Shown one piece after another: positions 1-64,000 of a stretch of 64,000 bases of DNA; the first letter of the stretch is position 1; every line of letters starts with the position of its first letter. This stretch comes from Candidatus Arthromitus sp. SFB-turkey (lineage in GTDB: Bacteria; Bacillota; Clostridia; Clostridiales; Clostridiaceae). Under the pieces are notes generated by a model that saw only the letters and a program-made list of their open reading frames with translations, was not told where the DNA came from and searched no databases. A program made the position numbers and the translations under genes. The stretch lies in assembly GCF_001655775.1 (NCBI RefSeq), contig NZ_LXFF01000009.1:1-64000 (forward strand). The letters are read 5' to 3'.

Positions 1-2
1 CA

Positions 3-161
3 AAAATATTAATATCAAAAGAATACTGGTATGAAATTATAGTGAATGATAATAGTTCATCTTACAATTTAAAGGGATGGATAAAAGATCATGGAATAGA
101 ATTTATATATCCTAAACATCAAAACTTAACTAAATCTATAAATAATAAGTATATATTCTAA
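3..161 (+). CDS. C-terminal end of an SH3-like domain protein (partial)
   Basis: An open frame enters from the left edge and ends at TAA 159-161, giving the last 52 residues. The pattern EYWYEI followed by LKGWIKDHGIEFIYP resembles the end of a bacterial SH3 (SH3b) domain, where a Trp-Tyr strand is followed by Gly-Trp-Ile/Val. Such domains usually bind peptidoglycan or peptides in exported proteins. The start and the rest of the protein lie outside the window. The gene converges on the next one and overlaps it by 4 bases (158-161). The reading frame is clear; the family call rests on a short motif. Confidence 0.5.
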   Translation, partial: KILISKEYWYEIIVNDNSSSYNLKGWIKDHGIEFIYPKHQNLTKSINNKYIF

Positions 162-1252
162 ATATACTTATTATTTAGAATATATCTTTTATACATATAT
201 ATAAAACCAATCAAAATCATAATAAACAATAATAAAATTAAAAAGAAGGTAACATTAAAAAATTCTTCACCTCTATAAACAAATTCATACCCCCTCATGA
301 CATCAAAAAATTTTCCATAAGACAAAAAAGAAACTCCTGAATATTTAGTAAATTTTAATCCTAACATTCCTAATAAAAAACTACCAATACTTATAACTCT
401 AAAACAATCTGAATCACAAACCAAATCAATAATCCTCATAATTCCCACAACAAACAAAATGTATATACATTCAACTAAAAATGTATATATAAAAATTTTA
501 TAAAATGGCATTACCCCATCAAAAAACATATTTTCTAAATTACCATACTTAACTTTAAAATTATCGACAACTCGAACTGGATAAAACATATCTACTTTTC
601 CATCTACAACTATCCAAATAATCAAATTTAAAATTTGTATTAAAACTACAGGTAATATAATTATAAAAGATGTCTTAAAAAATCCACTATAAACATGATT
701 AATAGAATTCATCTTTATAAAACAAATACTCAGAATTATACAGGTAAGAAAAAATTGATGAATCCCACTGTTAAATATAAATGTAAAATATCTTATAAAT
801 AAACTTTCTACATAATCAATAGGTTTTTGTTTTAAATTATAATAAAAATTATATTCATCAATTTCATTTCTAAGTTTTAAATAATTTATATCTTTCTGAA
901 ATGTATAATCTCTGTCAGAAAAGTTATTAAAAAGCATCTCTTCTTTTTGCCTTATTAAATTCTTCAAATCAACTAACCAAAATTCTCCCTCTCTATTTAC
1001 ACTTTCAAGTATCTCTTCCTTCATTTCCTCTAAATATAATATTTCCCTATTATTTTCCTCAATATCTCCAAATGTCATATTTTTTATTAAATAATCATAT
1101 TTAATCTGTATATTTTTATATTTATCCTGTATAAAATTCAAATTTTTTTTCTCACTATACCTTAAATTACCTATTCCATTAGTTAATAAAAAAATAAAAT
1201 ATGAAACAAACAAACACCATATGAAACTATTAACATTAAAACCTCTTCTCAC
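158..1252 (-). CDS. polytopic membrane protein of unknown function, ABC-2 permease-like topology
   Basis: 364 residues. One membrane segment near residues 8-27 is followed by a charged extracytoplasmic or coiled region of about 130 residues rich in Glu and Lys, then about five more membrane segments (roughly 165-182, 192-215, 250-275, 285-300, 333-356). One N-terminal helix, a large loop, then a cluster of helices is the layout of many ABC-2 type permeases, but I recognise no family motif and there is no ATPase next to it. The start is GTG at 1252, with AGGTGA seven bases upstream. An ATG five bases before it opens only a six-codon frame. Function unknown. Confidence 0.6.
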   Translation of the reverse strand: MRRGFNVNSFIWCLFVSYFIFLLTNGIGNLRYSEKKNLNFIQDKYKNIQIKYDYLIKNMTFGDIEENNREILYLEEMKEEILESVNREGEFWLVDLKNLIRQKEEMLFNNFSDRDYTFQKDINYLKLRNEIDEYNFYYNLKQKPIDYVESLFIRYFTFIFNSGIHQFFLTCIILSICFIKMNSINHVYSGFFKTSFIIILPVVLIQILNLIIWIVVDGKVDMFYPVRVVDNFKVKYGNLENMFFDGVMPFYKIFIYTFLVECIYILFVVGIMRIIDLVCDSDCFRVISIGSFLLGMLGLKFTKYSGVSFLSYGKFFDVMRGYEFVYRGEEFFNVTFFLILLLFIMILIGFIYMYKRYILNNKYI

Positions 1253-1277
1253 CCATACTTCACCTTCTTAACCAAAA

Positions 1278-1314
1278 ATAAAACGTAGTTATTTCTGACA
1301 AACTACATTTTATC
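1278..1314 (-). terminator. probable terminator of the DUF2383 gene
   Basis: Arms AAAACGTAGTT (1280-1290) and AACTACATTTT (1301-1311) pair with one mismatch around a 10-base loop. On the minus strand the stem is followed by a T-rich tract. It lies just after the stop at 1334. Confidence 0.45.
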
Positions 1315-1333
1315 AAAGACATTTTTCAAAATA

Positions 1334-1795
1334 TCATGCTTCTAAAATATTCACCGCTTCCTTTAAATGACTTATATGATGTGAATATTCACTTACTATG
1401 GCATTCATTATATCCAGAGTCCTATTATCTATGTAATCTTTTTGTTCTTCTATAAATCTAAGAGCATTCTCCTTACCTATGGAAATAGATTTTATACAAT
1501 GCTTTATAAGATCTTTATCTCCTTTTATCAAAAGATTCTTAACATTATTAAAAAGCTCTAAAATTTGACCTTCAATTCCAACAGAATGAGTTGGAAATGA
1601 ACCAAAATCTTTAATTAAATTTTTTACATATATCTCATGTCTCTCATAAGACTTTAATATATGGTCAAGTTTACCTTTTGCAAAAGTATCTTTAACTTTC
1701 TCTCTATAAGAATTTACTATATCTTCTCCCATGTATATTCCCTCTAAAAAATTGTTTAATTCATTAACAATACCATTTTCATTACTGTTATGCAT
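1334..1795 (-). CDS. DUF2383-type ferritin-like four-helix protein
   Basis: 153 residues from the chosen start, almost wholly helical and hydrophilic. It resembles the PA2169/DUF2383 family, a ferritin-like four-helix bundle of unknown function common in spore formers. His and Glu residues are spread along the helices (SYERHEIYVKN, EYSHHISHLKEAV), but I cannot show a complete di-iron site. An ATG at 1816 is in frame but has no ribosome site. The ATG at 1795 has AGGTGAT six bases upstream, so the shorter form is preferred. It lies downstream of the MacB-like permease gene on the same strand, 67 bases away, and could be read through from it. Confidence 0.6.
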   Translation of the reverse strand: MHNSNENGIVNELNNFLEGIYMGEDIVNSYREKVKDTFAKGKLDHILKSYERHEIYVKNLIKDFGSFPTHSVGIEGQILELFNNVKNLLIKGDKDLIKHCIKSISIGKENALRFIEEQKDYIDNRTLDIMNAIVSEYSHHISHLKEAVNILEA

Positions 1796-1862
1796 TATAC
1801 AATCACCTATCCTCATCTATTTATGTATCAATATAGTTTATTTTCTCAATTAATTAATAATT

Positions 1863-3062
1863 TTATTCATATTTCAAAATATCTATAGGATCAATTCTAC
1901 ATGCTTTCATAGCTGAAAAGCTTCCAAAACATATTCCTATAAAAAAATAAATCAACAAAAATACAAAAATATCTAAAATATTTAATTTAAATTGTATATT
2001 AGTGAAAAATTTAAGAAAATTAAAAATTATACTACCAATAATTATCCCAATAATTCCTACTAATAAAGATAAAATACAAGACTCTACCACAAACTGCATA
2101 AAAATATCATATCTACTAGCACCTACAGATCTTCTTATTCCTATTTCTTTAGCTCTTGCACTTATATTAAAAGACATAAAATTCATAATATTTATTCCAC
2201 TTAAAAAAATAAAAATATAAACTATAAATTTGACAACTTTTATAAAAATATTGCTCATATTTTTTATATGATTCTCTTGCTTTATAAAGTTTTCAATTTG
2301 ATATACATCTTTTGAAATATTATTCTTAACTTTTAAAAAATTAATTATAGAATTAGATACATTATAAATATCTTCAGTATTTTTAATCGATACATACACA
2401 TATTCAAAAAATGAATTCGTTTTAAATTTATGTATAAAATTATCTACTGGTATTATACAAAAAGAAGGCACATTAGAATTTTTTTTCCAAATATTAGAAG
2501 GATATTTCATAACTCCTATAACTTTATATTTATCTACAATTTTAGAGTCACCTATGTAAATTTCTCTTCCTAAAGAGTTTTCAACCCCAAATAATTTCAT
2601 ACTTGTAAAATTATCTATAATAATAACGTTTTCTTTATTTATACATTCATGTTTAGAAAAAAACCTTCCAAACATCATATCCATAATCATAAAATCTCTA
2701 TAATCTTCAGTTCCACCTATTATGTAACATCCCAAATTCGTAAATTTATTACTAATAATTCCTTTAAAATAAACTTCTGGTGAAACAGACTCTATAGATA
2801 ACTCTGAATATTTCAAAGATTTTATATCATCAAAATTTAAATAATATTTCTTATCTTTATTAAAATTTAAAGTATGCACTTTTATAAAATTGCTTCCTAT
2901 TTTTTGATAATTATGCAAAAAAATATTTTTATCATATTTTAAAACACAAAACAAAATCACAAACAAACTAATTCCCATTATTATTCCAAACAATGCAATA
3001 AAATTTTTAAACATATTTTTAAAAATTATTTTAAGAGATAAATTAATATTATTAATAACCAT
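1863..3062 (-). CDS. MacB/FtsX-family ABC transporter permease
   Basis: 399 residues. The first membrane helix (about 21-42) carries the MacB-like IIMGISLFVIL core. A long extracytoplasmic MacB periplasmic-core-like domain (about 45-265) follows, then three C-terminal helices (about 270-295, 322-348, 362-388). The cytoplasmic motif RAKEIGIRRSVGASRYDI before the third helix is the hallmark of MacB/YknZ/LolC permeases. In Gram-positives these proteins work with a membrane fusion protein and an ATPase, pulling peptides or other molecules out of the membrane by mechanotransmission. It is the third gene of a three-gene unit with the ATPase (32 bases upstream) and the fusion protein. The substrate is unknown. 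Confidence 0.85.
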   Translation of the reverse strand: MVINNINLSLKIIFKNMFKNFIALFGIIMGISLFVILFCVLKYDKNIFLHNYQKIGSNFIKVHTLNFNKDKKYYLNFDDIKSLKYSELSIESVSPEVYFKGIISNKFTNLGCYIIGGTEDYRDFMIMDMMFGRFFSKHECINKENVIIIDNFTSMKLFGVENSLGREIYIGDSKIVDKYKVIGVMKYPSNIWKKNSNVPSFCIIPVDNFIHKFKTNSFFEYVYVSIKNTEDIYNVSNSIINFLKVKNNISKDVYQIENFIKQENHIKNMSNIFIKVVKFIVYIFIFLSGINIMNFMSFNISARAKEIGIRRSVGASRYDIFMQFVVESCILSLLVGIIGIIIGSIIFNFLKFFTNIQFKLNILDIFVFLLIYFFIGICFGSFSAMKACRIDPIDILKYE

Positions 3063-3094
3063 AACTACCTCCTAATAATTTCATATAAATATCA

Positions 3095-3754
3095 TCAAAC
3101 AAGTATACCATCATTTAAATTTATAATTTTATTTACTTTTATAAAATCACTAACTTTATTCCCACTAACTATTACAGTAAAACCACTTCTATTCAAATCA
3201 TAAAATATATTTAATATCTCTTGTGATGAACCTTCATCTAAAAATTTTGTAGGTTCATCTGCTAAAATAATTTTAGCGCCACCAACAAGTGCACGAGCTA
3301 TACATATTTTTTGTCTACACTCTTTAGACACTTCATTTACATAACTATACTTATATTTCTCAAGCCCTATCATATCTAAACATTCTAGAACCCTTTTTTT
3401 CCGATCCTTTTTAAAATCACGTGAATATAAGAGTGGAAGCTCAACATTTTCAAATAAATTAAGTTCTGGTATCAACTTTGTATACTCAAACACAAATCCA
3501 AAGTTTTCATTTCTAAGCTTTGATAACTCAAAATCATTCATAGAAGATATATTTTTACTACCAAATATGTACTCTCCTTCATCATATTTATCTATACATC
3601 CTAAAACATTTAATAAAGTTGTTTTTCCACATCCTACTTCTCCAGATATTAAAACATAATCACCAAAATTAATATCAAAAGAAACATTATAAAGCGCTCT
3701 ATATTTTAAATTTTTATTTATGTAAAATTTGCTAATATTTCTAAAACTTATCAT
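3095..3754 (-). CDS. ABC transporter ATPase of MacB/LolD type with degenerate catalytic motifs
   Basis: 219 residues, the normal length for a LolD/YknY ATPase, read 4 bases inside the end of the fusion protein gene. Walker A is intact (GEVGCGKTT, about 38-46), and so are Walker B and its glutamate (IILADEPT). Three other catalytic elements are altered. The Q-loop FVFQ is FVFE. The LSGGQ signature is VSKECRQ. The H-loop histidine is asparagine by alignment (IVSGNK for VVTHD). The D-loop aspartate is kept (KFLDEG). In known ABC ATPases the signature and His are needed for efficient hydrolysis, so this protein may bind ATP but turn it over slowly, or use another mechanism. The reading frame itself is undamaged. 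Confidence 0.88.
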   Translation of the reverse strand: MISFRNISKFYINKNLKYRALYNVSFDINFGDYVLISGEVGCGKTTLLNVLGCIDKYDEGEYIFGSKNISSMNDFELSKLRNENFGFVFEYTKLIPELNLFENVELPLLYSRDFKKDRKKRVLECLDMIGLEKYKYSYVNEVSKECRQKICIARALVGGAKIILADEPTKFLDEGSSQEILNIFYDLNRSGFTVIVSGNKVSDFIKVNKIINLNDGILV

Positions 3755-5073
3755 TTCCCACCCACAACCTTTACTTTAGTTTTATCCGTTAATTCTTTAG
3801 GTGGATTTACAATAACATTTTCAGAAACATTCAATCCTTCAACAACTTGAATATAATTATTAGACACTCCTCCTGTTACAATATAATTTTTATACGCTAC
3901 ACCATCTTTTACAACAAAAACATAAGGCAAATTTTTTTCATCATAAAGTACACTTTCTATTGGAACTTTTAAAATATCTTTCGTATCTTCAAGTAAAATT
4001 TTTCCATCTAAATCAAAATCTATTTTTAATCTATCATTAGGATTTAAAATTTCAATTTCAGCCATCAAAGAATTATCTTTAAAATCTACACTATTTCCGA
4101 AATTTAAATAATCACTTGAATTAATTGCAAGCTCACTTATCTGTGAAATTTTCCCTGTATACATTCCTATAGGATCATTTATTACAACTTCCTGACCAAC
4201 TTTAACTTTAGAAATATTTTGTTGAGAAATTAAAGAAATACCTTTAATATTTTGAGTATCTTGTAAAATAAGTATAATTGACCCCGGTTGAGAATAACTT
4301 CCCTCATTTATATTGATATCTGTAACAACACCATTAAAATCAGCTTCAACATCTTTATACATATCTAATTTTTCCTGAATATTTTTCAAATTATTTTCAG
4401 CTAAAGTTATTGAATTATCTAAAAGTTTTATTTGATCATCTGTAATTTCTGGAATCGCGTCTCTTTGTCTTTCTAACTCTGACAAAACTTTTTTAAACTC
4501 CTCTCCTTCTTTAACAAGCTTATCTATTTCATCACTATAATCTGATATAGTCAAACTACTTTTAGAAGACAAAATTTTACTATCTTCAAAAGATTCTTCT
4601 AACTCCGCAACAAAACTTTCATTATCTTCTTGTGCCTCTTTTATTCTATCTATTTCATCCTGTATATTTTGTTTTTGTTTTCTAAAATTTTCACTACTAA
4701 TAACCATCTGATTTTTTTGAAGTATTGCATTTTCCAATTGAATTTGTGCTTGAGTATACTGAGATAACATATCATTATTATCAAATACTATAAGTTTCTG
4801 ACCTTTTTCCACGTAATCTCCACGCTCTACATATATTTTTTTAACTCTTAGTTGATTTCCATAATATTCTTTGTAATTCTGAGATTTTATAATAACTTTC
4901 ACATCTAAATTGTTTTGTATATTTCCAGCACTAACTTTAGATACTTTAACGCTAATACCACTGGAAGAACGTATTTTACTCAATACTCCTGATGATAAAA
5001 ATACAATAGTTGCTCCCAAAATAACGATTATAATAACTATAAATAAACTGGAACTAGTTCTCCTAAAAATCAC
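3751..5073 (-). CDS. HlyD/MacA-like membrane fusion protein
   Basis: 440 residues. An N-terminal membrane anchor (about 10-30) is followed by one half of a lipoyl-like domain (KKIYVERGDYVEKGQKL), a long coiled-coil hairpin (about 100-245), the second lipoyl half (ADFNGVVTDININEGSYSQPGS) and beta-barrel domains to the C-terminus. This is the MacA/YknX plan. In the tripartite export complexes of Gram-positives this subunit forms a channel-like ring over the permease. First gene of the unit fusion protein-ATPase-permease, with an ATGA overlap into the ATPase gene. YknXYZ of Bacillus protects against the SdpC toxin; a role in defence or peptide export here is inferred only from that likeness. Confidence 0.85.
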   Translation of the reverse strand: MIFRRTSSSLFIVIIIVILGATIVFLSSGVLSKIRSSSGISVKVSKVSAGNIQNNLDVKVIIKSQNYKEYYGNQLRVKKIYVERGDYVEKGQKLIVFDNNDMLSQYTQAQIQLENAILQKNQMVISSENFRKQKQNIQDEIDRIKEAQEDNESFVAELEESFEDSKILSSKSSLTISDYSDEIDKLVKEGEEFKKVLSELERQRDAIPEITDDQIKLLDNSITLAENNLKNIQEKLDMYKDVEADFNGVVTDININEGSYSQPGSIILILQDTQNIKGISLISQQNISKVKVGQEVVINDPIGMYTGKISQISELAINSSDYLNFGNSVDFKDNSLMAEIEILNPNDRLKIDFDLDGKILLEDTKDILKVPIESVLYDEKNLPYVFVVKDGVAYKNYIVTGGVSNNYIQVVEGLNVSENVIVNPPKELTDKTKVKVVGGK

Positions 5074-5242
5074 CTCTACTCCTCCTAACTATTATAGTTA
5101 TTACCATATATACCATTTATTGTTTTCAATTAATTTTAGTATTATACTAATAACTTAATTATTTAAACTATATTAATAATTAAGCTTTAACTTAATATTT
5201 TGATATTTTATCCAAATACGTATAATTTATGTAAATATAAAA

Positions 5243-5272
5243 TAAAAAGGATGTTATTACACATCCTTTTTT
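5243..5272 (-). terminator. terminator of the DUF11-like gene
   Basis: Perfect 11-base arms AAAAAGGATGT (5244-5254) and ACATCCTTTTT (5261-5271) with a 6-base loop. A minus-strand T-rich tail follows. It sits four bases after the stop of the gene ending at 5276. Confidence 0.8.
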
Positions 5273-5275
5273 AAA

Positions 5276-6169
5276 CTATATAATCTTTACATTACTTACT
5301 TTTTGAGAAATATCTATTATAGTTTTGTTCCTCTTCTTAAAACAATTACTAACATAAGAAATAATTGCAAAATTATTTTTCCTAATAAGTCTACAAAGAA
5401 CACCAACTATTGTTAAATTCATATCTTTCCCTGCATCTAAATCGGGCAACTTAATAATAACTTTATTTTTATCCAAATACATATCCTTTGAACATAATCT
5501 ACACCCATTTAAAAATATACTCTTTTCACATACTAAAATATTTTCAGGAAATATATCTTTAAACAAAATCTTTTGCGCTAAATTAGTTCCATTATTCAAT
5601 AAATTAAAATTAAATAAAACATAAGCTCTTCCACATCTATTCAATAAATATGCTCTCTGGTTAATACAAATATTAGCATTCAATTCATCACACGCTTTTG
5701 TTAGATTATTAAAATTTTCAATATTATACATAATCTCTGATAATTTAAATCCATAATTCTCATCTATAAATAAATTATTTAAAGTATTACATCTACTACT
5801 CTCACTGTCCAATAAAGTTAATTTTAATAATCTATTTTCATCATTTGAATAAACTTCTGTAAAAAGCCCATTTGTATTAAAATCTGGATTAAAACCATTA
5901 TTATCAAAATTAGCTGTTCCACTAACATAAGAATATCTTTTACCAACATTATCTAAAATTAAATTATTTGTTATACCATTATTGCAATTATGATTTCCAA
6001 ACAACTTAATCCTCAACCTATAATAATCTGTATTACTACATGAATTACAATTTAAACTTCCTTGAATAAATTTATCAACATCATTACTGGAAAAAGAAAC
6101 CAACTCCTCGTATGAAGGAATAAATTCTGTAGACATTTTATTTGTGTTAATATTATTTAATTTATCCAT
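5276..6169 (-). CDS. Asn/Cys-rich protein with a DUF11-like domain
   Basis: 297 residues with no signal peptide or clear membrane helix, very rich in Asn (many NN pairs) and with about sixteen cysteines spread along the chain. Residues about 180-265 follow the DUF11/CARDB-like beta-sandwich pattern: NNGTNLAQKILFKDIFP, then NGCRL, then LPDLDAGKDMNLTIVG. In spore-forming Firmicutes Cys-rich DUF11 proteins are often found in outer spore layers or on the surface, so a spore-coat or exosporium role is possible but unproven. ATG at 6169 has GAGGA seven bases upstream. A strong terminator follows, so it is probably transcribed alone. Confidence 0.65.
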   Translation of the reverse strand: MDKLNNINTNKMSTEFIPSYEELVSFSSNDVDKFIQGSLNCNSCSNTDYYRLRIKLFGNHNCNNGITNNLILDNVGKRYSYVSGTANFDNNGFNPDFNTNGLFTEVYSNDENRLLKLTLLDSESSRCNTLNNLFIDENYGFKLSEIMYNIENFNNLTKACDELNANICINQRAYLLNRCGRAYVLFNFNLLNNGTNLAQKILFKDIFPENILVCEKSIFLNGCRLCSKDMYLDKNKVIIKLPDLDAGKDMNLTIVGVLCRLIRKNNFAIISYVSNCFKKRNKTIIDISQKVSNVKII

Positions 6170-6187
6170 ATTTTCATCCTCAAAAAT

Positions 6188-6211
6188 AAAAATAAAATAT
6201 ATTTTATTTTT
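6188..6211. repeat. 24-base perfect AT-only palindrome
   Basis: AAAAATAAAATA is followed directly by its own reverse complement. It lies between the end of the YitT gene (6244) and the start of the DUF11-like gene (6169). It could be a weak terminator for YitT or an operator for the next gene; nothing in the sequence decides. Confidence 0.45.
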
Positions 6212-6243
6212 TACTATATGAATACACTAATAAAAAGTTACAA

Positions 6244-7092
6244 TCAAACCTCAGAAAAACCATTTCCATACACACTTCTTGTTTCCATAACTGATAAAAA
6301 CGCATTTGGATCAAGATAAGATATTTTATTTCTAAGTGCAACATATTGGTTTATATCTAAAACAGTGTAAAGTATATTTTGTTTTTCCTTAGTATAACAT
6401 CCTTCAGATTCAATTGATGTAACCCCTCTATTTATAACATTCAAAATATATTCTTTTATTTGCTCTGGAGATTTGGTTATTATAAGTACCAAATATTTTT
6501 TATTAAATCCAAATATTAACTTATTTAAAACAACAGATGTTATATACATGGACATTAAAGAATAAAGAGCTTTAGATACATCTTTTAACAAAATAACCGA
6601 AAGAATAACTATACCAAGATTAACAATAAATGTTATATCTCCTATATTTACTGCTGGATTTTTTTTTCTTATTATAACTGCTAAAATATCTATCCCACCT
6701 GTTGAAGCTCTAACCTTAAACATCTGCGCATATCCGACAGCCGCTAAAACTCCTCCAAATATTCCTCTTAACAAAGTATCATTTATATTTAATGCGTCCT
6801 TAAATCCACTAGTTAAAAATAAAAACAATGATAATAATACACTACCTAAAATAGAATACAAGGTAAATTTTAAAGATAACTTAAAATAGCTAAGTATAAA
6901 CAATGGAATATTTAAAATCAAATATAAAATACCCGCATTAAATCCTGTTACATATTCCACAAGAAATGAAATCCCCGTAAGTCCTCCACTTAAAAGTTTA
7001 GCATTAGATAAAAACAAATTAAGTCCCACAGCAATTAACATACTTGCAAAAAAAATAGTACATAATTCCAAAAATACAGTTTTAACCTTCAT
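6244..7092 (-). CDS. YitT-family membrane protein (DUF161 + DUF2179)
   Basis: 282 residues. Five or six membrane helices fill residues 5-195, including the family motif KLLSGGLTGISFLVEYVTGFNAGILYL (given here as KLLSGGLTGIS at about 33-43). A cytoplasmic DUF2179 domain (about 210-275) with GVTSIESEGCYTKEKQNI and LDPNAFLSVMETRSVYGNGF-like ending closes the protein. Function is not settled for the family; it is a transporter-like membrane protein of Firmicutes. A TTG one codon upstream is in frame, but AGGAGAG lies five bases before the ATG at 7092, which is therefore chosen. Family assignment is secure, role is not. Confidence 0.85.
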   Translation of the reverse strand: MKVKTVFLELCTIFFASMLIAVGLNLFLSNAKLLSGGLTGISFLVEYVTGFNAGILYLILNIPLFILSYFKLSLKFTLYSILGSVLLSLFLFLTSGFKDALNINDTLLRGIFGGVLAAVGYAQMFKVRASTGGIDILAVIIRKKNPAVNIGDITFIVNLGIVILSVILLKDVSKALYSLMSMYITSVVLNKLIFGFNKKYLVLIITKSPEQIKEYILNVINRGVTSIESEGCYTKEKQNILYTVLDINQYVALRNKISYLDPNAFLSVMETRSVYGNGFSEV

Positions 7093-7243
7093 CAAAACTC
7101 TCCTACTTACTATAATTTTGAACTTTATTTTATCACATTAATTTGTATTTATATTATTAACTTTGTAAATAAAAATTAGAATATTATTTGAGAATAAGTT
7201 AATAATACTAAAAGGTTCATTTTTAAAATTAGGGGTGATAATT

Positions 7244-7603
7244 ATGAATGGTCCTTTAACCTGCTCTGCAAACAATTGTGTTCACTACGCAAACAATTTA
7301 TGTTCTGCAAATAAAATCCATATAAGCGGATTAAATGCTTCAATAACTCCAGATACTCATTGTTCAACATTCCAAGAAAAAAACCTAGAAAATTCTCTAA
7401 ACTCTCTTTCAAATATAAATATAAATGGAGAAATTAAACAATTTTTCTCAAATTCTGGTATAGCAATGTATCCAGAAATAGAGTGCGATGCAAAAGCATG
7501 TAAATTTAATAATTCTGGTACATGCTCATCAAATAGTATAAACATAATAGGAAATGATGCTATGAATTCAAATTCCACTTATTGCAATACATTCTGCAAA
7601 TAA
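7244..7603 (+). CDS. protein with two DUF1540 Cys-rich repeats
   Basis: 119 residues. Two DUF1540 modules are visible, at about residues 6-42 (CSANNCVHYANNLCSA then HCSTF) and 79-119 (CDAKACKFNNSGTCSS then YCNTF). Each has the C-x4-C-x6/7-C-...-C spacing expected for a small metal- or disulfide-stabilised fold. DUF1540 proteins are widespread in clostridia and often tied to sporulation, with no proven function. A GTG at 7235 is in frame, but AGGGGTG sits just before the ATG at 7244, which is chosen. It is a single-gene unit with its own terminator. Confidence 0.85.
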   Translation: MNGPLTCSANNCVHYANNLCSANKIHISGLNASITPDTHCSTFQEKNLENSLNSLSNININGEIKQFFSNSGIAMYPEIECDAKACKFNNSGTCSSNSINIIGNDAMNSNSTYCNTFCK

Positions 7604-7637
7604 AACAACATACCAAAAACGTATGTTGTTTTATTTT
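7602..7637 (+). terminator. terminator of the DUF1540 gene
   Basis: Perfect 12-base arms AAAACAACATAC (7602-7613) and GTATGTTGTTTT (7621-7632), a 7-base loop, then ATTTTT. The left arm includes the last bases of the stop codon. Confidence 0.85.
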
Positions 7638-7718
7638 TACCAAAATATTTAAGAATAATTAACTACATTAAACAAACAATAAAATATATTATTAAAACAA
7701 TAGAAGGAGCTAGGTATA

Positions 7719-8333
7719 ATGAAAAAATTTATGTTATCAATATTAATTCCCTTATACATAATTTCAGTTTCTAGCGAAGCCCACTCTCTAAACAAAGGAA
7801 AAGTCAAAAATTCATGCGAAGTATGTATAGTTGATGATTCAAACACAAACGAAGAATCTTCAAACGAATGTAACAATAATGAAAATGATCAATTAATAAA
7901 CCTTGAAAATTTTAAAAAAGTGTATTTAAAAATAATTGAAAACCTAAGTTTTAGAAATACACTTTGGGAACAATCTTCAAATTTCATTAAAATCTCAAAC
8001 AAAGATGAAGTAGCATATTTATGGGCTAATGGAATTAGAGATAAAAATGGCACTTTATTATATCTAATATCAAATGACAATATAAAAACTCAATTAAAAA
8101 ACTTATTTAAAGATAATACTTCTTGGGTTATAGAACACGATAAAAACATTATAGAATCTTTCGAAATATCAAAACCCAAAAAAATATCTAAAAATATTTA
8201 CTCTTACGAAATAATTTATAAATCAATGCATGTAGATGGTTATTCTCAAATATTAAAGCAAGTTTTATCTGTTGAAAACGATGGAAACTCTTTTAAAATT
8301 TGTGAATTTTCAAATATAATTCCTCAAAATTAA
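7719..8333 (+). CDS. exported protein of unknown function
   Basis: 204 residues. An N-terminal signal sequence (MKKF then a hydrophobic stretch to about residue 19) may be cleaved near SSEA-HS. A Cys/Asn/Glu-rich linker (about 28-58) with CEVC follows, then a mixed alpha/beta region. The tail region DEVAYLWANGIRDKNGTLLY, ending in WVIEHDK and a paired beta hairpin, recalls NTF2-like proteins exported by Bacillus and Clostridium, but this is only a pattern likeness. The ATG has AGAAGGAGCTAGG upstream, a strong ribosome site. Its terminator is shared with the opposing ArsC-like gene. Confidence 0.6.
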   Translation: MKKFMLSILIPLYIISVSSEAHSLNKGKVKNSCEVCIVDDSNTNEESSNECNNNENDQLINLENFKKVYLKIIENLSFRNTLWEQSSNFIKISNKDEVAYLWANGIRDKNGTLLYLISNDNIKTQLKNLFKDNTSWVIEHDKNIIESFEISKPKKISKNIYSYEIIYKSMHVDGYSQILKQVLSVENDGNSFKICEFSNIIPQN

Positions 8334-8366
8334 AAAAATAAAGCTACTTTATAGCTTTATTTTTTT
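8332..8366. terminator. shared bidirectional terminator between convergent genes
   Basis: A 15-base perfect stem (8332-8346 with 8352-8366) and a 5-base loop. Both ends are runs of A or T, so it can stop transcription in both directions. It overlaps the stop of the exported-protein gene (8331-8333) and the last codons of the ArsC-like gene (stop at 8357-8359). Confidence 0.85.
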
Positions 8367-8719
8367 AATAAAAATTCTTCCCATTCCTTTTGCTTAAACC
8401 CAAAAAGTATAACTTTATCATCCATATATATAGGTCTTTTAATAAGCATCCCTTCTTTTGATAACATGTCGCAGCATTCATCAATAGATAAACTATCTAT
8501 CTTATCTTTTAAATTATTTTCTTTATATATTTTTCCATTAACATTAAAAAATTTCTTTACATCAACATCATACTTTTGAATCCAAGCTTTAATTTCATCT
8601 TTACTTGGAGTATCAGATACAAGAGATCTAAAATCAACTTCTATATTATTATTTTTAAGCCAATCCTTAGCTTTTCGAACACTTGTTCACTTTGAATAAT
8701 CCAAAAATAATCCTTTCAA
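8357..8719 (-). CDS. ArsC/Spx-family thioredoxin-fold protein with in-frame TGA at the catalytic Cys (candidate selenoprotein)
   Basis: Reading 8719 to 8357 in one frame gives 120 residues with a single internal TGA (8687-8689) at codon 11. Before it: LKGLFLDYSK. After it: TSVRKAKDWLKNNNIEVDFR. In YffB/Spx/ArsC relatives this is Y-x-K-C-S/G-T-C/S-R-K-A-K, so the TGA is exactly the nucleophilic Cys, with the downstream Arg kept. The rest is an undamaged, well-conserved family body: KKFFNVNGKIYKE, NLKDKIDSLS, EGMLIKRPIYM, VILFGFKQKEWEEFL. The start is TTG at 8719, with GAGGTGA five bases upstream. Either selenocysteine is inserted here or the gene carries one nonsense mutation; the intact remainder and the exact position favour Sec. 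The second Cys of CxxC is Val, as in mono-thiol ArsC enzymes. The substrate (arsenate or another) is unknown. Confidence 0.75.
8657..8673 (-). other. possible SECIS-like hairpin downstream of the in-frame TGA
   Basis: On the minus strand AAGCT and GGCTT can form a 5-base stem (one U-G pair) with the 7-base loop AAGGATT. The first loop G lies 21 bases after the TGA, within the 16-37 base spacing seen for bacterial SECIS elements. The stem is short. A second small hairpin (GAAC-AAGT-GTTC) overlaps the TGA itself. Weak support only. Confidence 0.3.
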
Positions 8720-8770
8720 AATTTTCACCTCTAATAATTTTATTTTCTACAATTATACACAATATAAATA

Positions 8771-8798
8771 AAAAAAGTAAGAGAAAATCTCTTACTTT
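8771..8798 (-). terminator. terminator of the DUF4163/DUF3298 gene
   Basis: Arms AAAGTAAGAGA (8774-8784) and TCTCTTACTTT (8788-8798) pair perfectly across a 3-base loop, followed on the minus strand by TTT runs. The stem contains the stop codon of the gene ending at 8792. Confidence 0.8.
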
Positions 8799-9532
8799 AA
8801 ATTATCAATAATTAACTCATCTTTAAAAACTGAATAAGGTATTTTAAATTCAGGAATACCTGCTGAATAAGGTGCTATTTCATACAATTGGAAAAATATA
8901 ACAATATCATCTTTTGTTAAATAATACTGAACGTTATCCCCAATACCTTTAAAATCATCTATAAAATAATTTTCAGGACTTTCATTCATTTTATCTAAAA
9001 TTATTTTATCTATTACTTCTTTATAATTTTTCTTACCTTCTTCATTAAAAATGTCTTCAATTTTTAAAACTTCTCCTGTATTTAAATCAAAATTATAATT
9101 TTTCACAAATGCCATAGGATGAGCTCCACCTGTAAACTGAATTAGTGTAACTCTTAGAGATAATATATTATCAACTATTTCATAATCAAAAGTAGACATT
9201 CCTTTATAGTTAAAAGACGGCGAAGTTTTTACAATTTCTTCTGGATATATATTAATAGACTCATTATAAATATCTTCTATATATTTCTTAAACTCGTAAA
9301 TATCCCCTTTAATTAAAATGTTTATTTTATTTTGAACATGCTCATTTCCCATTTTAACTTCTGGATACTTAAAATCAAACTCAATTCTTTTATTATTTTC
9401 TTTTAAATTTAAAGTATTTACAACAATGCCTTTATTATTAACTTTAGCAAAAGAAAAATTTAACCCAAAACACAAAGTTAATAACATAAAAATTAAAATA
9501 AAACCCCCAAATTTAAAAATACTTAATTTCAA
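8792..9532 (-). CDS. exported DUF4163/DUF3298 protein (RsiV/PdaC-like extracytoplasmic domain)
   Basis: 246 residues. A signal sequence or membrane anchor spans about residues 8-29. A DUF4163-like domain (about 35-130) follows, then a DUF3298 domain (about 135-235) marked by TLIQFTGGAHPMAFVKNYNFDL and the C-terminal YEIAPYSAGIPEFKIPY. The same pair of domains occurs in RsiV, the lysozyme-sensing anti-sigma factor, and in the peptidoglycan deacetylase PdaC. This protein has neither a cytoplasmic anti-sigma part nor a catalytic domain, so it is a stand-alone exported module, possibly ligand-binding. The start is TTG at 9532, with GGGGGGA five bases upstream. No sigma factor gene is adjacent. 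Confidence 0.8.
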   Translation of the reverse strand: MKLSIFKFGGFILIFMLLTLCFGLNFSFAKVNNKGIVVNTLNLKENNKRIEFDFKYPEVKMGNEHVQNKINILIKGDIYEFKKYIEDIYNESINIYPEEIVKTSPSFNYKGMSTFDYEIVDNILSLRVTLIQFTGGAHPMAFVKNYNFDLNTGEVLKIEDIFNEEGKKNYKEVIDKIILDKMNESPENYFIDDFKGIGDNVQYYLTKDDIVIFFQLYEIAPYSAGIPEFKIPYSVFKDELIIDNLK

Positions 9533-9779
9533 TTCAATCCCCCCTAAATAAATTATGTTTATTAATATTTATATCCATTTTTAATCATTATAAACGATTT
9601 TTCAAGTATTTATTGAATATTTCAAAACAAATTTATTTTTAATTTTTAAAATCACAAACTCGTATAAAAATCAAAAATAAAAGTAAACTAAATAAATGGT
9701 TATTCTTTTATTTACATACATAATTAATAATTTTTCCCAAGATTTAACCATATATAGATTAAACAAAAGGAATTTATTT

Positions 9780-10712
9780 ATGAATACTACTCAAACTTTA
9801 AATAAATGTAATTTAAAATGCAAAATAATAAAAGATATTTTTACATTTTTATCCCAAAGCATATACTTTAAAAATATAAATTTTAAACGTTTTAAAAATG
9901 TATCATCATACGAAAAATCAAAATGCTTAATTATATCTAAAAATTTATCCAATTACTTACGTCAAAATAAAATCAATAAAATAAATAATTCCACACTACT
10001 TTCAATAATAATAAATAATGCCAATAAAAATAATTTAAAAATCTATAAAAAGAATATAGAATTAATTAAATTTTACACAATACTATTTACAGAAAAAAGT
10101 TGTTCTCACTTAACTTTCTATTTATTTAACAACCTAAATAATTCCATAAACGAAGAAAATAAAGAATGTTTATCAATTATAATTGATAAAACTCCTAAAC
10201 GTACAATTATACTTAATGAATATTTAGATATTATTACAAAAAAATATTCTAAAGAAACAAAGGGAGAAATTTTTTTATACAGAGAAGAAAATAATATTTT
10301 CAAAAATATAAAACATAAAGTATCTTTATGCTTTTTTTCAATAATTATAGGATATTTACTAATTTACAACATACCAAGTAACTATATAGTAATGGAAATG
10401 AATTTAACAATGCATATGAAAATGAATCATAATGGAAATATTATTTCATACAAACCTAAAACAAAATCCGCAAAAAACATGATTAAAGAAACTAAACAAT
10501 TAAATAGAAAAATGAATGACACAATACCTTATTTTATAAATTATGGACTTGAAAACAATATATTAAAACCTGGAGAAAAAGTTAAAATATACATAATGGG
10601 ACCTCCTTTAAATAATAGATTTTTTGAAAGTTTAAAAAATTCCTTACAAGGCATACCTTTAAACATTATAATAAATAACTCAGGAAATTTAATAAAAATA
10701 AATAGAACTTAA
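9780..10712 (+). CDS. single-pass membrane protein with an RsgI-like extracytoplasmic domain
   Basis: 310 residues. An N-terminal cytoplasmic part of about 190 residues, rich in Asn and Lys, is followed by one membrane helix (about 192-212, FFSIIIGYLLIYNI). An outer domain (about 215-310) follows: SNYIVMEMNLTMHMKMNHNGNII, a helix with KSAKNMIKE, and KPGEKVKIYIMG. The outer part resembles the central domain of RsgI anti-sigma-I factors, where V-x-L-D-I-N-P-S-I-x-L precedes a Gly-Asn turn. I do not recognise the cytoplasmic part, and no sigI gene lies beside it. ATG at 9696 is in frame but lacks a ribosome site; ATG at 9780 has AAAGGA eight bases upstream and is preferred. Confidence 0.5.
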   Translation: MNTTQTLNKCNLKCKIIKDIFTFLSQSIYFKNINFKRFKNVSSYEKSKCLIISKNLSNYLRQNKINKINNSTLLSIIINNANKNNLKIYKKNIELIKFYTILFTEKSCSHLTFYLFNNLNNSINEENKECLSIIIDKTPKRTIILNEYLDIITKKYSKETKGEIFLYREENNIFKNIKHKVSLCFFSIIIGYLLIYNIPSNYIVMEMNLTMHMKMNHNGNIISYKPKTKSAKNMIKETKQLNRKMNDTIPYFINYGLENNILKPGEKVKIYIMGPPLNNRFFESLKNSLQGIPLNIIINNSGNLIKINRT

Positions 10713-10765
10713 ACTTACTTATATGATAAAATCATCTTAAAGTTCATTTAAGAGGAGTTTTTAAG

Positions 10766-11503
10766 GTGGATGATTTTTTAAATTCAAATGATGAAAAAAT
10801 ACGAATAAATAGATTTTTATCTAAATACGGTTGTTGTTCTAGACGTTATGGAGATGAACTTATAAAAAAAGGGTTAGTATTTATAAATGACAAAGTGGCA
10901 ACTCTAGGTTCTATTGTAAATAAACAAGATAAAGTGTACATAAAAAATGATTCAGGATTAAAAGAAATAAAACAAAATGTGGATTTTGTTTACATAGCAC
11001 TAAATAAACCTTTAGGTATAACTTGTACAACATGTAAAAAAGATAAATCTAACATCATTGATTTTATAAATTATGAAAAGAGAATCTTTCCTATTGGACG
11101 TTTAGATAAAAATTCCTATGGACTAATTCTTTTAACAAACGATGGGGATATAGTAAATAAAATTTTAAGATCTGAAAATAATCATGAAAAAGAGTATGTA
11201 GTTAAAGTTAATAAACCTATAACTCCTTATTTCATAAACAAAATGAAATATGGTGTAAAAATACTTAATCAAATTACAAAACCATGTAAAATAACTCAAT
11301 TAAATGAATTTTCATTTAAAATAATTTTAACTCAAGGTTTAAACAGACAAATAAGAAGAATGTGTGAATATCTGGATTATAAAGTTTTATCTTTAAAAAG
11401 AATACGAGTTTTAAATATAAAACTAGGAAATTTAAAAATAGGTGAGTATAGACATCTTACAAAAAAAGAGCTAAATGAATTATTTTTATCAATAAATAAA
11501 TAA
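10766..11503 (+). CDS. rluF: 23S rRNA pseudouridine synthase, RluF type
   Basis: 245 residues. An S4 RNA-binding domain (about 12-58, IRINRFLSKYGCCSRRYGD) precedes an RsuA/RluB/E/F catalytic domain. The catalytic Asp is in FPIGRLDKNSYGLILLTNDGD (written here as GRLD, Asp114), and the family signature GLNRQIRRMCEYLDYKV is near residue 200. The wording around these motifs (NHEKEYVV, then LTKKELNEL at the end) is closer to RluF, which modifies U2604 of 23S rRNA, than to RluB. The start is GTG at 10766 behind AGAGGAG. It is followed after 29 bases by ispF on the same strand, and the two probably share a transcript. Confidence 0.85.
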   Translation: MDDFLNSNDEKIRINRFLSKYGCCSRRYGDELIKKGLVFINDKVATLGSIVNKQDKVYIKNDSGLKEIKQNVDFVYIALNKPLGITCTTCKKDKSNIIDFINYEKRIFPIGRLDKNSYGLILLTNDGDIVNKILRSENNHEKEYVVKVNKPITPYFINKMKYGVKILNQITKPCKITQLNEFSFKIILTQGLNRQIRRMCEYLDYKVLSLKRIRVLNIKLGNLKIGEYRHLTKKELNELFLSINK

Positions 11504-11532
11504 TTTAATTTTTAGATAGAGGGGATTTACTT

Positions 11533-12018
11533 TTGAGAGTAGGAATTGGATATGATGTACATAGACTTGAATATAATCACAAATTAATTTTAGGTGGAGT
11601 ATTGATTCCACATGAAAAAGGATTAATTGCTCACTCTGATGGAGATTGTTTAATTCACGCTATAATAGATTCTATTTTAGGAGCTGCTGGGCTCTATGAT
11701 ATAGGTACTTATTTTCCAGATAATAATGAAAAATTTAAAAATATAAGTTCCCTTGAACTTTTAAAAGAAACTTATAAATTAATAAGCAAAGAATCTTATG
11801 AAATTATAAATATAGATAGTGTTATAATTTGTGAAAAACCAAAAATTAAACCTTATATAAATCAAATGAAAGAAAACATTTCAAAAATTATAAATATCTC
11901 TACATCTTCAATAGGTATAAAAGCTACAACAGAAGAAAAACTAGGATTTACAGGAAAAGAAGAAGGAATTGCTTGCCAAGCTATATGTCTTATATATAAA
12001 AAAGGAGTCAATATTTAA
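11533..12018 (+). CDS. ispF: 2-C-methyl-D-erythritol 2,4-cyclodiphosphate synthase
   Basis: 161 residues, the full usual length. Zinc ligands Asp8 and His10 (GIGYDVH) and His42 (AHSDGDCLIHA) sit at the same positions as in the E. coli enzyme. Conserved DIGTYFPD and the C-terminal ATTEEKLGFTGKEEGIACQA are present. It makes the cyclic diphosphate of the non-mevalonate (MEP) isoprenoid pathway, needed for undecaprenyl and quinone-type lipids. The start is TTG at 11533 behind AGAGGGGA. It is second in a pair with rluF and ends in a strong shared terminator. Confidence 0.95.
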   Translation: MRVGIGYDVHRLEYNHKLILGGVLIPHEKGLIAHSDGDCLIHAIIDSILGAAGLYDIGTYFPDNNEKFKNISSLELLKETYKLISKESYEIINIDSVIICEKPKIKPYINQMKENISKIINISTSSIGIKATTEEKLGFTGKEEGIACQAICLIYKKGVNI

Positions 12019-12038
12019 TATTGACTCCTTTTTTTATT
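11998..12038. terminator. shared terminator of ispF and the M18 aminopeptidase gene
   Basis: Left arm through AAGGAGTCAATATT and its exact complement AATATTGACTCCTT form an 18-base-class perfect stem centred on 12016. A run of A lies on one side and a run of T on the other. The ispF stop codon (12016-12018) lies at the tip, and the stop of the convergent aminopeptidase gene is at 12034. Confidence 0.85.
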
Positions 12039-13338
12039 TAAAATATTCATCAAAAACTTTACTCATATAATAATGATCAAATACTCCAGCAGTTTCTCTA
12101 CAAGAATGCATAGCAAACATAGAATTTCCTACATCAACGCCTTTTATAGAAACATACTTTGTAATAATTGGACCAAGGGTTGAACCTCCCAAAATATCTG
12201 ACCTATTAAAATAATTTTGATAAGGAATTCCTACCCTATCACATAAAGATTTAAAATAAGACGAAGTTTCTCCAGTTGTAATATAATTTTTATTACAATT
12301 ACTTTTTATAACTACCCCTTTATTTACAATACATTTATTATAATCATCAAATTTTTCTCCATAACTTGAGTTATAAGCATGTGCCATATCTGCAGAAATT
12401 ATAAAGCTATTATCTAAAGATATATACATATCTTCTTCTGAAACTTCCAAACACTTATAAATCCTATTTAATATGTTAAGTAGCGTTTTAGAGTACGCTC
12501 CTTCAGGTATAGAACTACCTATTTCTTCTCCATCAAACAAACATATAAATTTATTTCCATTAGATTTTGAATTAACGAATGAATAAACACTTGCTTCAGC
12601 CATAGCTAAATCATCAATTTTTTTACTTTGTATAAACTCATTATTTACTCCTATTATTTTCGCTTCTTGAACATCATATAAATATAGATCAAAATCTATT
12701 ATATCTTCTTCATTAACATCTAAATATTTTGAAATTAATCCTCTAAAAGAATTAATTTTTCCTACACTAGTTGTAAGTATAAGTGGCATCATATGTTTTT
12801 GTCTATTTAAAGCAAATCCAGAATTTATTTCTCTATTTAAATGAATAGGACAATTAGCTATAAATGCTATTTCATCTTTAAAATCTACTATCTTTTCACA
12901 AACATTAAAAGACACATTGTAATCTTTTGATTTAATAAAAACTTTTCCTGCAATAGAAAGTCCTCTATCTAGCCAAGTATTTAAAATAGGTCCTCCATAT
13001 ACCTCAACATTTAAGTATAAATTACCATCTGAATTTAAAAAATCACTTCCAGTTTTAATTTTTAAACATGGAGAATCTAAATGTGAAGCAATAAATTTAA
13101 AACCATTTTTTATAAATTCTTTATTTAAGTTAAAAGCAAAAATAGAAGAATCATTAAACTTTAAAAAACCTTTAAAATTTTCTCCAATATTCCATTTTTC
13201 CTTATAATTAAGTTCAACAAATCCATTTTCAAGAAGTATTTCCCTAACATTTAAAACAGCATGATAAGGAGTTACCCCTTTATTTAAAAAATTAGAGAGT
13301 TTCTTAACTCTCTCCAAAACTTCATTAATATTTTCCAT
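12034..13338 (-). CDS. M18-family aminopeptidase
   Basis: 434 residues. M18 zinc-site landmarks are present: HLDSPCLKIK (first metal His), DDLAMAEASVYSF with FDGEEIGSS (bridging Asp, catalytic Glu pair), ISADMAHAYN (metal Asp and His), and the C-terminal MFAMHSCRETAGVFD (last metal His). M18 enzymes are cytosolic dodecameric metallopeptidases that remove acidic or neutral N-terminal residues from peptides. A TTG six codons upstream is in frame, but GAGGA lies eight bases before the ATG at 13338. It follows the gene ending at 13360 by only 21 bases, so co-transcription is likely. Confidence 0.9.
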   Translation of the reverse strand: MENINEVLERVKKLSNFLNKGVTPYHAVLNVREILLENGFVELNYKEKWNIGENFKGFLKFNDSSIFAFNLNKEFIKNGFKFIASHLDSPCLKIKTGSDFLNSDGNLYLNVEVYGGPILNTWLDRGLSIAGKVFIKSKDYNVSFNVCEKIVDFKDEIAFIANCPIHLNREINSGFALNRQKHMMPLILTTSVGKINSFRGLISKYLDVNEEDIIDFDLYLYDVQEAKIIGVNNEFIQSKKIDDLAMAEASVYSFVNSKSNGNKFICLFDGEEIGSSIPEGAYSKTLLNILNRIYKCLEVSEEDMYISLDNSFIISADMAHAYNSSYGEKFDDYNKCIVNKGVVIKSNCNKNYITTGETSSYFKSLCDRVGIPYQNYFNRSDILGGSTLGPIITKYVSIKGVDVGNSMFAMHSCRETAGVFDHYYMSKVFDEYFK

Positions 13339-13359
13339 AAAATAAATCCTCTTCAAAAA

Positions 13360-14499
13360 TCATAAATCATTACAAATCTTAACACAGGAAAATTTACTTT
13401 TCACATCATAACTTAATAATTTTAAAAATTCTTTACATCCATCAAGATTTAAATTAGTTGGTGAAGAAAAATATTTATCATCTAAATCTAAATTAAAATA
13501 ATCAAATACAAATAAATTTTGATTTAAATTTTTATTTAAAACCATATAAAATTCTTTTCTTAATGTATTATTTATATATGTTCTATATTCTTTATAAACT
13601 GGAGGGATTATAAAAAATACATTTATATTATTTTCATGAAGAATTTTAAGTTTTTGAGCCATAATATTTTTGTTCATTTTAAATGCCACAACATTTGAAT
13701 CTTTGTAATTAATAGTTTCTACTTGAGTATCATATCTTATTTTTTCAATTGAATTATTTGAAATTTTAAAATTATCTATAGAATTTAGATCACTTAAATT
13801 AATTTCTTTAAAAACTTTACTTGAATTATCTTTAAAATTCTCATAACAAACATCAAAATATGTACTATTTAAATTAAGATTTTTATGTACAGAAAATATT
13901 TCTTCAAATATTTTTATAAAACAATACTTATCTTCCAACAAATCTATATTTTCATATAACATAGAATAATTCATAAATATTCCAACATTAACATTTTCAT
14001 TTATTTTATTATTTTTTATAAGATAATAAAGCAAATGATAATTATAATGTACATCTAAAAATTTATTTGAAATATTTACATAATCACCAAAATACTTTGA
14101 AATAAGCTCATCTTTTATGTAATTTCTACCTAAAAATAAAGTATTAAAATTTAAAAAATCTCCCTCTTTACAACACAAAAGCTTTTCTTTAAAAGAATTT
14201 TTAATAGAATCATAAGAAAAAAATAAAACATCTAAAATATTTTCAGGAGAAATTCCACACTCTTTTATTTTTTCATAAAAAACACTTGAATATCTGCTAT
14301 TTACAATTACATAATCAAACTCTATACTTTTTAATTTTTCTTTTATATCACTTATTGTATAAACTTTTATATCATTTATGTACTCACCAAAATATTCAAT
14401 GCTATTTTTCAAATACCCAACAATTTCAACATCATCTCTTAAATATTCTTCTATATTTAAAACTTCACAAGCTTCATCATATATAATAACTTTAATCAT
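13360..14499 (-). CDS. unknown protein, nucleotide-sugar-type N-domain plus SGNH/DltD-like C-domain
   Basis: 379 residues, no signal peptide or membrane helix. Residues 1-95 (KVIIYDEACEVLN, then VGYLKN, then FDYVIVNSRYSS) look like a Rossmann-like domain of the sort found in sugar-acetyltransferase and methyltransferase C-terminal parts. Residues about 150-379 recall DltD/DUF1574-type SGNH proteins: a conserved IFFIIPP-like strand (VFFIIPPVYKEYR) and the final D-x-x-x-F...HLN block. In that block the expected Asp/His pair reads FSSPTNLNLDGCKEF, so His is missing and a normal SGNH catalytic dyad is doubtful. It sits between lysA and an aminopeptidase gene. Function unknown. Confidence 0.55.
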   Translation of the reverse strand: MIKVIIYDEACEVLNIEEYLRDDVEIVGYLKNSIEYFGEYINDIKVYTISDIKEKLKSIEFDYVIVNSRYSSVFYEKIKECGISPENILDVLFFSYDSIKNSFKEKLLCCKEGDFLNFNTLFLGRNYIKDELISKYFGDYVNISNKFLDVHYNYHLLYYLIKNNKINENVNVGIFMNYSMLYENIDLLEDKYCFIKIFEEIFSVHKNLNLNSTYFDVCYENFKDNSSKVFKEINLSDLNSIDNFKISNNSIEKIRYDTQVETINYKDSNVVAFKMNKNIMAQKLKILHENNINVFFIIPPVYKEYRTYINNTLRKEFYMVLNKNLNQNLFVFDYFNLDLDDKYFSSPTNLNLDGCKEFLKLLSYDVKSKFSCVKICNDL

Positions 14500-14515
14500 T
14501 TTTTCTCCTTAAAAA

Positions 14516-14564
14516 AATAATTTTACAGTATAAAACTATTATTTGAATATTTGGTAAAATTATT
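14516..14564. repeat. 11-base inverted repeat between lysA and the next gene
   Basis: AATAATTTTAC (14516-14526) and GTAAAATTATT (14554-14564) are exact complements with a 27-base loop. It lies after the lysA stop and just before the ribosome site of the 13360-14499 gene. It may be a processing or attenuating hairpin; it has no clear T tract on the minus strand. Confidence 0.4.
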
Positions 14565-14569
14565 CATTC

Positions 14570-15856
14570 TTAAACATCAAGCCTTATTAAATCCTCAAAA
14601 CTCTCTCTTTTTGTTACAAGTTTTAAATTATCATTATAAAAAAATACAATAGGAGGTTTTCTAAGTTTATTATAATTACTACTCATAGAATGACAATAAG
14701 CTCCAGTAGAAAAAATAGCTAATATATCTCCTCTTTCTGGTTTAGATATAAATGCATCTCTAATTAAAACATCTCCAGATTCACAACACTTTCCACTTAT
14801 TGTAGCTTTATAACTCTTCTCTTCACACGCTTTATTTGAAATTAAACATTCATAATCTGATCCATAAAGTGCCGTTCTTATATTATCTGTCATACCACCA
14901 TCAACTGACACATAATTTCTAATTCCTTCAATCTCTTTTATATTTCCTATTTCATAAATAGTCATTCCAGCATTTCCCACAATACTTCTTCCTGGCTCAA
15001 TATATAATTTAGGTACATTAAAATTAAATTTAGAGCAATTATAATTTACTCTATCTACTATACATTCTACATATTCTTCAATGGTAACAGGAGTATCATC
15101 TTTTGTATAATAAATTCCAAATCCTCCACCTAAATTCAACTCATTTATTTCAAAATTTTTATCAATCACTTTAATATCATTTATTAATTTAAACATTTCA
15201 TCTACTTCATCAATAAAAGCTTCTTTTGAAAAAATCTGTGAACCTATATGACAATGAAACCCTACTATTTCTATATTGCAACTATTTCTATATTTAAATA
15301 AAATATTAGAAATTTTATCTATATCTTTAGAAATTCCAAACTTTGAGTCAATGCAAGAAGTTTTTATGTACTCGTGAGTGTGTGCATCAATTCCTAAATT
15401 TACCCTTATAAAAACCTTACTTTTTCTATTAAACTCCTTAGAAACATTCTCTAAAATTTCTAATTCCTCAATAGAATCACACACAAATCTTCCAACTTTT
15501 AACTGAACTCCCATTTTAATTTCATCATAACTTTTATTATTACCGTGAAATACAATTTTTTCCATATTAAATCCGCTACTATGAGCTATGTAAAGTTCAC
15601 CATCTGAAACAACATCTAAACAAATGTTTTCTTCTTTCAAAATTTTTACCATGTGAGTATTTAAAAAAGTCTTTCCTGCATAAACAACTTTATTTTCATT
15701 TCCAATAGAGTTTTTAAATCTATTAATATTTTCTCTTATAAGATTTTCATCCATTACATAACAAGGTGTATTAAATTTTTTTGCAATATCTACAACTTTA
15801 ATATTTCCAATAAACAAATCATTTCCTTTAATATTTAATGAACCATGTAATTTCAT
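14570..15856 (-). CDS. lysA: diaminopimelate decarboxylase
   Basis: 428 residues, full length. The PLP lysine is Lys62 (VVYAGKTFLN). Other landmarks are GFHCHIGSQ, the glycine loop GGGFGIYY, EPGRSIVGNAG, and the substrate-binding CCESGDVL near residue 345. The enzyme decarboxylates meso-diaminopimelate to lysine, the last step of the pathway that also supplies peptidoglycan. It lies 13 bases after lysC, with AGGAG before the ATG, so the two form an operon. No lysine riboswitch is visible upstream of the pair. Confidence 0.95.
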   Translation of the reverse strand: MKLHGSLNIKGNDLFIGNIKVVDIAKKFNTPCYVMDENLIRENINRFKNSIGNENKVVYAGKTFLNTHMVKILKEENICLDVVSDGELYIAHSSGFNMEKIVFHGNNKSYDEIKMGVQLKVGRFVCDSIEELEILENVSKEFNRKSKVFIRVNLGIDAHTHEYIKTSCIDSKFGISKDIDKISNILFKYRNSCNIEIVGFHCHIGSQIFSKEAFIDEVDEMFKLINDIKVIDKNFEINELNLGGGFGIYYTKDDTPVTIEEYVECIVDRVNYNCSKFNFNVPKLYIEPGRSIVGNAGMTIYEIGNIKEIEGIRNYVSVDGGMTDNIRTALYGSDYECLISNKACEEKSYKATISGKCCESGDVLIRDAFISKPERGDILAIFSTGAYCHSMSSNYNKLRKPPIVFFYNDNLKLVTKRESFEDLIRLDV

Positions 15857-15869
15857 TAATATCTCCTAC

Positions 15870-17069
15870 CTACAAATTAAATTCTTTTGCAATAAGATTT
15901 ATTGCCTTAATTTTATCTTCCTTATTTATAGCACAAGTAATTCTTATTTCTGAAGTTGTTACCATTTTAATTACAATATTGTTTTCATTAAATATTTTAA
16001 ATACCTTAGCTGCAACTCCAGACGTTGACTTCATCCCAATACCAACAACTGAAAATTTACAAATAGATTTATCAATTATTATGTCTTCTCTTTTTACATG
16101 TTTAAGTAAAATCTGCTCACATTCTACTAAATCTCCTTCAGGTACAGTAAAAGACACATTAATTTTATTATCAATTGGAGTAGTTTGACTTATCATATCA
16201 ACATTTATATTATTTTCCCCAATTTCACTAAATATAGACGATATAATATTTTGATTATTAGATATATTCTTAATACTTAAAGCAACATCATCATCACTAG
16301 TAGCTATTCCCGTAACAGGTTTACTTTCTAAATTCATATCCTTAACCTCCATAATATACGTTCCGTTCATTTCACCTAAACTTTGTCCAACATAAATTTT
16401 CGTACCGTACTTTTGTGCAAGTTCTACACTTCTTGAATGCATAACTTGAGCTCCAAGACTTGCAAGTTCCAAAATTTCTTCATAATCAATTTTATCAATC
16501 TTTTTGGCACTTTTATAATTTCTAGGATCAACACTATAAATTCCATCAACATCTGTATAAATTTCACATTCACCTTTAAGTTTTACAGATAAAGCAACAG
16601 CAGTAGTATCAGACCCGCCTCTTCCAAGTGTAGTTATATCTCCTTTGTTATTTACTCCCTGAAATCCTGCAATAACAACAACTTTATTTTTATTTAAATT
16701 ATCTATGATTATCTTTTCATTTAAATCATCAATTAAAGATTTACCATGAACACCTTCAGTTTTTAATTGAATTTGAAAAGAATTAAAACTTATAGAATCA
16801 TATCCAAAAGATTTTATGGCCATACTTAAAAGAGAGCTAGAAACTATTTCGCCAGTTGACAATAATGAATCAAGCTCTCTTTTATCTGGATTATCACTTA
16901 TTTGTTTCGCCATACTAAGTAAATCATCTGTAGTATCTCCCATAGCAGAAACTACAATCACTAATTTATTTCCTTCATTTACACGTTTTATAGCATTTTT
17001 AGCAATATTTTTAATTTTTTCAATAGAACTAACAGAACTTCCTCCATATTTTTGTACAACTATAGACAC
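15870..17069 (-). CDS. lysC: aspartate kinase
   Basis: 399 residues. The kinase domain carries VQKYGGSSV at the N-terminus, GRGGSDTTAVAL at about 150, and DVDGIYSVDPR. Two C-terminal ACT domains (about 265-399) follow and mark a feedback-regulated class like the Bacillus lysine- or threonine-sensitive enzymes. It phosphorylates L-aspartate, the entry step for lysine, diaminopimelate, threonine and methionine. The start is GTG at 17069 behind AGGAG. It is first gene of lysC-lysA; the region upstream (150 bases, divergent with the CDF gene) is too short for a lysine riboswitch. Confidence 0.95.
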   Translation of the reverse strand: MSIVVQKYGGSSVSSIEKIKNIAKNAIKRVNEGNKLVIVVSAMGDTTDDLLSMAKQISDNPDKRELDSLLSTGEIVSSSLLSMAIKSFGYDSISFNSFQIQLKTEGVHGKSLIDDLNEKIIIDNLNKNKVVVIAGFQGVNNKGDITTLGRGGSDTTAVALSVKLKGECEIYTDVDGIYSVDPRNYKSAKKIDKIDYEEILELASLGAQVMHSRSVELAQKYGTKIYVGQSLGEMNGTYIMEVKDMNLESKPVTGIATSDDDVALSIKNISNNQNIISSIFSEIGENNINVDMISQTTPIDNKINVSFTVPEGDLVECEQILLKHVKREDIIIDKSICKFSVVGIGMKSTSGVAAKVFKIFNENNIVIKMVTTSEIRITCAINKEDKIKAINLIAKEFNL

Positions 17070-17122
17070 GAAAACACTCCTTAATTAAACAATAAATTTT
17101 TAAAAAAACTTCTATTTTCAAT

Positions 17123-17149
17123 GTTATATTCTTATATAATTTTAGTCAA
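17123..17149 (-). promoter_or_regulatory. possible promoter of lysC-lysA
   Basis: On the minus strand TTGACT (17144-17149) is followed after 15 bases by TATAAC (17123-17128). The hexamers are good but the spacer is short. It lies about 55 bases before the lysC start. Confidence 0.35.
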
Positions 17150-17219
17150 TAATTTTCTTGTTTAAATCTACATTTTAAAATGTTATACTTGATTTAATTA
17201 AAATTTTAGGTAGGTTAAA

Positions 17220-18395
17220 ATGTTTAATTTATTACTAAAAGTTTTCATTAAAAATCCAAAGGATACAAAAGATCCTAAAGTACGTTCAATGTATGGCCTT
17301 TTATGTAGTTACATAAGTATATTTTTAAACTTTATTTTATTTATAATAAAATTAATTATAGGATTAATTTTAAAAAGCGTTTCAATTACAGCAGATGCTT
17401 TTAATAATCTATCAGACTCTGCCTCATCTATTATAAATTTAATTGCATTTAAATTTTCTCTTAAACCTCCAGATAAAGAACACCCTTTAGGCCATGGAAG
17501 ATATGAATACATTTCCTCACTAATAATCTCATTTTTAATTATTTTTGTTGGAATAAGCTTTATAAAATCATCATTTGAAAAAATATTAAGTAAAGAAACT
17601 ACTTCATTTAACTGGGTATTATTTTTTATTTTGATAATTTCAATTTTCATAAAAATTTGGATTGGATTTTTAAATTTAAAAATCTCTAAAAAAATAAATT
17701 CCCAATCATTAAAAGCAACATCTGTTGATGCTCTATATGATGCTTTAATAACAACTGTGCTAAGTTTATCTATTTTATTATCAAATTTTACAAATTTATC
17801 TTTAGATGGCTACGCAGGTATTATTATATCAAGCTTTATAATTTATTCGGGAATTAAATTAATAAAAGAAACTTTAAATCCTCTTTTAGGTGAAGCACCT
17901 AGTGAAGACTTTGTACAAAATCTTAAAAGTAATATACTAAAGCATGAGAACATTTTAGGACTACATGATTTGATTGTTCACAATTATGGACCAAATAGAA
18001 CTCTTGCATCAATTCACGCAGAAGTTCCTTCAAACTTATCACTTATAGATGTGCATATTTTAATAGACAAAATTGAAAAACAAATTGAACAAGATATGGG
18101 TATACACCTAGTAATACACATGGATCCTATTGATATACATAATCAGGAATCCCTTGAAATTTTTAAGAATATTAAAACTTTAATTAAAAAAAATATTTAC
18201 GAAGTGAACAACATTGTAGATTTTAGAATTTTAAATACAAATGGAAAAAATACAATTTTTTTTGAAATTAAACTTAAAAATGAATTTTATGATAAAGTGG
18301 ATTTTGATAACATTTTAAAAAGTTCAACAGATCTTATAAATAAAAATTATCCAGATTTTGATTGCAAAATATTTAAAAATAATACATTTAATTAA
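17220..18395 (+). CDS. cation diffusion facilitator, probably Mn-type
   Basis: 391 residues. Six membrane helices fill residues about 28-215, followed by a cytoplasmic CDF C-terminal domain (about 220-305, with HDLIVHNYGPNR and HMDPIDIH) and an extra C-terminal stretch. Site A reads FNNLSD in helix 2 and DALYD in helix 5, i.e. N-x-x-x-D and D-x-x-x-D. Zinc exporters normally have His in helix 5; an Asn/Asp set is found in manganese exporters such as MntE. It would expel Mn2+ (or Fe2+) in exchange for protons. HPLGHGRYEYISSL is the usual loop motif. Single gene with its own terminator. Confidence 0.85.
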   Translation: MFNLLLKVFIKNPKDTKDPKVRSMYGLLCSYISIFLNFILFIIKLIIGLILKSVSITADAFNNLSDSASSIINLIAFKFSLKPPDKEHPLGHGRYEYISSLIISFLIIFVGISFIKSSFEKILSKETTSFNWVLFFILIISIFIKIWIGFLNLKISKKINSQSLKATSVDALYDALITTVLSLSILLSNFTNLSLDGYAGIIISSFIIYSGIKLIKETLNPLLGEAPSEDFVQNLKSNILKHENILGLHDLIVHNYGPNRTLASIHAEVPSNLSLIDVHILIDKIEKQIEQDMGIHLVIHMDPIDIHNQESLEIFKNIKTLIKKNIYEVNNIVDFRILNTNGKNTIFFEIKLKNEFYDKVDFDNILKSSTDLINKNYPDFDCKIFKNNTFN

Positions 18396-18424
18396 GGTAT
18401 GTATGTTACATACCTTATTTTTTT
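18393..18424 (+). terminator. terminator of the CDF gene
   Basis: Arms AAGGTATGTA (18394-18403) and TACATACCTT (18407-18416), loop of 3, then ATTTTTTTT. It overlaps the stop codon. Confidence 0.85.
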
Positions 18425-18465
18425 TACTATTATATAATGTAATTATTTTTAAAGGAGCTTTATAA

Positions 18466-19461
18466 TTGAATTTCTACGTAAAAAGATTGTTTCTAAATTC
18501 AAATTATAAATCAAACAAATCTGTAGAGAAAACGATATATATAAAATCAAATAACTGCTATATAAAAAATAAATTTTTAAACACACTATCAAATAAATTC
18601 TACAATATAAAAACAAACTATTTATATTTTCACGATGACTTCAAAACAAATTATATAAATACTATTTTAATGCCTGAATTAAATTTATATATAAGCTCTA
18701 CAATAACCAAAGACCCAAAACACACTATAGATTTAAATTCTACCATAAAAAACTATTCCAAAGAAAATATACAACTAACTAAAAATATAATTAATTCTAC
18801 AAAACAAAAATTTTTTTCAACCATTTTTGAAATAAACAAACTTTTCACAAAAATATGTAAAAAATCAAGTAATAACTTAGATATTATAAAATTTAATAAT
18901 TTCAAAAATGATTTTATAGATTGTATTTTTAAAAATTCAGAAAATAATAATAATTTCAAAATTTCTGAGTATTTCATATCGTCAATTGGAATAGAAGGTT
19001 TTAAAACATTCTCAAATCACTTACCAAATGGAGAAAATAAAGTTTTCGTTATAAATGATAATTTTAATTTATTTAAATGTTTATTAATAGACGAAATAAT
19101 AAACAAAGCAAATTTTTTAAATATTTCATATGAAATTTATAAAAATCCTTTAAACCCACGCATTATAGATCACATAAAAATTCCATCAATAAATTTATGT
19201 ATTATTTCAAATACATTTTTATTTAAGGAAAAAATACCAGGAATTCAAATAAATGAAGAAAATTTTTTGAAAAATAAGTTTGAAAATGAAAAATTATTAG
19301 AACAAAAAAGAGATTTAAATAATTTAATAGAAATTTTAAATTCATTATGTAAAGAGCTGAGAAAAAATTACTCAATATTGGATGATTTTTTTGAAAATTG
19401 TATAATCGAAAATAAATTTAATAATTTAATAGATGATACATTAAAAAATGTAATACGATAA
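18466..19461 (+). CDS. PRK06851-like duplicated protein that has lost both P-loops
   Basis: 331 residues, soluble. Two repeats can be seen. The first has KTIYIKSNNCYIKNKFLNTL, then NYLYFHDD, then ILMPELNLYISS and DPKHTIDL. The second has ISSIGIEGFKTF, NKVFVINDNFNLFKCLLIDEI, then NPLNPRIIDHIKIPSINLCIIS. These match, in order and spacing, the two halves of PRK06851-family ATPases of spore formers: TPKG, then Rx(F/Y)I-x-KGxPGTGKS, then D/P-x-x-xDxxxIPEL. Here neither half keeps a Walker A Gly-Lys-Ser. I infer a non-ATPase descendant. The start is TTG at 18466 behind AAAGGAG. Family call from memory of the pattern, so moderate. Confidence 0.55.
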   Translation: MNFYVKRLFLNSNYKSNKSVEKTIYIKSNNCYIKNKFLNTLSNKFYNIKTNYLYFHDDFKTNYINTILMPELNLYISSTITKDPKHTIDLNSTIKNYSKENIQLTKNIINSTKQKFFSTIFEINKLFTKICKKSSNNLDIIKFNNFKNDFIDCIFKNSENNNNFKISEYFISSIGIEGFKTFSNHLPNGENKVFVINDNFNLFKCLLIDEIINKANFLNISYEIYKNPLNPRIIDHIKIPSINLCIISNTFLFKEKIPGIQINEENFLKNKFENEKLLEQKRDLNNLIEILNSLCKELRKNYSILDDFFENCIIENKFNNLIDDTLKNVIR

Positions 19462-19478
19462 ACACGTATTACATTTTT
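19444..19478. terminator. shared terminator between convergent genes
   Basis: Perfect 14-base arms at 19444-19457 and 19465-19478 (core ATGTAATACG) with a 7-base loop, A-run on one side and T-run on the other. It contains the stop codons or last bases of both the plus-strand gene (19461) and helD (19469). Confidence 0.85.
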
Positions 19479-21553
19479 AATTTAATATGAACAGCATTGT
19501 GCATAGCTCTAGTTAACATTATATATAAAATATTATCATCTAAATCATTATCTAAAACTATAACTGAATCAAACTCAAGTCCCTTAGAAAAATATACAGT
19601 TGTTAAAAATATTCCCTTATCACTGTATAAATTATCCTCATTATTAATTAATTTTATATAGTAAAGATCTTTTATCAAATCATAAACTCTACGTAAAACC
19701 TCTTTATCTCTAACAATTATTCCAATATTAAAATTTCCCTTTAAATTAAATCCATTTATTTTATTTTGAATTACGCTTTTTAAATCTTTAAAACCACACT
19801 CTAAAACTTCTACATCTTCACCATCTCTAATTGAATTAACTGAAATATTTTCATGTAAATACTTTATAGAATAATTAATTATATTTAAAGTAGATCTATA
19901 AGAATCTCTCATATTTATTTCTTCTCTATTTTCAAATATGTTAGTACTTTCAATAAAACTTTCATCAAAATTAACAATACTTTGATTTAAATCTCCAACA
20001 ATTACATACGAAGAAGCCCTTGTATACTCTTTAATAACCTCATAAAACATATATGAAAAATCTTGCGCTTCATCTATTACTACTAATTTAAAATCTTTTA
20101 TTCTTTTAACATTACAAACCTTCAAATATATATACTTTATTAAAATTAAATCTGCAAAATCTAAATCTCTCAATTCCTTTACAAAAAAATCCTCATAAAA
20201 TTCTTTATATAATTCATAAGGAGATTCAAGCTTTAAAAAATGAAGTGATGATTTTATCTCCAAAGATTCTGAAATTATTTCATATATCTCGTTTCTTTTT
20301 AACATATCATAATGATTAACCATATCATCATCAATGTTCATTTTTTTATATTTATCTACAATTTCATATACAAAAGAATTTCTAATCTTATTAATTTTAT
20401 CAAAAATTCTCTTTCTTATAAGATTAATTCTAACCTCTAAAACTCTACTTTTAAATGATTCATAAAACAATCTATTAATTTCATCACTTGTTATTACAAC
20501 CTTATCTCTAAAATAAATATCCGCTCCAAGATTTATATTTTCTTCAACATACTTTAAAAAGTCATCAATTTTCTCTTTCATGTGAGAGGTTCCCTTAAAT
20601 TTAAATTCCTCTAAATAATCAAAATCATTTAACATCATCTCCATATGATTATCATAAGAATTAAAATTTAACTCCTGATTTAAATTTAAATATATAAAAT
20701 CTTCACTAGTAAAGCTGTAAACCCCTCCATATTCACCAAGTGAAGGTAAAACTGAAGAAATATATTCCATAAATATTTTATTAGGACATAAAATTAAAAC
20801 CCTATCTTTAAAATAATCTCTAAAATTATACAATAAATACGCAACTCTATGTAAAGCAACAGAAGTTTTTCCACTACCTGCAACACCATTTATAACAATA
20901 CATTTATTTTTATCTGCCCTTATTATTTTATCTTGATTTGATTGAATAGTTTGTACTATGTTTTTAAGCTTATTTGATGCTTTGAGAGATAGCATTTCTT
21001 TTAAAAATTCATCTTTTACATATATTTCAGAGTCAAACATTGAAATAATTTTTCCATTTTTAATTAAAAATTGTCTTCTCTCTAACAATTCAACAAATAT
21101 TTCTTCTTTAGATGGAATAATATAACTAACTCTTCCAAGTTTTCCTTGATAAAATAAAGAAGCTATAGGAGCCCTCCAATCAATTATAAGAGGAACATCA
21201 TAACCAACATCAAATCCATAAGCACCTATGTAAAATTTTTCTTCTACTCCATCTTCACATATGTTTATTTTTCCAAAATAAGGACTCTTCTTTAAATACA
21301 AAAACTCTTTTATTCGTTTTTCAATAGTATTAAAAATTTGCTCATTTTTGTGATTTTCATGATCAAAATATTCAATTACCTTATCATCATCATCTCTATA
21401 CTCTTCTACAAACTTTCTTCTATGCTCAACAATAACATCAGATACTTCTTTTCTCCTATTTAAATAATTATTTATCTCATTATTTAAATGAATAAACACA
21501 TTATCTAAATACTCCTTCTCTTTTAAATACTCCTCATTTAAATTTTTATCCAT
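19469..21553 (-). CDS. helD: HelD-like UvrD/Rep-family helicase (RNA polymerase recycling factor)
   Basis: 694 residues. A long N-terminal coiled coil (about 1-105) is followed by the HelD-specific block DVPLIIDWRAPIASLFYQG, then a superfamily 1 motor. Walker A is GVAGSGKTSVALHRVAYLL (about 220), Walker B is VVIDEAQDFSY, motif III is VGDLNQSI and motif IV is MRDSYRST. In Bacillus HelD pries RNA polymerase off DNA after termination, with the coiled coil entering the secondary channel. A TTG four codons upstream abuts AAAGGA too closely to be used, so ATG 21553 is chosen. Length is slightly under the Bacillus protein. Confidence 0.88.
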   Translation of the reverse strand: MDKNLNEEYLKEKEYLDNVFIHLNNEINNYLNRRKEVSDVIVEHRRKFVEEYRDDDDKVIEYFDHENHKNEQIFNTIEKRIKEFLYLKKSPYFGKINICEDGVEEKFYIGAYGFDVGYDVPLIIDWRAPIASLFYQGKLGRVSYIIPSKEEIFVELLERRQFLIKNGKIISMFDSEIYVKDEFLKEMLSLKASNKLKNIVQTIQSNQDKIIRADKNKCIVINGVAGSGKTSVALHRVAYLLYNFRDYFKDRVLILCPNKIFMEYISSVLPSLGEYGGVYSFTSEDFIYLNLNQELNFNSYDNHMEMMLNDFDYLEEFKFKGTSHMKEKIDDFLKYVEENINLGADIYFRDKVVITSDEINRLFYESFKSRVLEVRINLIRKRIFDKINKIRNSFVYEIVDKYKKMNIDDDMVNHYDMLKRNEIYEIISESLEIKSSLHFLKLESPYELYKEFYEDFFVKELRDLDFADLILIKYIYLKVCNVKRIKDFKLVVIDEAQDFSYMFYEVIKEYTRASSYVIVGDLNQSIVNFDESFIESTNIFENREEINMRDSYRSTLNIINYSIKYLHENISVNSIRDGEDVEVLECGFKDLKSVIQNKINGFNLKGNFNIGIIVRDKEVLRRVYDLIKDLYYIKLINNEDNLYSDKGIFLTTVYFSKGLEFDSVIVLDNDLDDNILYIMLTRAMHNAVHIKLKM

Positions 21554-21577
21554 TTTATTACCCAATCCTTTATAAAA

Positions 21578-21633
21578 AATAAAGCCATTCTTTAATTATA
21601 CTCTTTAAGAATATTTTTTAAAAGAATGACCTT
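21578..21633 (-). terminator. possible terminator between the signal peptidase gene and helD
   Basis: Near-complementary arms around CATTCTTTAA (21586-21595) and TTAAAAGAATG (21618-21628), with flanking AAAG/CTT pairs and one or two mismatches. The loop is about 22 bases. A minus-strand TTTATTTTTT follows. Confidence 0.4.
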
Positions 21634-21640
21634 ATATAAA

Positions 21641-22357
21641 TTATTTTAAAATTCTTATTCTATTAAATGGATATATAATTATTCTTGCTTCCCCTCGTAT
21701 ATCTTCAAAGTCTATATAAGGTTCGCTCCAATACCTACTATCTAATGAATTTGCCCTATTATCACCTAAAAAGAAATATTTATCCTCGGGGACTTTAAAC
21801 TCTAAATCAAATATAGCAGTTTCATCTTTTTGAACCACATATGTTTCTTCAAGAACTTCTCCATTAACTAAAACCTCTCCTGAAGCTTTAACAACAATAT
21901 CATCTCCAGGTAATCCTATAACACGTTTAATCAAAAGTTCATTAAACTCATCAGAGAAAAATACCAAAATATCTCCTCTCTGAATACTATCTCTACCATA
22001 CATTTTAGTTACAAAAAGCTGATCCTTAACTTTAAGTGTTGGATACATAGATTCAGATGGTATATACACCTTAAAAATTAAAAACTTATTTATTAAAAAG
22101 GAAATAATAAGTGCTGCAACAATTGTTATTAACCATTCAAGTATGGTTGATATAAAACTTCCCTTTTTCTTTGAATCACTTCTTCTCCTTTTTTTACCTT
22201 CATTATCTTCATCAATTACAACATCATCTTTCTCATCTTCTTCATCATCTAAAAGATAGGAGTATTCATCATCATAATCATCTTGCTCCTGCTCATCATC
22301 ATAAAACTCTTCCTCATCAAATATTTCTTCTTTATCATCATCTTTACAATTATGCAT
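21641..22357 (-). CDS. lepB: signal peptidase I with a long acidic cytoplasmic tail
   Basis: 238 residues. Residues 1-54 are mostly Asp and Glu (DDDKEE, DEEEFYDDEQEQDDYDDE), then a basic patch KKRRR, one membrane helix (about 70-92), and the peptidase body. The catalytic Ser103 is in IPSESMYPTL, and the general base Lys144 is in LLIKRVIGLPGD; GDNRANSLDSRYWS closes the fold. It removes signal peptides from Sec-exported proteins outside the membrane. Gram-positive SipS enzymes usually have short N-termini, so the acidic tail is an addition. AAAGGTAGG lies six bases before ATG 22357, which is preferred to an upstream TTG. It follows the disordered protein gene by about 70 bases. Confidence 0.92.
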   Translation of the reverse strand: MHNCKDDDKEEIFDEEEFYDDEQEQDDYDDEYSYLLDDEEDEKDDVVIDEDNEGKKRRRSDSKKKGSFISTILEWLITIVAALIISFLINKFLIFKVYIPSESMYPTLKVKDQLFVTKMYGRDSIQRGDILVFFSDEFNELLIKRVIGLPGDDIVVKASGEVLVNGEVLEETYVVQKDETAIFDLEFKVPEDKYFFLGDNRANSLDSRYWSEPYIDFEDIRGEARIIIYPFNRIRILK

Positions 22358-22429
22358 ACCCAACCTACCTTTCAATTCTTAATGCTAAAAATATTATATT
22401 AAATAATGATTCAAATTTAAATACTAATT

Positions 22430-23887
22430 TTAATTTACTATGTTTTTACTATTCTCTTTCTTAGCTATATCTTTTTTAATTGCTTCAATATCCAACTCAT
22501 TTATATCAAGACTTGAAGGTTTTTCTCCATTTTCTTCATAAATCTCTTCCAATAAATTTTGTAATGAAAATTTATCATCTTTTTTAACAGTTTTCTTAGA
22601 AGAATTCTTAGAAAACTTACGTTTCTTATTTAAACTTTCAAATTCAATTCTTATAGAAGAATTTATTCTATTTAAATCCATATTTATAGCATTTAAAATT
22701 TCTTGTGAATCTATGCTATGTTCCTTAAACTTTTTAAACTGTTCAATTCTTTCATCAAGGGTTTCAAAAAATAACTTTTCTTGCAATTCTTTTTGTTCTT
22801 GCTTTTTCTTTTGTTTATTCTTTATAACTTCCCTTATACTTACTTTTTTACTTATACCTTGATTTAAATTAAAGTCTGGAAGCATCCCCTCTTCCATAGC
22901 ATTTTCACTACTTACATCATAACTTTGAATTTCCTCAACTTCAAAAGAATTTAAACCATCAAAAGGTGAAAATGAATCATCATCTGCATTTTCCTCAACA
23001 ACAACTTTAGGTACTTCATAATCTTCTATTTCTTCAAAAGGAGATTTTAATATTACTTCATCTTCTGGCATACTAGATAAATAATCTTCAAAATCCATAA
23101 TAGTTCTAAATTTACTTAATTCATCTTTTTTATTTTCATTAACACTTTCTACTTCAAATACATCATTTTTTTTTTCACTTTCTCTTTCGTATTCTTCAAA
23201 AGAAGAAAAATTATACTCATTAGAGGAATCTATTTGAGAATTATTAGTTTTTGGTTCAGAAAATTGTTCCTCAACATTATTAAATTTTTCATTTATCCTT
23301 TTTAAAATTTCTTCATCACTTTGTTTACTTAAATCAATTAATAAATCCTCAGCTAAAATTTTTTCTTTAGTTTCTTCAATTTTTTCTTTACCTTCATTTA
23401 AAACAACATTTTCAAAATTTTCTAATGTAACATTTTTATTTTCTTCTTTAGAAATTAAATTATTATTTTTAGCTCCATTAACAATATCTTTTTTATCTAT
23501 ATTTTTTAAATTCTTATCTAAATAATTTCTAAGTTTAAATTTTTGTTTATTTAAATTTTTATTTGAATTAATCTTATTATTACGTTCCTGTACAGAATTT
23601 TTTTTATAATTATCTGAATTATTTAAAACATCTACAGATCTTTTATAATCAAAAAAATCATATTTTATATCACTATCATAGGTATAAATTCCATCTGAAT
23701 TGTCGCTATATTTTTTTGAAAATACTTTACCTGTACGTTTATCAAGCATAACTCCAGTTTTTTTATTTCCAACAACTCCAGATTCATCATCTACAACAAA
23801 ATATGTATTATTCTCATCTAAAAAATCTAATAATTCACTAATATTGTACTCTTCTTTATTTATATCTCCATTAAATTTTTTATCCAT
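22430..23887 (-). CDS. large disordered, charge-rich protein of unknown function
   Basis: 485 residues dominated by Asn, Lys, Glu, Asp and Ser, with no signal peptide or membrane helix. The N-terminus (about 15-60) has a small ordered-looking stretch, ELLDFLDENNTYFVVDDESG then GVMLDKRTGKVF. Residues 85-350 look unstructured. The C-terminal third (about 360-470) is helical and probably coiled, with runs of Lys and Glu. I recognise no family. It lies upstream of the signal peptidase gene on the same strand. The ribosome site AAAGGT fits a four-codon frame (ATG at 23894) whose stop overlaps this start, which suggests reinitiation. Confidence 0.6.
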   Translation of the reverse strand: MDKKFNGDINKEEYNISELLDFLDENNTYFVVDDESGVVGNKKTGVMLDKRTGKVFSKKYSDNSDGIYTYDSDIKYDFFDYKRSVDVLNNSDNYKKNSVQERNNKINSNKNLNKQKFKLRNYLDKNLKNIDKKDIVNGAKNNNLISKEENKNVTLENFENVVLNEGKEKIEETKEKILAEDLLIDLSKQSDEEILKRINEKFNNVEEQFSEPKTNNSQIDSSNEYNFSSFEEYERESEKKNDVFEVESVNENKKDELSKFRTIMDFEDYLSSMPEDEVILKSPFEEIEDYEVPKVVVEENADDDSFSPFDGLNSFEVEEIQSYDVSSENAMEEGMLPDFNLNQGISKKVSIREVIKNKQKKKQEQKELQEKLFFETLDERIEQFKKFKEHSIDSQEILNAINMDLNRINSSIRIEFESLNKKRKFSKNSSKKTVKKDDKFSLQNLLEEIYEENGEKPSSLDINELDIEAIKKDIAKKENSKNIVN

Positions 23888-23998
23888 ATTCCATATTTCT
23901 ACCTTTCAAAATTATTAACTTGAACCAAAACCATCAACTTAAAGATTATTATTACCCTAAATAAAATTTTTACAAATAGAAAATATTGTATTAAATTA

Positions 23999-24031
23999 AA
24001 TAATAAATTTTTTATCTAAAAAATTATTATT
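23999..24031 (-). terminator. AT-only hairpin after rlmD, possible terminator
   Basis: AATAATAAATTTTTTA (23999-24014) pairs with TAAAAAATTATTATT (24017-24031), with one bulged base. It lies 10 bases after the rlmD stop. Weak pairing strength. Confidence 0.35.
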
Positions 24032-24041
24032 GTTTAAATTA

Positions 24042-25412
24042 CTATAACTTAAAACAAACGATAGTCTCAACATGATGAGTTTGACAAAACATATCCACTC
24101 CACGAATTTTTGAAACGTTGTATCCAAGTGAAACGAGTATTTTAGCATCTCTTGCCAAAGTTCCAACATCACAAGATATATAAACTATTTTTTTGCATTT
24201 TATTTCCCTAAGCGCATGCAAAACACTTTCTTTTACACCTTTTCTAGGTGGATCTAAAATAGCTACTGTTATATTTATCCCATTATTAACTAAATTTAAA
24301 ATTTCTTCTTCCACTTTACCATGTATAAACTCAACATTTTTTATATTGTTTAAAACTTTATTTTCATTTGCATCTATAATACTTTCTTTAACTTCCTCTA
24401 TACCATAAACTTTCTTTACTCTTCTACTTGAGCATATTCCAATAGTTCCAATTCCACAATAAGCATCTAATAAAATATCACTATATTTTAGCTCTGCCAT
24501 ATCAATAGCTGATAAATAAAGCTTTTCAGCTTGTTTTGTATTAACTTGAAAAAAAGATCTACTGTGAATTCTAAAAACAAAATCATTAATTTTATCCCTT
24601 ATATAACCATCACCATATAAAACTTTTTCATAATTTCCAAGAATAACATTTGTGATATTATTATTAACATTTAAAACTATGGTTTTTATATTTTTGCAAT
24701 GTAATAATAAATATTTAACATAATTATTTAAAAACTTTTCATTTTCTTCTGTTAAAACAACAACAACCATAATTTCATTTGTATTATACCCTTTTCTTAT
24801 TAAAAGATGTCTAAATAATCCAAAATCTTTTCCAAATTTATAGTGAACAACTTCATCATAAGGAGCTATATTTTTTTGTTTCATATACTCTCTCGTTTTA
24901 ACCACTATATCATTGGCCTCTTTAAATTGTATGTGGCAAAAATCCATGTTAATAATTTTATGACTTTTATTTTCGTAAAAGCCTGCTGAAACAAATCCAT
25001 CTACAATACCAAATGGAACTTGAACTTTATTTCTATACTCATAGGGAATTGACATACTATAAAATTTATCTATTTTAACATTTTTTAAATTTCCAATTTT
25101 TTCAAGTGATTCTATAATTTTATTTTCCTTAAAATTAACTTGCTCTTTATATTCCATATGTTGAAGATTACATCCACCACATTTTTTATATATATCACAA
25201 ACAGGCATAACTCTAAGATTAGATACAGATAATATATCAACAACTTCTCCATATCCATAATTTTTATTTACTTTTTTTACAATAATCTCAACAATTTCTC
25301 CAATTATAACATCTGGTATAAATACAACAAACTTGTCAACATGGGCAATCCCACTTCCTTTATGATTGTATCCCTCAATTTTTACTATGTACTTCTTTCC
25401 AACTTCTATCAT
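24042..25412 (-). CDS. rlmD: 23S rRNA (uracil-5-)-methyltransferase, RlmD/RlmCD type
   Basis: 456 residues. A TRAM RNA-binding domain (about 1-60) is followed by iron-sulfur cysteines in CDIYKKCGGCNLQH, with the fourth Cys at FCHIQF. The SAM domain has LLDAYCGIGTIGI, LDPPRKGV and the catalytic Cys in KIVYISCDVGTLARD, with FCQTHHVETIVCF at the C-terminus. It transfers a methyl group to C5 of uridine in 23S rRNA. In Firmicutes the single RlmCD enzyme often modifies two sites. AAGGAGG lies 13 bases before the ATG, a rather long spacing. Confidence 0.92.
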   Translation of the reverse strand: MIEVGKKYIVKIEGYNHKGSGIAHVDKFVVFIPDVIIGEIVEIIVKKVNKNYGYGEVVDILSVSNLRVMPVCDIYKKCGGCNLQHMEYKEQVNFKENKIIESLEKIGNLKNVKIDKFYSMSIPYEYRNKVQVPFGIVDGFVSAGFYENKSHKIINMDFCHIQFKEANDIVVKTREYMKQKNIAPYDEVVHYKFGKDFGLFRHLLIRKGYNTNEIMVVVVLTEENEKFLNNYVKYLLLHCKNIKTIVLNVNNNITNVILGNYEKVLYGDGYIRDKINDFVFRIHSRSFFQVNTKQAEKLYLSAIDMAELKYSDILLDAYCGIGTIGICSSRRVKKVYGIEEVKESIIDANENKVLNNIKNVEFIHGKVEEEILNLVNNGINITVAILDPPRKGVKESVLHALREIKCKKIVYISCDVGTLARDAKILVSLGYNVSKIRGVDMFCQTHHVETIVCFKL

Positions 25413-25437
25413 TAAAACTAAACTTCCTCCTTAATTT

Positions 25438-25486
25438 AAAAAACATTAGCATCTATAATTTCTTATAGATGCTAATGTTTTTTTGA
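25438..25486 (-). terminator. strong terminator downstream of pfkA-pyk
   Basis: Perfect 19-base arms (25440-25458 and 25463-25481, core ACATTAGCATCTATAA) with a 4-base loop. A and T runs lie on both sides. It is 130 bases beyond the pyk stop and just before rlmD, so it most likely ends the glycolytic operon. Confidence 0.8.
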
Positions 25487-25609
25487 ATCAGTTGCCTAAA
25501 TAAAAAATAAACCACTTAAATTTTTGAAACCTCTCTATAATAATATACTTACTACAAAAAAGTTTTGTTAATTTTAAATTATATATTTGTTAATTTTAAA
25601 TTAATTTTT

Positions 25610-27031
25610 TTATACTTCATGTACCTTTAACATATTTGTATGACCTTTAAAATTAGCTGGTACACTTGCTGCAACAACAACTAAATCCCCTTTTGAAAGA
25701 TTATATTCTTTTCTCGCTTTATCCACCGATAAATCAATTAACATATCTGTATTATCAATAGTTTCTTCTATAGTTTGAGGATAAACCCCCCAATAAATAG
25801 ACAATATTCTCGCAACCTTTTGAGTTTGAGTAATAGAAATAATAGGACATTCAGGTCTAAATTTAGATATAAATTGAGCTGTTGCTCCTGATTTTGTACA
25901 AGCAAGTATTACTTTTGCTCCAACTTCATTGGCCGTTGTACAAGAAAATAAAGCAATTGTTGTAGGAACATCTTTATATTCAATTTTCGAAAGTCTTTTT
26001 TGTAGTTTACCTTCATAATCTAAACTTTCTTCAGTTGTTCTCGCTATTTTATCCATTGTTTCATATGCTTCAATTGGATATTTACCATTTGCAGTTTCTC
26101 CACTAAGCATTACAGCATCTGTTCCATCATGAATTGCATTTGCAACATCTGAAGCTTCTGCTCTTGTTGGTCTTGGATTTCTTATCATAGAATCAAGCAT
26201 TTGAGTTGCAGTTATTACTACTTTTCCTTTATCATTGCACCTTTTTATAATATTTTTTTGCCAATATGGAAGATTCTCTATAGGAATTTCAACTCCTAAA
26301 TCTCCACGTGCAACCATTATACCATCTGAAGCATCTATTATTTCATCTAAATTATCAAGCCCTTCTTGATTTTCAATTTTAGATATTATTTTTATTTTAT
26401 CCCCACCATTTTCATTTAAAAAAGACCTTATATTTTTAACATCATCTGCTTTTCTTATAAAAGAAGCAGCAACATATTCAACATCTTTCTCTATTCCAAA
26501 TAATAAATCATTTTTATCTTTTTCAGTAAGTGCTGGTAATTTAATTTTAGAATTAGGTAAATTCACACCTTTATTACTAGAAACCTCTCCTGTATTTAAA
26601 ACAATACATTCAATTTTTCCATCTCCTACTTCCTTAACTTCAAGAGCAACTAAACCATCATCAATAAGAATTTTACTTCCAACTTCAACATCCTTATAAA
26701 GATCCTCATAAGTAACAGAACATTTAGTAGCATCTCCAACTAAATCTTCTTTAGTGTAAATAGTAAAACTATTTCCTTGATTTAAAACAACCTTTTCACT
26801 AAACTTCTTAGTTCTAATTTCTGGACCTTTAGTGTCAAGCATTATTCCTACATTTTTTCCATTTTTAGCACAAATTTTTCTTACATTATCAATTCTCGCT
26901 CCATGTTCTTCAAAATCTCCATGTGAAAAATTGAGCCTCATAACATTCATTCCTTTTTCTATGAGTTTTTCTAAAACCTCATATTTTTCACTAGAAGGAC
27001 CAATTGTACAAACTATTTTTGTCTTTCTCAT
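25610..27031 (-). CDS. pyk: pyruvate kinase
   Basis: 473 residues, the short form without the extra PEP-utiliser C-terminal domain of bacilli. N-terminal KIVCTIGPSSEKYE, the substrate loop RLNFSHGDFEEH, catalytic Lys in IKIISKIENQEG, metal-binding GIMVARGDLGVEIP, and TATQMLDSMIRNPRPTRAE-type motif (here TQMLDSMIRNPRPTRAE) are all present. It turns PEP and ADP into pyruvate and ATP. GGAG lies eight bases before ATG 27031, better placed than the upstream GTG. It lies 19 bases after pfkA, so the two form an operon. Confidence 0.97.
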   Translation of the reverse strand: MRKTKIVCTIGPSSEKYEVLEKLIEKGMNVMRLNFSHGDFEEHGARIDNVRKICAKNGKNVGIMLDTKGPEIRTKKFSEKVVLNQGNSFTIYTKEDLVGDATKCSVTYEDLYKDVEVGSKILIDDGLVALEVKEVGDGKIECIVLNTGEVSSNKGVNLPNSKIKLPALTEKDKNDLLFGIEKDVEYVAASFIRKADDVKNIRSFLNENGGDKIKIISKIENQEGLDNLDEIIDASDGIMVARGDLGVEIPIENLPYWQKNIIKRCNDKGKVVITATQMLDSMIRNPRPTRAEASDVANAIHDGTDAVMLSGETANGKYPIEAYETMDKIARTTEESLDYEGKLQKRLSKIEYKDVPTTIALFSCTTANEVGAKVILACTKSGATAQFISKFRPECPIISITQTQKVARILSIYWGVYPQTIEETIDNTDMLIDLSVDKARKEYNLSKGDLVVVAASVPANFKGHTNMLKVHEV

Positions 27032-27050
27032 AACAAACACTCCATATTTA

Positions 27051-28010
27051 TTAAACTAATTTATTAACAAGATCATATAAATCTTTATCAAAATTTTTCT
27101 CAATCTTTAAGGCTTCTTCAATATCCATGTCAAACACAAGATTATCTTTTATTCCAACAACTTTAGCACATACACCATTTTTTAACAAAATATCCACTGC
27201 CTTTTTTCCCATTAAAGATGCCATAACCCTATCTCTTGCTGTTGGAATTCCTCCACGTTGTATATGTCCAAGTACTGTAGCTCTTGTATCTAATCCTATT
27301 TTTTCTTGAATGTACTTTGTAAGTTCTTCTGCACTTCCAGCACCTTCTGCTAAAATTACCAAACTATGAAGCTTGTTATTTTTTTTACTATCTAAAATTC
27401 TTTGACAAAGCTCCTCTCTATTAAATGGATATTCTGGAACTATTACAGCTTCCGCACCACCTGCAAGGGCTGAATATAAAGCTAAATCTCCGCAATTTCT
27501 TCCCATAACTTCAACTATACTAACTCTTTCATGGGAACTTGAAGTATCCCTAAGTTTTCTTACTGAATCTAAAATAGTATTTAGGGCAGTATCAAAACCT
27601 ATTGTATAGTCTGTATAAGGTAGATCATTATCTATTGTTCCTGGAATTCCAACAGTTGAAATTCCAAATTTTGATAATAAGTAAGCCCCCATAAATGATC
27701 CATCTCCACCTACAACTACTAATCCTTCAACTCCCTTCTCTTTTAAAATTTCATAAGCTTGAGCTCTAACTTCCTCATGTTTAAATTCTAAACATCTAGC
27801 AGTTTTAAGAAAAGTTCCTCCTCTATCTATAATATCTGAAACAGAGCGTCTATTTAAAACTTCTATTTCTCCATGTAAAAGCCCATGATACCCTCTATGT
27901 ATTCCTAAAACCTCTACACCTTGACTTAAAGCATATCTAACAACTGATCTAACAGCTGCATTCATTCCAGGAGCATCTCCTCCACTTGTAAGCACTGCTA
28001 TTTTTTTCAT
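27051..28010 (-). CDS. pfkA: ATP-dependent 6-phosphofructokinase
   Basis: 319 residues, exactly the usual bacterial length. ATP-binding SGGDAPGMNAAVR, catalytic GTIDNDLPYTDYTIGFDTAL (key part GTIDNDL), VEVMGRNCGDLAL and LGHIQRGG are all present. It phosphorylates fructose 6-phosphate and is allosterically controlled in this family. GGAG is six to eight bases before ATG 28010, preferred to an upstream in-frame start. It is placed directly downstream of dnaE, an order (dnaE-pfkA-pyk) common in Clostridium. Confidence 0.97.
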   Translation of the reverse strand: MKKIAVLTSGGDAPGMNAAVRSVVRYALSQGVEVLGIHRGYHGLLHGEIEVLNRRSVSDIIDRGGTFLKTARCLEFKHEEVRAQAYEILKEKGVEGLVVVGGDGSFMGAYLLSKFGISTVGIPGTIDNDLPYTDYTIGFDTALNTILDSVRKLRDTSSSHERVSIVEVMGRNCGDLALYSALAGGAEAVIVPEYPFNREELCQRILDSKKNNKLHSLVILAEGAGSAEELTKYIQEKIGLDTRATVLGHIQRGGIPTARDRVMASLMGKKAVDILLKNGVCAKVVGIKDNLVFDMDIEEALKIEKNFDKDLYDLVNKLV

Positions 28011-28029
28011 AATTAACACTCTCCATTTT

Positions 28030-31000
28030 TCATAATTTATTCATAATAACTATTTTCACAAAATCTTGAGAAAATATTTCATTTAACTTGCAAATAAATT
28101 CATTATTTAAACTTACGTTATACTCTTCATTTAACTTAAAACTCTTTTTTTCACGAGATGAATAAAAAAATACACTAGTATCTCCCTTATTTTCACCTAA
28201 TAATGTTTTAATTTTAACAAACTGATTCTCAATACTGTCTATATTTTCAACTAATATATAAAGTTTAAATCTATGTTCTTCATCAATCCCAACTATATCA
28301 TCAACTATAACTTTTACTTCATCTCCATCTTTTTTTAATACACCTTTTATTATAACAATATTATCACTATTTATTAAATAACTAAATTTTTCATATATTT
28401 TAGGAAAAACCACGCATTCAATAGATAAATATTTATCTTCCAAATAAACAAAGGCCATAATGGAATTATTTTTAGTTATTATTTTTCTAAAACTCCTTAT
28501 AACTCCTCCAAGAACAACATTTTCCTCCCTAAATGAATCAAAAGTTTCTTTACACTTTGAAATAGAACTACTACACAATTTATTTAAAAACTCATTATAT
28601 TTGTCAATAGGATGTCCAGAAATATAAAGTCCTAAAACTTCTTTTTCAAAGGATAAATTCCTATTAATATCATCTTCTACATCATAATAAACTGGTTTAT
28701 TTATAATCACATTATCTTCAGCAGAGTTAAACAAACTCATTTGTCCATCTATATTTTTTTTAAGATCTAAACTTATTCCATCAATTATTTTTTCGAAATT
28801 AAGTAAAAGAGCTTTTCTAGAAACATTAAATACATCAAGTGCACCAGACTTTATAATACATTCAATTGATTTTTTGTTTATAGAATTTTTAACACATACT
28901 TTGAAAAAATCATACTCATCTTTAAATTTTCCATTTTTTTCCCTATGATAAACAATTTTTTCACAAGCACTTTCTCCTAAATTTTTAATTGCAGAAAGTC
29001 CAAAGAAAATATCTTCATTATTTACAACAAAACGTTTATAACTATTATTAACACATGGAGGATAAATTTTTATATTAAGACTTTCAGAAAACTTTATATA
29101 CTCACAAACCTTATCTGTATTATTTATTACACTATTTAAAAGAGCACATATATACTCACTTTTATAATATTTTACTAAATACGCAGTTTCATAAGCAACA
29201 ACCGCATATGCCGCAGCATGACTTTTATTAAAAGCATAGGAAGCAAAATGAACCATTTGATCAAAAATTTTGTGGGCAACCTCTTCTTTTATACCATTAT
29301 TTATACATCCTGGTATATTTTCCTCTCCTTCTACAAATACTCCATAAACAAAATTTTTCCTTTCAAGTTCCATAACATCATGTTTCTTTTTAGCCATAAC
29401 TCTTCTAACTAAATCACTTCTTCCAAGAGAATATCCTGATAATTTTTGAACAATCTCCATTACCTGCTCTTGATATACTATAACCCCATAAGTTACATTT
29501 AAAATATCCTCAAGTTCCTTAGTTAAATATTTTATATTGTTAGGTGAATTCTTATTTTTTATATAATTAGGAATCTCATCCATTGGTCCTGGTCTATATA
29601 AACTAATTCCAGCTATTATATCCTCTAAAGAATTAGGTTTTAATTCTTTCATAAAATTTGTCATACCTAAAGACTCAAGTTGAAAAACACCGCAGGTTTT
29701 TCCTTCTCCAAGCATTTCAAAAACTTTCTTATCATTAAATTCAATTTTATCTAAATCAATATGTATTTTTTTATTTTTCTCAATCATATTAATGCAATCG
29801 TTTATAACAGTAAGAGTCCTTAAACCTAAAAAATCCATTTTAAGAAGTCCAATTTCCTCAAGATTAGCCATAGGAAACTGAGTAACTAACATATTATCAC
29901 TTTTTTGCATAGGAACAATATTAGTTAAGTTTTCAGGGCTTATAATAACTCCAGCTGCGTGAATAGAAGTATGCCTTGGAAGACCTTCAAGTTTTTTAGA
30001 TATATCTATAAGTTTTTTAATTCTAGGATCTTCCTTATAAATATCATTTAATTCTTTATTATATAAAAGAGCTAAATCAATTGTTATATTAAGCATGTTA
30101 GGAATCATTTTTGCAATTTTATCAACTTCAGAGTAAGAATAATTCATAGCTCTTCCAACATCACGAATGCACGCTCTAGCTGCCATAGTACCAAAAGTTA
30201 TAATATGAGAAACATTATTTTTACCATATTTATTTATTACATAATCAATTACTTCTTCTCTTCTCTCATTACAAAAATCCGAATCTATATCAGGCATTGA
30301 AATTCTTTCAGGATTTAAAAATCTTTCAAAAATAAGTCCATATTTTATAGGATCTATCTTTGTAATATTTAAAACATAAGCAACTATAGACCCAGCTACA
30401 CTTCCCCGTCCAGGTCCTGTTGGTATTAAATTTTCATTTGAGAATTTAATAAAATCCCAAACAATTAAAAAATAATCAACAAATCCCATAGAATTTATAA
30501 GATTAAGTTCATAGTTTAAACGATTAAGTAAATTTTTTTTATTTTTATCGTGAATTTTTTCAAATACTTCTAATAATTTTTTAAACTCTTCATCATTTAA
30601 AATATCTATTTCTTTAAAATCATTTAACTCTCTGTAAAACTCCTTATACTTAAAAATAAGACCAAAATAACAAAGTCTTTTCAAATACTCAAAAGGTTCT
30701 AAATCTACATCCATAATATATTTAGGCGGCATATTTTTACCGAACTCATATTCAAAATTACACTTATCACTTATTTTTAATGTATTTTTTAAAGCATCTT
30801 CATAAGTGCTAAATAAATTATACATTTCTGAAGGAGACTTTAAATAAAACTCCTCACCTTCATATTTCATTCTATTGGTTTCCTCAATATTTGAAGCTGT
30901 TTGTATACAAATTAAAACATCATGTGCTTCAGAATCTTCTTTATTTATGTAATGAACATCATTTGTTACAACAAGTTCTACAGAAAATTCTTTAGAAAAT

Positions 31001-31572
31001 TCCACAAGAAATTTATTAACTTTTAATTGTCTACTTATGCCATGATTTTGAAGCTCTAAATAAAAATCATCCTTAAAAATTTCTTTATATGTACAAACAA
31101 GTTTCTTAGCTCCCTCAATATCATCTTTTAAAATATATTTTGAAATTCCTCCACTTAAACACGCACTTAATGCAATTAATCCCTCTGAATGTTTTCTTAA
31201 AAATTCAATATCAACTCTTGGTTTATAATAAAATCCTTCTAAAAATGACGCACTAACAATTTTTAAAAGATTTTTATATCCTATTTCATTTTTAACAAGT
31301 AAAATTAAATGACTTGTAAAATTATCTTTATCAGGATTTTTTATATACATAGATTTATTAGCTACATAAATTTCACAACCAATAATAGGTTTAATTCCAT
31401 ATTGCTTACAAATTTTATAAAATTCAATACATCCATACATAACACCATGATCTGTTATAGCAATAGATTTCATTCCAAGTTCTTTAACTTTTTCAACTAA
31501 ATTTCTAATCTTACAAGAGGAATCAAGTAAACTAAATTCCGTATGTACATGTAAATGAACAAAATCATTCAT
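28030..31572 (-). CDS. dnaE: DNA polymerase III alpha subunit (DnaE)
   Basis: About 1180 residues. The PHP domain begins with FVHLHVHTEFSLLDSS and has AITDHGVMYG. The polymerase core has GPGRGSVAGS and the catalytic PDIDSDF with a third acidic residue in the palm. HTSIHAAGVI, SLYRPGPM and FASYAFNKSHAAAYA are further family marks. The helix-hairpin-helix and OB-fold regions occupy the C-terminus (OB near 990-1080). It synthesises DNA at the fork beside or under PolC. An ATG at 31590 is also in frame; neither start has a well-spaced ribosome site, and the one at 31572 matches the usual family N-terminus. Confidence 0.95.
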   Translation of the reverse strand: MNDFVHLHVHTEFSLLDSSCKIRNLVEKVKELGMKSIAITDHGVMYGCIEFYKICKQYGIKPIIGCEIYVANKSMYIKNPDKDNFTSHLILLVKNEIGYKNLLKIVSASFLEGFYYKPRVDIEFLRKHSEGLIALSACLSGGISKYILKDDIEGAKKLVCTYKEIFKDDFYLELQNHGISRQLKVNKFLVEFSKEFSVELVVTNDVHYINKEDSEAHDVLICIQTASNIEETNRMKYEGEEFYLKSPSEMYNLFSTYEDALKNTLKISDKCNFEYEFGKNMPPKYIMDVDLEPFEYLKRLCYFGLIFKYKEFYRELNDFKEIDILNDEEFKKLLEVFEKIHDKNKKNLLNRLNYELNLINSMGFVDYFLIVWDFIKFSNENLIPTGPGRGSVAGSIVAYVLNITKIDPIKYGLIFERFLNPERISMPDIDSDFCNERREEVIDYVINKYGKNNVSHIITFGTMAARACIRDVGRAMNYSYSEVDKIAKMIPNMLNITIDLALLYNKELNDIYKEDPRIKKLIDISKKLEGLPRHTSIHAAGVIISPENLTNIVPMQKSDNMLVTQFPMANLEEIGLLKMDFLGLRTLTVINDCINMIEKNKKIHIDLDKIEFNDKKVFEMLGEGKTCGVFQLESLGMTNFMKELKPNSLEDIIAGISLYRPGPMDEIPNYIKNKNSPNNIKYLTKELEDILNVTYGVIVYQEQVMEIVQKLSGYSLGRSDLVRRVMAKKKHDVMELERKNFVYGVFVEGEENIPGCINNGIKEEVAHKIFDQMVHFASYAFNKSHAAAYAVVAYETAYLVKYYKSEYICALLNSVINNTDKVCEYIKFSESLNIKIYPPCVNNSYKRFVVNNEDIFFGLSAIKNLGESACEKIVYHREKNGKFKDEYDFFKVCVKNSINKKSIECIIKSGALDVFNVSRKALLLNFEKIIDGISLDLKKNIDGQMSLFNSAEDNVIINKPVYYDVEDDINRNLSFEKEVLGLYISGHPIDKYNEFLNKLCSSSISKCKETFDSFREENVVLGGVIRSFRKIITKNNSIMAFVYLEDKYLSIECVVFPKIYEKFSYLINSDNIVIIKGVLKKDGDEVKVIVDDIVGIDEEHRFKLYILVENIDSIENQFVKIKTLLGENKGDTSVFFYSSREKKSFKLNEEYNVSLNNEFICKLNEIFSQDFVKIVIMNKL

Positions 31573-31631
31573 AAAAAGTTTTATCCCCATCTTAATTAAT
31601 CAATACAATTTGATTCTATCATAAAAAACAT

Positions 31632-31663
31632 AAAATCCTAAATGATTTTTCATCTAGGATTTT
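31632..31663 (-). terminator. terminator of asnB
   Basis: AAAATCCTAAATG (31632-31644) pairs with CATCTAGGATTTT (31651-31663) with one mismatch. A minus-strand T run follows. It starts five bases after the asnB stop. Confidence 0.75.
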
Positions 31664-31668
31664 GATTT

Positions 31669-33510
31669 TTAAATTTCAATATTTACATTATATTTTTTCA
31701 TCCACATATTTAATTGAATTAAATATGCCATAAGCTGAGGCCCTCTCATAAGTTGACCAAACCAAGGTTTATTAAAAGATTCTCCTTTACTTTCTAAAAG
31801 ATATCTAACACTTTTTTCATCTATAATATCAAAAATAGGATTAGATCTATCATTTAATATATTTTTAAGCTTAGAGCAAACTAAATCCCTATAAATTAAA
31901 CTCTGAGTTTTAGGGTAAGGACTTTTTTTCCTATCAACAACAGAACTTGGCAAAAATTTCCTAGCTACCTCACGAAGTATTCCTTTTTCTCTACCATTTA
32001 CAAATTTAATTTTAGAAGGAATATTATAAGCATATTCTACAAGATCCTTATCAGCAAAAGGAACTCTCACTTCTAAACTATTAGCCATACTCATTCTATC
32101 TTTTCTATTTAAAAGAGTAACCATAAACCATTTTATATTAAGAAGTGTCATTTTCCTAATTAAAACATCAAATTCTGAATCTACATCTAAATAACTAAAA
32201 TCTTTAAAAGTTTCATCAAATTTATTTTTAACATAGGAATCAAAATCAAGTTTTTTTATAGAATCATTAAATAAATTTTTACGAGATTGTGAAAACCTAC
32301 ACCAAGGAAAAGTTTCCATTTTTAAATCTTCACTATTTAAGTACCAAGGATATCCTCCAAAAATTTCATCTGCACACTCTCCAGAAAGTCCAACAGTTCC
32401 ATATTTTTTAACTCCACGACAAAACAAATAAAGAGAAGTATCAATATCTGCCATAGCTGGAATATCACTAGCAAATAACCCTTCTTCTAAAAAATAAAAT
32501 AAATCCTCATTTTTTATAGTTATAATTCTATTATTAGATTTAATTTTTTCATTTACAATTTTCACAAAATCCTTATCACTAGTAACCTCAAATTCATTTC
32601 CTTTAAAATCCTTATCATAATCAACATAATCAACTGTAAAAGTATCTAAGATTTTATTACATTTCTTAAATTCATTACTTAAAATAGAACATATTAAAGA
32701 AGAATCAATTCCACCAGATAAAAACGCAAATATTCCCCTATCAGATACCATTTGATTTTTAATAATATTTTCTAATAAATATGTTAATTCTTCCTTAGTT
32801 TCCTCTAAACCCCATTTATGTTCTTTAGCTTCAAGATTCCAATATTTTTTAAGTACAACTTTATGTTCAAATACACATAAATAATGGGCAGGTGGAATTT
32901 CTTTTATATCTTTAAAAATTCCGTTCCCTAAACTTCTACTAGGACCTAAACTTAAAAGATCAAGTATACCTTCTCTAGAAACCACACTACTTACTAACGG
33001 ATGTTTTAACATAGATTTTATTTCAGAACCAAAAATTAAATAATCATCTTTAATAGCATAAAAAATAGGTTTAACCCCTAAATGATCTCTAGCTATAAAA
33101 ATACATTTTCTTTCTTCATCAAAAATTGAAAATGCAAAAATTCCATTTAAATGTTTTACACAATCCTCTCTATAATGAATGTAACTTAAAAGAACAACTT
33201 CAGTATCTGAGTAAGTAACAAATGTATAACCTTCATCTAATAAATTTTTCTTAACAATATGAGTGTTATAAATTTCTCCATTATAAACAATAGTATAATT
33301 AAATCCATTTATTTTTTTAGTCATAGGCTGACTCCCACCAAATGGATCAACTATAGAAAGTCTCCTATGACCAAATATAACATGCTTATGCTTATAATAT
33401 CCACGACTATCTGGTCCCCTATGAATCAAACAATCATTCATTTCAATTATATTATTAAATTCATTTTCAATACTTTTTTTAAAGTTAGAAAAACCAGTTA
33501 TTCCACACAT
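31669..33510 (-). CDS. asnB: glutamine-hydrolysing asparagine synthase
   Basis: 613 residues. The mature N-terminal nucleophile Cys2 (MCGITGF) and RGPDSRG mark a class II glutaminase domain. The synthetase domain has the PP-loop FLSGGIDSSLI at about 265, and VGLSGECADEIFGGYPWY and VRVPFADKDLVEYAY downstream. It makes Asn from Asp, using Gln nitrogen and ATP. It is the long type, about 610-640 residues, seen in bacilli and clostridia, and it has its own promoter gap and terminator. Confidence 0.95.
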   Translation of the reverse strand: MCGITGFSNFKKSIENEFNNIIEMNDCLIHRGPDSRGYYKHKHVIFGHRRLSIVDPFGGSQPMTKKINGFNYTIVYNGEIYNTHIVKKNLLDEGYTFVTYSDTEVVLLSYIHYREDCVKHLNGIFAFSIFDEERKCIFIARDHLGVKPIFYAIKDDYLIFGSEIKSMLKHPLVSSVVSREGILDLLSLGPSRSLGNGIFKDIKEIPPAHYLCVFEHKVVLKKYWNLEAKEHKWGLEETKEELTYLLENIIKNQMVSDRGIFAFLSGGIDSSLICSILSNEFKKCNKILDTFTVDYVDYDKDFKGNEFEVTSDKDFVKIVNEKIKSNNRIITIKNEDLFYFLEEGLFASDIPAMADIDTSLYLFCRGVKKYGTVGLSGECADEIFGGYPWYLNSEDLKMETFPWCRFSQSRKNLFNDSIKKLDFDSYVKNKFDETFKDFSYLDVDSEFDVLIRKMTLLNIKWFMVTLLNRKDRMSMANSLEVRVPFADKDLVEYAYNIPSKIKFVNGREKGILREVARKFLPSSVVDRKKSPYPKTQSLIYRDLVCSKLKNILNDRSNPIFDIIDEKSVRYLLESKGESFNKPWFGQLMRGPQLMAYLIQLNMWMKKYNVNIEI

Positions 33511-33584
33511 ATATAACTCCTCTATATATTAGCTTTTAACTTATTAATTATTTTATGTTATGAATTTATAAAAATTTTGATACT

Positions 33585-33620
33585 AAAAAACTCCTTGTAA
33601 ATATATACAAGGAGTTTTAA
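33585..33620 (-). terminator. terminator of the mutarotase-like gene
   Basis: Perfect 13-base arms AAAACTCCTTGTA (33587-33599) and TACAAGGAGTTTT (33606-33618), loop of 6, with A/T runs at both ends. It lies 17 bases after the stop at 33636. Confidence 0.85.
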
Positions 33621-33635
33621 AACTAAAAAATTTTT

Positions 33636-34529
33636 TTAATTTTCATAATTATCTATAAAAGTATCTATAAAATCTAAATTAACATCTTTATGTAAATCCC
33701 AAATTTCTAAATGTTCAACACACTGATTAGTTGAAATAGTATAAAGTGGAGAATTTGTTTGCATCTCTATATAGTTACTTCCAATAAAAGATTCATAACA
33801 ACAACCCATATGAGGATAATTAGAATTGTTTTTATCTCTTTTAAATTGTTTAACAAATAACTCATTCTCATTATAATACAGTGCATAACTTAAATTTGTA
33901 TTAAATCCAATCTTAAAATTCTCAGAAATATTTTCACACACTTTCATTGCAACATACCTATCTCCAAAATAAACTCTAGAATCCTTTATATTTGAATACG
34001 GCCAAAATACAAACGATTTATTGGGGCTTATACCCGATTTTCTCTTTTCAAGAGGAATTATTTCTATTCCACCTTTACTCATAGCAGTAATTCCTGATAC
34101 TGAAATATTAATATCAAACGCATTTAAAGAAACTATTTTATGTAAAATATTTACTTTAGAAGATGATGATTCAAAAATAATTTCAATAATTTTTTGAACC
34201 TGAGTCCATTTTTCAATTTCTTGAATTAATCTCACACCATTAAATATTGATTCGTATTCAACTTTTTTGTTATCTGGTATATAAGTTCTATCTTTATTTT
34301 CTGGAAGATGCCAAAATCTATGCCCCCCAATAATGTAATAATCACCATGAGATGTAGAAATTTTATTATTTATATCTTCTGCAAATTGATTCCTTCCATT
34401 AACATATCCATATTTTACAATTCTAGGTCCATATTCAATAGTAATAATAATTTCAACTACACTATTTGTTATTTTCAAACACTTACCATAATGTTTATAA
34501 TTTATTTCTAAAATATTAACCACATTCAT
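33636..34529 (-). CDS. galactose-mutarotase-like beta-sandwich protein (DUF4380-like)
   Basis: 297 residues, soluble, mostly beta. VVEIIITIEYGPRIVKYGYVNGRN and the GGHRFWHLPE block resemble proteins with an aldose-1-epimerase-like supersandwich fold (DUF4380). These are predicted to bind sugars, but no enzyme activity is established. The His and Arg in GGHRFWHLPENKDRTY are candidate substrate contacts. AGGAGA lies six bases before ATG 34529, so the seven codons upstream are left out. It stands alone between asnB and whiA, with a strong terminator. Function unknown. Confidence 0.6.
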   Translation of the reverse strand: MNVVNILEINYKHYGKCLKITNSVVEIIITIEYGPRIVKYGYVNGRNQFAEDINNKISTSHGDYYIIGGHRFWHLPENKDRTYIPDNKKVEYESIFNGVRLIQEIEKWTQVQKIIEIIFESSSSKVNILHKIVSLNAFDINISVSGITAMSKGGIEIIPLEKRKSGISPNKSFVFWPYSNIKDSRVYFGDRYVAMKVCENISENFKIGFNTNLSYALYYNENELFVKQFKRDKNNSNYPHMGCCYESFIGSNYIEMQTNSPLYTISTNQCVEHLEIWDLHKDVNLDFIDTFIDNYEN

Positions 34530-34574
34530 AATCATTCTCCTAAAAATCATAAAAAATAAAATATTATTAAATTT

Positions 34575-35510
34575 TCACATCTTACTTTTCAAATCCTCAG
34601 CTATCTTCTCAATTTTTCTCAATCTATGTAATACGCCTGATTTACCCAAAGGAGGTTTTAAAAACATCCCCAAATCTTTAAGTGACATCTCCTTATATTT
34701 TAATCTTATCTCAGCTATTTCTTTCAAATTTTTAGGTAACTTATCTAACCCAATCTTATCATCAATAAACATTATAGCCCTAACTTGCCTTACAGAAGTT
34801 ATTATAAGTTTATCTTCATTAGCTTCTATGCAATTTCTAAGTCGATTTTTATTATTACTATATTCTTTTTTTACCCTAATATTTTCAAAATCTAAAACCG
34901 CATTACAAGCTCCTATTGTACCTAAAATTTTCGAAATATTATCAGCTTCTTTAATATACACTACATAATAAATTTTTCTTTTAATTATTTTACTATTAAA
35001 ACCATGATAATTTAAAAAATCTCTAAAATAAATAGAAAAATTTAAATTTTGAATAACAAATTCTAAATGATATCCTTTCTCCGGATTACTCATGCTACCA
35101 CAACCAATAAAAACACCTTTTATAAAACTTTTATATTCTATAAAATCATAATCAAATTTATCATTTACACTTATACTATCACTATTTAAATTAAATATAT
35201 CTATTTCCTTAAAAAAATCAACCATAAATTTACTATTAATTTTTAAAATATAATTATTTATCTTAGAAAAACATTCTATTCTTTCAATATTAAATATAAA
35301 TTTGTTACTAAAATATTCTAAAAACATATTTTGAACATAATCTATTATATTTTTATTTTCACTAGAAATTTTAAAACTAACTTTATTCACATCACTTAAA
35401 TCAAATATCCCCATAACTTTTATTATTCCTATAACTTCACTTAAAGCTTTTTCATAAGTTTTAGGAAAATTAGAGCAAAGTTCTTTTTTTATACCAAAAG
35501 AAAATGTCAT
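34575..35510 (-). CDS. whiA: WhiA family DNA-binding protein
   Basis: 311 residues. An N-terminal LAGLIDADG-like pair of domains (about 1-205) precedes a C-terminal helix-turn-helix region (about 225-311) with NRLRNCIEANEDKLI and LGKSGVLHRLRKIEKIA. WhiA binds DNA and influences cell division and chromosome segregation in Firmicutes and sporulation in Streptomyces. It is the last gene of rapZ-yvcK-whiA, a Firmicute-wide cluster. GGGGGA lies six bases before ATG 35510; the ten codons upstream are not conserved and are left out. Confidence 0.93.
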   Translation of the reverse strand: MTFSFGIKKELCSNFPKTYEKALSEVIGIIKVMGIFDLSDVNKVSFKISSENKNIIDYVQNMFLEYFSNKFIFNIERIECFSKINNYILKINSKFMVDFFKEIDIFNLNSDSISVNDKFDYDFIEYKSFIKGVFIGCGSMSNPEKGYHLEFVIQNLNFSIYFRDFLNYHGFNSKIIKRKIYYVVYIKEADNISKILGTIGACNAVLDFENIRVKKEYSNNKNRLRNCIEANEDKLIITSVRQVRAIMFIDDKIGLDKLPKNLKEIAEIRLKYKEMSLKDLGMFLKPPLGKSGVLHRLRKIEKIAEDLKSKM

Positions 35511-35536
35511 AGTGAATCCCCCAATAATTTTAAAAA

Positions 35537-36520
35537 TCAATTTATATTAACAATATCTATTATAAGTTTAGAAAGTTTTTCCCCATCATGTCTTATAAAA
35601 TTATTTTTAATTTTAATTAAATTTTTTTTTATTACTTTGGTATTAATTTCACATAACTTATCATCATCACAAATAACTTGTTTCGAATTCTTACAATTAT
35701 ATTTTTCAAGAACGTAATTATTTAACGTTTTATTATTAGCTATTACATAATCTATATTTAAAATATTAGTATTCTTAAAAATACTAATAACATGATCATA
35801 TAAAGTATAATCATCAGTTTCACCAGGTTGAGTCATTATATTAGATATATAAATTTTAACCCCTTTATTAATATTTATCGCATCACAAATGCTACATATT
35901 TTTAAATTAGGCAAAATACTAGTATAAAGACTACCTGGTCCTAAAATGATTGCATCTGCATCTAAAATTTCAGCAATACAATCATCTAAAGGTTTTACAT
36001 TATCAGGAGTTATAAATATTTTTTTAATTTTTGTATTATATTTAATAACCTCATTAGGTATTTTAGATTCACCTTCAACAATAATTCCATTTAAAAGTTC
36101 TGCTTTTAAAACTACACTCTCAGTAGTAACTGGTAAAACCTTTCCTGTTATAGCCAACACTTCACTAACCTTTTTTATAGCTTCCTCAAAACTATTTGTA
36201 ATTCCAATCATTGCTGCTATAAAAAGATTACCAAAATTTTGATTTTTTAAATTTCCTTCTTTAAATCTATATTTTAAAAGTTCTTTCATTACAGGTTCAG
36301 TATTGGCAAGTGCTATTAAGCAATTTCTTATGTCTCCAGGAGGTAATATTCCTAATTCACTCCTAAGAACCCCTGAACCTCCACCATCATCTGCAACAGT
36401 AACAATTGCAATAACATTATTTGTAAATTTCTTAATTCCTCTAAGTATATTAGAAATCCCTGTACCTCCACCTATAACAACAATTTTAGGATTATCATTT
36501 AACTTATCAATTACACCCAC
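35537..36520 (-). CDS. yvcK: YvcK/GlmR gluconeogenesis factor
   Basis: 327 residues. KIVVIGGGTGISNILRGIKK and VADDGGGSGVLRSELGILPPGDIRNCLIAL (keys GGGTG and PPGDIRNC) are the nucleotide-sugar binding marks of the family. DADAIILGPGSLYTSILPNL and ISNIMTQPGETDDYTLYDH follow. The protein binds UDP-GlcNAc and stimulates GlmS to direct carbon into peptidoglycan precursors, and is needed on gluconeogenic carbon. It sits 22 bases downstream of the rapZ stop and 26 bases before whiA. Confidence 0.94.
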   Translation of the reverse strand: MGVIDKLNDNPKIVVIGGGTGISNILRGIKKFTNNVIAIVTVADDGGGSGVLRSELGILPPGDIRNCLIALANTEPVMKELLKYRFKEGNLKNQNFGNLFIAAMIGITNSFEEAIKKVSEVLAITGKVLPVTTESVVLKAELLNGIIVEGESKIPNEVIKYNTKIKKIFITPDNVKPLDDCIAEILDADAIILGPGSLYTSILPNLKICSICDAININKGVKIYISNIMTQPGETDDYTLYDHVISIFKNTNILNIDYVIANNKTLNNYVLEKYNCKNSKQVICDDDKLCEINTKVIKKNLIKIKNNFIRHDGEKLSKLIIDIVNIN

Positions 36521-36542
36521 ATTAAATCTCCTAAATAAAATA

Positions 36543-37409
36543 TTAACTAATATTTCTATCTAAATCTCTATGTTCAATAATTAACTTATATTTATCATAC
36601 TTATGAAATCTTAAATAAATTTCTTGCGATATGGCAACAGATCTATGCCTACCACCTGTACATCCTATACCTATTACTAATTGTTTTCTACCTTCTTTTA
36701 AATAATTAGGCAATAAAAATTCTATTAAATCACACACTTTATCTAAAAAAATATTTGACTCATTTCTACTTAAAACAAACTCTTTTACATCTTTATCTAA
36801 TCCAGAAAAATTTTTTAAATGCTTTATATAAAATGGATTTTCTATAAATCTAACATCAAATACTAAATCACATTCTATAGGTATTCCATACTTATAACCA
36901 AAAGAAATAACCTCTATTATAAAATCATTATCTAAATGCTCTCCCAACATAAATTGCTTTATTTTTTCTTTTAATTCTCTTACTTTTAAATTCGAAGTGT
37001 CTATAATTAAATCTGCTTTATTTTTAAAAAACTCCAATTTTTTCCTTTCTATTAATATTCCATTTAAAATTTTTCCATCGTAAGATAGAGGATGAAGCCT
37101 ACGTGTTTCTTTAAATCTCCTAATTAACACTTCATTTGAGCAATCTAAAAATAATATTCTATAATTTATAGAACTAATTTTAAACCATTCTAACATATCA
37201 TCAATGTAATCAAAAAATTGTCTTCCTCTTATATCTATAACAAATGCTATTTTAGAAACATTTCCATTTGTATATTTACAAATTTCTCCAAATTTTTGTA
37301 TAAACTGTGGAGGCATATTATCAATACAAAAATATCCTAAGTCTTCTATTTCTCGTATTACTTCAGTTTTTCCCGCTCCAGAAAGTCCAGTAACTATAAC
37401 AAATTCCAT
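36543..37409 (-). CDS. rapZ: RapZ/YvcJ nucleotide-binding protein
   Basis: 288 residues. Walker A GLSGAGKTEVIREIED at the N-terminus, FCIDNMPP, the Walker B region and the C-terminal GCTGGRHRSVAISQEIY domain are all typical. In E. coli RapZ controls GlmS through small RNAs; the Bacillus YvcJ has a GTPase-like activity. Its location next to yvcK and murB ties it to cell-wall precursor supply. AAGGAGA lies seven bases before ATG 37409, which is chosen over a TTG two codons upstream. Confidence 0.93.
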   Translation of the reverse strand: MEFVIVTGLSGAGKTEVIREIEDLGYFCIDNMPPQFIQKFGEICKYTNGNVSKIAFVIDIRGRQFFDYIDDMLEWFKISSINYRILFLDCSNEVLIRRFKETRRLHPLSYDGKILNGILIERKKLEFFKNKADLIIDTSNLKVRELKEKIKQFMLGEHLDNDFIIEVISFGYKYGIPIECDLVFDVRFIENPFYIKHLKNFSGLDKDVKEFVLSRNESNIFLDKVCDLIEFLLPNYLKEGRKQLVIGIGCTGGRHRSVAISQEIYLRFHKYDKYKLIIEHRDLDRNIS

Positions 37410-37411
37410 AA

Positions 37412-38338
37412 TCAATTCTCCTTATCTTCTCCTATAATCCTAACTTCAAGCTCCAATTCAACTTTAAAATTTTCATAAACCTTTCGCTTTATAATATCTA
37501 TCAGTTCTAAAACATCTTTTGAATTTGCACAAGATCTATTTACTATAAAACCACAATGTTTATCAGAAACCATAGCATTCTTGTGTATATATCCTCTAAG
37601 ATCTGAATCTTCTATTAATTTACCTGCAAAATAACCCTCAGGCCTTTTAAATACACTACCTGCAGATGGATAATCTAATGGCTGCTTTAAATTTCTTCTA
37701 ATTGTAAAATCATTAATATTTTCCTGAATTTTATTTTTATCACCAAATTGGAGCAATATATCACAATCAATAACTACATATTTTTTTTTCATAATCACAG
37801 TACTTCTATAACCAAAATCCATATTTTCATTATATATATCAAATATATTTCCTTCATAATCCATAACTTTTACCTTATGTATAACATGACTCATTTCACC
37901 GTCATAAGCTCCAGCATTCATAGTAACAGCTCCTCCAATTGTACCTGGAATACCACAAGCAAATTCAAACCCAGACAATGAATTCTTACATGCAATATTA
38001 GAAATATCACATAATTTTGCTCCAGCTTTGGCATTTATTATATTTTCTTTAACACTTATTTTATTAAACTTAGTTAAGTTAATTACAATCCCTCTAATTC
38101 CACCATCTTTAACTATAATATTAGAACCAGATCCCAAAATAAAATAAGGAAATTTTTTATCTATAATTTCTTTCATTGACTTAATAAATTCATACTCAGA
38201 TTCAGGAAAAATCATAATATCACATGGTCCACCAATATTAAAAGTTGTATGTTTTTTCATTGATTCGCTTATTTTAATATTCTCATCTTTTAAAAAATTT
38301 TTTAAAAAATATATCAGCCTTTCATAATTACCATGCAT
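37412..38338 (-). CDS. murB: UDP-N-acetylenolpyruvoylglucosamine reductase
   Basis: 308 residues. FAD-binding HTTFNIGGPCDIMI and FILGSGSNIIV, then the second loop GFEFACGIPGTIGGAVTMNAGAYDGEM and the proton donor Ser in PSAGSVFKRPEG. The last is the short type II form used by Gram-positives. It reduces UDP-GlcNAc-enolpyruvate to UDP-MurNAc, the second step of peptidoglycan precursor synthesis. It is encoded just upstream of rapZ, with a 2-base gap. Confidence 0.95.
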   Translation of the reverse strand: MHGNYERLIYFLKNFLKDENIKISESMKKHTTFNIGGPCDIMIFPESEYEFIKSMKEIIDKKFPYFILGSGSNIIVKDGGIRGIVINLTKFNKISVKENIINAKAGAKLCDISNIACKNSLSGFEFACGIPGTIGGAVTMNAGAYDGEMSHVIHKVKVMDYEGNIFDIYNENMDFGYRSTVIMKKKYVVIDCDILLQFGDKNKIQENINDFTIRRNLKQPLDYPSAGSVFKRPEGYFAGKLIEDSDLRGYIHKNAMVSDKHCGFIVNRSCANSKDVLELIDIIKRKVYENFKVELELEVRIIGEDKEN

Positions 38339-38358
38339 ATAAACTTTCTCCTTACATT

Positions 38359-40230
38359 TTATTTATTACTTTTAAAAAACTCTAAAATAGAATTACTAGA
38401 TTTTTTATCCATGCTAGGAACCTTCAAAAGTTCATCAAAAGATGCTCTTTTTATAGAATTTATATCTTTAAAATATAACATCAGTTCTCTTCTTCTTTTA
38501 CTTCCTATATTAGGAATTTCATTTAATATAGATCCAAGTCCTCTCTTATCTCTAAGTGTTCTGTGATATGATATAGCATATCTATGAACTTCATCTTGTA
38601 CCCTTGTTATGAATTTCATTACACTAGAATTAATATTTATATTAATTTCTACATTTTTATAAATAAGTCCTCTTGTCCTATGCTTATTATCCTTAACCAT
38701 ACCACAAACTGGTATATTGATATTCATTTCTTCTAAAAGCTCTTCAACTAAATTAACATGTCCTCGTCCACCATCAATTAAAATTAAGTCTGGAAATACA
38801 CAAAACTTTCCACTAGTATATACCAAACTTCCTTCTTTTAACTCTTCTATTTCTCTAATGCCATGTTTAACTCTTCTTAATACTACTTCTTTCATACTTT
38901 CATAATCATTAGATCCTTGAACACTCTTTATTCTAAACCTTCTATATTGCGTAGTATAAGGCAATCCATTATTAAAAACAACCATACTACCAACAGAATC
39001 AAATCCACTAATATTAGATATATCATATGCCTCAATTCTCTCTAATTTTGAATTAATTTTTAATATCATAGCTAACTCATTTAAATATGTTTTATCTTTA
39101 CTTTCCAATCTCAAATTCTTTTTAGATTTAAATTTTCGAAGCATCATTTTCGCATTAACTTCAACCAAATCAAATAAATTTTTTTTATCTCCTTTTTTAG
39201 GAATCCTAAATTCAACTTTTCTACCTGCTTTTACATTAATCCATTTTTCTATACTATCTTTATCAAAAAATTCAGGAGAATATATAAAATTTGGAATTTG
39301 AGCTGTACCTCCATAGAAACTTTTTATAAATTGTTCAATTATACTTTCTTTAAATTCACCATAAATATTTTCAAATATAAAATGATCTCTTCCTACAATT
39401 TTACCATCTCTTAAAAAAAATATTTGAACACAAGCATCATTATCATCTTTAAAAATATTAATATAATCTTCTGATTTATGGTTACCTAAAAAAATCCTTT
39501 GTTTTTCAAAAATTAAATTTATATTAGATATTTTATCTCTAATTAATAAGGCTTTCTCATATTCAAATTGTTCATAATAATAAGTCATCTTCTCTTCTAA
39601 AGATCTAATAAATTCATTTTTATTTTTTCCAGATAAAATTTCTATAACTTGATTTATTATATTGTTATATTCTTCTTTAGATACAAGACCAAAACAAGGT
39701 GCATTACATTTTTTTATTTGATAATACATACATGGTTTACAAGATATAGTTCCTTCTTTTATAAACAACTTACAATTTCTAATAGGAAAAATATTTTTCA
39801 AAACACTAATAATTTCATTAACAGCACTGCTTAAAGTAAAAGGCCCAAAATATAAATTACCATCTTTTATATAATTTTTAGTGGAAAATAATCTTGGAAA
39901 ATCTTCATTTACTGTAATTTTTATAAACGGATATGTTTTATCATCTTTAAGGAGGATATTATACGGTGGATTATATTTTTTTATAAGATTATTTTCAAGT
40001 ATTAATGCTTCAATTTCATTTTGAGTAACAATATATTCAAATTCTTTAATATACTTTACAAGTGTTTTTGTTTTTTCTGAATGATTTTGAGATTTTTGAA
40101 AATACTGAGAAACCCTCTTTTTTAAATCCTTAGCTTTTCCTACATATAAAATCTCTAACTTATCATTTTTCATTATATAAACACCTGGAGAATGTGGCAA
40201 AATACTAACATTATACTTTAAATCAAACAT
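38359..40230 (-). CDS. uvrC: excinuclease ABC subunit C
   Basis: 623 residues. A GIY-YIG endonuclease domain (PHSPGVYIMKNDKLEILYVGKAKDLKKR) starts the protein, with a UvrB-binding UVR motif near 200 (EKALLIRDKI). The RNase-H-like C-terminal nuclease carries EAYDISNISGFDSVGSMVV, and the helix-hairpin-helix pair ends it (IPNIGSKRRRELMLYF). Cys motifs CKPCMYYQIKKCNAPC lie between. It makes both incisions in nucleotide excision repair. It is close to uvrA and uvrB on the same strand but separated from them by cell-wall genes. Confidence 0.96.
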   Translation of the reverse strand: MFDLKYNVSILPHSPGVYIMKNDKLEILYVGKAKDLKKRVSQYFQKSQNHSEKTKTLVKYIKEFEYIVTQNEIEALILENNLIKKYNPPYNILLKDDKTYPFIKITVNEDFPRLFSTKNYIKDGNLYFGPFTLSSAVNEIISVLKNIFPIRNCKLFIKEGTISCKPCMYYQIKKCNAPCFGLVSKEEYNNIINQVIEILSGKNKNEFIRSLEEKMTYYYEQFEYEKALLIRDKISNINLIFEKQRIFLGNHKSEDYINIFKDDNDACVQIFFLRDGKIVGRDHFIFENIYGEFKESIIEQFIKSFYGGTAQIPNFIYSPEFFDKDSIEKWINVKAGRKVEFRIPKKGDKKNLFDLVEVNAKMMLRKFKSKKNLRLESKDKTYLNELAMILKINSKLERIEAYDISNISGFDSVGSMVVFNNGLPYTTQYRRFRIKSVQGSNDYESMKEVVLRRVKHGIREIEELKEGSLVYTSGKFCVFPDLILIDGGRGHVNLVEELLEEMNINIPVCGMVKDNKHRTRGLIYKNVEINININSSVMKFITRVQDEVHRYAISYHRTLRDKRGLGSILNEIPNIGSKRRRELMLYFKDINSIKRASFDELLKVPSMDKKSSNSILEFFKSNK

Positions 40231-40254
40231 AAATAATCTATTACTCCATTTAAA

Positions 40255-41667
40255 TCATTTTAATAAGTTAATAGCTTTTTCCATAACTTTAGCCGCAATA
40301 TAGGAAGCAATTCCTCGTCCTTCTCCACCCTCTTCAACTATAACAGATACAGCTACAATTGGATTATCATAAGGAGCAAACCCAATAAACCAAGAATGAG
40401 GAATTCCATCTATACCATTTTTTTTATAATCTGCAGTACCTGTTTTACCAGCAGCATTTATAGTTAAAAATTCTTCAATATGGGATAAATTTTCATTTAC
40501 TACACCCCTCATATAATCTTTTAAAATATCAGATGTATCTTGTTCCATAACCTTAGAAAGTACATAAGGTTTATTTTTCTTTATAATATCCAAATTATAA
40601 TTTAAAATTTCAGATATTATATATGGATTATTTAAAATTCCATTATTCGCTACAGCACTAGCCATCATAGCCATAATAAGTGGTGTTGATAATACCCCTC
40701 CTTGACCTATACCACTTTGAGCTATAAGTCCAACCTCATTTGATTGTAATTCTGGAAAATAACTTTTTAATACACTAAATCCTTCAATATGTATATTTTT
40801 ATTAAAATAAAATTTTTCAGCATATTCTTTAAGCAATTTATTTCCTAATTCAATAGCAAGCTCTCCAAAAACAACATTGCTAGAATTAACAAAAGCTTCC
40901 TTCAAATTAATCTCTCCATAAGATTTTTCGTTCTGATTAGAAAGTTTTTCCTCTTGATTAAATGCTATATATCCTTTATCTAAGAATATTCTATTTTGAA
41001 TATCTTCAATGTTTTCAATTGATGCAACTGAAGTTAAAACTTTAAAAGTAGAACCTGGAGCATATCTACCATTTATAGCTCTATTATAAAGCGGAGCATT
41101 ATCATCTTTAGAAACTTCATTCCAAACTTCGTCTATATTATTAGGATCAAATGAAGGTTTACTAATCATAGAATATATCTCACCAGTACTTGGATTCATA
41201 ACTATAATAGCTCCTTTATTATTACCTAAAATATCATAAGCATATTGTTGTATTTCTTTATGTAAAGTTAATTTTACATTACTTCCCATCAAGTCATTAT
41301 TATCAAAAATTTTTAAAATATTACTTACAAATCCTCTAGGTTCTCTCAAATATTCATCCATATAACTTTCAATTCCATCCATACCATACTTATTATCAAA
41401 ATATCCTATCGGATGTAAAAACGCTTCCCCATAATTATATATACGTTCTTGATATCTATCATTTTTTTCACTATAAACTAATATTTCATTATTTCTATCT
41501 AGAATTCTTCCTCTAATAAATTTGTTTCTATCTTCATATACCCGTCTATTTAATTCATGTTTAGCATAATATTCAGATTTAAATACTAAAAAATATACAA
41601 GAGATGAAAGAATAATAAAAAATAATATTGAAAATATAAAGAATACTATCTTTACACTTTTAATCAT
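40255..41667 (-). CDS. class B penicillin-binding protein (transpeptidase)
   Basis: 470 residues. One N-terminal membrane anchor (about 6-28) is followed by a short dimerisation-type region with RGRILDRNNEILVYS. The transpeptidase domain has the nucleophile Ser206 in PGSTFKVL, Ser262-x-Asn264 in NSSNVVFGEL and Lys408-Thr-Gly in AGKTGTADY. It cross-links peptidoglycan outside the membrane. Its size and operon (FHA protein, SEDS protein, this PBP) match the clostridial/actinobacterial PbpA-type partner of a SEDS polymerase. It overlaps the SEDS gene by 8 bases. Confidence 0.92.
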   Translation of the reverse strand: MIKSVKIVFFIFSILFFIILSSLVYFLVFKSEYYAKHELNRRVYEDRNKFIRGRILDRNNEILVYSEKNDRYQERIYNYGEAFLHPIGYFDNKYGMDGIESYMDEYLREPRGFVSNILKIFDNNDLMGSNVKLTLHKEIQQYAYDILGNNKGAIIVMNPSTGEIYSMISKPSFDPNNIDEVWNEVSKDDNAPLYNRAINGRYAPGSTFKVLTSVASIENIEDIQNRIFLDKGYIAFNQEEKLSNQNEKSYGEINLKEAFVNSSNVVFGELAIELGNKLLKEYAEKFYFNKNIHIEGFSVLKSYFPELQSNEVGLIAQSGIGQGGVLSTPLIMAMMASAVANNGILNNPYIISEILNYNLDIIKKNKPYVLSKVMEQDTSDILKDYMRGVVNENLSHIEEFLTINAAGKTGTADYKKNGIDGIPHSWFIGFAPYDNPIVAVSVIVEEGGEGRGIASYIAAKVMEKAINLLK

Positions 41668-42874
41668 AAACTTTAATCCCTTCCAATACCTTTTGTATTA
41701 TAGCAAACATAATAAACATACTTATTATAGAACTACCACCATAACTTATAAATGGTAGAGTAACTCCAGTAAGTGGAATTAAATTAAGAATACCTCCCAA
41801 TATTAAAATAGCTTGAAATGAAATTAAAACAATTAAACCTAAAATTAACAAAACACTTTCAAAATTCTTTTTAATTAAAACACTTCTTCTAAATACTCTA
41901 ATAAAAAATAAAAAATATAATGTTACAATTAATATCCCCATAATAATTCCAAATTCTTCAACTATAGAAACAAATATATAATCTGTATAATTAACTGGAA
42001 TAAACTCCAAATTCCCTTTATATAAACCTCTACCTAAAATACCCCCAGATCCCATAGAAAAAAATCCTTGTAAAACTTGATATGATGCTCCATTAGGATC
42101 TCTTTCAGGGTTTAACCATGCACTAATTCTAACCCTTACATGACTAAATTTATTATAAGCAACTACTCCTCCTATTAAAGTAGATATAAAACTAAATAAC
42201 AAAAATTTATATTTAAAAGTTTTCATATAGTACATAAGCATGCTTACCAAAAAAACAATTAACGCAGTTCCCAAATCTTTCTGCAAAACCAAAAATAAAA
42301 TAATACATAAAAGTAAAAACATAGATACATATTTATCTTTCTTACTTCTATTATCTCTAAGTACTGATGAAATATAAAATATTAAAAATATTTTTCCAAA
42401 TTCAGAGGGTTGAAATGTTATACCAAATAAAGAAATCCAATTTTTAGATCCATTAACATATTTTCCAAATAAAAAAGATAAACTCATTAAAAAAAATGTT
42501 AAAATAAAATATATCCATTTAAATTTATAAAATACACTTATATCCTTAACAAAAAACATAAATAAAAAATAAATAAAATACCCAATTATAATAAATATCA
42601 TTTGCTTTAATGCAACATTATTACTTATTCTATATAAAATAACTATACTGATTAAAATAAATATATTTATAATTAAATTTAAAATTTCATCAACATCAAA
42701 TAATAAAGAATTTAAAATTCTATTTATAATTACTAGAAAAAAATACGAAATAATTAAAATAAATAAGTGCATATCTATTTTTTTCTTAACTATTATTATG
42801 TTTAAAAACATAACAAAGGCCATAAGTAAATTTAAAACAAAAAATATTTTAGGATATGTAAATTCTTTTTTCAT
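41660..42874 (-). CDS. SEDS-family peptidoglycan polymerase (FtsW/RodA/SpoVE type)
   Basis: 404 residues, ten or so membrane helices. Family marks are KNWISLFGITFQPSEFGKI (catalytic Trp-Ile-Pro/Gln-x-Glu region), ALIVFLVSMLMYY, SYQVLQGFFSMGSGGILGRG and the C-terminal LPFISYGGSSIIS. SEDS proteins polymerise lipid II into glycan strands together with a class B PBP, here the downstream gene. It cannot be said from sequence whether division, elongation or sporulation is served. GGTGAT lies before the ATG. First two-thirds are unusually rich in Ile and Phe, as expected for this base composition. Confidence 0.92.
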   Translation of the reverse strand: MKKEFTYPKIFFVLNLLMAFVMFLNIIIVKKKIDMHLFILIISYFFLVIINRILNSLLFDVDEILNLIINIFILISIVILYRISNNVALKQMIFIIIGYFIYFLFMFFVKDISVFYKFKWIYFILTFFLMSLSFLFGKYVNGSKNWISLFGITFQPSEFGKIFLIFYISSVLRDNRSKKDKYVSMFLLLCIILFLVLQKDLGTALIVFLVSMLMYYMKTFKYKFLLFSFISTLIGGVVAYNKFSHVRVRISAWLNPERDPNGASYQVLQGFFSMGSGGILGRGLYKGNLEFIPVNYTDYIFVSIVEEFGIIMGILIVTLYFLFFIRVFRRSVLIKKNFESVLLILGLIVLISFQAILILGGILNLIPLTGVTLPFISYGGSSIISMFIMFAIIQKVLEGIKVYD

Positions 42875-42884
42875 GTAATCACCA

Positions 42885-43319
42885 TCATTCTTTTACTAAT
42901 TTAAATGAAGTATTTAACACAATTATTTCTTCATTTCCTTGAAGTTTAACTTTACCTAAAATATTATTATTACCAATTTTTATACAATCTGTATTATTTA
43001 AATTTTCTGCATATATTTGATTATCATGTACAAAAATAACCAATTTTACTAAATAATCGTATATATTTTCTAATACAATATCGTTATTAGCTTCATTTCC
43101 TATGGATATATATTTATTTATTAATATTTTATCTCCTAAAATCAAGTTATCTTGATCAGAACTTTTTATCTCTAAAAATAAATTAAAACATGAATTTTTA
43201 AAATTAAATATAGTTAAAAAATCATAAACATAATATTTTATAACAATTAAAACGATTAAAAACAAAATAAAAGTAGCAATTATTGAAATAATTCTTGAAA
43301 TCAATTCCCAAAAATTCAT
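42885..43319 (-). CDS. membrane-anchored protein with a degenerate FHA domain
   Basis: 144 residues. One membrane helix (about 8-32) is followed by an FHA-like beta sandwich (about 60-142). The normal FHA core G-R-S...N-D-I-V-L...S-R-x-H reads IGNEANNDIVLENIYDYLVKL. The phosphothreonine-binding Arg is Asn and the Ser-Arg-x-His stretch is lost, while the later NNTDCIKIGNNNI matches the D-x-x-S-T-N-G-T...N region only loosely. It probably no longer binds phosphothreonine. Placed just before the SEDS gene, as the FhaA/FhaB-type proteins are in related cell-wall operons, so it may be a structural partner. Confidence 0.65.
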   Translation of the reverse strand: MNFWELISRIISIIATFILFLIVLIVIKYYVYDFLTIFNFKNSCFNLFLEIKSSDQDNLILGDKILINKYISIGNEANNDIVLENIYDYLVKLVIFVHDNQIYAENLNNTDCIKIGNNNILGKVKLQGNEEIIVLNTSFKLVKE

Positions 43320-43340
43320 ACTACCTCTGCTTAAAAAATT

Positions 43341-46157
43341 TTATAAATATTTCCTTAAATATTTACCCGTATAAGACTTTTCTACTAAACAAATTTCTTC
43401 AGGAGTACCTGTGGCAACTATAGTCCCACCATTAATTCCTCCTTCAGGTCCCAAATCTATTATATAATCCGCATTTTTTATAACATCTAAATTATGCTCA
43501 ATTACAACTACCGTATTTCCACTATTAACTAAAATCTTCAAAATATCTATAAGCTTACTCACATCATAAATATGTAATCCAGTTGTAGGCTCATCTAAAA
43601 TATATAACGTTTTACCTGTACTTTTTTTAGATAATTCATTAGCAAGCTTAACTCTCTGAGCTTCACCACCTGAAAGAGTTGTAGAACTTTGCCCTAATCT
43701 TATATAAGATAAACCAACATCATTTAAAGTTTTTATTTTGTTATATATTCTTGGTATAGCTTCAAAAAATTCTAAAGCTTCACAAACTGTCATATTCAAT
43801 ACATCTGAAATATTTTTTCCTTTATATCTAACTTCTAAAGTTTCTTTATTATATCTACTACCTTTACAAACTTCACAAACAACATATACATCAGATAAAA
43901 ATTGCATTTCTATTTTTATCATACCATCACCTTGACAAGCTTCACACCTACCACCTTTTACATTAAAACTAAATCTTCCTGGTTTATACCCTCTAACTTT
44001 TGAATCATTTGTATTTGAAAATAATTCTCTAATAATATCAAACACTCCAATATATGTAGCAGGATTCGATCTAGGTGTTCTTCCTATAGGTGATTGATCT
44101 ATATCAATTATCTTATCAATATTATCTATACCTTCTATTTTTTCAAATTTATTTAACTTTTGATTATGTCCATTTATGTATCCTTTCACACCTTTATATA
44201 AAACCTCATTAACAAACGTGCTTTTTCCGGAACCTGAAACTCCTGTTACAATTGTTAAAGTTCCTAAAGGTATTTCTACAGATAGATCTTTTAAATTATT
44301 TTCTCTAGCTCCAAATACTTTTATAAAATTACCATTTCCTTTTCTTCTCTCTTTTGGAGTATCAATAAATTTATCTCCTCTTAAATAAGCTCCAGTTATA
44401 GATTCATCACAACATAAAATTCCATTATAATCGCCCTGATAAATTATATTACCACCATTTTCACCGGCAAATTTTCCTACATCAACTATAAAATCTGCTT
44501 CTTTTATAGTATCTTCATCATGTTCAACAACTACAACAGTATTTCCAATATCTCTAAGATTCTTAAGTGTTTTAATTAACATATCATTATCTCTTTGATG
44601 AAGTCCAATACTCGGCTCATCTAAAACATATAATACTCCAACAAGACTTGAACCTATTTGAGTTGCTAAACGAATTCTTTGAGATTCCCCACCTGAAAGA
44701 GTGGATGCTGTTCTTGATAAACTTAAATAAGATAAACCAACATTGTTTAAAAAAGAAAGTCTACTTGTAATTTCATTTATAATAGGATCAGCTATAATTT
44801 TATTTTTATCTGTTAATTCTATATTTTTAAAAAATTCAAGAGAATCAACAACACTCATACATGTTAATTCATAAATATTAACTCCTCCAAATTTTACAGA
44901 TAAAACTTCTGGTCTAAGTCTAGCCCCATTACAACTTTCACAAACTTTATTTGTCATATATTTTTCAATTTCTCGCTTAACATAATCAGAGCTACTTTCT
45001 TTATACCTTCTTTTTAAATTATTTACTACACCTTCAAATTTGTGTTTATATGTATTTTCTACCCCTTCCCTTTCATACTTAACAAATATTTCATCATCTA
45101 CTCCAAATAATATTTTTTCTTTTAAATCCTCACTCAAATTCTTAAATGGTTCTTTTAAAGAAAATTCAAACTTCTTACTCAAAGCTTTAAATATACTAAA
45201 ATTCCATCCTCCTTCTTTAAAAGAATTTTCCCCAAAAACTTTTATTGCTCCATCTAAAATAGACAATTCATCATTTTCAATAATAAGTTTAGGATCTATC
45301 TCAAATTTCCTACCTAATCCATCACAATTATTACATTTTCCAAATGGTGCGTTAAAAGAAAAACCTCTAGGTTCAAGTTCTGATATACTAACCTGACATT
45401 CAATACAAGAAAATTTTTCAGAAAACAGTAATTCTTCTCCTCCAATTACATCTATTAAAACAACTCCTTCTGAAAACTTTAAACTAGTTTCAACAGATTC
45501 AAAGATTCTAGCTTTTGATGAATTTTTAATTACAATTCTATCTACTAATATATCTATAGAATTCTTTTTATTTTTGTTTAAATCTATATCATCACTTAAT
45601 AAATCATAAACATCTCCATTAATTCTCACCCTAACAAATCCATGTTTTTTTATATTTTCTATTAATTTTTCATGTTTACCTTTTTTATTTCTAACAACAG
45701 GAGATAAAATCTGAATTTTAACTCCTTCTCCAAGATTCATAACACTATCTACTATTTGATCTATAGTTTGACGCTTTATTTCACGACCACATTTATAACA
45801 ATGTAAAACTCCAACTCTAGAATACAACAATCTTAAATAGTCATATATTTCAGTTACTGTACCAACTGTTGAACGTGGATTTCTAGATGTAGTTTTTTGA
45901 TCTATAGATATAGCCGGAGAAAGTCCTGTTATAGATTCAACATCTGGTTTATCCATTTGTCCTAAAAATTGTCTTGCATATGTAGAAAGTGATTCTACAT
46001 ACCTTCTTTGCCCCTCAGCATAAAGAGTATCAAAAGCTAAAGAAGTTTTTCCAGATCCAGACACTCCAGTAAATACGATTAATTTATTTCTTGGAAATTT
46101 AACATTGCAATTTTTTAAATTATTAGCTCTAGCACCTTTTATCTCAATATAATCCAT
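43341..46157 (-). CDS. uvrA: excinuclease ABC subunit A
   Basis: 938 residues, full length. Two ABC-type ATPase modules are complete: Walker A GVSGSGKTSLAFDTLYAEGQRRYVESLS (key GVSGSGKT) and GVSGSGKSTFV, with signatures LSGGESQRIRLA and LSGGEAQRVKLA. Zinc modules CYKCGREI, CIECQV, CNNCDG, CEACQG and CEVCKG are present. It recognises DNA damage in nucleotide excision repair and loads UvrB. It lies 15 bases after uvrB on the same strand. Confidence 0.97.
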   Translation of the reverse strand: MDYIEIKGARANNLKNCNVKFPRNKLIVFTGVSGSGKTSLAFDTLYAEGQRRYVESLSTYARQFLGQMDKPDVESITGLSPAISIDQKTTSRNPRSTVGTVTEIYDYLRLLYSRVGVLHCYKCGREIKRQTIDQIVDSVMNLGEGVKIQILSPVVRNKKGKHEKLIENIKKHGFVRVRINGDVYDLLSDDIDLNKNKKNSIDILVDRIVIKNSSKARIFESVETSLKFSEGVVLIDVIGGEELLFSEKFSCIECQVSISELEPRGFSFNAPFGKCNNCDGLGRKFEIDPKLIIENDELSILDGAIKVFGENSFKEGGWNFSIFKALSKKFEFSLKEPFKNLSEDLKEKILFGVDDEIFVKYEREGVENTYKHKFEGVVNNLKRRYKESSSDYVKREIEKYMTNKVCESCNGARLRPEVLSVKFGGVNIYELTCMSVVDSLEFFKNIELTDKNKIIADPIINEITSRLSFLNNVGLSYLSLSRTASTLSGGESQRIRLATQIGSSLVGVLYVLDEPSIGLHQRDNDMLIKTLKNLRDIGNTVVVVEHDEDTIKEADFIVDVGKFAGENGGNIIYQGDYNGILCCDESITGAYLRGDKFIDTPKERRKGNGNFIKVFGARENNLKDLSVEIPLGTLTIVTGVSGSGKSTFVNEVLYKGVKGYINGHNQKLNKFEKIEGIDNIDKIIDIDQSPIGRTPRSNPATYIGVFDIIRELFSNTNDSKVRGYKPGRFSFNVKGGRCEACQGDGMIKIEMQFLSDVYVVCEVCKGSRYNKETLEVRYKGKNISDVLNMTVCEALEFFEAIPRIYNKIKTLNDVGLSYIRLGQSSTTLSGGEAQRVKLANELSKKSTGKTLYILDEPTTGLHIYDVSKLIDILKILVNSGNTVVVIEHNLDVIKNADYIIDLGPEGGINGGTIVATGTPEEICLVEKSYTGKYLRKYL

Positions 46158-46172
46158 AAAATCCTCTCAAAA

Positions 46173-48149
46173 TCAAAATATAGTTTTTCTAATCTCTTTT
46201 ACAAAATCTCTAATTTCCATTGCTTTTTCAAAATCTAAATTTTTAGCATGCTCCTTCATCTCTTTTTCAAGTTTTTCAATTAATTTGCTTCTTTCTTTAA
46301 AATCTTCAGGAATTTTTATATTAATTTTACTCCTAGTTTCTTCATTTGATATTTTAGTAGCTTGTATAACTTCTCTTATATCTTTAACAACAGTTTTAGG
46401 AACAATATTATTTTCATCATTATATTTAATTTGAATTTCTCGTCTACGTTTTGTCTCATTTATAGCTCTTTCCATAGATTTTGTAATAACATCTGCATAC
46501 ATTATAACTTTACTTTCAGAATTTCTAGCTGCACGTCCTATTGTTTGAATCAAACTTGTTTCAGATCTTAAAAAACCTTCTTTATCTGCATCAAGTATAG
46601 CAACTAACATTACCTCAGGTATATCAAGACCCTCTCTTAAAAGATTTATACCCACTAAAACATCAAATTTACCAATTCTAAGATCTCTTATAATTTCCAT
46701 TCTATCAATAGTTTTTACATCAGAATGCATATATGTAGTTTTCACATTTAATCCATTTAAATAATCAGTTAAATGTTCAGCCATTTTTTTAGTAAGAGTT
46801 GTAACAAGAACCCTAAATCCTTTTTCAATAACTTTTACAATTTCCCCATATAAATCATCAACCTGACTTTCCACAGGTCTAACATCAATAACAGGATCTA
46901 AAAGTCCAGTAGGTCTTATTATTTGTTCTGCAATAACTTGTTGGTTCTCCTCTTCATATTTAGAAGGAGTAGCAGAAACAAAAATCACTTGATTAACCTT
47001 GTCTTCAAACTCTTCAAACTTTAAAGGTCTATTATCATAAGCACACGGAAGCCTAAACCCATACTCAACTAAAGAATCTTTTCTAGACTTATCTCCTGCA
47101 TACATAGCTCTTATTTGTGGTATGGTTACATGTGACTCATCAATAAAAATTAAATAATCCTCAGGAAAATAATCAAATAAGGTATAGGGCATACTCCCTT
47201 TTTCTCTACCATCCATAATCCGTGAATAATTTTCAATTCCGCTACAATATCCCATTTCCCTAAGCATTTCTATATCATAATTAGTTCTCTCTTTAATCCT
47301 CTGAGCTTCTAATAATTTCCCATTATTTTCAAAATATTTAACTCTCTCATTAAGCTCAATATTTATCTCATTAATAGCATTTTCTACTCTTTCTTTTGAG
47401 GTTGCAAAGTGAGACGCTGGATAAATGGATATATGTGAAATTTCAGAAAAAACTTTTCCAGTTAAAATATCAAATTCATTTATTTTTTCAATCTCATCTC
47501 CAAAAAATTGCACCCTTATTCCAACACTAAAGGTAGAAGCAGGAACAATATCTAAAACATCTCCTTTAACTCTAAATGTTCCCCTTGAAAAATCTATTTC
47601 ATTTCTTTCATATTGAATTTCAATTAATTTTTTTATAACTTCATCTCTATCTTTAATCATTCCAACACGAAGATTTATAACAAGATTTTTATATTCATTA
47701 GGATTACCAAGACCATAAATACAAGAAACAGACGCAACTATTATAGTATCTCTTCTTTCTATTAAAGAAGAAGTAGCAGAGTGACGAAGTTTATCTATTT
47801 CTTGATTTATTGAAGCATCTTTTTCAATAAAAGTATCAGTGTGAGGTACGTACGCTTCAGGCTGATAATAATCGTAATAAGACACAAAATATTCAACTGC
47901 ATTTTCTGGGAAAAACTCACGAAATTCAGAACACAATTGTGCGGCTAAAATTTTATTATGAGCAAGTACTATAGAAGGTCTTTGAAGACGTTCTATTACA
48001 TTTGCCATAGTAAATGTTTTTCCTGATCCTGTAACTCCTAAAAGGGTTTGAAATTTATTACCTTTATTAATTGAATCAACTAAAATGTCTATTGCTTTAG
48101 GTTGATCACCCATAGGTTTAAACTTTGAATTTATTTTAAATATTCCCAT
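46173..48149 (-). CDS. uvrB: excinuclease ABC subunit B
   Basis: 658 residues, full length. Walker A is [17 protein letters not shown], the damage-verifying beta hairpin has [12 protein letters not shown], Walker B is [11 protein letters not shown], and the helicase motif is IGRAARNSE. The UVR motif for UvrC is at the C-terminus ([16 protein letters not shown]). UvrB verifies damage and hands it to UvrC. It heads uvrB-uvrA and lies 29 bases downstream of the MinJ-like gene. Confidence 0.97.
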
Positions 48150-48178
48150 ATATATCCTTTCATAAACATGAATTAAAT

Positions 48179-48886
48179 TTACAAAGTAACTTGATTTTCT
48201 ATTAATTTAACTCTCTCAATCTTTTTAAATATAAATTTTTCAACAAAAATTATTAACTCATGTAAAACCCAAATTAATATTAAAGATACAATATTTTTTT
48301 TAAGTAAACTAATAAATAAAACAATTATACCATAAACAAAAATCAAAACACCTGAAACAAATTTTCTGTATTTAAATGAAATATTATAAAATTTTCTATT
48401 ATAAAATATCATAAAAATTATAGGAAATTTATTTAAAATAAGAGGTAAATATAATTTACCTTTTAAAAAATTATTCTCTTTCATACTAAAAACTTCAACT
48501 TGCTTTAAAGAAAAAATTATAAATAACCCTTCAAAAATATGTAAACTAGATATTAAAAACATAATTTCATTTAAAGAAATTTCAATATTTAAAACCTTAC
48601 AAATTAAATAAACTAAAGTTCCACTAAAACTTATACAAATATATTTTCTTTTTAAAAAATATAACAAAATACTTATAATAAAAATTAATACCAAAATTTC
48701 TATATTTAAAAACGAAATCCTAAAAATTTTCATCATAAAATTAAATATAAAATTAAATATAACAACAAAAACTACATTTCTAAATATAAAAAAAAGGGAG
48801 TAATAAATACTCCCATTATAACTTTTTGAAAAATTAAAATAATTTAAAACAAAAGCTAAAGAATAAACATAAAATTTTAAAATCAT
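48179..48886 (-). CDS. membrane protein resembling the MinJ-like PDZ protein but without the PDZ domain
   Basis: 235 residues with about seven membrane helices. Clostridia carry at this place, between ctpA and uvrB, a protein of the PDZ-containing, MinJ-like type. The stretch [23 protein letters not shown] and the closing [14 protein letters not shown] match its membrane part. In the full-length protein a cytoplasmic or external PDZ domain follows; here the gene stops and uvrB starts 29 bases later, so there is no room for it. MinJ links DivIVA to MinD in Bacillus division. It shares a base with the ctpA stop. Loss or reduction in this lineage is inferred. Confidence 0.5.
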
Positions 48887-50178
48887 TAACTATATACCTT
48901 CTCCTTTATGATTTGAAGTGCCTTTTGATACTGTGGATCTAATTTTTTCAAAAGCTCCTTATCTCCCTTAGCACCTTCTCTATTTTTCACATATTCATCT
49001 TGAGTATAATCAATTTCTATATCAGGTTTAATTCCAATCTCATTAATATATTCACCATTTGGAGTATAATATTTTGAAACTGTAACTTTAAATCCACTTC
49101 CATCACCAATTTCAAAAACTCTTTGAACAAGACCTTTACCAAAAGTTTTTTCACCAACAAATGTAGATCTACCATGATCTCTTAAAGCTCCAATAAAAAC
49201 TTCTGATGCACTTGCACTACTTGCATTTCCTAATACAACCACATGAACATCTTCAGCAATTCCTTTTTTAGCTTTAATCACTTCACTTCTTCCGTATTTA
49301 TCATCTGTTGAAACTATAACAGATCCTTCAGATAAAAACTCCGATACAATATCAACACATTCATTCAAAAGCCCACCTGGATTACCTCTTAAATCAATTA
49401 TTAACCCCTCAGATTTTAAATTTTCTAAAGCCTCTCTAACCCCTTTAGCTGAATTTTCATCAAAAGAATTTATTTTAATATATCCAATTTTTTCATCAAG
49501 TTTTTCATACTCTACAGGCAATATAGTAATTTTTTCCCTTGTAATATCAAAATTAATTTTTTCTCCATTTCTATCAATTACAAGAGAAACAGTTGTTAAT
49601 TCCTCACCTTTTATAAGACTAATAGCTTTATCAATATTGTCAATATCCTCTCCTGAAACATTTGCTATAATATCTCCAGGATAAATTCCAGCTTTATATG
49701 CAGGAGAATCATCAAATACAGATACAACTACAACCTTATCATCTTTATACGCAACTTGTATTCCAATTCCAACATATTCTCCCTTGCTTCTTAAATTAAA
49801 CTCTTCAAATTCTTTTTTATTCATATAAACAGTATAAGGATCACCTAGAGAATCAAACATTCCTTTTATAGCCTCATCAACTAAAAGCTCACTATCAATC
49901 TCTCCGTTATAAGTCTTTTGAAGTACATCTTTAACTAAAAAAATCTTCCTATAATCATTAGCATCCTCAGATAAAGAGCGTATACCTCCTAAAGAATAAG
50001 GACCAAAATTAAAACCAAATATGTAGGATACAACATTTGTAAGTAGCAAAATAATAATACCTAAAATAATAACTAATGTATGTTTTCTCTTACCTTCATC
50101 TTTAACATCAGAAGATATTTGTTTAGGCATATCACTCTTAATATCTAGTTCACTACCATTGTTGTCATTAATATTCAT
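48886..50178 (-). CDS. ctpA: carboxyl-terminal processing protease (S41), CtpA-like
   Basis: 430 residues. A short cytoplasmic tail and one membrane helix (about 32-55) precede a PDZ domain (about 115-190, YVGIGIQVAYKDDKVVVV) and the S41 protease domain. The catalytic Ser and Lys are in GNASSASASEVFIGAL and VGEKTFGKGLVQ. Substrate and partner are unknown; in Bacillus and Clostridium such enzymes cleave envelope proteins. A TTG four codons upstream is in frame, but TTGGAGGA lies before ATG 50178. The gene lies 75 bases after ftsX. Confidence 0.92.
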   Translation of the reverse strand: MNINDNNGSELDIKSDMPKQISSDVKDEGKRKHTLVIILGIIILLLTNVVSYIFGFNFGPYSLGGIRSLSEDANDYRKIFLVKDVLQKTYNGEIDSELLVDEAIKGMFDSLGDPYTVYMNKKEFEEFNLRSKGEYVGIGIQVAYKDDKVVVVSVFDDSPAYKAGIYPGDIIANVSGEDIDNIDKAISLIKGEELTTVSLVIDRNGEKINFDITREKITILPVEYEKLDEKIGYIKINSFDENSAKGVREALENLKSEGLIIDLRGNPGGLLNECVDIVSEFLSEGSVIVSTDDKYGRSEVIKAKKGIAEDVHVVVLGNASSASASEVFIGALRDHGRSTFVGEKTFGKGLVQRVFEIGDGSGFKVTVSKYYTPNGEYINEIGIKPDIEIDYTQDEYVKNREGAKGDKELLKKLDPQYQKALQIIKEKVYS

Positions 50179-50253
50179 AAAATCCTCCAAATCTTAATTG
50201 ACAATACATTTATTATTTCATTAAACATGTTTAAATATTCAAACTCAAAATAT

Positions 50254-51144
50254 TTAAACTTTTAGAAACTTTCTAAGAGATACTATACTTCCAACTATAC
50301 CTACTAAAATACCTATTGATAAAAAATGAATTACTAACTGAATCAAAATAAAATTAGGAGAAACCAAATAAGAAAACAAATTTTTATCTATCAAAACTTT
50401 ATAAATAGACGAATATACATAATAAACAATTCCAATGGATAAAACTCCACCAATAGCTCCTAAAATCATACCTTCTATAACAAAAGGCCATCTTATAAAC
50501 CAATCAGTAGCACCAACAAATTTCATTATATAAATTTCTTTTCTCCTAGAATAAATAGTAAGCTTGATTGTATTCATTATTAGAAACAAGGATACTAAAA
50601 TTAAAATAAAGGATAACACCGCCCAAGCTACTTTAATAAATGAAGAAATTTTAGAAACTTCTCTAACTAATACCTTATCACTACCTATGTCATCAATCCC
50701 TTCAAAACCTTCCAATTTTTCTTCAATTCTGTACGATATTTCTGGAGAAGTTATCTTTACAACATAAGAACTTGGAAGTGGATTATTAGTCTCATCATAT
50801 CCTTCAATCATCCACGCATAATCTTTAAGTTGCTCCCTAAAATTTTTAAGAGCCTCACTTTTACTTTCATAATAAACCTCACTAATACCTTCTACAGACT
50901 CAATTGCCTCTTTAACCGCTTGTTGCTGCTCTACAGTTATTGAATCTTTTAAATATACTTTAAGCTGAAGTCTAGATTCTACATCATTAACATTTGTAAC
51001 AATAACATTCATTATAATTAAAAAAATTCCATATATAGTAAGCGTAACTACAATATTTACAATAGTTGCTATACTTATAGTTTTATTTCTAAATAAACTT
51101 TTGACGGCATCAATTGTAAACCCCTTAAAACTAGAAACTTTCAT
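50254..51144 (-). CDS. ftsX: cell division ABC permease FtsX
   Basis: 296 residues. One membrane helix (about 20-45), an extracytoplasmic domain of about 110 residues, then three helices (about 170-195, 222-245, 265-290). RRKEIYIMKFVGATDWFIRWPFVIEGMILG is the cytoplasmic mark of the family. FtsX couples ATP use by FtsE to the activity of peptidoglycan hydrolases outside. Its start overlaps the ftsE stop by one base. Confidence 0.94.
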   Translation of the reverse strand: MKVSSFKGFTIDAVKSLFRNKTISIATIVNIVVTLTIYGIFLIIMNVIVTNVNDVESRLQLKVYLKDSITVEQQQAVKEAIESVEGISEVYYESKSEALKNFREQLKDYAWMIEGYDETNNPLPSSYVVKITSPEISYRIEEKLEGFEGIDDIGSDKVLVREVSKISSFIKVAWAVLSFILILVSLFLIMNTIKLTIYSRRKEIYIMKFVGATDWFIRWPFVIEGMILGAIGGVLSIGIVYYVYSSIYKVLIDKNLFSYLVSPNFILIQLVIHFLSIGILVGIVGSIVSLRKFLKV

Positions 51145-51821
51145 TATTCATATTTTCCTCTCTTCTCATCTCTTAATAACACACCACGTTCAATTGCAAT
51201 AACACGCCTTTTCATTCTATCTACAATATCTTTTGCATGAGTAGCCATTAAAACCGTAGTCCCTCCTCTATTTATGTCTTGAAGAAGTGCCATTATTTCA
51301 AGAGCCGTATCTGGATCTAAATTTCCTGTAGGCTCATCTGCTATCAAAATAGAAGGGTTGTTAACCATAGCACGAGCGAGTGAAACACGTTGTTGTTCTC
51401 CTCCAGATAATTCATGTGGAAACACTTTATATTTATCTGAAAGTCCCACTAAACTTAAAACCACAGGAACTCTCTTTCTAATTTCCTTTTCATCTGCTTC
51501 AACAACTCTCATTGCAAAAGAAACATTTTCATAAACATTTAAATTTGAAATTAATTTAAAATCCTGAAAAACCATTCCAATACTTCTTCTGTGATAAGGT
51601 ATATCCCTTCTTTTTATAAGACTTAAATCTTTATTATTTATTATAACCTTTCCGCTTGTAGGTTTTATTTCTTTCAAAATCATTTTTATAAAAGTAGACT
51701 TTCCAGCTCCACTAGAACCAACTAAAAAAACAAATTCTCCCTGTTCAATAGATAAACTAACATCAACTAATGCTTTAACATTTTTTTCGTATATTTTCGA
51801 AACTTTTATAAAATCAATCAT
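51144..51821 (-). CDS. ftsE: cell division ABC ATPase FtsE
   Basis: 225 residues. Walker A is LVGSSGAGKSTFIKM, the Q-loop FQDFKL, the signature ELSGGEQQRVSLARAM, Walker B ILIADEPTGNLDP and the H-loop His in VLMATHAKDI. All are intact, in contrast to the MacB-type ATPase at 3095-3754. It powers FtsX. It heads ftsE-ftsX-ctpA. GGGAG lies ten bases before the ATG. A divergent 180-base gap separates it from the biotin operon. Confidence 0.95.
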   Translation of the reverse strand: MIDFIKVSKIYEKNVKALVDVSLSIEQGEFVFLVGSSGAGKSTFIKMILKEIKPTSGKVIINNKDLSLIKRRDIPYHRRSIGMVFQDFKLISNLNVYENVSFAMRVVEADEKEIRKRVPVVLSLVGLSDKYKVFPHELSGGEQQRVSLARAMVNNPSILIADEPTGNLDPDTALEIMALLQDINRGGTTVLMATHAKDIVDRMKRRVIAIERGVLLRDEKRGKYE

Positions 51822-51935
51822 AACAAAATTTCTCCCATTTTACATGATAAAAAACATTATAACACACATTTAAATTAATATTTATTCATTTTTATTTTAA
51901 ACATATTAAAAAAAAATTAAAAATATAATTTGCAC

Positions 51936-51964
51936 TTTTAATATTAAAATCTTCTCTTTATAAT
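51936..51964 (+). promoter_or_regulatory. promoter and possible operator of the biotin operon
   Basis: TATAAT at 51959-51964 is a good -10 box 39 bases before the first start codon. The 14-base perfect palindrome TTTTAATATTAAAA (51936-51949) covers the -35 and upper spacer region, where a repressor would block the promoter. It does not look like the usual BirA site (TTGTTAAC...GTTAACAA). Function as an operator is inferred from position. Confidence 0.4.
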
Positions 51965-52003
51965 TCTTAATATCAGAAAACTTTAAACAAAAAAAGGAGT
52001 TAT

Positions 52004-52480
52004 ATGAATACAAGAAATATAATCAAAATTAGTTTTTTAGGTATTTTAATTACAGTTTTTAGTTTTATAAAATTACCTGGAATAATTCCAGGAACTGAGT
52101 TTCAAATTTCAGCTCCTGTTGCCGTTGCTATTTGTGCTGTATTTGGATTTAAAAATTACATACTTGCAGGAATTCTCTCAAGCACACTTACATTTTTCTT
52201 AGGAACTCATAACCTTTTAAACATTTTAAACGCATTTATATTTAGAGTTGTTGCTGGAGGAATAATTCACTTTTCAAATAAAAACATATTATTTATATCA
52301 ATATCAGGTCCCATAGGATCTTTTGTATCAAGAATTATGCTTTCTATTATAACAAAAGCAAATTTTTTATCACTTTTAGTTCCCTCTATACCTGGGATGA
52401 TTTACACTTTATTTACAGCATACCCAATTACAAAAATATTTGAAAAATTAGTTAAGAAAGAAGGTATTAAAAATAAATAA
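52004..52480 (+). CDS. ECF-transporter S-component-like membrane protein heading the biotin operon
   Basis: 158 residues, about five membrane helices. KLPGIIPGTEFQISAPVAVAICAVFGFKNY, the AFIFRVVAGG and SGPIGSF regions resemble substrate-binding (S) components of energy-coupling factor (ECF) transporters, a class that includes BioY. I do not see the BioY marks clearly, so the substrate may be biotin, or the precursor pimelate that the next gene would activate. AAAAAGGAGT lies before the ATG. Its last codons overlap a possible upstream start of bioW. No ECF ATPase genes are nearby; a shared module would be needed. Confidence 0.6.
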   Translation: MNTRNIIKISFLGILITVFSFIKLPGIIPGTEFQISAPVAVAICAVFGFKNYILAGILSSTLTFFLGTHNLLNILNAFIFRVVAGGIIHFSNKNILFISISGPIGSFVSRIMLSIITKANFLSLLVPSIPGMIYTLFTAYPITKIFEKLVKKEGIKNK

Positions 52481-52499
52481 AAATTTATTTTCAATTAAA

Positions 52500-53261
52500 A
52501 TGCGTGGTGCATCTCCTGTTGACCATAATCTTGGGGGAGTTCATATATCTGGCGCTGAATGTATAACTCATGAAAGTATGATAAAAGAAGAGGCTTTAAA
52601 TTTAATTCACAGAGCACTTAATCATCCAAAAGGAAAATCAGATTTTATAAATATATCAATACAAAAAATACATGAACATACTCAAATAAATTATATACCT
52701 CCGCTTACTATAACCACTCTTGACAAAAATGAAAATGAATTATACCCAAATTTAATTTTAGAAAAAATAGGATTTTCTAAGGATAAGATACAAAAAACCC
52801 TAAACACTTTATTAAATTTAAAAAATTTAAAAGGAGCTCTTATAATTTCTTTTGATGATTTTTTTGAATTTAGAGATAACATTGTAAGATGTACTAACAT
52901 GGATTATGATATTTCAATAAAAAATGAGCTTAATGATTTTTTAATCAAAAATAATTTTAATGGAAAATATTTAAAAGAAGCTCTTTGTTTAAGTTCTAAA
53001 ATATGTAATGACCCTAATGTACTTTGTGAAGTTTGTATATCTGATGATAAAAATTACACTACAGGATATATTTCAAGCAAAACTTTTGGGTATGTTAGAA
53101 TTAAAAATTTCAAACCAATAAACCATGATTTTGGAGGACGAATTATTTTTATAAAAGACAAACTTAAATTAAATTCAACTATAGAGTATTTAAAAAATTC
53201 TGTGGTACTAATAAATTCAATTCCTAAAATTAACTCAAATTGTTGGTGGAAAAATGTTTGA
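52500..53261 (+). CDS. bioW: 6-carboxyhexanoate-CoA ligase (pimeloyl-CoA synthetase)
   Basis: 253 residues from the only ATG. MRGAS, then HISGAECI, RALNHPKGKSDF and the C-terminal GGRIIFI are BioW marks. The enzyme joins pimelate to CoA using ATP, the entry to biotin synthesis in many Firmicutes. The family N-terminus is usually Y-S-V-R-M-R-A-S. In frame just upstream of the ATG the sequence encodes LFSIK, so the true protein may start earlier. The only start-like codon there is ATA at 52473, eight bases after GAAGG and overlapping the previous stop. The ATG itself has no ribosome site. Confidence 0.88.
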   Translation: MRGASPVDHNLGGVHISGAECITHESMIKEEALNLIHRALNHPKGKSDFINISIQKIHEHTQINYIPPLTITTLDKNENELYPNLILEKIGFSKDKIQKTLNTLLNLKNLKGALIISFDDFFEFRDNIVRCTNMDYDISIKNELNDFLIKNNFNGKYLKEALCLSSKICNDPNVLCEVCISDDKNYTTGYISSKTFGYVRIKNFKPINHDFGGRIIFIKDKLKLNSTIEYLKNSVVLINSIPKINSNCWWKNV

Positions 53262-54438
53262 TTTAAAAAATAAACTTGAAAATATAAAAAACAACAACCT
53301 TTTAAGAAATTTTTATGAGTTTTCCTCACCTCAAAATAAAAATATAACTTTAAATGATAAAAACTTTTTATTGTTTTCATCAAATAATTATTTAGGATTT
53401 TGCACAGATTCAGAGCTAAAAATTTCTTCTATAGAAACTATAAATAAATTTGGAGTAGGATCTGGTGGGTCAAGACTTACAACAGGAACAACAACTCTGC
53501 ATAGAGAATGTGAAAATTTAATTTCAAAATTTAAAAATAAGGAAGATTCTATTTTATATAGTTCAGGGTACTTATGTAACGTAGGTTCAATTTCTTCGTT
53601 ATTTTATGAAGACTTTGTTATTTTTTCAGATGAATTAAACCACTCAAGTATAATATCTGGAATTAAATTAACTAAATCAAAATGCGTCATTTACAAACAT
53701 TCTGATATTAATGATTTAACCAAAAAAATAAAAGAAAATTCATCTATTGAAAAAAAAATAATAATAACTGATGGTGTTTTTAGCATGGACGGGGATATTT
53801 GTAAACTAAATGATTTAATGGAAATTTGTTATAAATTTAATTGCTATTTATACATAGATGATGCTCATTCAACTGGAGTTCTTGGAAAAACAGGTGCTGG
53901 TACTTGTGAACATTTTAATATATCAGATGAAAAAATTATATTAATGGGAACAGGAAGCAAAGCCCTAGGATGCGTTGGAGGATTTATTTCTTCAAACTCT
54001 TTAATTATAGATTATTTAAAAAACACATCAAAAACATTTATTTTTTCAACTTCTCAAACACCTGAAAATGCAAAAACTCTATCAAATGCAATAATTAAAT
54101 GCACTGAATATGAATCTCAAAGAGATTATTTAAAAAAGTTAAGTGTATACCTAAGAAACTCTCTTAGAGATATTGGTTATTCCGTCATAGATGGAATAAC
54201 ACCAATTATTCCTTTAATTTTAAAAGATGAAAAATTATGTTTAATCTTTCAAAAAGAGTTAATGAATAAAAATATATTTTTAACTCCCATAAGGCCTCCT
54301 TCTGTTCCTAAAAATACAAGTAGGCTAAGGATAACATTATGTTGTAATCACACATACGAAGATATAAACTATTTAATAGACTGTTTAAAAAGTCTTTATT
54401 TAAAATATGAAAAACAAATAAAAGGGGAAATTTTATGA
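53254..54438 (+). CDS. bioF: 8-amino-7-oxononanoate synthase
   Basis: 394 residues. PLP marks are FSSNNYLGF, GSGGSRLTTGTTTLHRECE, IDDAHSTGVLG and the PLP Lys in LMGTGSKALGCVGGF. The enzyme joins pimeloyl-CoA and alanine to give 8-amino-7-oxononanoate, CO2 and CoA. The gene overlaps bioW by 8 bases and bioB by 4, so translation is coupled through the operon. Confidence 0.94.
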   Translation: MFDLKNKLENIKNNNLLRNFYEFSSPQNKNITLNDKNFLLFSSNNYLGFCTDSELKISSIETINKFGVGSGGSRLTTGTTTLHRECENLISKFKNKEDSILYSSGYLCNVGSISSLFYEDFVIFSDELNHSSIISGIKLTKSKCVIYKHSDINDLTKKIKENSSIEKKIIITDGVFSMDGDICKLNDLMEICYKFNCYLYIDDAHSTGVLGKTGAGTCEHFNISDEKIILMGTGSKALGCVGGFISSNSLIIDYLKNTSKTFIFSTSQTPENAKTLSNAIIKCTEYESQRDYLKKLSVYLRNSLRDIGYSVIDGITPIIPLILKDEKLCLIFQKELMNKNIFLTPIRPPSVPKNTSRLRITLCCNHTYEDINYLIDCLKSLYLKYEKQIKGEIL

Positions 54439-55421
54439 TAAATAAAATATTAAGTTTAAGAGACAAAATAATAAATGGATATGAAATAACCTTTGAAGAA
54501 GCAAAAGAGTTAATAGAAATTGATCACGTAAATGATTTAAATTCTATGAATGCTCTTATAGATTCAGCAAATGAAATTAGAAAAACCTTTTCTGGAAACA
54601 ATCTAGATCTTTGTACAATTATGAATGTTAAAAATGGAAATTGTTCAGAAGATTGTAAATATTGCGCTCAATCAGCACATTATAAAACAAATATAACTCC
54701 TTATGCTTTCTTAGAAGAAAAAGAGATAATTGAAAGAGCGAAAGAAGTTGAAAAAAAAGGTGCTCACAAATTTTCAATGGTTTCAAGTGGACGTGGCCCT
54801 TCTGACTCTGAAATTAATAAAATATGTTCAATATATGAAAAACTAAAAGAAGAAACAAATATATCTCTTTGTGGATCATTTGGAATCCTAAAAGAAGGAC
54901 AAGCAGAAAAATTAAAAGAAGCAGGAATAACAATGTATCACCACAATCTAGAATCTTCTAAAGAATTTTATAAAAATTTATGTTCAACCCACACTTTTGA
55001 AGATAGAGTAAACACAATAAAACTTGTTCAAAAAGCAGGTCTTAAAGTATGTAGTGGCGGAATACTTGGAATGGGTGAAACTCCAATAGATAGAATAAAT
55101 TTAGCATTTGAGCTTAAAAAATTAAATGTTGATTCAGTTCCTGTAAATATTTTAACAAAAGTTCCTGGAACTCCTTATGAAAATAATGAGCCATTACATA
55201 AAATGGAAATTATTAAAACAATTGCCGTATTTAGACTTATTCTTCCAAAAGCTCAAATTAGATATGCAGGAGGAAGAATGCAACTTGAAGAACTTCAAGA
55301 ACTAGGACTTAAAGCTGGAGTTAATGCAATGCTTACTGGAGATTTTCTAACAACAACTGGAAGTAATATAGATAAGGATAAAGAACTTGCAAAGCGTATG
55401 GAGTTTTCAATAACAAAATGA
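54435..55421 (+). CDS. bioB: biotin synthase
   Basis: 328 residues, full length. A radical SAM cluster is C-x3-C-x2-C in NCSEDCKYCAQSAHY. MYHHNLESSKEF, CSGGILGMGETPIDRI and GGRMQLEELQ are further conserved blocks. It inserts sulfur into dethiobiotin, the last step of biotin synthesis. The ATG overlaps bioF by 4 bases; the downstream bioD starts 4 bases inside its end. Confidence 0.96.
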   Translation: MINKILSLRDKIINGYEITFEEAKELIEIDHVNDLNSMNALIDSANEIRKTFSGNNLDLCTIMNVKNGNCSEDCKYCAQSAHYKTNITPYAFLEEKEIIERAKEVEKKGAHKFSMVSSGRGPSDSEINKICSIYEKLKEETNISLCGSFGILKEGQAEKLKEAGITMYHHNLESSKEFYKNLCSTHTFEDRVNTIKLVQKAGLKVCSGGILGMGETPIDRINLAFELKKLNVDSVPVNILTKVPGTPYENNEPLHKMEIIKTIAVFRLILPKAQIRYAGGRMQLEELQELGLKAGVNAMLTGDFLTTTGSNIDKDKELAKRMEFSITK

Positions 55422-56083
55422 AAAAATTCTTTATAACAGGAACAGATACAGACATAGGAAAAACTTTTGTAAGCTCACTACTATTTAACAATTTAAATGA
55501 AAACACTTGTTATTACAAACCTGTACAAACAGGATGTGCATTTGAAAAAGAAACTTTAATAATTCCAGATTTAGATTTTGTAAAAAATAATTCAAAATTT
55601 AAAAAAAGTGAAAATTTTTATTGTTCATACCCACTAAAATACTCCCTATCTCCCCACCTATCTTGTAAAAAAACAAATACAGAAATAAATGTTTCAAAAA
55701 TTATAAGTGATTATAAAAATCTTGAAAACAAATTTAAAAACATAATAGTGGAAGGAGCTGGAGGGGTTTTTACACCTATAAACGAAAACAATTATTTCAT
55801 TTATAATTTAATAAAAGATTTAAATTTAAATACAATTGTAGTTACAAGTACAAAAATAGGAACTATAAACCACACAATATTAACCTTAAACCATTTAAAA
55901 CAAACTGGTATTAAAATTTCTGGAATCGTGTTTAATAAATTTAAAAATACCTATTATGAAAAAGATAATATAGACTTTATAAAAAACTACTCTAAAATAT
56001 CAAACACTTTAATATTACCTGTGCAAGAAGAAAATTCAAATTTAATATGTAATGAAGTATTAAATTTTATAAACAGTATATAG
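55418..56083 (+). CDS. bioD: dethiobiotin synthetase
   Basis: 221 residues. Walker A FITGTDTDIGKTFVSSLLF at the N-terminus, YKPVQTGC, and VEGAGGVFTPINENN are typical. The enzyme closes the ureido ring of 7,8-diaminononanoate with CO2 and ATP to give dethiobiotin. It starts 4 bases before the end of bioB and is followed after 12 bases by bioA. Confidence 0.95.
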   Translation: MKKFFITGTDTDIGKTFVSSLLFNNLNENTCYYKPVQTGCAFEKETLIIPDLDFVKNNSKFKKSENFYCSYPLKYSLSPHLSCKKTNTEINVSKIISDYKNLENKFKNIIVEGAGGVFTPINENNYFIYNLIKDLNLNTIVVTSTKIGTINHTILTLNHLKQTGIKISGIVFNKFKNTYYEKDNIDFIKNYSKISNTLILPVQEENSNLICNEVLNFINSI

Positions 56084-56095
56084 GAGGAATGTATT

Positions 56096-57439
56096 TTGGA
56101 TCCGCTTCAAAAAAAAGACTTAGAAAATATATGGCATCCCTGCTCACAAATGAAAGATTATGAAAATTTTCCACCAATAATAATAGACAAAGGGGAAGGA
56201 ATTTATTTATATGACATACACGGAAAACACTATATAGACGCAATATCTTCATGGTGGGTAAATCTTTTTGGACATAACAATAAAAGAATAAATAATGCAC
56301 TAAAAAAACAAGTTGATTCCCTTGAACATGTTATATTTTCAAATTTTTCACACAAACCTGCAATAGAATTATCTGAAAAAATACTAGAGGTTTCCCCAAA
56401 AGGATTATCTAAAATCTTTTTTGGAGATAACGGCTCTTCTGCTGTTGAAATTTCACTTAAACTAAGTTTTCAATATCATAAACAAATAGGATTTAAAAAT
56501 AAAACAAAGTTTATTTCTTTAAAAGATGGATATCACGGAGAAACAATAGGTGCTCTTTCCGTTTCAAAAACCCCTCTTTATTCAGAAATATATAATGAAA
56601 TTCTAATACAAACTATAGAAGTTAATTCACCTAACTGTTTTAGATGCCCTTATTTAAAGACTAGAGAAACTTGCAACACAGAATGTTTTCTAGAAATGGA
56701 GAAAACAATAAAAGAAAATCATCAAGATATAACAGCAGTAATTATAGAACCTATGGTTCAATGTGCTTCTGGAATGAAAATGTATCCTAAAGAGTATTTA
56801 ATAAAATTAAGGGAACTAACAAAACTTTATAATATTAACTTAATTGCTGATGAAATAGCAGTTGGTTTTGGAAGAACTGGAAAATTTTTTGGAGTAGATC
56901 ACGCAAACATAACTCCAGATATAATGTGCGTATCTAAAGGACTTACTGGAGGATACCTACCATTATCACTGGTCATTACAACAAACGAAATATACAACGC
57001 ATTTTATGACGACTATGAAAAATTAAAATCTTTTCTTCATTCACACAGCTATTCTGGAAATCCCCTTGCATGTTCTGTAGCAATAGAGACATTAAACATA
57101 TTCAAAGAGGAAAATACTTTAGATAAGTTAAAACATAAATCTAAATATTTAAAAAATTCCGTAGAAAATCTTTTCAAAGATTTAGATTATGTTGGAGAAA
57201 TTCGATCAATGGGTATGATTTGTGCAATTGAACTTGTAAAAGATAAAAAATCCAAGGAACCTTTTGATTTTAAAGATAGAATTGGATATAAAATTTATAA
57301 AATAGCACTAGAAAATTCTCTAATATTAAGACCTTTAGGAAATGTTTTATATTTTATGCCACCATACATTATAACAAATCAGCAAATCGATGAAATGATA
57401 AATATAGCACTTTTTTCATATAAAAAATTTTTCAAATAA
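56096..57439 (+). CDS. bioA: adenosylmethionine-8-amino-7-oxononanoate aminotransferase
   Basis: 447 residues. IWHPCSQMKDYENFPP at the N-terminus is the BioA mark for SAM-dependent members. The class III aminotransferase core has FGDNGSSAVEISLKL, GYHGETIGALS, IADEIAVGFGRTG and the PLP Lys in CVSKGLTGGYLPLS. It makes 7,8-diaminononanoate. The start is TTG at 56096, six bases after AGGAGGAA. Last gene of the operon, with its terminator shared with the convergent gene. Confidence 0.95.
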   Translation: MDPLQKKDLENIWHPCSQMKDYENFPPIIIDKGEGIYLYDIHGKHYIDAISSWWVNLFGHNNKRINNALKKQVDSLEHVIFSNFSHKPAIELSEKILEVSPKGLSKIFFGDNGSSAVEISLKLSFQYHKQIGFKNKTKFISLKDGYHGETIGALSVSKTPLYSEIYNEILIQTIEVNSPNCFRCPYLKTRETCNTECFLEMEKTIKENHQDITAVIIEPMVQCASGMKMYPKEYLIKLRELTKLYNINLIADEIAVGFGRTGKFFGVDHANITPDIMCVSKGLTGGYLPLSLVITTNEIYNAFYDDYEKLKSFLHSHSYSGNPLACSVAIETLNIFKEENTLDKLKHKSKYLKNSVENLFKDLDYVGEIRSMGMICAIELVKDKKSKEPFDFKDRIGYKIYKIALENSLILRPLGNVLYFMPPYIITNQQIDEMINIALFSYKKFFK

Positions 57440-57466
57440 AAAGGTAGCCAATTAGGCTACCTTTTT
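57438..57466. terminator. shared terminator of the biotin operon and the GH89 gene
   Basis: Perfect 12-base arms AAAAAGGTAGCC (57438-57449) and GGCTACCTTTTT (57455-57466) with a 5-base loop. A and T runs lie on both sides. It includes the bioA stop and the stop of the convergent gene (57465). Confidence 0.85.
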
Positions 57467-60173
57467 ATCTAAATAAAGAGCTTATTGCATAAATTATATT
57501 TGCTAAAAATGAAAATTTACTTTTTTTAACTGATGCATCTACTATAACAAGTTCTATTAACTCTTTTAAGCTTTTATTGCTTTTGTTAAACTCTAAGGAT
57601 TTATCATCATATACCCAATTTAAATCAAACCTATAAGTGTCATATTTATCTCCACTATTATCAACATTTTCTTGCAATAAAATTTCATCAAAATAATTTT
57701 TCCACCTATTATAATACAAATTTCCTATAAGCTCATAAAAATCCGTATTAGCATAATCCCTAAGACCATCATCTTCAGATACAAGTTTATCATACCAAGT
57801 TGTTAAAATTGTTTTCTTATTATACTTTAATGTATCTTCAAAATAATCGTCATATCCAAACTTTTCTATGTCATTAATCATTTTAGATAAACTCTTATTA
57901 TCATTGTAAGATAAAATATTTGCTTGTAAATTTATTAAATACAAAAATTTATCTTTTAAAATTTTTAATTCCTCAAAATTATTTTCTTCGTATACTTTTT
58001 TTATATCCTCATAATAATCATAAGATAAATTAACAATAACTTGACTTGCAATATCTATTAAATCATTAATGTAAAACTCATTATATTTAAATTCATCATA
58101 AACCGAAAAATAAATGCTCAGTGCCTTTTCCAAAATATCAGAATTATAATTTTTATGTATACTTCCCCATTTAGATGAACTAGTAACATTCATAGAAGGT
58201 CTAGAATTTATAATTGATTCAGATGCTCCTTCATGATAAGTTTCTGTAGTCGCATTATACACTGTATCTAAAAGTATATAAAATCCTTCAACTAATTTAT
58301 CACTATATCCACCATATCTATTTGTCACATATCTATTAACAAATTCATCTATCTCAATTTTATCTTGAAATATAAGTTCAGTAGCCAATTCATCTATAAA
58401 ATCATTATAACCAACAGCTTCTGACGTATGCCCAATTCCTACTAAAAATTGCGCATTATCTTTTGCTTCATAAAACTCATTAATCGTATGCCTAGCATGA
58501 CCATAAAGTCCACCTCTACCACCAAAATTATTTAATATCCCAAAAATCCAATTTGAACTATCAAACTCTTTATTTTCCCAAGACATACCATTAAACTTAG
58601 AAGTACCTTTCCACTTGATATTAAGTTGAGAATGAAGATCTACTATTATCACATTTTCTTTATCAAGATGAGCTATACTCTCAGATGATGGATTATGTCC
58701 CCAAGATTGTATCATCCATATAGAATTATCACTTTCATTTTTTTTCAATGTATCTAACACTTTCTTTGAAACATATTTCACATCATACCCATATGAATTA
58801 CTGCCTTCATGAAATAAATCTCCTGCAAAATATTGAGTTTTTCCTAAAACTTCTCTTTGCTTTTCATAAAATACTTTAGCCAATGTTTCATAATCATTAT
58901 TGTTAAAATTCACTCTATCAGGACCTTTTATTTTACTCCAATACCCTCCTTGTAAAATCTCAAAACCCGAATTTTCTTTAAACGGAAAATATCCTATATA
59001 AGTCTGATGAATTGGAGATATTTCAAATTCTTTCATTCTATTTTGTATCATCATAGAAAGTTCAGCTCTATCTTCAAACCAATCTGGCGTAAGTTCCCCT
59101 CCAATTCTACTTATATTTCCCATATACATCCAGGGTAAATATATTGGAGATGTTAAATAATTTACTATCTCAGAAAATGAAAATCCAAACTCTTTTAAAA
59201 ATCTTCGGATAACCTCTTCATGACCAACCAAATTTAACGCAACATTAAAACCATTTAGAGCCATCCAATCTATTTCTCTTTCCCAATCTTCAAAATCCCA
59301 ATAAGCCATGGTATAACCATAAGCTACATAATTATAATTATACCTATATTTAATATCTACTATTTTTTCTACAACCCCTTCTATTTGAGGCATAGGAAGA
59401 ACCACTTTTAATTTACCACTACCAAATCTAGCAAAAGTTTGATTTAAATAATGTTCAAAATAATAATTAAGAGCAATAGCTAAAGAATTAGAATTATTCC
59501 CCTCAATTACGATTTTACCTTCATTACTTGACAATCTAAAATAATCATACCCCTTATCATTTGGTAAAAGTAATACATCAAAAAACTTTATGTACTCTTC
59601 TCCTAAAATACGTGAAATCAAACCTTCAATTGCTTCTTTATAATCTTTTTTACTTTCTTCATAAACAACTTCATTAATTTCAGGTTCTTCTTTTTCTATC
59701 TCAATATTATTTATTCTAACATCTTTTTCATCTAAAAAAGAAATTTCCTTTATATGTACAAAATCTTCACTTTCACTAGATACTACACGAATTTTAATAA
59801 ATTGATCATCTATAGATACCTTTGCAATCTCAGTATTATCATCTACTATTTTCTTTTTAAATTCAACTTCATTATAACGGTACCCATCATCACTTGAATA
59901 AATTTTATATTCATAATTATTTAAAACATCATCAAAAACAAATTTGATATTCCTAATCTTTTTATAATCTTCTAACTTAAACTCTAAATAGTTAGTAAAA
60001 TCCGGTAACACAAAAAAAGTACCTTCATCACCATCTATTAAGTTATTTATATCATGCTCAAAACTATGTATATAATCTGTATTAACCAAATTTTTTGAAC
60101 TAACTCCAGTAACATCTATAATTACAATAAACATTACTAATAATAAAATTATCAATCCCTTAATAATTTTCAT
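57465..60173 (-). CDS. secreted GH89 alpha-N-acetylglucosaminidase
   Basis: 902 residues. A signal peptide (about 1-27) is followed by a discoidin-like carbohydrate-binding domain (about 30-150), the NAGLU N-terminal domain (about 170-260), a TIM barrel (about 265-590) and an all-helical C-terminal part. Typical GH89 blocks are YNYVAYGYTMAYWDFEDWEREIDWMALNGFN-like (keys AYWDFEDWEREIDWMALNG), GGYWSKI, and NNFGGRGGLYGH. The catalytic glutamates should be in FAGDLFHEGS (acid/base) and GIGHTSEAVGYND (nucleophile). The enzyme releases terminal alpha-linked GlcNAc, as found on gastric-type mucin and heparan. The short hydrophobic end, FSFLANIIYAISSLF, may tether it. Confidence 0.92.
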   Translation of the reverse strand: MKIIKGLIILLLVMFIVIIDVTGVSSKNLVNTDYIHSFEHDINNLIDGDEGTFFVLPDFTNYLEFKLEDYKKIRNIKFVFDDVLNNYEYKIYSSDDGYRYNEVEFKKKIVDDNTEIAKVSIDDQFIKIRVVSSESEDFVHIKEISFLDEKDVRINNIEIEKEEPEINEVVYEESKKDYKEAIEGLISRILGEEYIKFFDVLLLPNDKGYDYFRLSSNEGKIVIEGNNSNSLAIALNYYFEHYLNQTFARFGSGKLKVVLPMPQIEGVVEKIVDIKYRYNYNYVAYGYTMAYWDFEDWEREIDWMALNGFNVALNLVGHEEVIRRFLKEFGFSFSEIVNYLTSPIYLPWMYMGNISRIGGELTPDWFEDRAELSMMIQNRMKEFEISPIHQTYIGYFPFKENSGFEILQGGYWSKIKGPDRVNFNNNDYETLAKVFYEKQREVLGKTQYFAGDLFHEGSNSYGYDVKYVSKKVLDTLKKNESDNSIWMIQSWGHNPSSESIAHLDKENVIIVDLHSQLNIKWKGTSKFNGMSWENKEFDSSNWIFGILNNFGGRGGLYGHARHTINEFYEAKDNAQFLVGIGHTSEAVGYNDFIDELATELIFQDKIEIDEFVNRYVTNRYGGYSDKLVEGFYILLDTVYNATTETYHEGASESIINSRPSMNVTSSSKWGSIHKNYNSDILEKALSIYFSVYDEFKYNEFYINDLIDIASQVIVNLSYDYYEDIKKVYEENNFEELKILKDKFLYLINLQANILSYNDNKSLSKMINDIEKFGYDDYFEDTLKYNKKTILTTWYDKLVSEDDGLRDYANTDFYELIGNLYYNRWKNYFDEILLQENVDNSGDKYDTYRFDLNWVYDDKSLEFNKSNKSLKELIELVIVDASVKKSKFSFLANIIYAISSLFR

Positions 60174-60189
60174 AAAATTATATCTCCAA

Positions 60190-60221
60190 AAAACACTAAT
60201 GGCATTATAAAAATGCCATTA
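60190..60221 (-). terminator. terminator of the mazEF pair
   Basis: TAATGGCATT (60197-60206) pairs exactly with AATGCCATTA (60212-60221), loop of 5. On the minus strand a GTGTTTTTT tail follows. It lies about 45 bases after the toxin stop. Confidence 0.75.
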
Positions 60222-60266
60222 AGAATATATAATCTGTAAATCAGAATCAATAAATTAATCAAAAAT

Positions 60267-60611
60267 TTAATTCAGTCCCAAACTTACAAATAATGCCTTA
60301 TTAACTTTTTTCATATCATTAAATGTCATATGTCCTATTTTTTCTTTAAGTCTCTTTTTATCCAAGGTCCTTATTTGTTCAAGCAAAACCACTGAATCTT
60401 TATTTAATCCATATTCTTCTGATGAAATTTCCACATGTGTAGGTAACTTAGCCTTATTAATTTGCGAAGTTATAGCTCCTACTATAACAGTAGGACTATA
60501 CTTATTTCCAATATCATTTTGAATTATTATAACGGGTCTTATTCCTCCCTGTTCTGAACCTATAACAGGACTCAAATCAGCATAGAATATGTCCCCTCTT
60601 TTTACTACCAT
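60267..60611 (-). CDS. ndoA: MazF/PemK-family endoribonuclease toxin (EndoA/NdoA)
   Basis: 114 residues, starting [27 protein letters not shown]. The active-site Arg in [10 protein letters not shown] and Thr in VGAITSQI, and [13 protein letters not shown], match Bacillus NdoA, an mRNA interferase that cuts at UACAU-type sites in single-stranded RNA. An ATG three codons upstream is in frame, but the family N-terminus argues for 60611. There is no clear ribosome site; the start is 35 bases inside the antitoxin gene, so it is probably translated by coupling to it. Confidence 0.92.
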
Positions 60612-60876
60612 CGTAGTCATCTAAATTATCACTCTCCGAAAGCCTTATCTCATATTTAACTAACTCTTCAAAAACTGAGAAAAATCCACATTCAGACAAT
60701 TCTACATTTATTTCTCCCATAGCTTCATATTCTCTTCCAATAGTTTCCCAATTTTTTCTTCTGATAAATATTAATATGACACTTCTTAAACTTATGCTAC
60801 CTTTTTGTATTAACTTAATATCCATGACTTGAGGCTTGGAGAAAGGCTTTAAAAAAGTACTTATTGATTTATTCAC
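60577..60876 (-). CDS. ndoAI: MazE-like antitoxin (EndoAI/NdoAI) with an unusual N-terminus
   Basis: 99 residues. The C-terminal half, [20 protein letters not shown] then [10 protein letters not shown], matches the toxin-binding tail of clostridial and bacillus MazE-like proteins. The N-terminal half should be a ribbon-helix-helix domain but is only barely like one: [20 protein letters not shown], then LRSVILIF. Its DNA-binding role may be lost or altered. The start is GTG at 60876, ten bases after GGGGG. It overlaps the toxin gene by 35 bases. Confidence 0.8.
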
Positions 60877-60983
60877 TTCAGAAGTACCCCCACAACAATT
60901 ATAATTAAATTCATAATTTAATTACGTACTTCTTAAATTATATACCAACTTCTATAAATTTACAACTTTATAAAATACACTAC

Positions 60984-62138
60984 TTATAAAATATATTCTC
61001 TAATGTTAACAATTTCATCATTACTTAGATAAATTCTAGGAACCTTTCTCCTTATACCACACAAAACTTCATAACAAATAGTTTGACCAAAATCAGCTAT
61101 ATCATTTGCATATATTCTTTTACCCATTATTTCTCCCATAAGCAAAACTTCATCAAAAAGCTTAACACCTCTAATATGAGTAATATCTATCATAAAATGA
61201 TCCATACATATATTACCAACAATATTAGAATAGCATCCATTTAATATAACTTTACCTTTATTTGATAAATACCTTGGATACCCATATCCATATCCAACAT
61301 TAATAGTTGCAATTATGCCTTCTTTATCTGCTTTATAAGTTTTCCCATATCCGATAAATTCTCCTTTATGTACTCTTTTTATATGTACAACTCTAGCCTT
61401 CAAGTTCATAATGGGCTTAAATTTTATACTTTTGTTCTTTATACCATTATTATATCCATACAATAAAAGTCCTGGTCTTATACAATTTAAATATTCAAAT
61501 TTAAAATTTATACTTCCAGCACTATTACACATATGTTTATATTTTATATTTAGTTTTAATTTATCTAGATTATTACAAAACAATTCAAATAATTTATATT
61601 GTCTCATGGTATAACTAGCATCTTCACTATCTGCATCAGAAAAATGAGAGTATATTCCCTCAACTTCAAAAAAAGGATTTCTGAATATATTATTTACAAT
61701 TTCGTAATTTTCATCACTTGCAAATAATCCCACTCTTCCCATTCCAGTTTCAACCTTTATATGCACTTTTAATTTTTTATTTATCTTCGATAACTCTCCC
61801 AATAATAAAATGGCATACTCAAAGCTAGTTATAGTTTGAGTAAGCCTATAATTTAAAAGTTCATATAAATATTCTATAGGAGTAACACCCATTATTAAAA
61901 TAGGTACATTTATACCTGATTTTCTTAACTCTATAGCTTCTCCTATATGACCAACAGCTAACATTTCAATATTATTTTCAATTAATTTTTTTGAAATCTC
62001 TACAGCACCATGACCATAAGCATCATCTTTAACAACTGCTATAATCTTTTGATTTCCATTAACACTTCTAATAAGTTCTAAATTATGTACCAAATTATCT
62101 AAATTTATTTCAGCATAAACATTCTTATAAAACTTCAT
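60984..62138 (-). CDS. alr: alanine racemase
   Basis: 384 residues. The PLP Lys37 is in IIAVVKDDAYGHGAV, with the usual VKxxAYGHG pattern altered to Asp-Asp; the substrate Arg/Tyr regions HIKVETGMGRVGL, CNSAGSINF and RPGLLLYGY are present, and the other catalytic Tyr sits in FIGYGKTYKADKEG. It makes D-Ala for peptidoglycan and, in spores, can convert the germinant L-alanine. AGGAGA lies seven bases before ATG 62138, so the fourteen codons upstream are left out. It follows the gerS-like gene by 16 bases. Confidence 0.95.
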   Translation of the reverse strand: MKFYKNVYAEINLDNLVHNLELIRSVNGNQKIIAVVKDDAYGHGAVEISKKLIENNIEMLAVGHIGEAIELRKSGINVPILIMGVTPIEYLYELLNYRLTQTITSFEYAILLLGELSKINKKLKVHIKVETGMGRVGLFASDENYEIVNNIFRNPFFEVEGIYSHFSDADSEDASYTMRQYKLFELFCNNLDKLKLNIKYKHMCNSAGSINFKFEYLNCIRPGLLLYGYNNGIKNKSIKFKPIMNLKARVVHIKRVHKGEFIGYGKTYKADKEGIIATINVGYGYGYPRYLSNKGKVILNGCYSNIVGNICMDHFMIDITHIRGVKLFDEVLLMGEIMGKRIYANDIADFGQTICYEVLCGIRRKVPRIYLSNDEIVNIREYIL

Positions 62139-62154
62139 AAAATTGTCTCCTAAA

Positions 62155-62763
62155 TTAATAATCAAATACATTAGAATCAATTTCGTCTAAAACATCGAAA
62201 GTTAAATACTCAATTAAAACTCTTCTGTTACCTTTACTATCAAATATTTCAAGCTTAAGTGGTATATATCTACTACCATCTAAATATAAAGTCGCATAAC
62301 TTATATTTAAATTATTAGTTGGAAGATTAACTTTAGCTCCAAAGAATTTTATCTCCTCTTCATTTTCCACATAAGATTCTTTAAAATACTCTACTTGATC
62401 CATAGAATAAATAAGCTTTATGTACTCATTTAAAAAACAATACTTATAAACCTCATCAAATTCTTCTTCAACAAAATATTCAGTATTGTTCTTTATATCT
62501 TTAACATAAATTTTATCATCTTTATATATATAACTTCGTTCACCTTCTAAATCTAATCTATAACTATTATTAGAACTACTATATTGTTTCAAAAACACAC
62601 TTTCTTCACTTCTATCATTTTTAAAAGTAACTTTAATATCCGCTATATAGTTTTTTAAACTTTTTACATAATCAAACGCTTGTTCTGAGTTTTCTATTTT
62701 TTGTGTTTTACAAGAAGTAACAAATAATAAAAAACCAATAAATAATAAAATAATTTTTTTCAA
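62155..62763 (-). CDS. GerS-like germination-type lipoprotein
   Basis: 202 residues. A lipoprotein signal peptide (LKKIILLFIGFLLFVTSC, with the lipobox Cys at 18) is followed by a LolA-like beta-sheet domain with IADIKVTFKNDR, YRLDLEG and LEIFDSKGNRRVLIEY. In C. difficile, GerS is a lipoprotein needed for cortex hydrolysis during germination and is co-transcribed with an alanine racemase gene; here too the racemase gene follows at once. The likeness is to the fold and the neighbourhood, so a GerS role is inferred. The start is TTG at 62763 behind AAAGGAAG. Confidence 0.7.
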   Translation of the reverse strand: MKKIILLFIGFLLFVTSCKTQKIENSEQAFDYVKSLKNYIADIKVTFKNDRSEESVFLKQYSSSNNSYRLDLEGERSYIYKDDKIYVKDIKNNTEYFVEEEFDEVYKYCFLNEYIKLIYSMDQVEYFKESYVENEEEIKFFGAKVNLPTNNLNISYATLYLDGSRYIPLKLEIFDSKGNRRVLIEYLTFDVLDEIDSNVFDY

Positions 62764-62839
62764 AATAAGTACTTCCTTTCTATAATAATTATAGATAATA
62801 CTTATTCTAATCAATTACTTTTATTACTTTTTAATATTC

Positions 62840-63217
62840 TTAATTTATTTTTTCTAAAACAACAAAAGATGTAACAATATTTTTTTCATTAGATATTGTT
62901 ACATGTATATTGTATTTCTCATTAAATTTACGTAAATCATTGTGCAAATTTATGTACGGACTCCCATTACAATTTCTTAAAACTTCTACATCTGAAAATT
63001 TAAATAAACTGATTTCATTAGAAATTGATTTAAATAATGCTTCTTTAACACATAAATTAGAAGCTATTTTTTTTACATAATTCTTCTCATTCACAATATT
63101 TTGCCTAAACATATTTATCTCATTCTTTGTAAAATACTTAACTAAAAAATTTTTATAACTCAAAAGCTTGTACACTCTGTCTATATGTAAAACATCACAA
63201 CCAATTCCAATTATCAA
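62840..63217 (-). CDS. acpS: holo-[acyl-carrier-protein] synthase
   Basis: 125 residues. The N-terminal MIIGIGCDVLHIDR with Asp8 and SNLCVKEALFKSIS with Glu59 are the metal and CoA-binding marks of AcpS. It moves 4'-phosphopantetheine from CoA to the serine of acyl carrier protein. It lies 14 bases after the DUF6514-like gene and 76 bases before the gerS-like gene, all on one strand, an arrangement (acpS, lipoprotein, alr, mazEF) like that in other clostridia and bacilli. Confidence 0.93.
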   Translation of the reverse strand: MIIGIGCDVLHIDRVYKLLSYKNFLVKYFTKNEINMFRQNIVNEKNYVKKIASNLCVKEALFKSISNEISLFKFSDVEVLRNCNGSPYINLHNDLRKFNEKYNIHVTISNEKNIVTSFVVLEKIN

Positions 63218-63231
63218 ACACTCACCTCTAA

Positions 63232-63585
63232 TTATAACGCATTTTCTACAAATCTAACTTTAGAATCCAATTTAAATAACTTACTTATATTATCTTCTAA
63301 AACATCAACCAAATGAATAGGAGACACTAAATTTTTATGAAGAACTTTACAAATTTCTCTAACTAATTCTAAATTACAACTAATAATTTCAACTTTTTCA
63401 CTTTCTATAGTCTGTTCTCCACTTTTTTCTATTAAAATTTTATCTATTTGTATGCCATAAACCAAATTTCCATTTATTTTATCAATATCTTCTATCGCAA
63501 CTCTATTTTCAATTATTTTATAATAATATTCAATTATCTCACTTAAACTATACTCTCTTCCTTTTAACACCTCTATAACTTTCAT
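63232..63585 (-). CDS. small conserved protein, DUF6514-like
   Basis: 117 residues, soluble. LVYGIQIDKILIEKSG in the middle and the C-terminal LVREICKVLHKNLVSPIHLVDVLEDNI block are the pattern of a short clostridial family (DUF6514). No function is known. It starts the unit that continues with acpS, 14 bases away. Family name from memory of the pattern. Confidence 0.6.
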   Translation of the reverse strand: MKVIEVLKGREYSLSEIIEYYYKIIENRVAIEDIDKINGNLVYGIQIDKILIEKSGEQTIESEKVEIISCNLELVREICKVLHKNLVSPIHLVDVLEDNISKLFKLDSKVRFVENAL

Positions 63586-63894
63586 AGCTGTTTACCTTCC
63601 TATAATCAAATATAACATATACTTGAAATTTTATCACAACATATTTTTATAATTTGTCATTATTTAAGAAATTTTAATTAAAATATTAATCTTTTTAACG
63701 ACATTTATTTTAAAAAGTACAACTAAATATTAATATTTTTTTATTTTAACTATAATTTTATTAAAAATATAAATTATTAAAATTTTATTATTATACAAAA
63801 TAATATTTTGACTAAAATATTATTTAAAATTTATAATATTATACATAACCTATAATTATATAAATTTATTTTCTAAATTAGAAAGGACTTGTTT
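63586..63894. other. 309-base divergent intergenic region
   Basis: Very AT-rich. It holds the fprA promoter with its palindrome (listed separately) and the upstream region of the DUF6514-acpS unit. I see no RNA gene or small coding frame in it. Confidence 0.6.
63798..63837 (+). promoter_or_regulatory. fprA promoter with a 28-base palindrome over the -35 box
   Basis: TTGACT (63808-63813) and TATAAT (63832-63837) are separated by 18 bases, an excellent sigma-A promoter. AAATAATATTTT (63798-63809) and its exact complement AAAATATTATTT (63814-63825) flank GACT, so the -35 box lies in the centre of a 12+4+12 base palindrome. This is a typical place for a repressor. Confidence 0.6.
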
Positions 63895-64000
63895 ATGAAA
63901 AGTTATGAAATCCAAAAAGACCTTCTATGGGTTGGGGCTCTTGACCCAAATCTTAGAACTTTTGACATAATAATGCACACTCCTTACGGTACTACTTACA
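63895..64000 (+). CDS. fprA: flavodiiron protein (FprA type), N-terminal part
   Basis: The first 35 residues run to the window edge: MKSYEIQKDLLWVGALD then LRTFDIIMHTPYGTTY. This is the characteristic start of A-type flavoproteins, whose metallo-beta-lactamase-like di-iron domain reduces O2 or NO to water or N2O with electrons from rubredoxin or similar carriers. They protect anaerobes from oxygen. AAAGGA lies seven bases before the ATG. The rest, including the iron ligands, is outside the window. Confidence 0.85.
   Translation, partial: MKSYEIQKDLLWVGALDPNLRTFDIIMHTPYGTTY

Follow-up and report, generated by a model that had tools for sequence, protein, structure and literature searches.

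A gene of the turkey SFB (Candidatus Arthromitus sp. SFB-turkey) very probably encodes a selenoprotein with selenocysteine (Sec) at codon 11, most likely a monoselenol reductase of the TIGR01617 family; as a whole, this is the best explanation of the data. Sec decoding of the codon 11 UGA appears near certain, and a monoselenol mechanism appears likely. The gene lies in the window, the whole 64-kb stretch of DNA that was analysed (Table 1). The initial annotation had its coordinates right and left the strand unstated; it is the minus strand, and on the plus strand of the same segment stops are abundant. As had been described, a single frame of 120 codons is broken by the TGA alone, with YSK before and TSVRKAK after it in the translation, and family alignments place the TGA exactly in the invariant column of the nucleophilic Cys. 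The ribosome-binding site, previously called good, stands six bases ahead of the TTG start and is found before the rat SFB gene as well. A gene finder that ends frames at TGA would cut such genes short or drop them.

Table 1. Positions of the selenoprotein candidates and associated features; locations without a locus, genome or contig label are window positions
Feature	Location	Strand	Detail
Predicted Sec-containing ArsC-related (TIGR01617) gene	8357..8719	minus	120 codons (8719 to 8360) plus TAA (8359-8357); codon 11 is TGA
In-frame TGA, predicted Sec codon, in the column of the family's nucleophilic Cys	8687..8689	minus	from reading frame and family alignments
TTG start codon	8717..8719	minus	ATG at the same codon in rat SFB
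Ribosome-binding site AGAGGTG	8726..8732	minus	also ahead of the rat SFB gene
SECIS-like hairpin AAGCTAA[GGA]TTGGCTT	8657..8673	minus	loop begins 20 nt past the TGA
Intrinsic terminator of the upstream neighbour (8792-9532)	8774..8798	minus	1 found, 0.1 expected
selD with in-frame TGA	L056, G000:C23:67776-68684		in the selD-selA-selB cluster
Putative Sec-peroxiredoxin DFTFVUPTE, TGA at the peroxidatic Cys	L207, G000:C27:46055-46447		turkey SFB
Putative Sec-peroxiredoxin DFTFVUPTE, TGA at the peroxidatic Cys	L206, G002:C102:1793-2185		third SFB genome
Sec-type ArsC-related gene beside rubrerythrin	L285 3157-3687 and L286 2395-5195		G744 and G794

The upstream neighbour ends in its own terminator, which argues that the Sec gene is probably transcribed on its own. 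The same scan found no sigma-70-like promoter on the minus strand, and an Rfam scan of the window gave no match at gathering score. Gene order around the Sec gene is kept across the three SFB genomes, namely the window's genome (G000), a genome taken as that of the rat SFB (G001) and a third genome of the genus (G002).

The Sec form recurs among relatives. Homologues were collected from overlapping order, class and phylum samples, of which the order and phylum samples include the window's genome, and from a set of named loci, which does not. The order sample has a homologue in 91 of 225 genomes (E up to 1e-15), with TGA at the site in 6 of the 91. Homologues are present in 155 of the 391 genomes of the class sample (E up to 1e-10), and at least 5 genomes have TGA; the three newly met TGA genomes were read, with TGA at the site in each. 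The phylum sample yielded homologues in 76 of 398 genomes (E up to 1e-15) and TGA in 21 of the 76 (22 genes). Its listed TGA matches were all read individually, every one with TGA at the site, and its Cys matches were read in part (40 regions plus the loci returned by searches). The 80 named loci, kept out of 588 confirmed, have a Cys codon in 79 cases and TGA in one (L169, from a Ruminococcus MAG). Made non-redundant, the pool comprised 221 aligned proteins, from which 12 paralogues of the CFDT/CFET type, one protein of the CRGG type and one row with N at the site were dropped. There remained 31 distinct proteins with TGA at the site and 176 with Cys. The underlying samples overlap and are uneven, and the counts should not be read as natural frequencies. 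A look at this codon in relatives had been proposed in the initial annotation as a check on Sec, and both codon types are thus found. Within the aligned stretch, the 31 Sec homologues are all free of further TGA codons past the site. In a single case a second TGA stands 13 codons upstream, in front of the probable start codon. The viral contigs searched contained no relative. On contig C145 of G944, two Sec-type ArsC-related genes with a UTTC motif lie 2.7 kb apart (L222 and L220, at about 13.3 and 16.0 kb).

The earlier assignment to the ArsC/Spx family stands in general terms and can be refined. The protein scores 98.9 bits with TIGR01617 (arsC_related, cut-off 75.05), which makes it a member of that family, and 57.7 bits with Pfam ArsC (PF03960, cut-off 24); the models for arsenate reductase and Spx proper are missed, and the SFB form also lacks the resolving Cys. 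With NF041106 (ArsC family (seleno)protein) it reaches 16.8 bits (cut-off 85), and 0 of 29 genomes exceed that cut-off. Ten further Sec members, out of 28, were tested; they pass TIGR01617 and miss both NF041106 and the arsenate reductase (glutaredoxin) model TIGR00014. An AlphaFold2 model, made from 35 alignment rows with Cys standing in for Sec, has a mean pLDDT of 95.1 and a thioredoxin-like fold, with the Sec site just before helix 1. Among the chains compared, the best match is the ArsC-related protein 3gkx from Bacteroides fragilis (Z 20.2, rmsd 1.4, 116 aligned residues, 44% identity), followed by SACOL0876 (2m46; Z 18.5, 35% identity) and 3fz4 from Streptococcus mutans (Z 18.4, 33% identity). 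These TIGR01617-like Cys forms are closest in both sequence and fold, but the SFB protein has Sec in place of their first Cys and Val in place of the second.

Two other functions deserve consideration. A selenium-using arsenate reductase of the ArsC type, with a single nucleophile and glutaredoxin as partner, is unlikely: the protein does share the fold of E. coli ArsC (1i9d, Z 14.2) and its single nucleophile (CGTSR, compared with UTSVR), but it scores only 35.6 bits with TIGR00014, for a cut-off of 106.05. Arg60, Arg94 and Arg107, which we take to be the catalytic set of E. coli ArsC, are preserved in one case, Arg94, which is kept as Arg95, whereas Asn59 stands in place of Arg60 and the protein has no counterpart of the Arg107 stretch. 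Structure titles among the fold matches name R60 and C12 mutants of ArsC. Moreover, a Pfam search of five neighbours in the window gave no ars gene. It is also improbable that the protein is an Spx-like redox regulator that binds RNA polymerase and uses Sec as a sensor. TIGR01617 carries the name Spx/MgsR family, and the fold is that of Spx (best Z 17.4; 17.3 for 1z3e and 15.9 for 7f75), yet the Spx models are missed (69.7 bits for a cut-off of 123, 55.5 for 159 and 51.7 for 152), the CxxC switch is absent, with UxxV instead, and Spx Gly52, presumably the residue needed for binding of the alpha subunit, is aligned with Asp53. With the ArsC and Spx models below cut-off and key residues missing, the comparison favours a thiol- or peroxide-handling reductase that would rely on a lone selenol, with an external thiol as partner.

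The case for a lone selenol is built on the fourth motif residue, the resolving Cys. It is Cys in all 176 Cys forms and in 17 of the 31 Sec forms, a contrast with a Fisher p of 1.4e-13 in a test that ignores relatedness; the other 14 Sec forms have Val (10), Ala (3) or Ser (1). This amounts to a natural experiment on what Sec does for an enzyme. In all three SFB genomes the motif is UTSV. No Cys follows Sec in the aligned stretch of 11 of the 14 proteins; a CC pair stands 71-72 residues past Sec in turkey SFB and G002, and one other UxxV/A/S protein has a single Cys 70 residues past it. The rat SFB protein has no cysteine anywhere after Sec. A monoselenol reductase is most likely because the second Cys of the CxxC motif is Val and because the rat SFB protein lacks any Cys past Sec; counting against it, the CC pair of turkey SFB and G002 could act as an internal partner. 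In a monoselenol reductase, the selenolate would attack an oxidised substrate (a peroxide, a disulfide or the like), and an external thiol, for instance thioredoxin, would then regenerate the selenol from the selenenyl intermediate. We infer this chemistry for the SFB protein, together with a role in oxidative stress.

A tree of 86 rows, for which the motif was masked and whose bootstrap had not settled, places SFB (support 100/99) among Clostridiaceae and other Cys forms, and the 11 other UxxV/A/S proteins on a separate branch (97/86), with 3 changes at the resolving position and 10 changes between Cys and Sec. In an earlier tree of 145 rows there were 6 Cys-Sec changes, at least 4 of them forced; many forks in these trees are without resolution. 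The topology suggests that the resolving Cys was lost twice, separately, and convergence between SFB and the other bacteria is likely. A single clade for all UxxV/A/S proteins, which the 86-row tree does not recover, is not rejected by the AU test (p 0.268), so that two separate losses are suggested rather than shown. Tentatively, a broader scenario may be drawn. The Sec branch of TIGR01617 would be scattered in Bacillota and be missed by the Sec-ArsC models tested, and the gain of Sec would free a CxxC protein from its resolving Cys. In SFB and in a separate, deeper group, Cys would have changed to Sec and the partner then to Val, Ala or Ser, giving monoselenol enzymes reset by an outside thiol; SFB would keep the Sec machinery in a genome of 1.5-1.7 Mb for this protein and very few others.

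A search for the Sec genes had been named as a further check, and all of them are present in the turkey SFB genome: tRNA-Sec (65.1 bits, cut-off 47; UCA anticodon according to ARAGORN), selA (598 bits, cut-off 267.9), selB (348 bits) and selD (389 bits). Both selB and selD are over cut-off in 4/4 genomes searched (turkey SFB, rat SFB, G002 and a further genome, G009); among 14 control genomes, tRNA-Sec is over cut-off in 5, selB in 2 and selD in 2. In the turkey SFB genome, selD, selA and selB form one cluster on contig C23. A selD-selA-selB cluster is also apparent in G009, as judged by ORF order only.

Sec forms in SFB were searched among PF07355, PF00384, PF00578, relatives of ArsC and SelD only. 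SelD has one in-frame TGA in each of the four genomes searched (L055, L056, L057 and L058). Candidate Sec-peroxiredoxins are encoded in turkey SFB and G002 (Table 1); in rat SFB, the sole PF00578 match over cut-off is without an in-frame TGA. PF00384 (formate dehydrogenase type) gave no match in the three SFB genomes. PF07355 matched in one of the three, with a half-length, GrdB-like match in turkey SFB (L205, G000:C12:73277-73843) that was not found in the two others and follows a gene resembling, by eye, a PTS permease. The matched stretch contains one TGA and one TAA, which by eye look like gene ends rather than a Sec site.

Decoding of the TGA as an amino acid other than Sec, by suppression or a changed code, would suit a frame that is open whatever TGA encodes. 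It is very improbable in view of the encoded tRNA-Sec, SelA, SelB and SelD, of further in-frame TGA codons, one in SelD and one in place of the peroxidatic Cys codon of the peroxiredoxin, and of the restriction of TGA to the nucleophile codon in the ArsC-related genes. In the Sec reading, the UGA at codon 11 would be decoded by tRNA-Sec and SelB with the aid of a hairpin 13 nt downstream, and all of these components are encoded and conserved. The predicted product is a 120-residue protein of the TIGR01617 family with a thioredoxin fold and Sec just before its first helix.

In the bacterial SECIS model, a hairpin shortly past the UGA has a G at the start of its apical loop. The SFB hairpin has a 7-bp stem and the loop GGA. 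The three SFB genes differ by two changes in the stem, both of which preserve pairing via G-U pairs. A general description was set after the SFB hairpins had been seen: an uninterrupted stem, a loop of 3-8 bases with G among the first two, a score of at least 12 and a loop start 16-37 nt past the codon. Such hairpins follow the site in 27 of the 31 Sec genes, compared with 17 of the 176 Cys genes; the figures were 10/10 and 9/133 in an earlier, smaller set, and 5.6% of random 54-mers of the window contain one. The Cys control was needed because the conserved KAKDWL peptide forces part of the hairpin. By this test, the SFB gene carries a predicted SECIS-like hairpin as expected of a bacterial selenoprotein. 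Its stability relative to shuffles is modest (z -2.32, -1.51 and -1.46), and for ten Sec genes codon shuffling gave folding z values between -0.02 and -3.15. Synonymous depletion as a block past the TGA was not found in the SFB genes: codons for identical residues differ in 6/16, 4/14 and 3/14 cases over the 17 codons past the TGA, and in 19/66, 19/57 and 19/51 cases over later codons. The selD genes of turkey and rat SFB have a similar hairpin, AGAACC[GGA or GGG]GGTTCT, in a region no stabler than shuffles (z -0.14); scoring covered these two selD genes, as the motif search did not find those of G002 and G009. No simple hairpin of the same description follows the TGA of the Sec-peroxiredoxin genes of turkey SFB and G002.

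Both other SFB genomes share this TGA, their proteins being 80% and 71% identical to that of the window. Past the TGA, the three SFB genes are intact, free of the scattered stops and frameshifts that had been named in advance as marks of a pseudogene, and the three pairs have dN/dS values of 0.12, 0.19 and 0.19, which indicates that these codons are under purifying selection. The remaining alternative, a nonsense mutation that interrupts an ordinary gene, now decaying in a genome for which the published annotation lists 60 pseudogenes (PMC6979296), can practically be dismissed, because the conserved TGA and the low dN/dS past it argue against a pseudogene, no further stop stands in frame, the Sec machinery is encoded, and, among homologues whose aligned stretch contains a TGA, 31/31 carry it at exactly this codon. 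The initial annotation's preference for Sec at the catalytic Cys over a chance nonsense mutation is thus borne out by the Sec machinery, the TGA and Cys forms among relatives and the intact, selected genes.

Sec in an ArsC-like protein has been in print since 2006-2008 (PMC1794560). In the Global Ocean Sampling data, Arsenate reductase 1 has the motif UxxS (pfam03960) and Arsenate reductase 2 the motif UxxC (cd03032) (PMC2398784). A 2026 review includes TIGR00014 with UxxS and NF041106, 'Arsenate reductase-like protein', with UxxC in its list, and the terms TIGR01617, PF03960 and cd03032 do not occur in it (PMC13188914). The SFB protein resembles Arsenate reductase 2 / NF041106 in the ArsC-like thioredoxin fold, in Sec for the first Cys and in a presumed redox role, but differs in its low NF041106 score and in its motif, UxxV rather than UxxC. 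With Arsenate reductase 1 it shares Sec as the sole catalytic residue and the lack of a resolving Cys, but it belongs to another subfamily and is without two of the three ArsC arginines. While the Sec ArsC-like kind is already known, we found no report of a selenoprotein in SFB or of Sec in the TIGR01617 branch in the open-licence PMC literature. The main texts of SFB genome, survey and review papers contain no word that begins with 'selen' (PMC12942676, PMC13153320, PMC9482736, PMC7474095, PMC6979296, PMC6117376), and papers that pair SFB or Arthromitus with selenocysteine or selenoprotein concern diet, feed, disease and microbiota, going by title and the start of the abstract. The combination of selenocysteine, Spx and arsenate reductase retrieved a plant-hormone paper only from open-licence PMC. 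SFB are of importance as commensals of the gut that modulate immunity, and they are difficult to grow; if the present reading is true, a need for selenium would be relevant to culturing them and to the effect of host selenium supply.

The neighbours of the Sec gene in SFB give no functional clue. Elsewhere, a Sec gene lies beside rubrerythrin in 2 of the 9 neighbourhoods fetched, both from one genus (G744 and G794), and in G794 it is also near a gene for a FUR-family regulator; the other 7 showed no rubrerythrin on inspection by eye. This context lends thin support to an oxidative-stress setting. Within the window, positions 5276-6169 encode a 297-aa protein of turkey SFB. Four tandem relatives with 29-33% identity occupy the same place in rat SFB (L050 10463-14582), possibly as a lineage-specific expansion.
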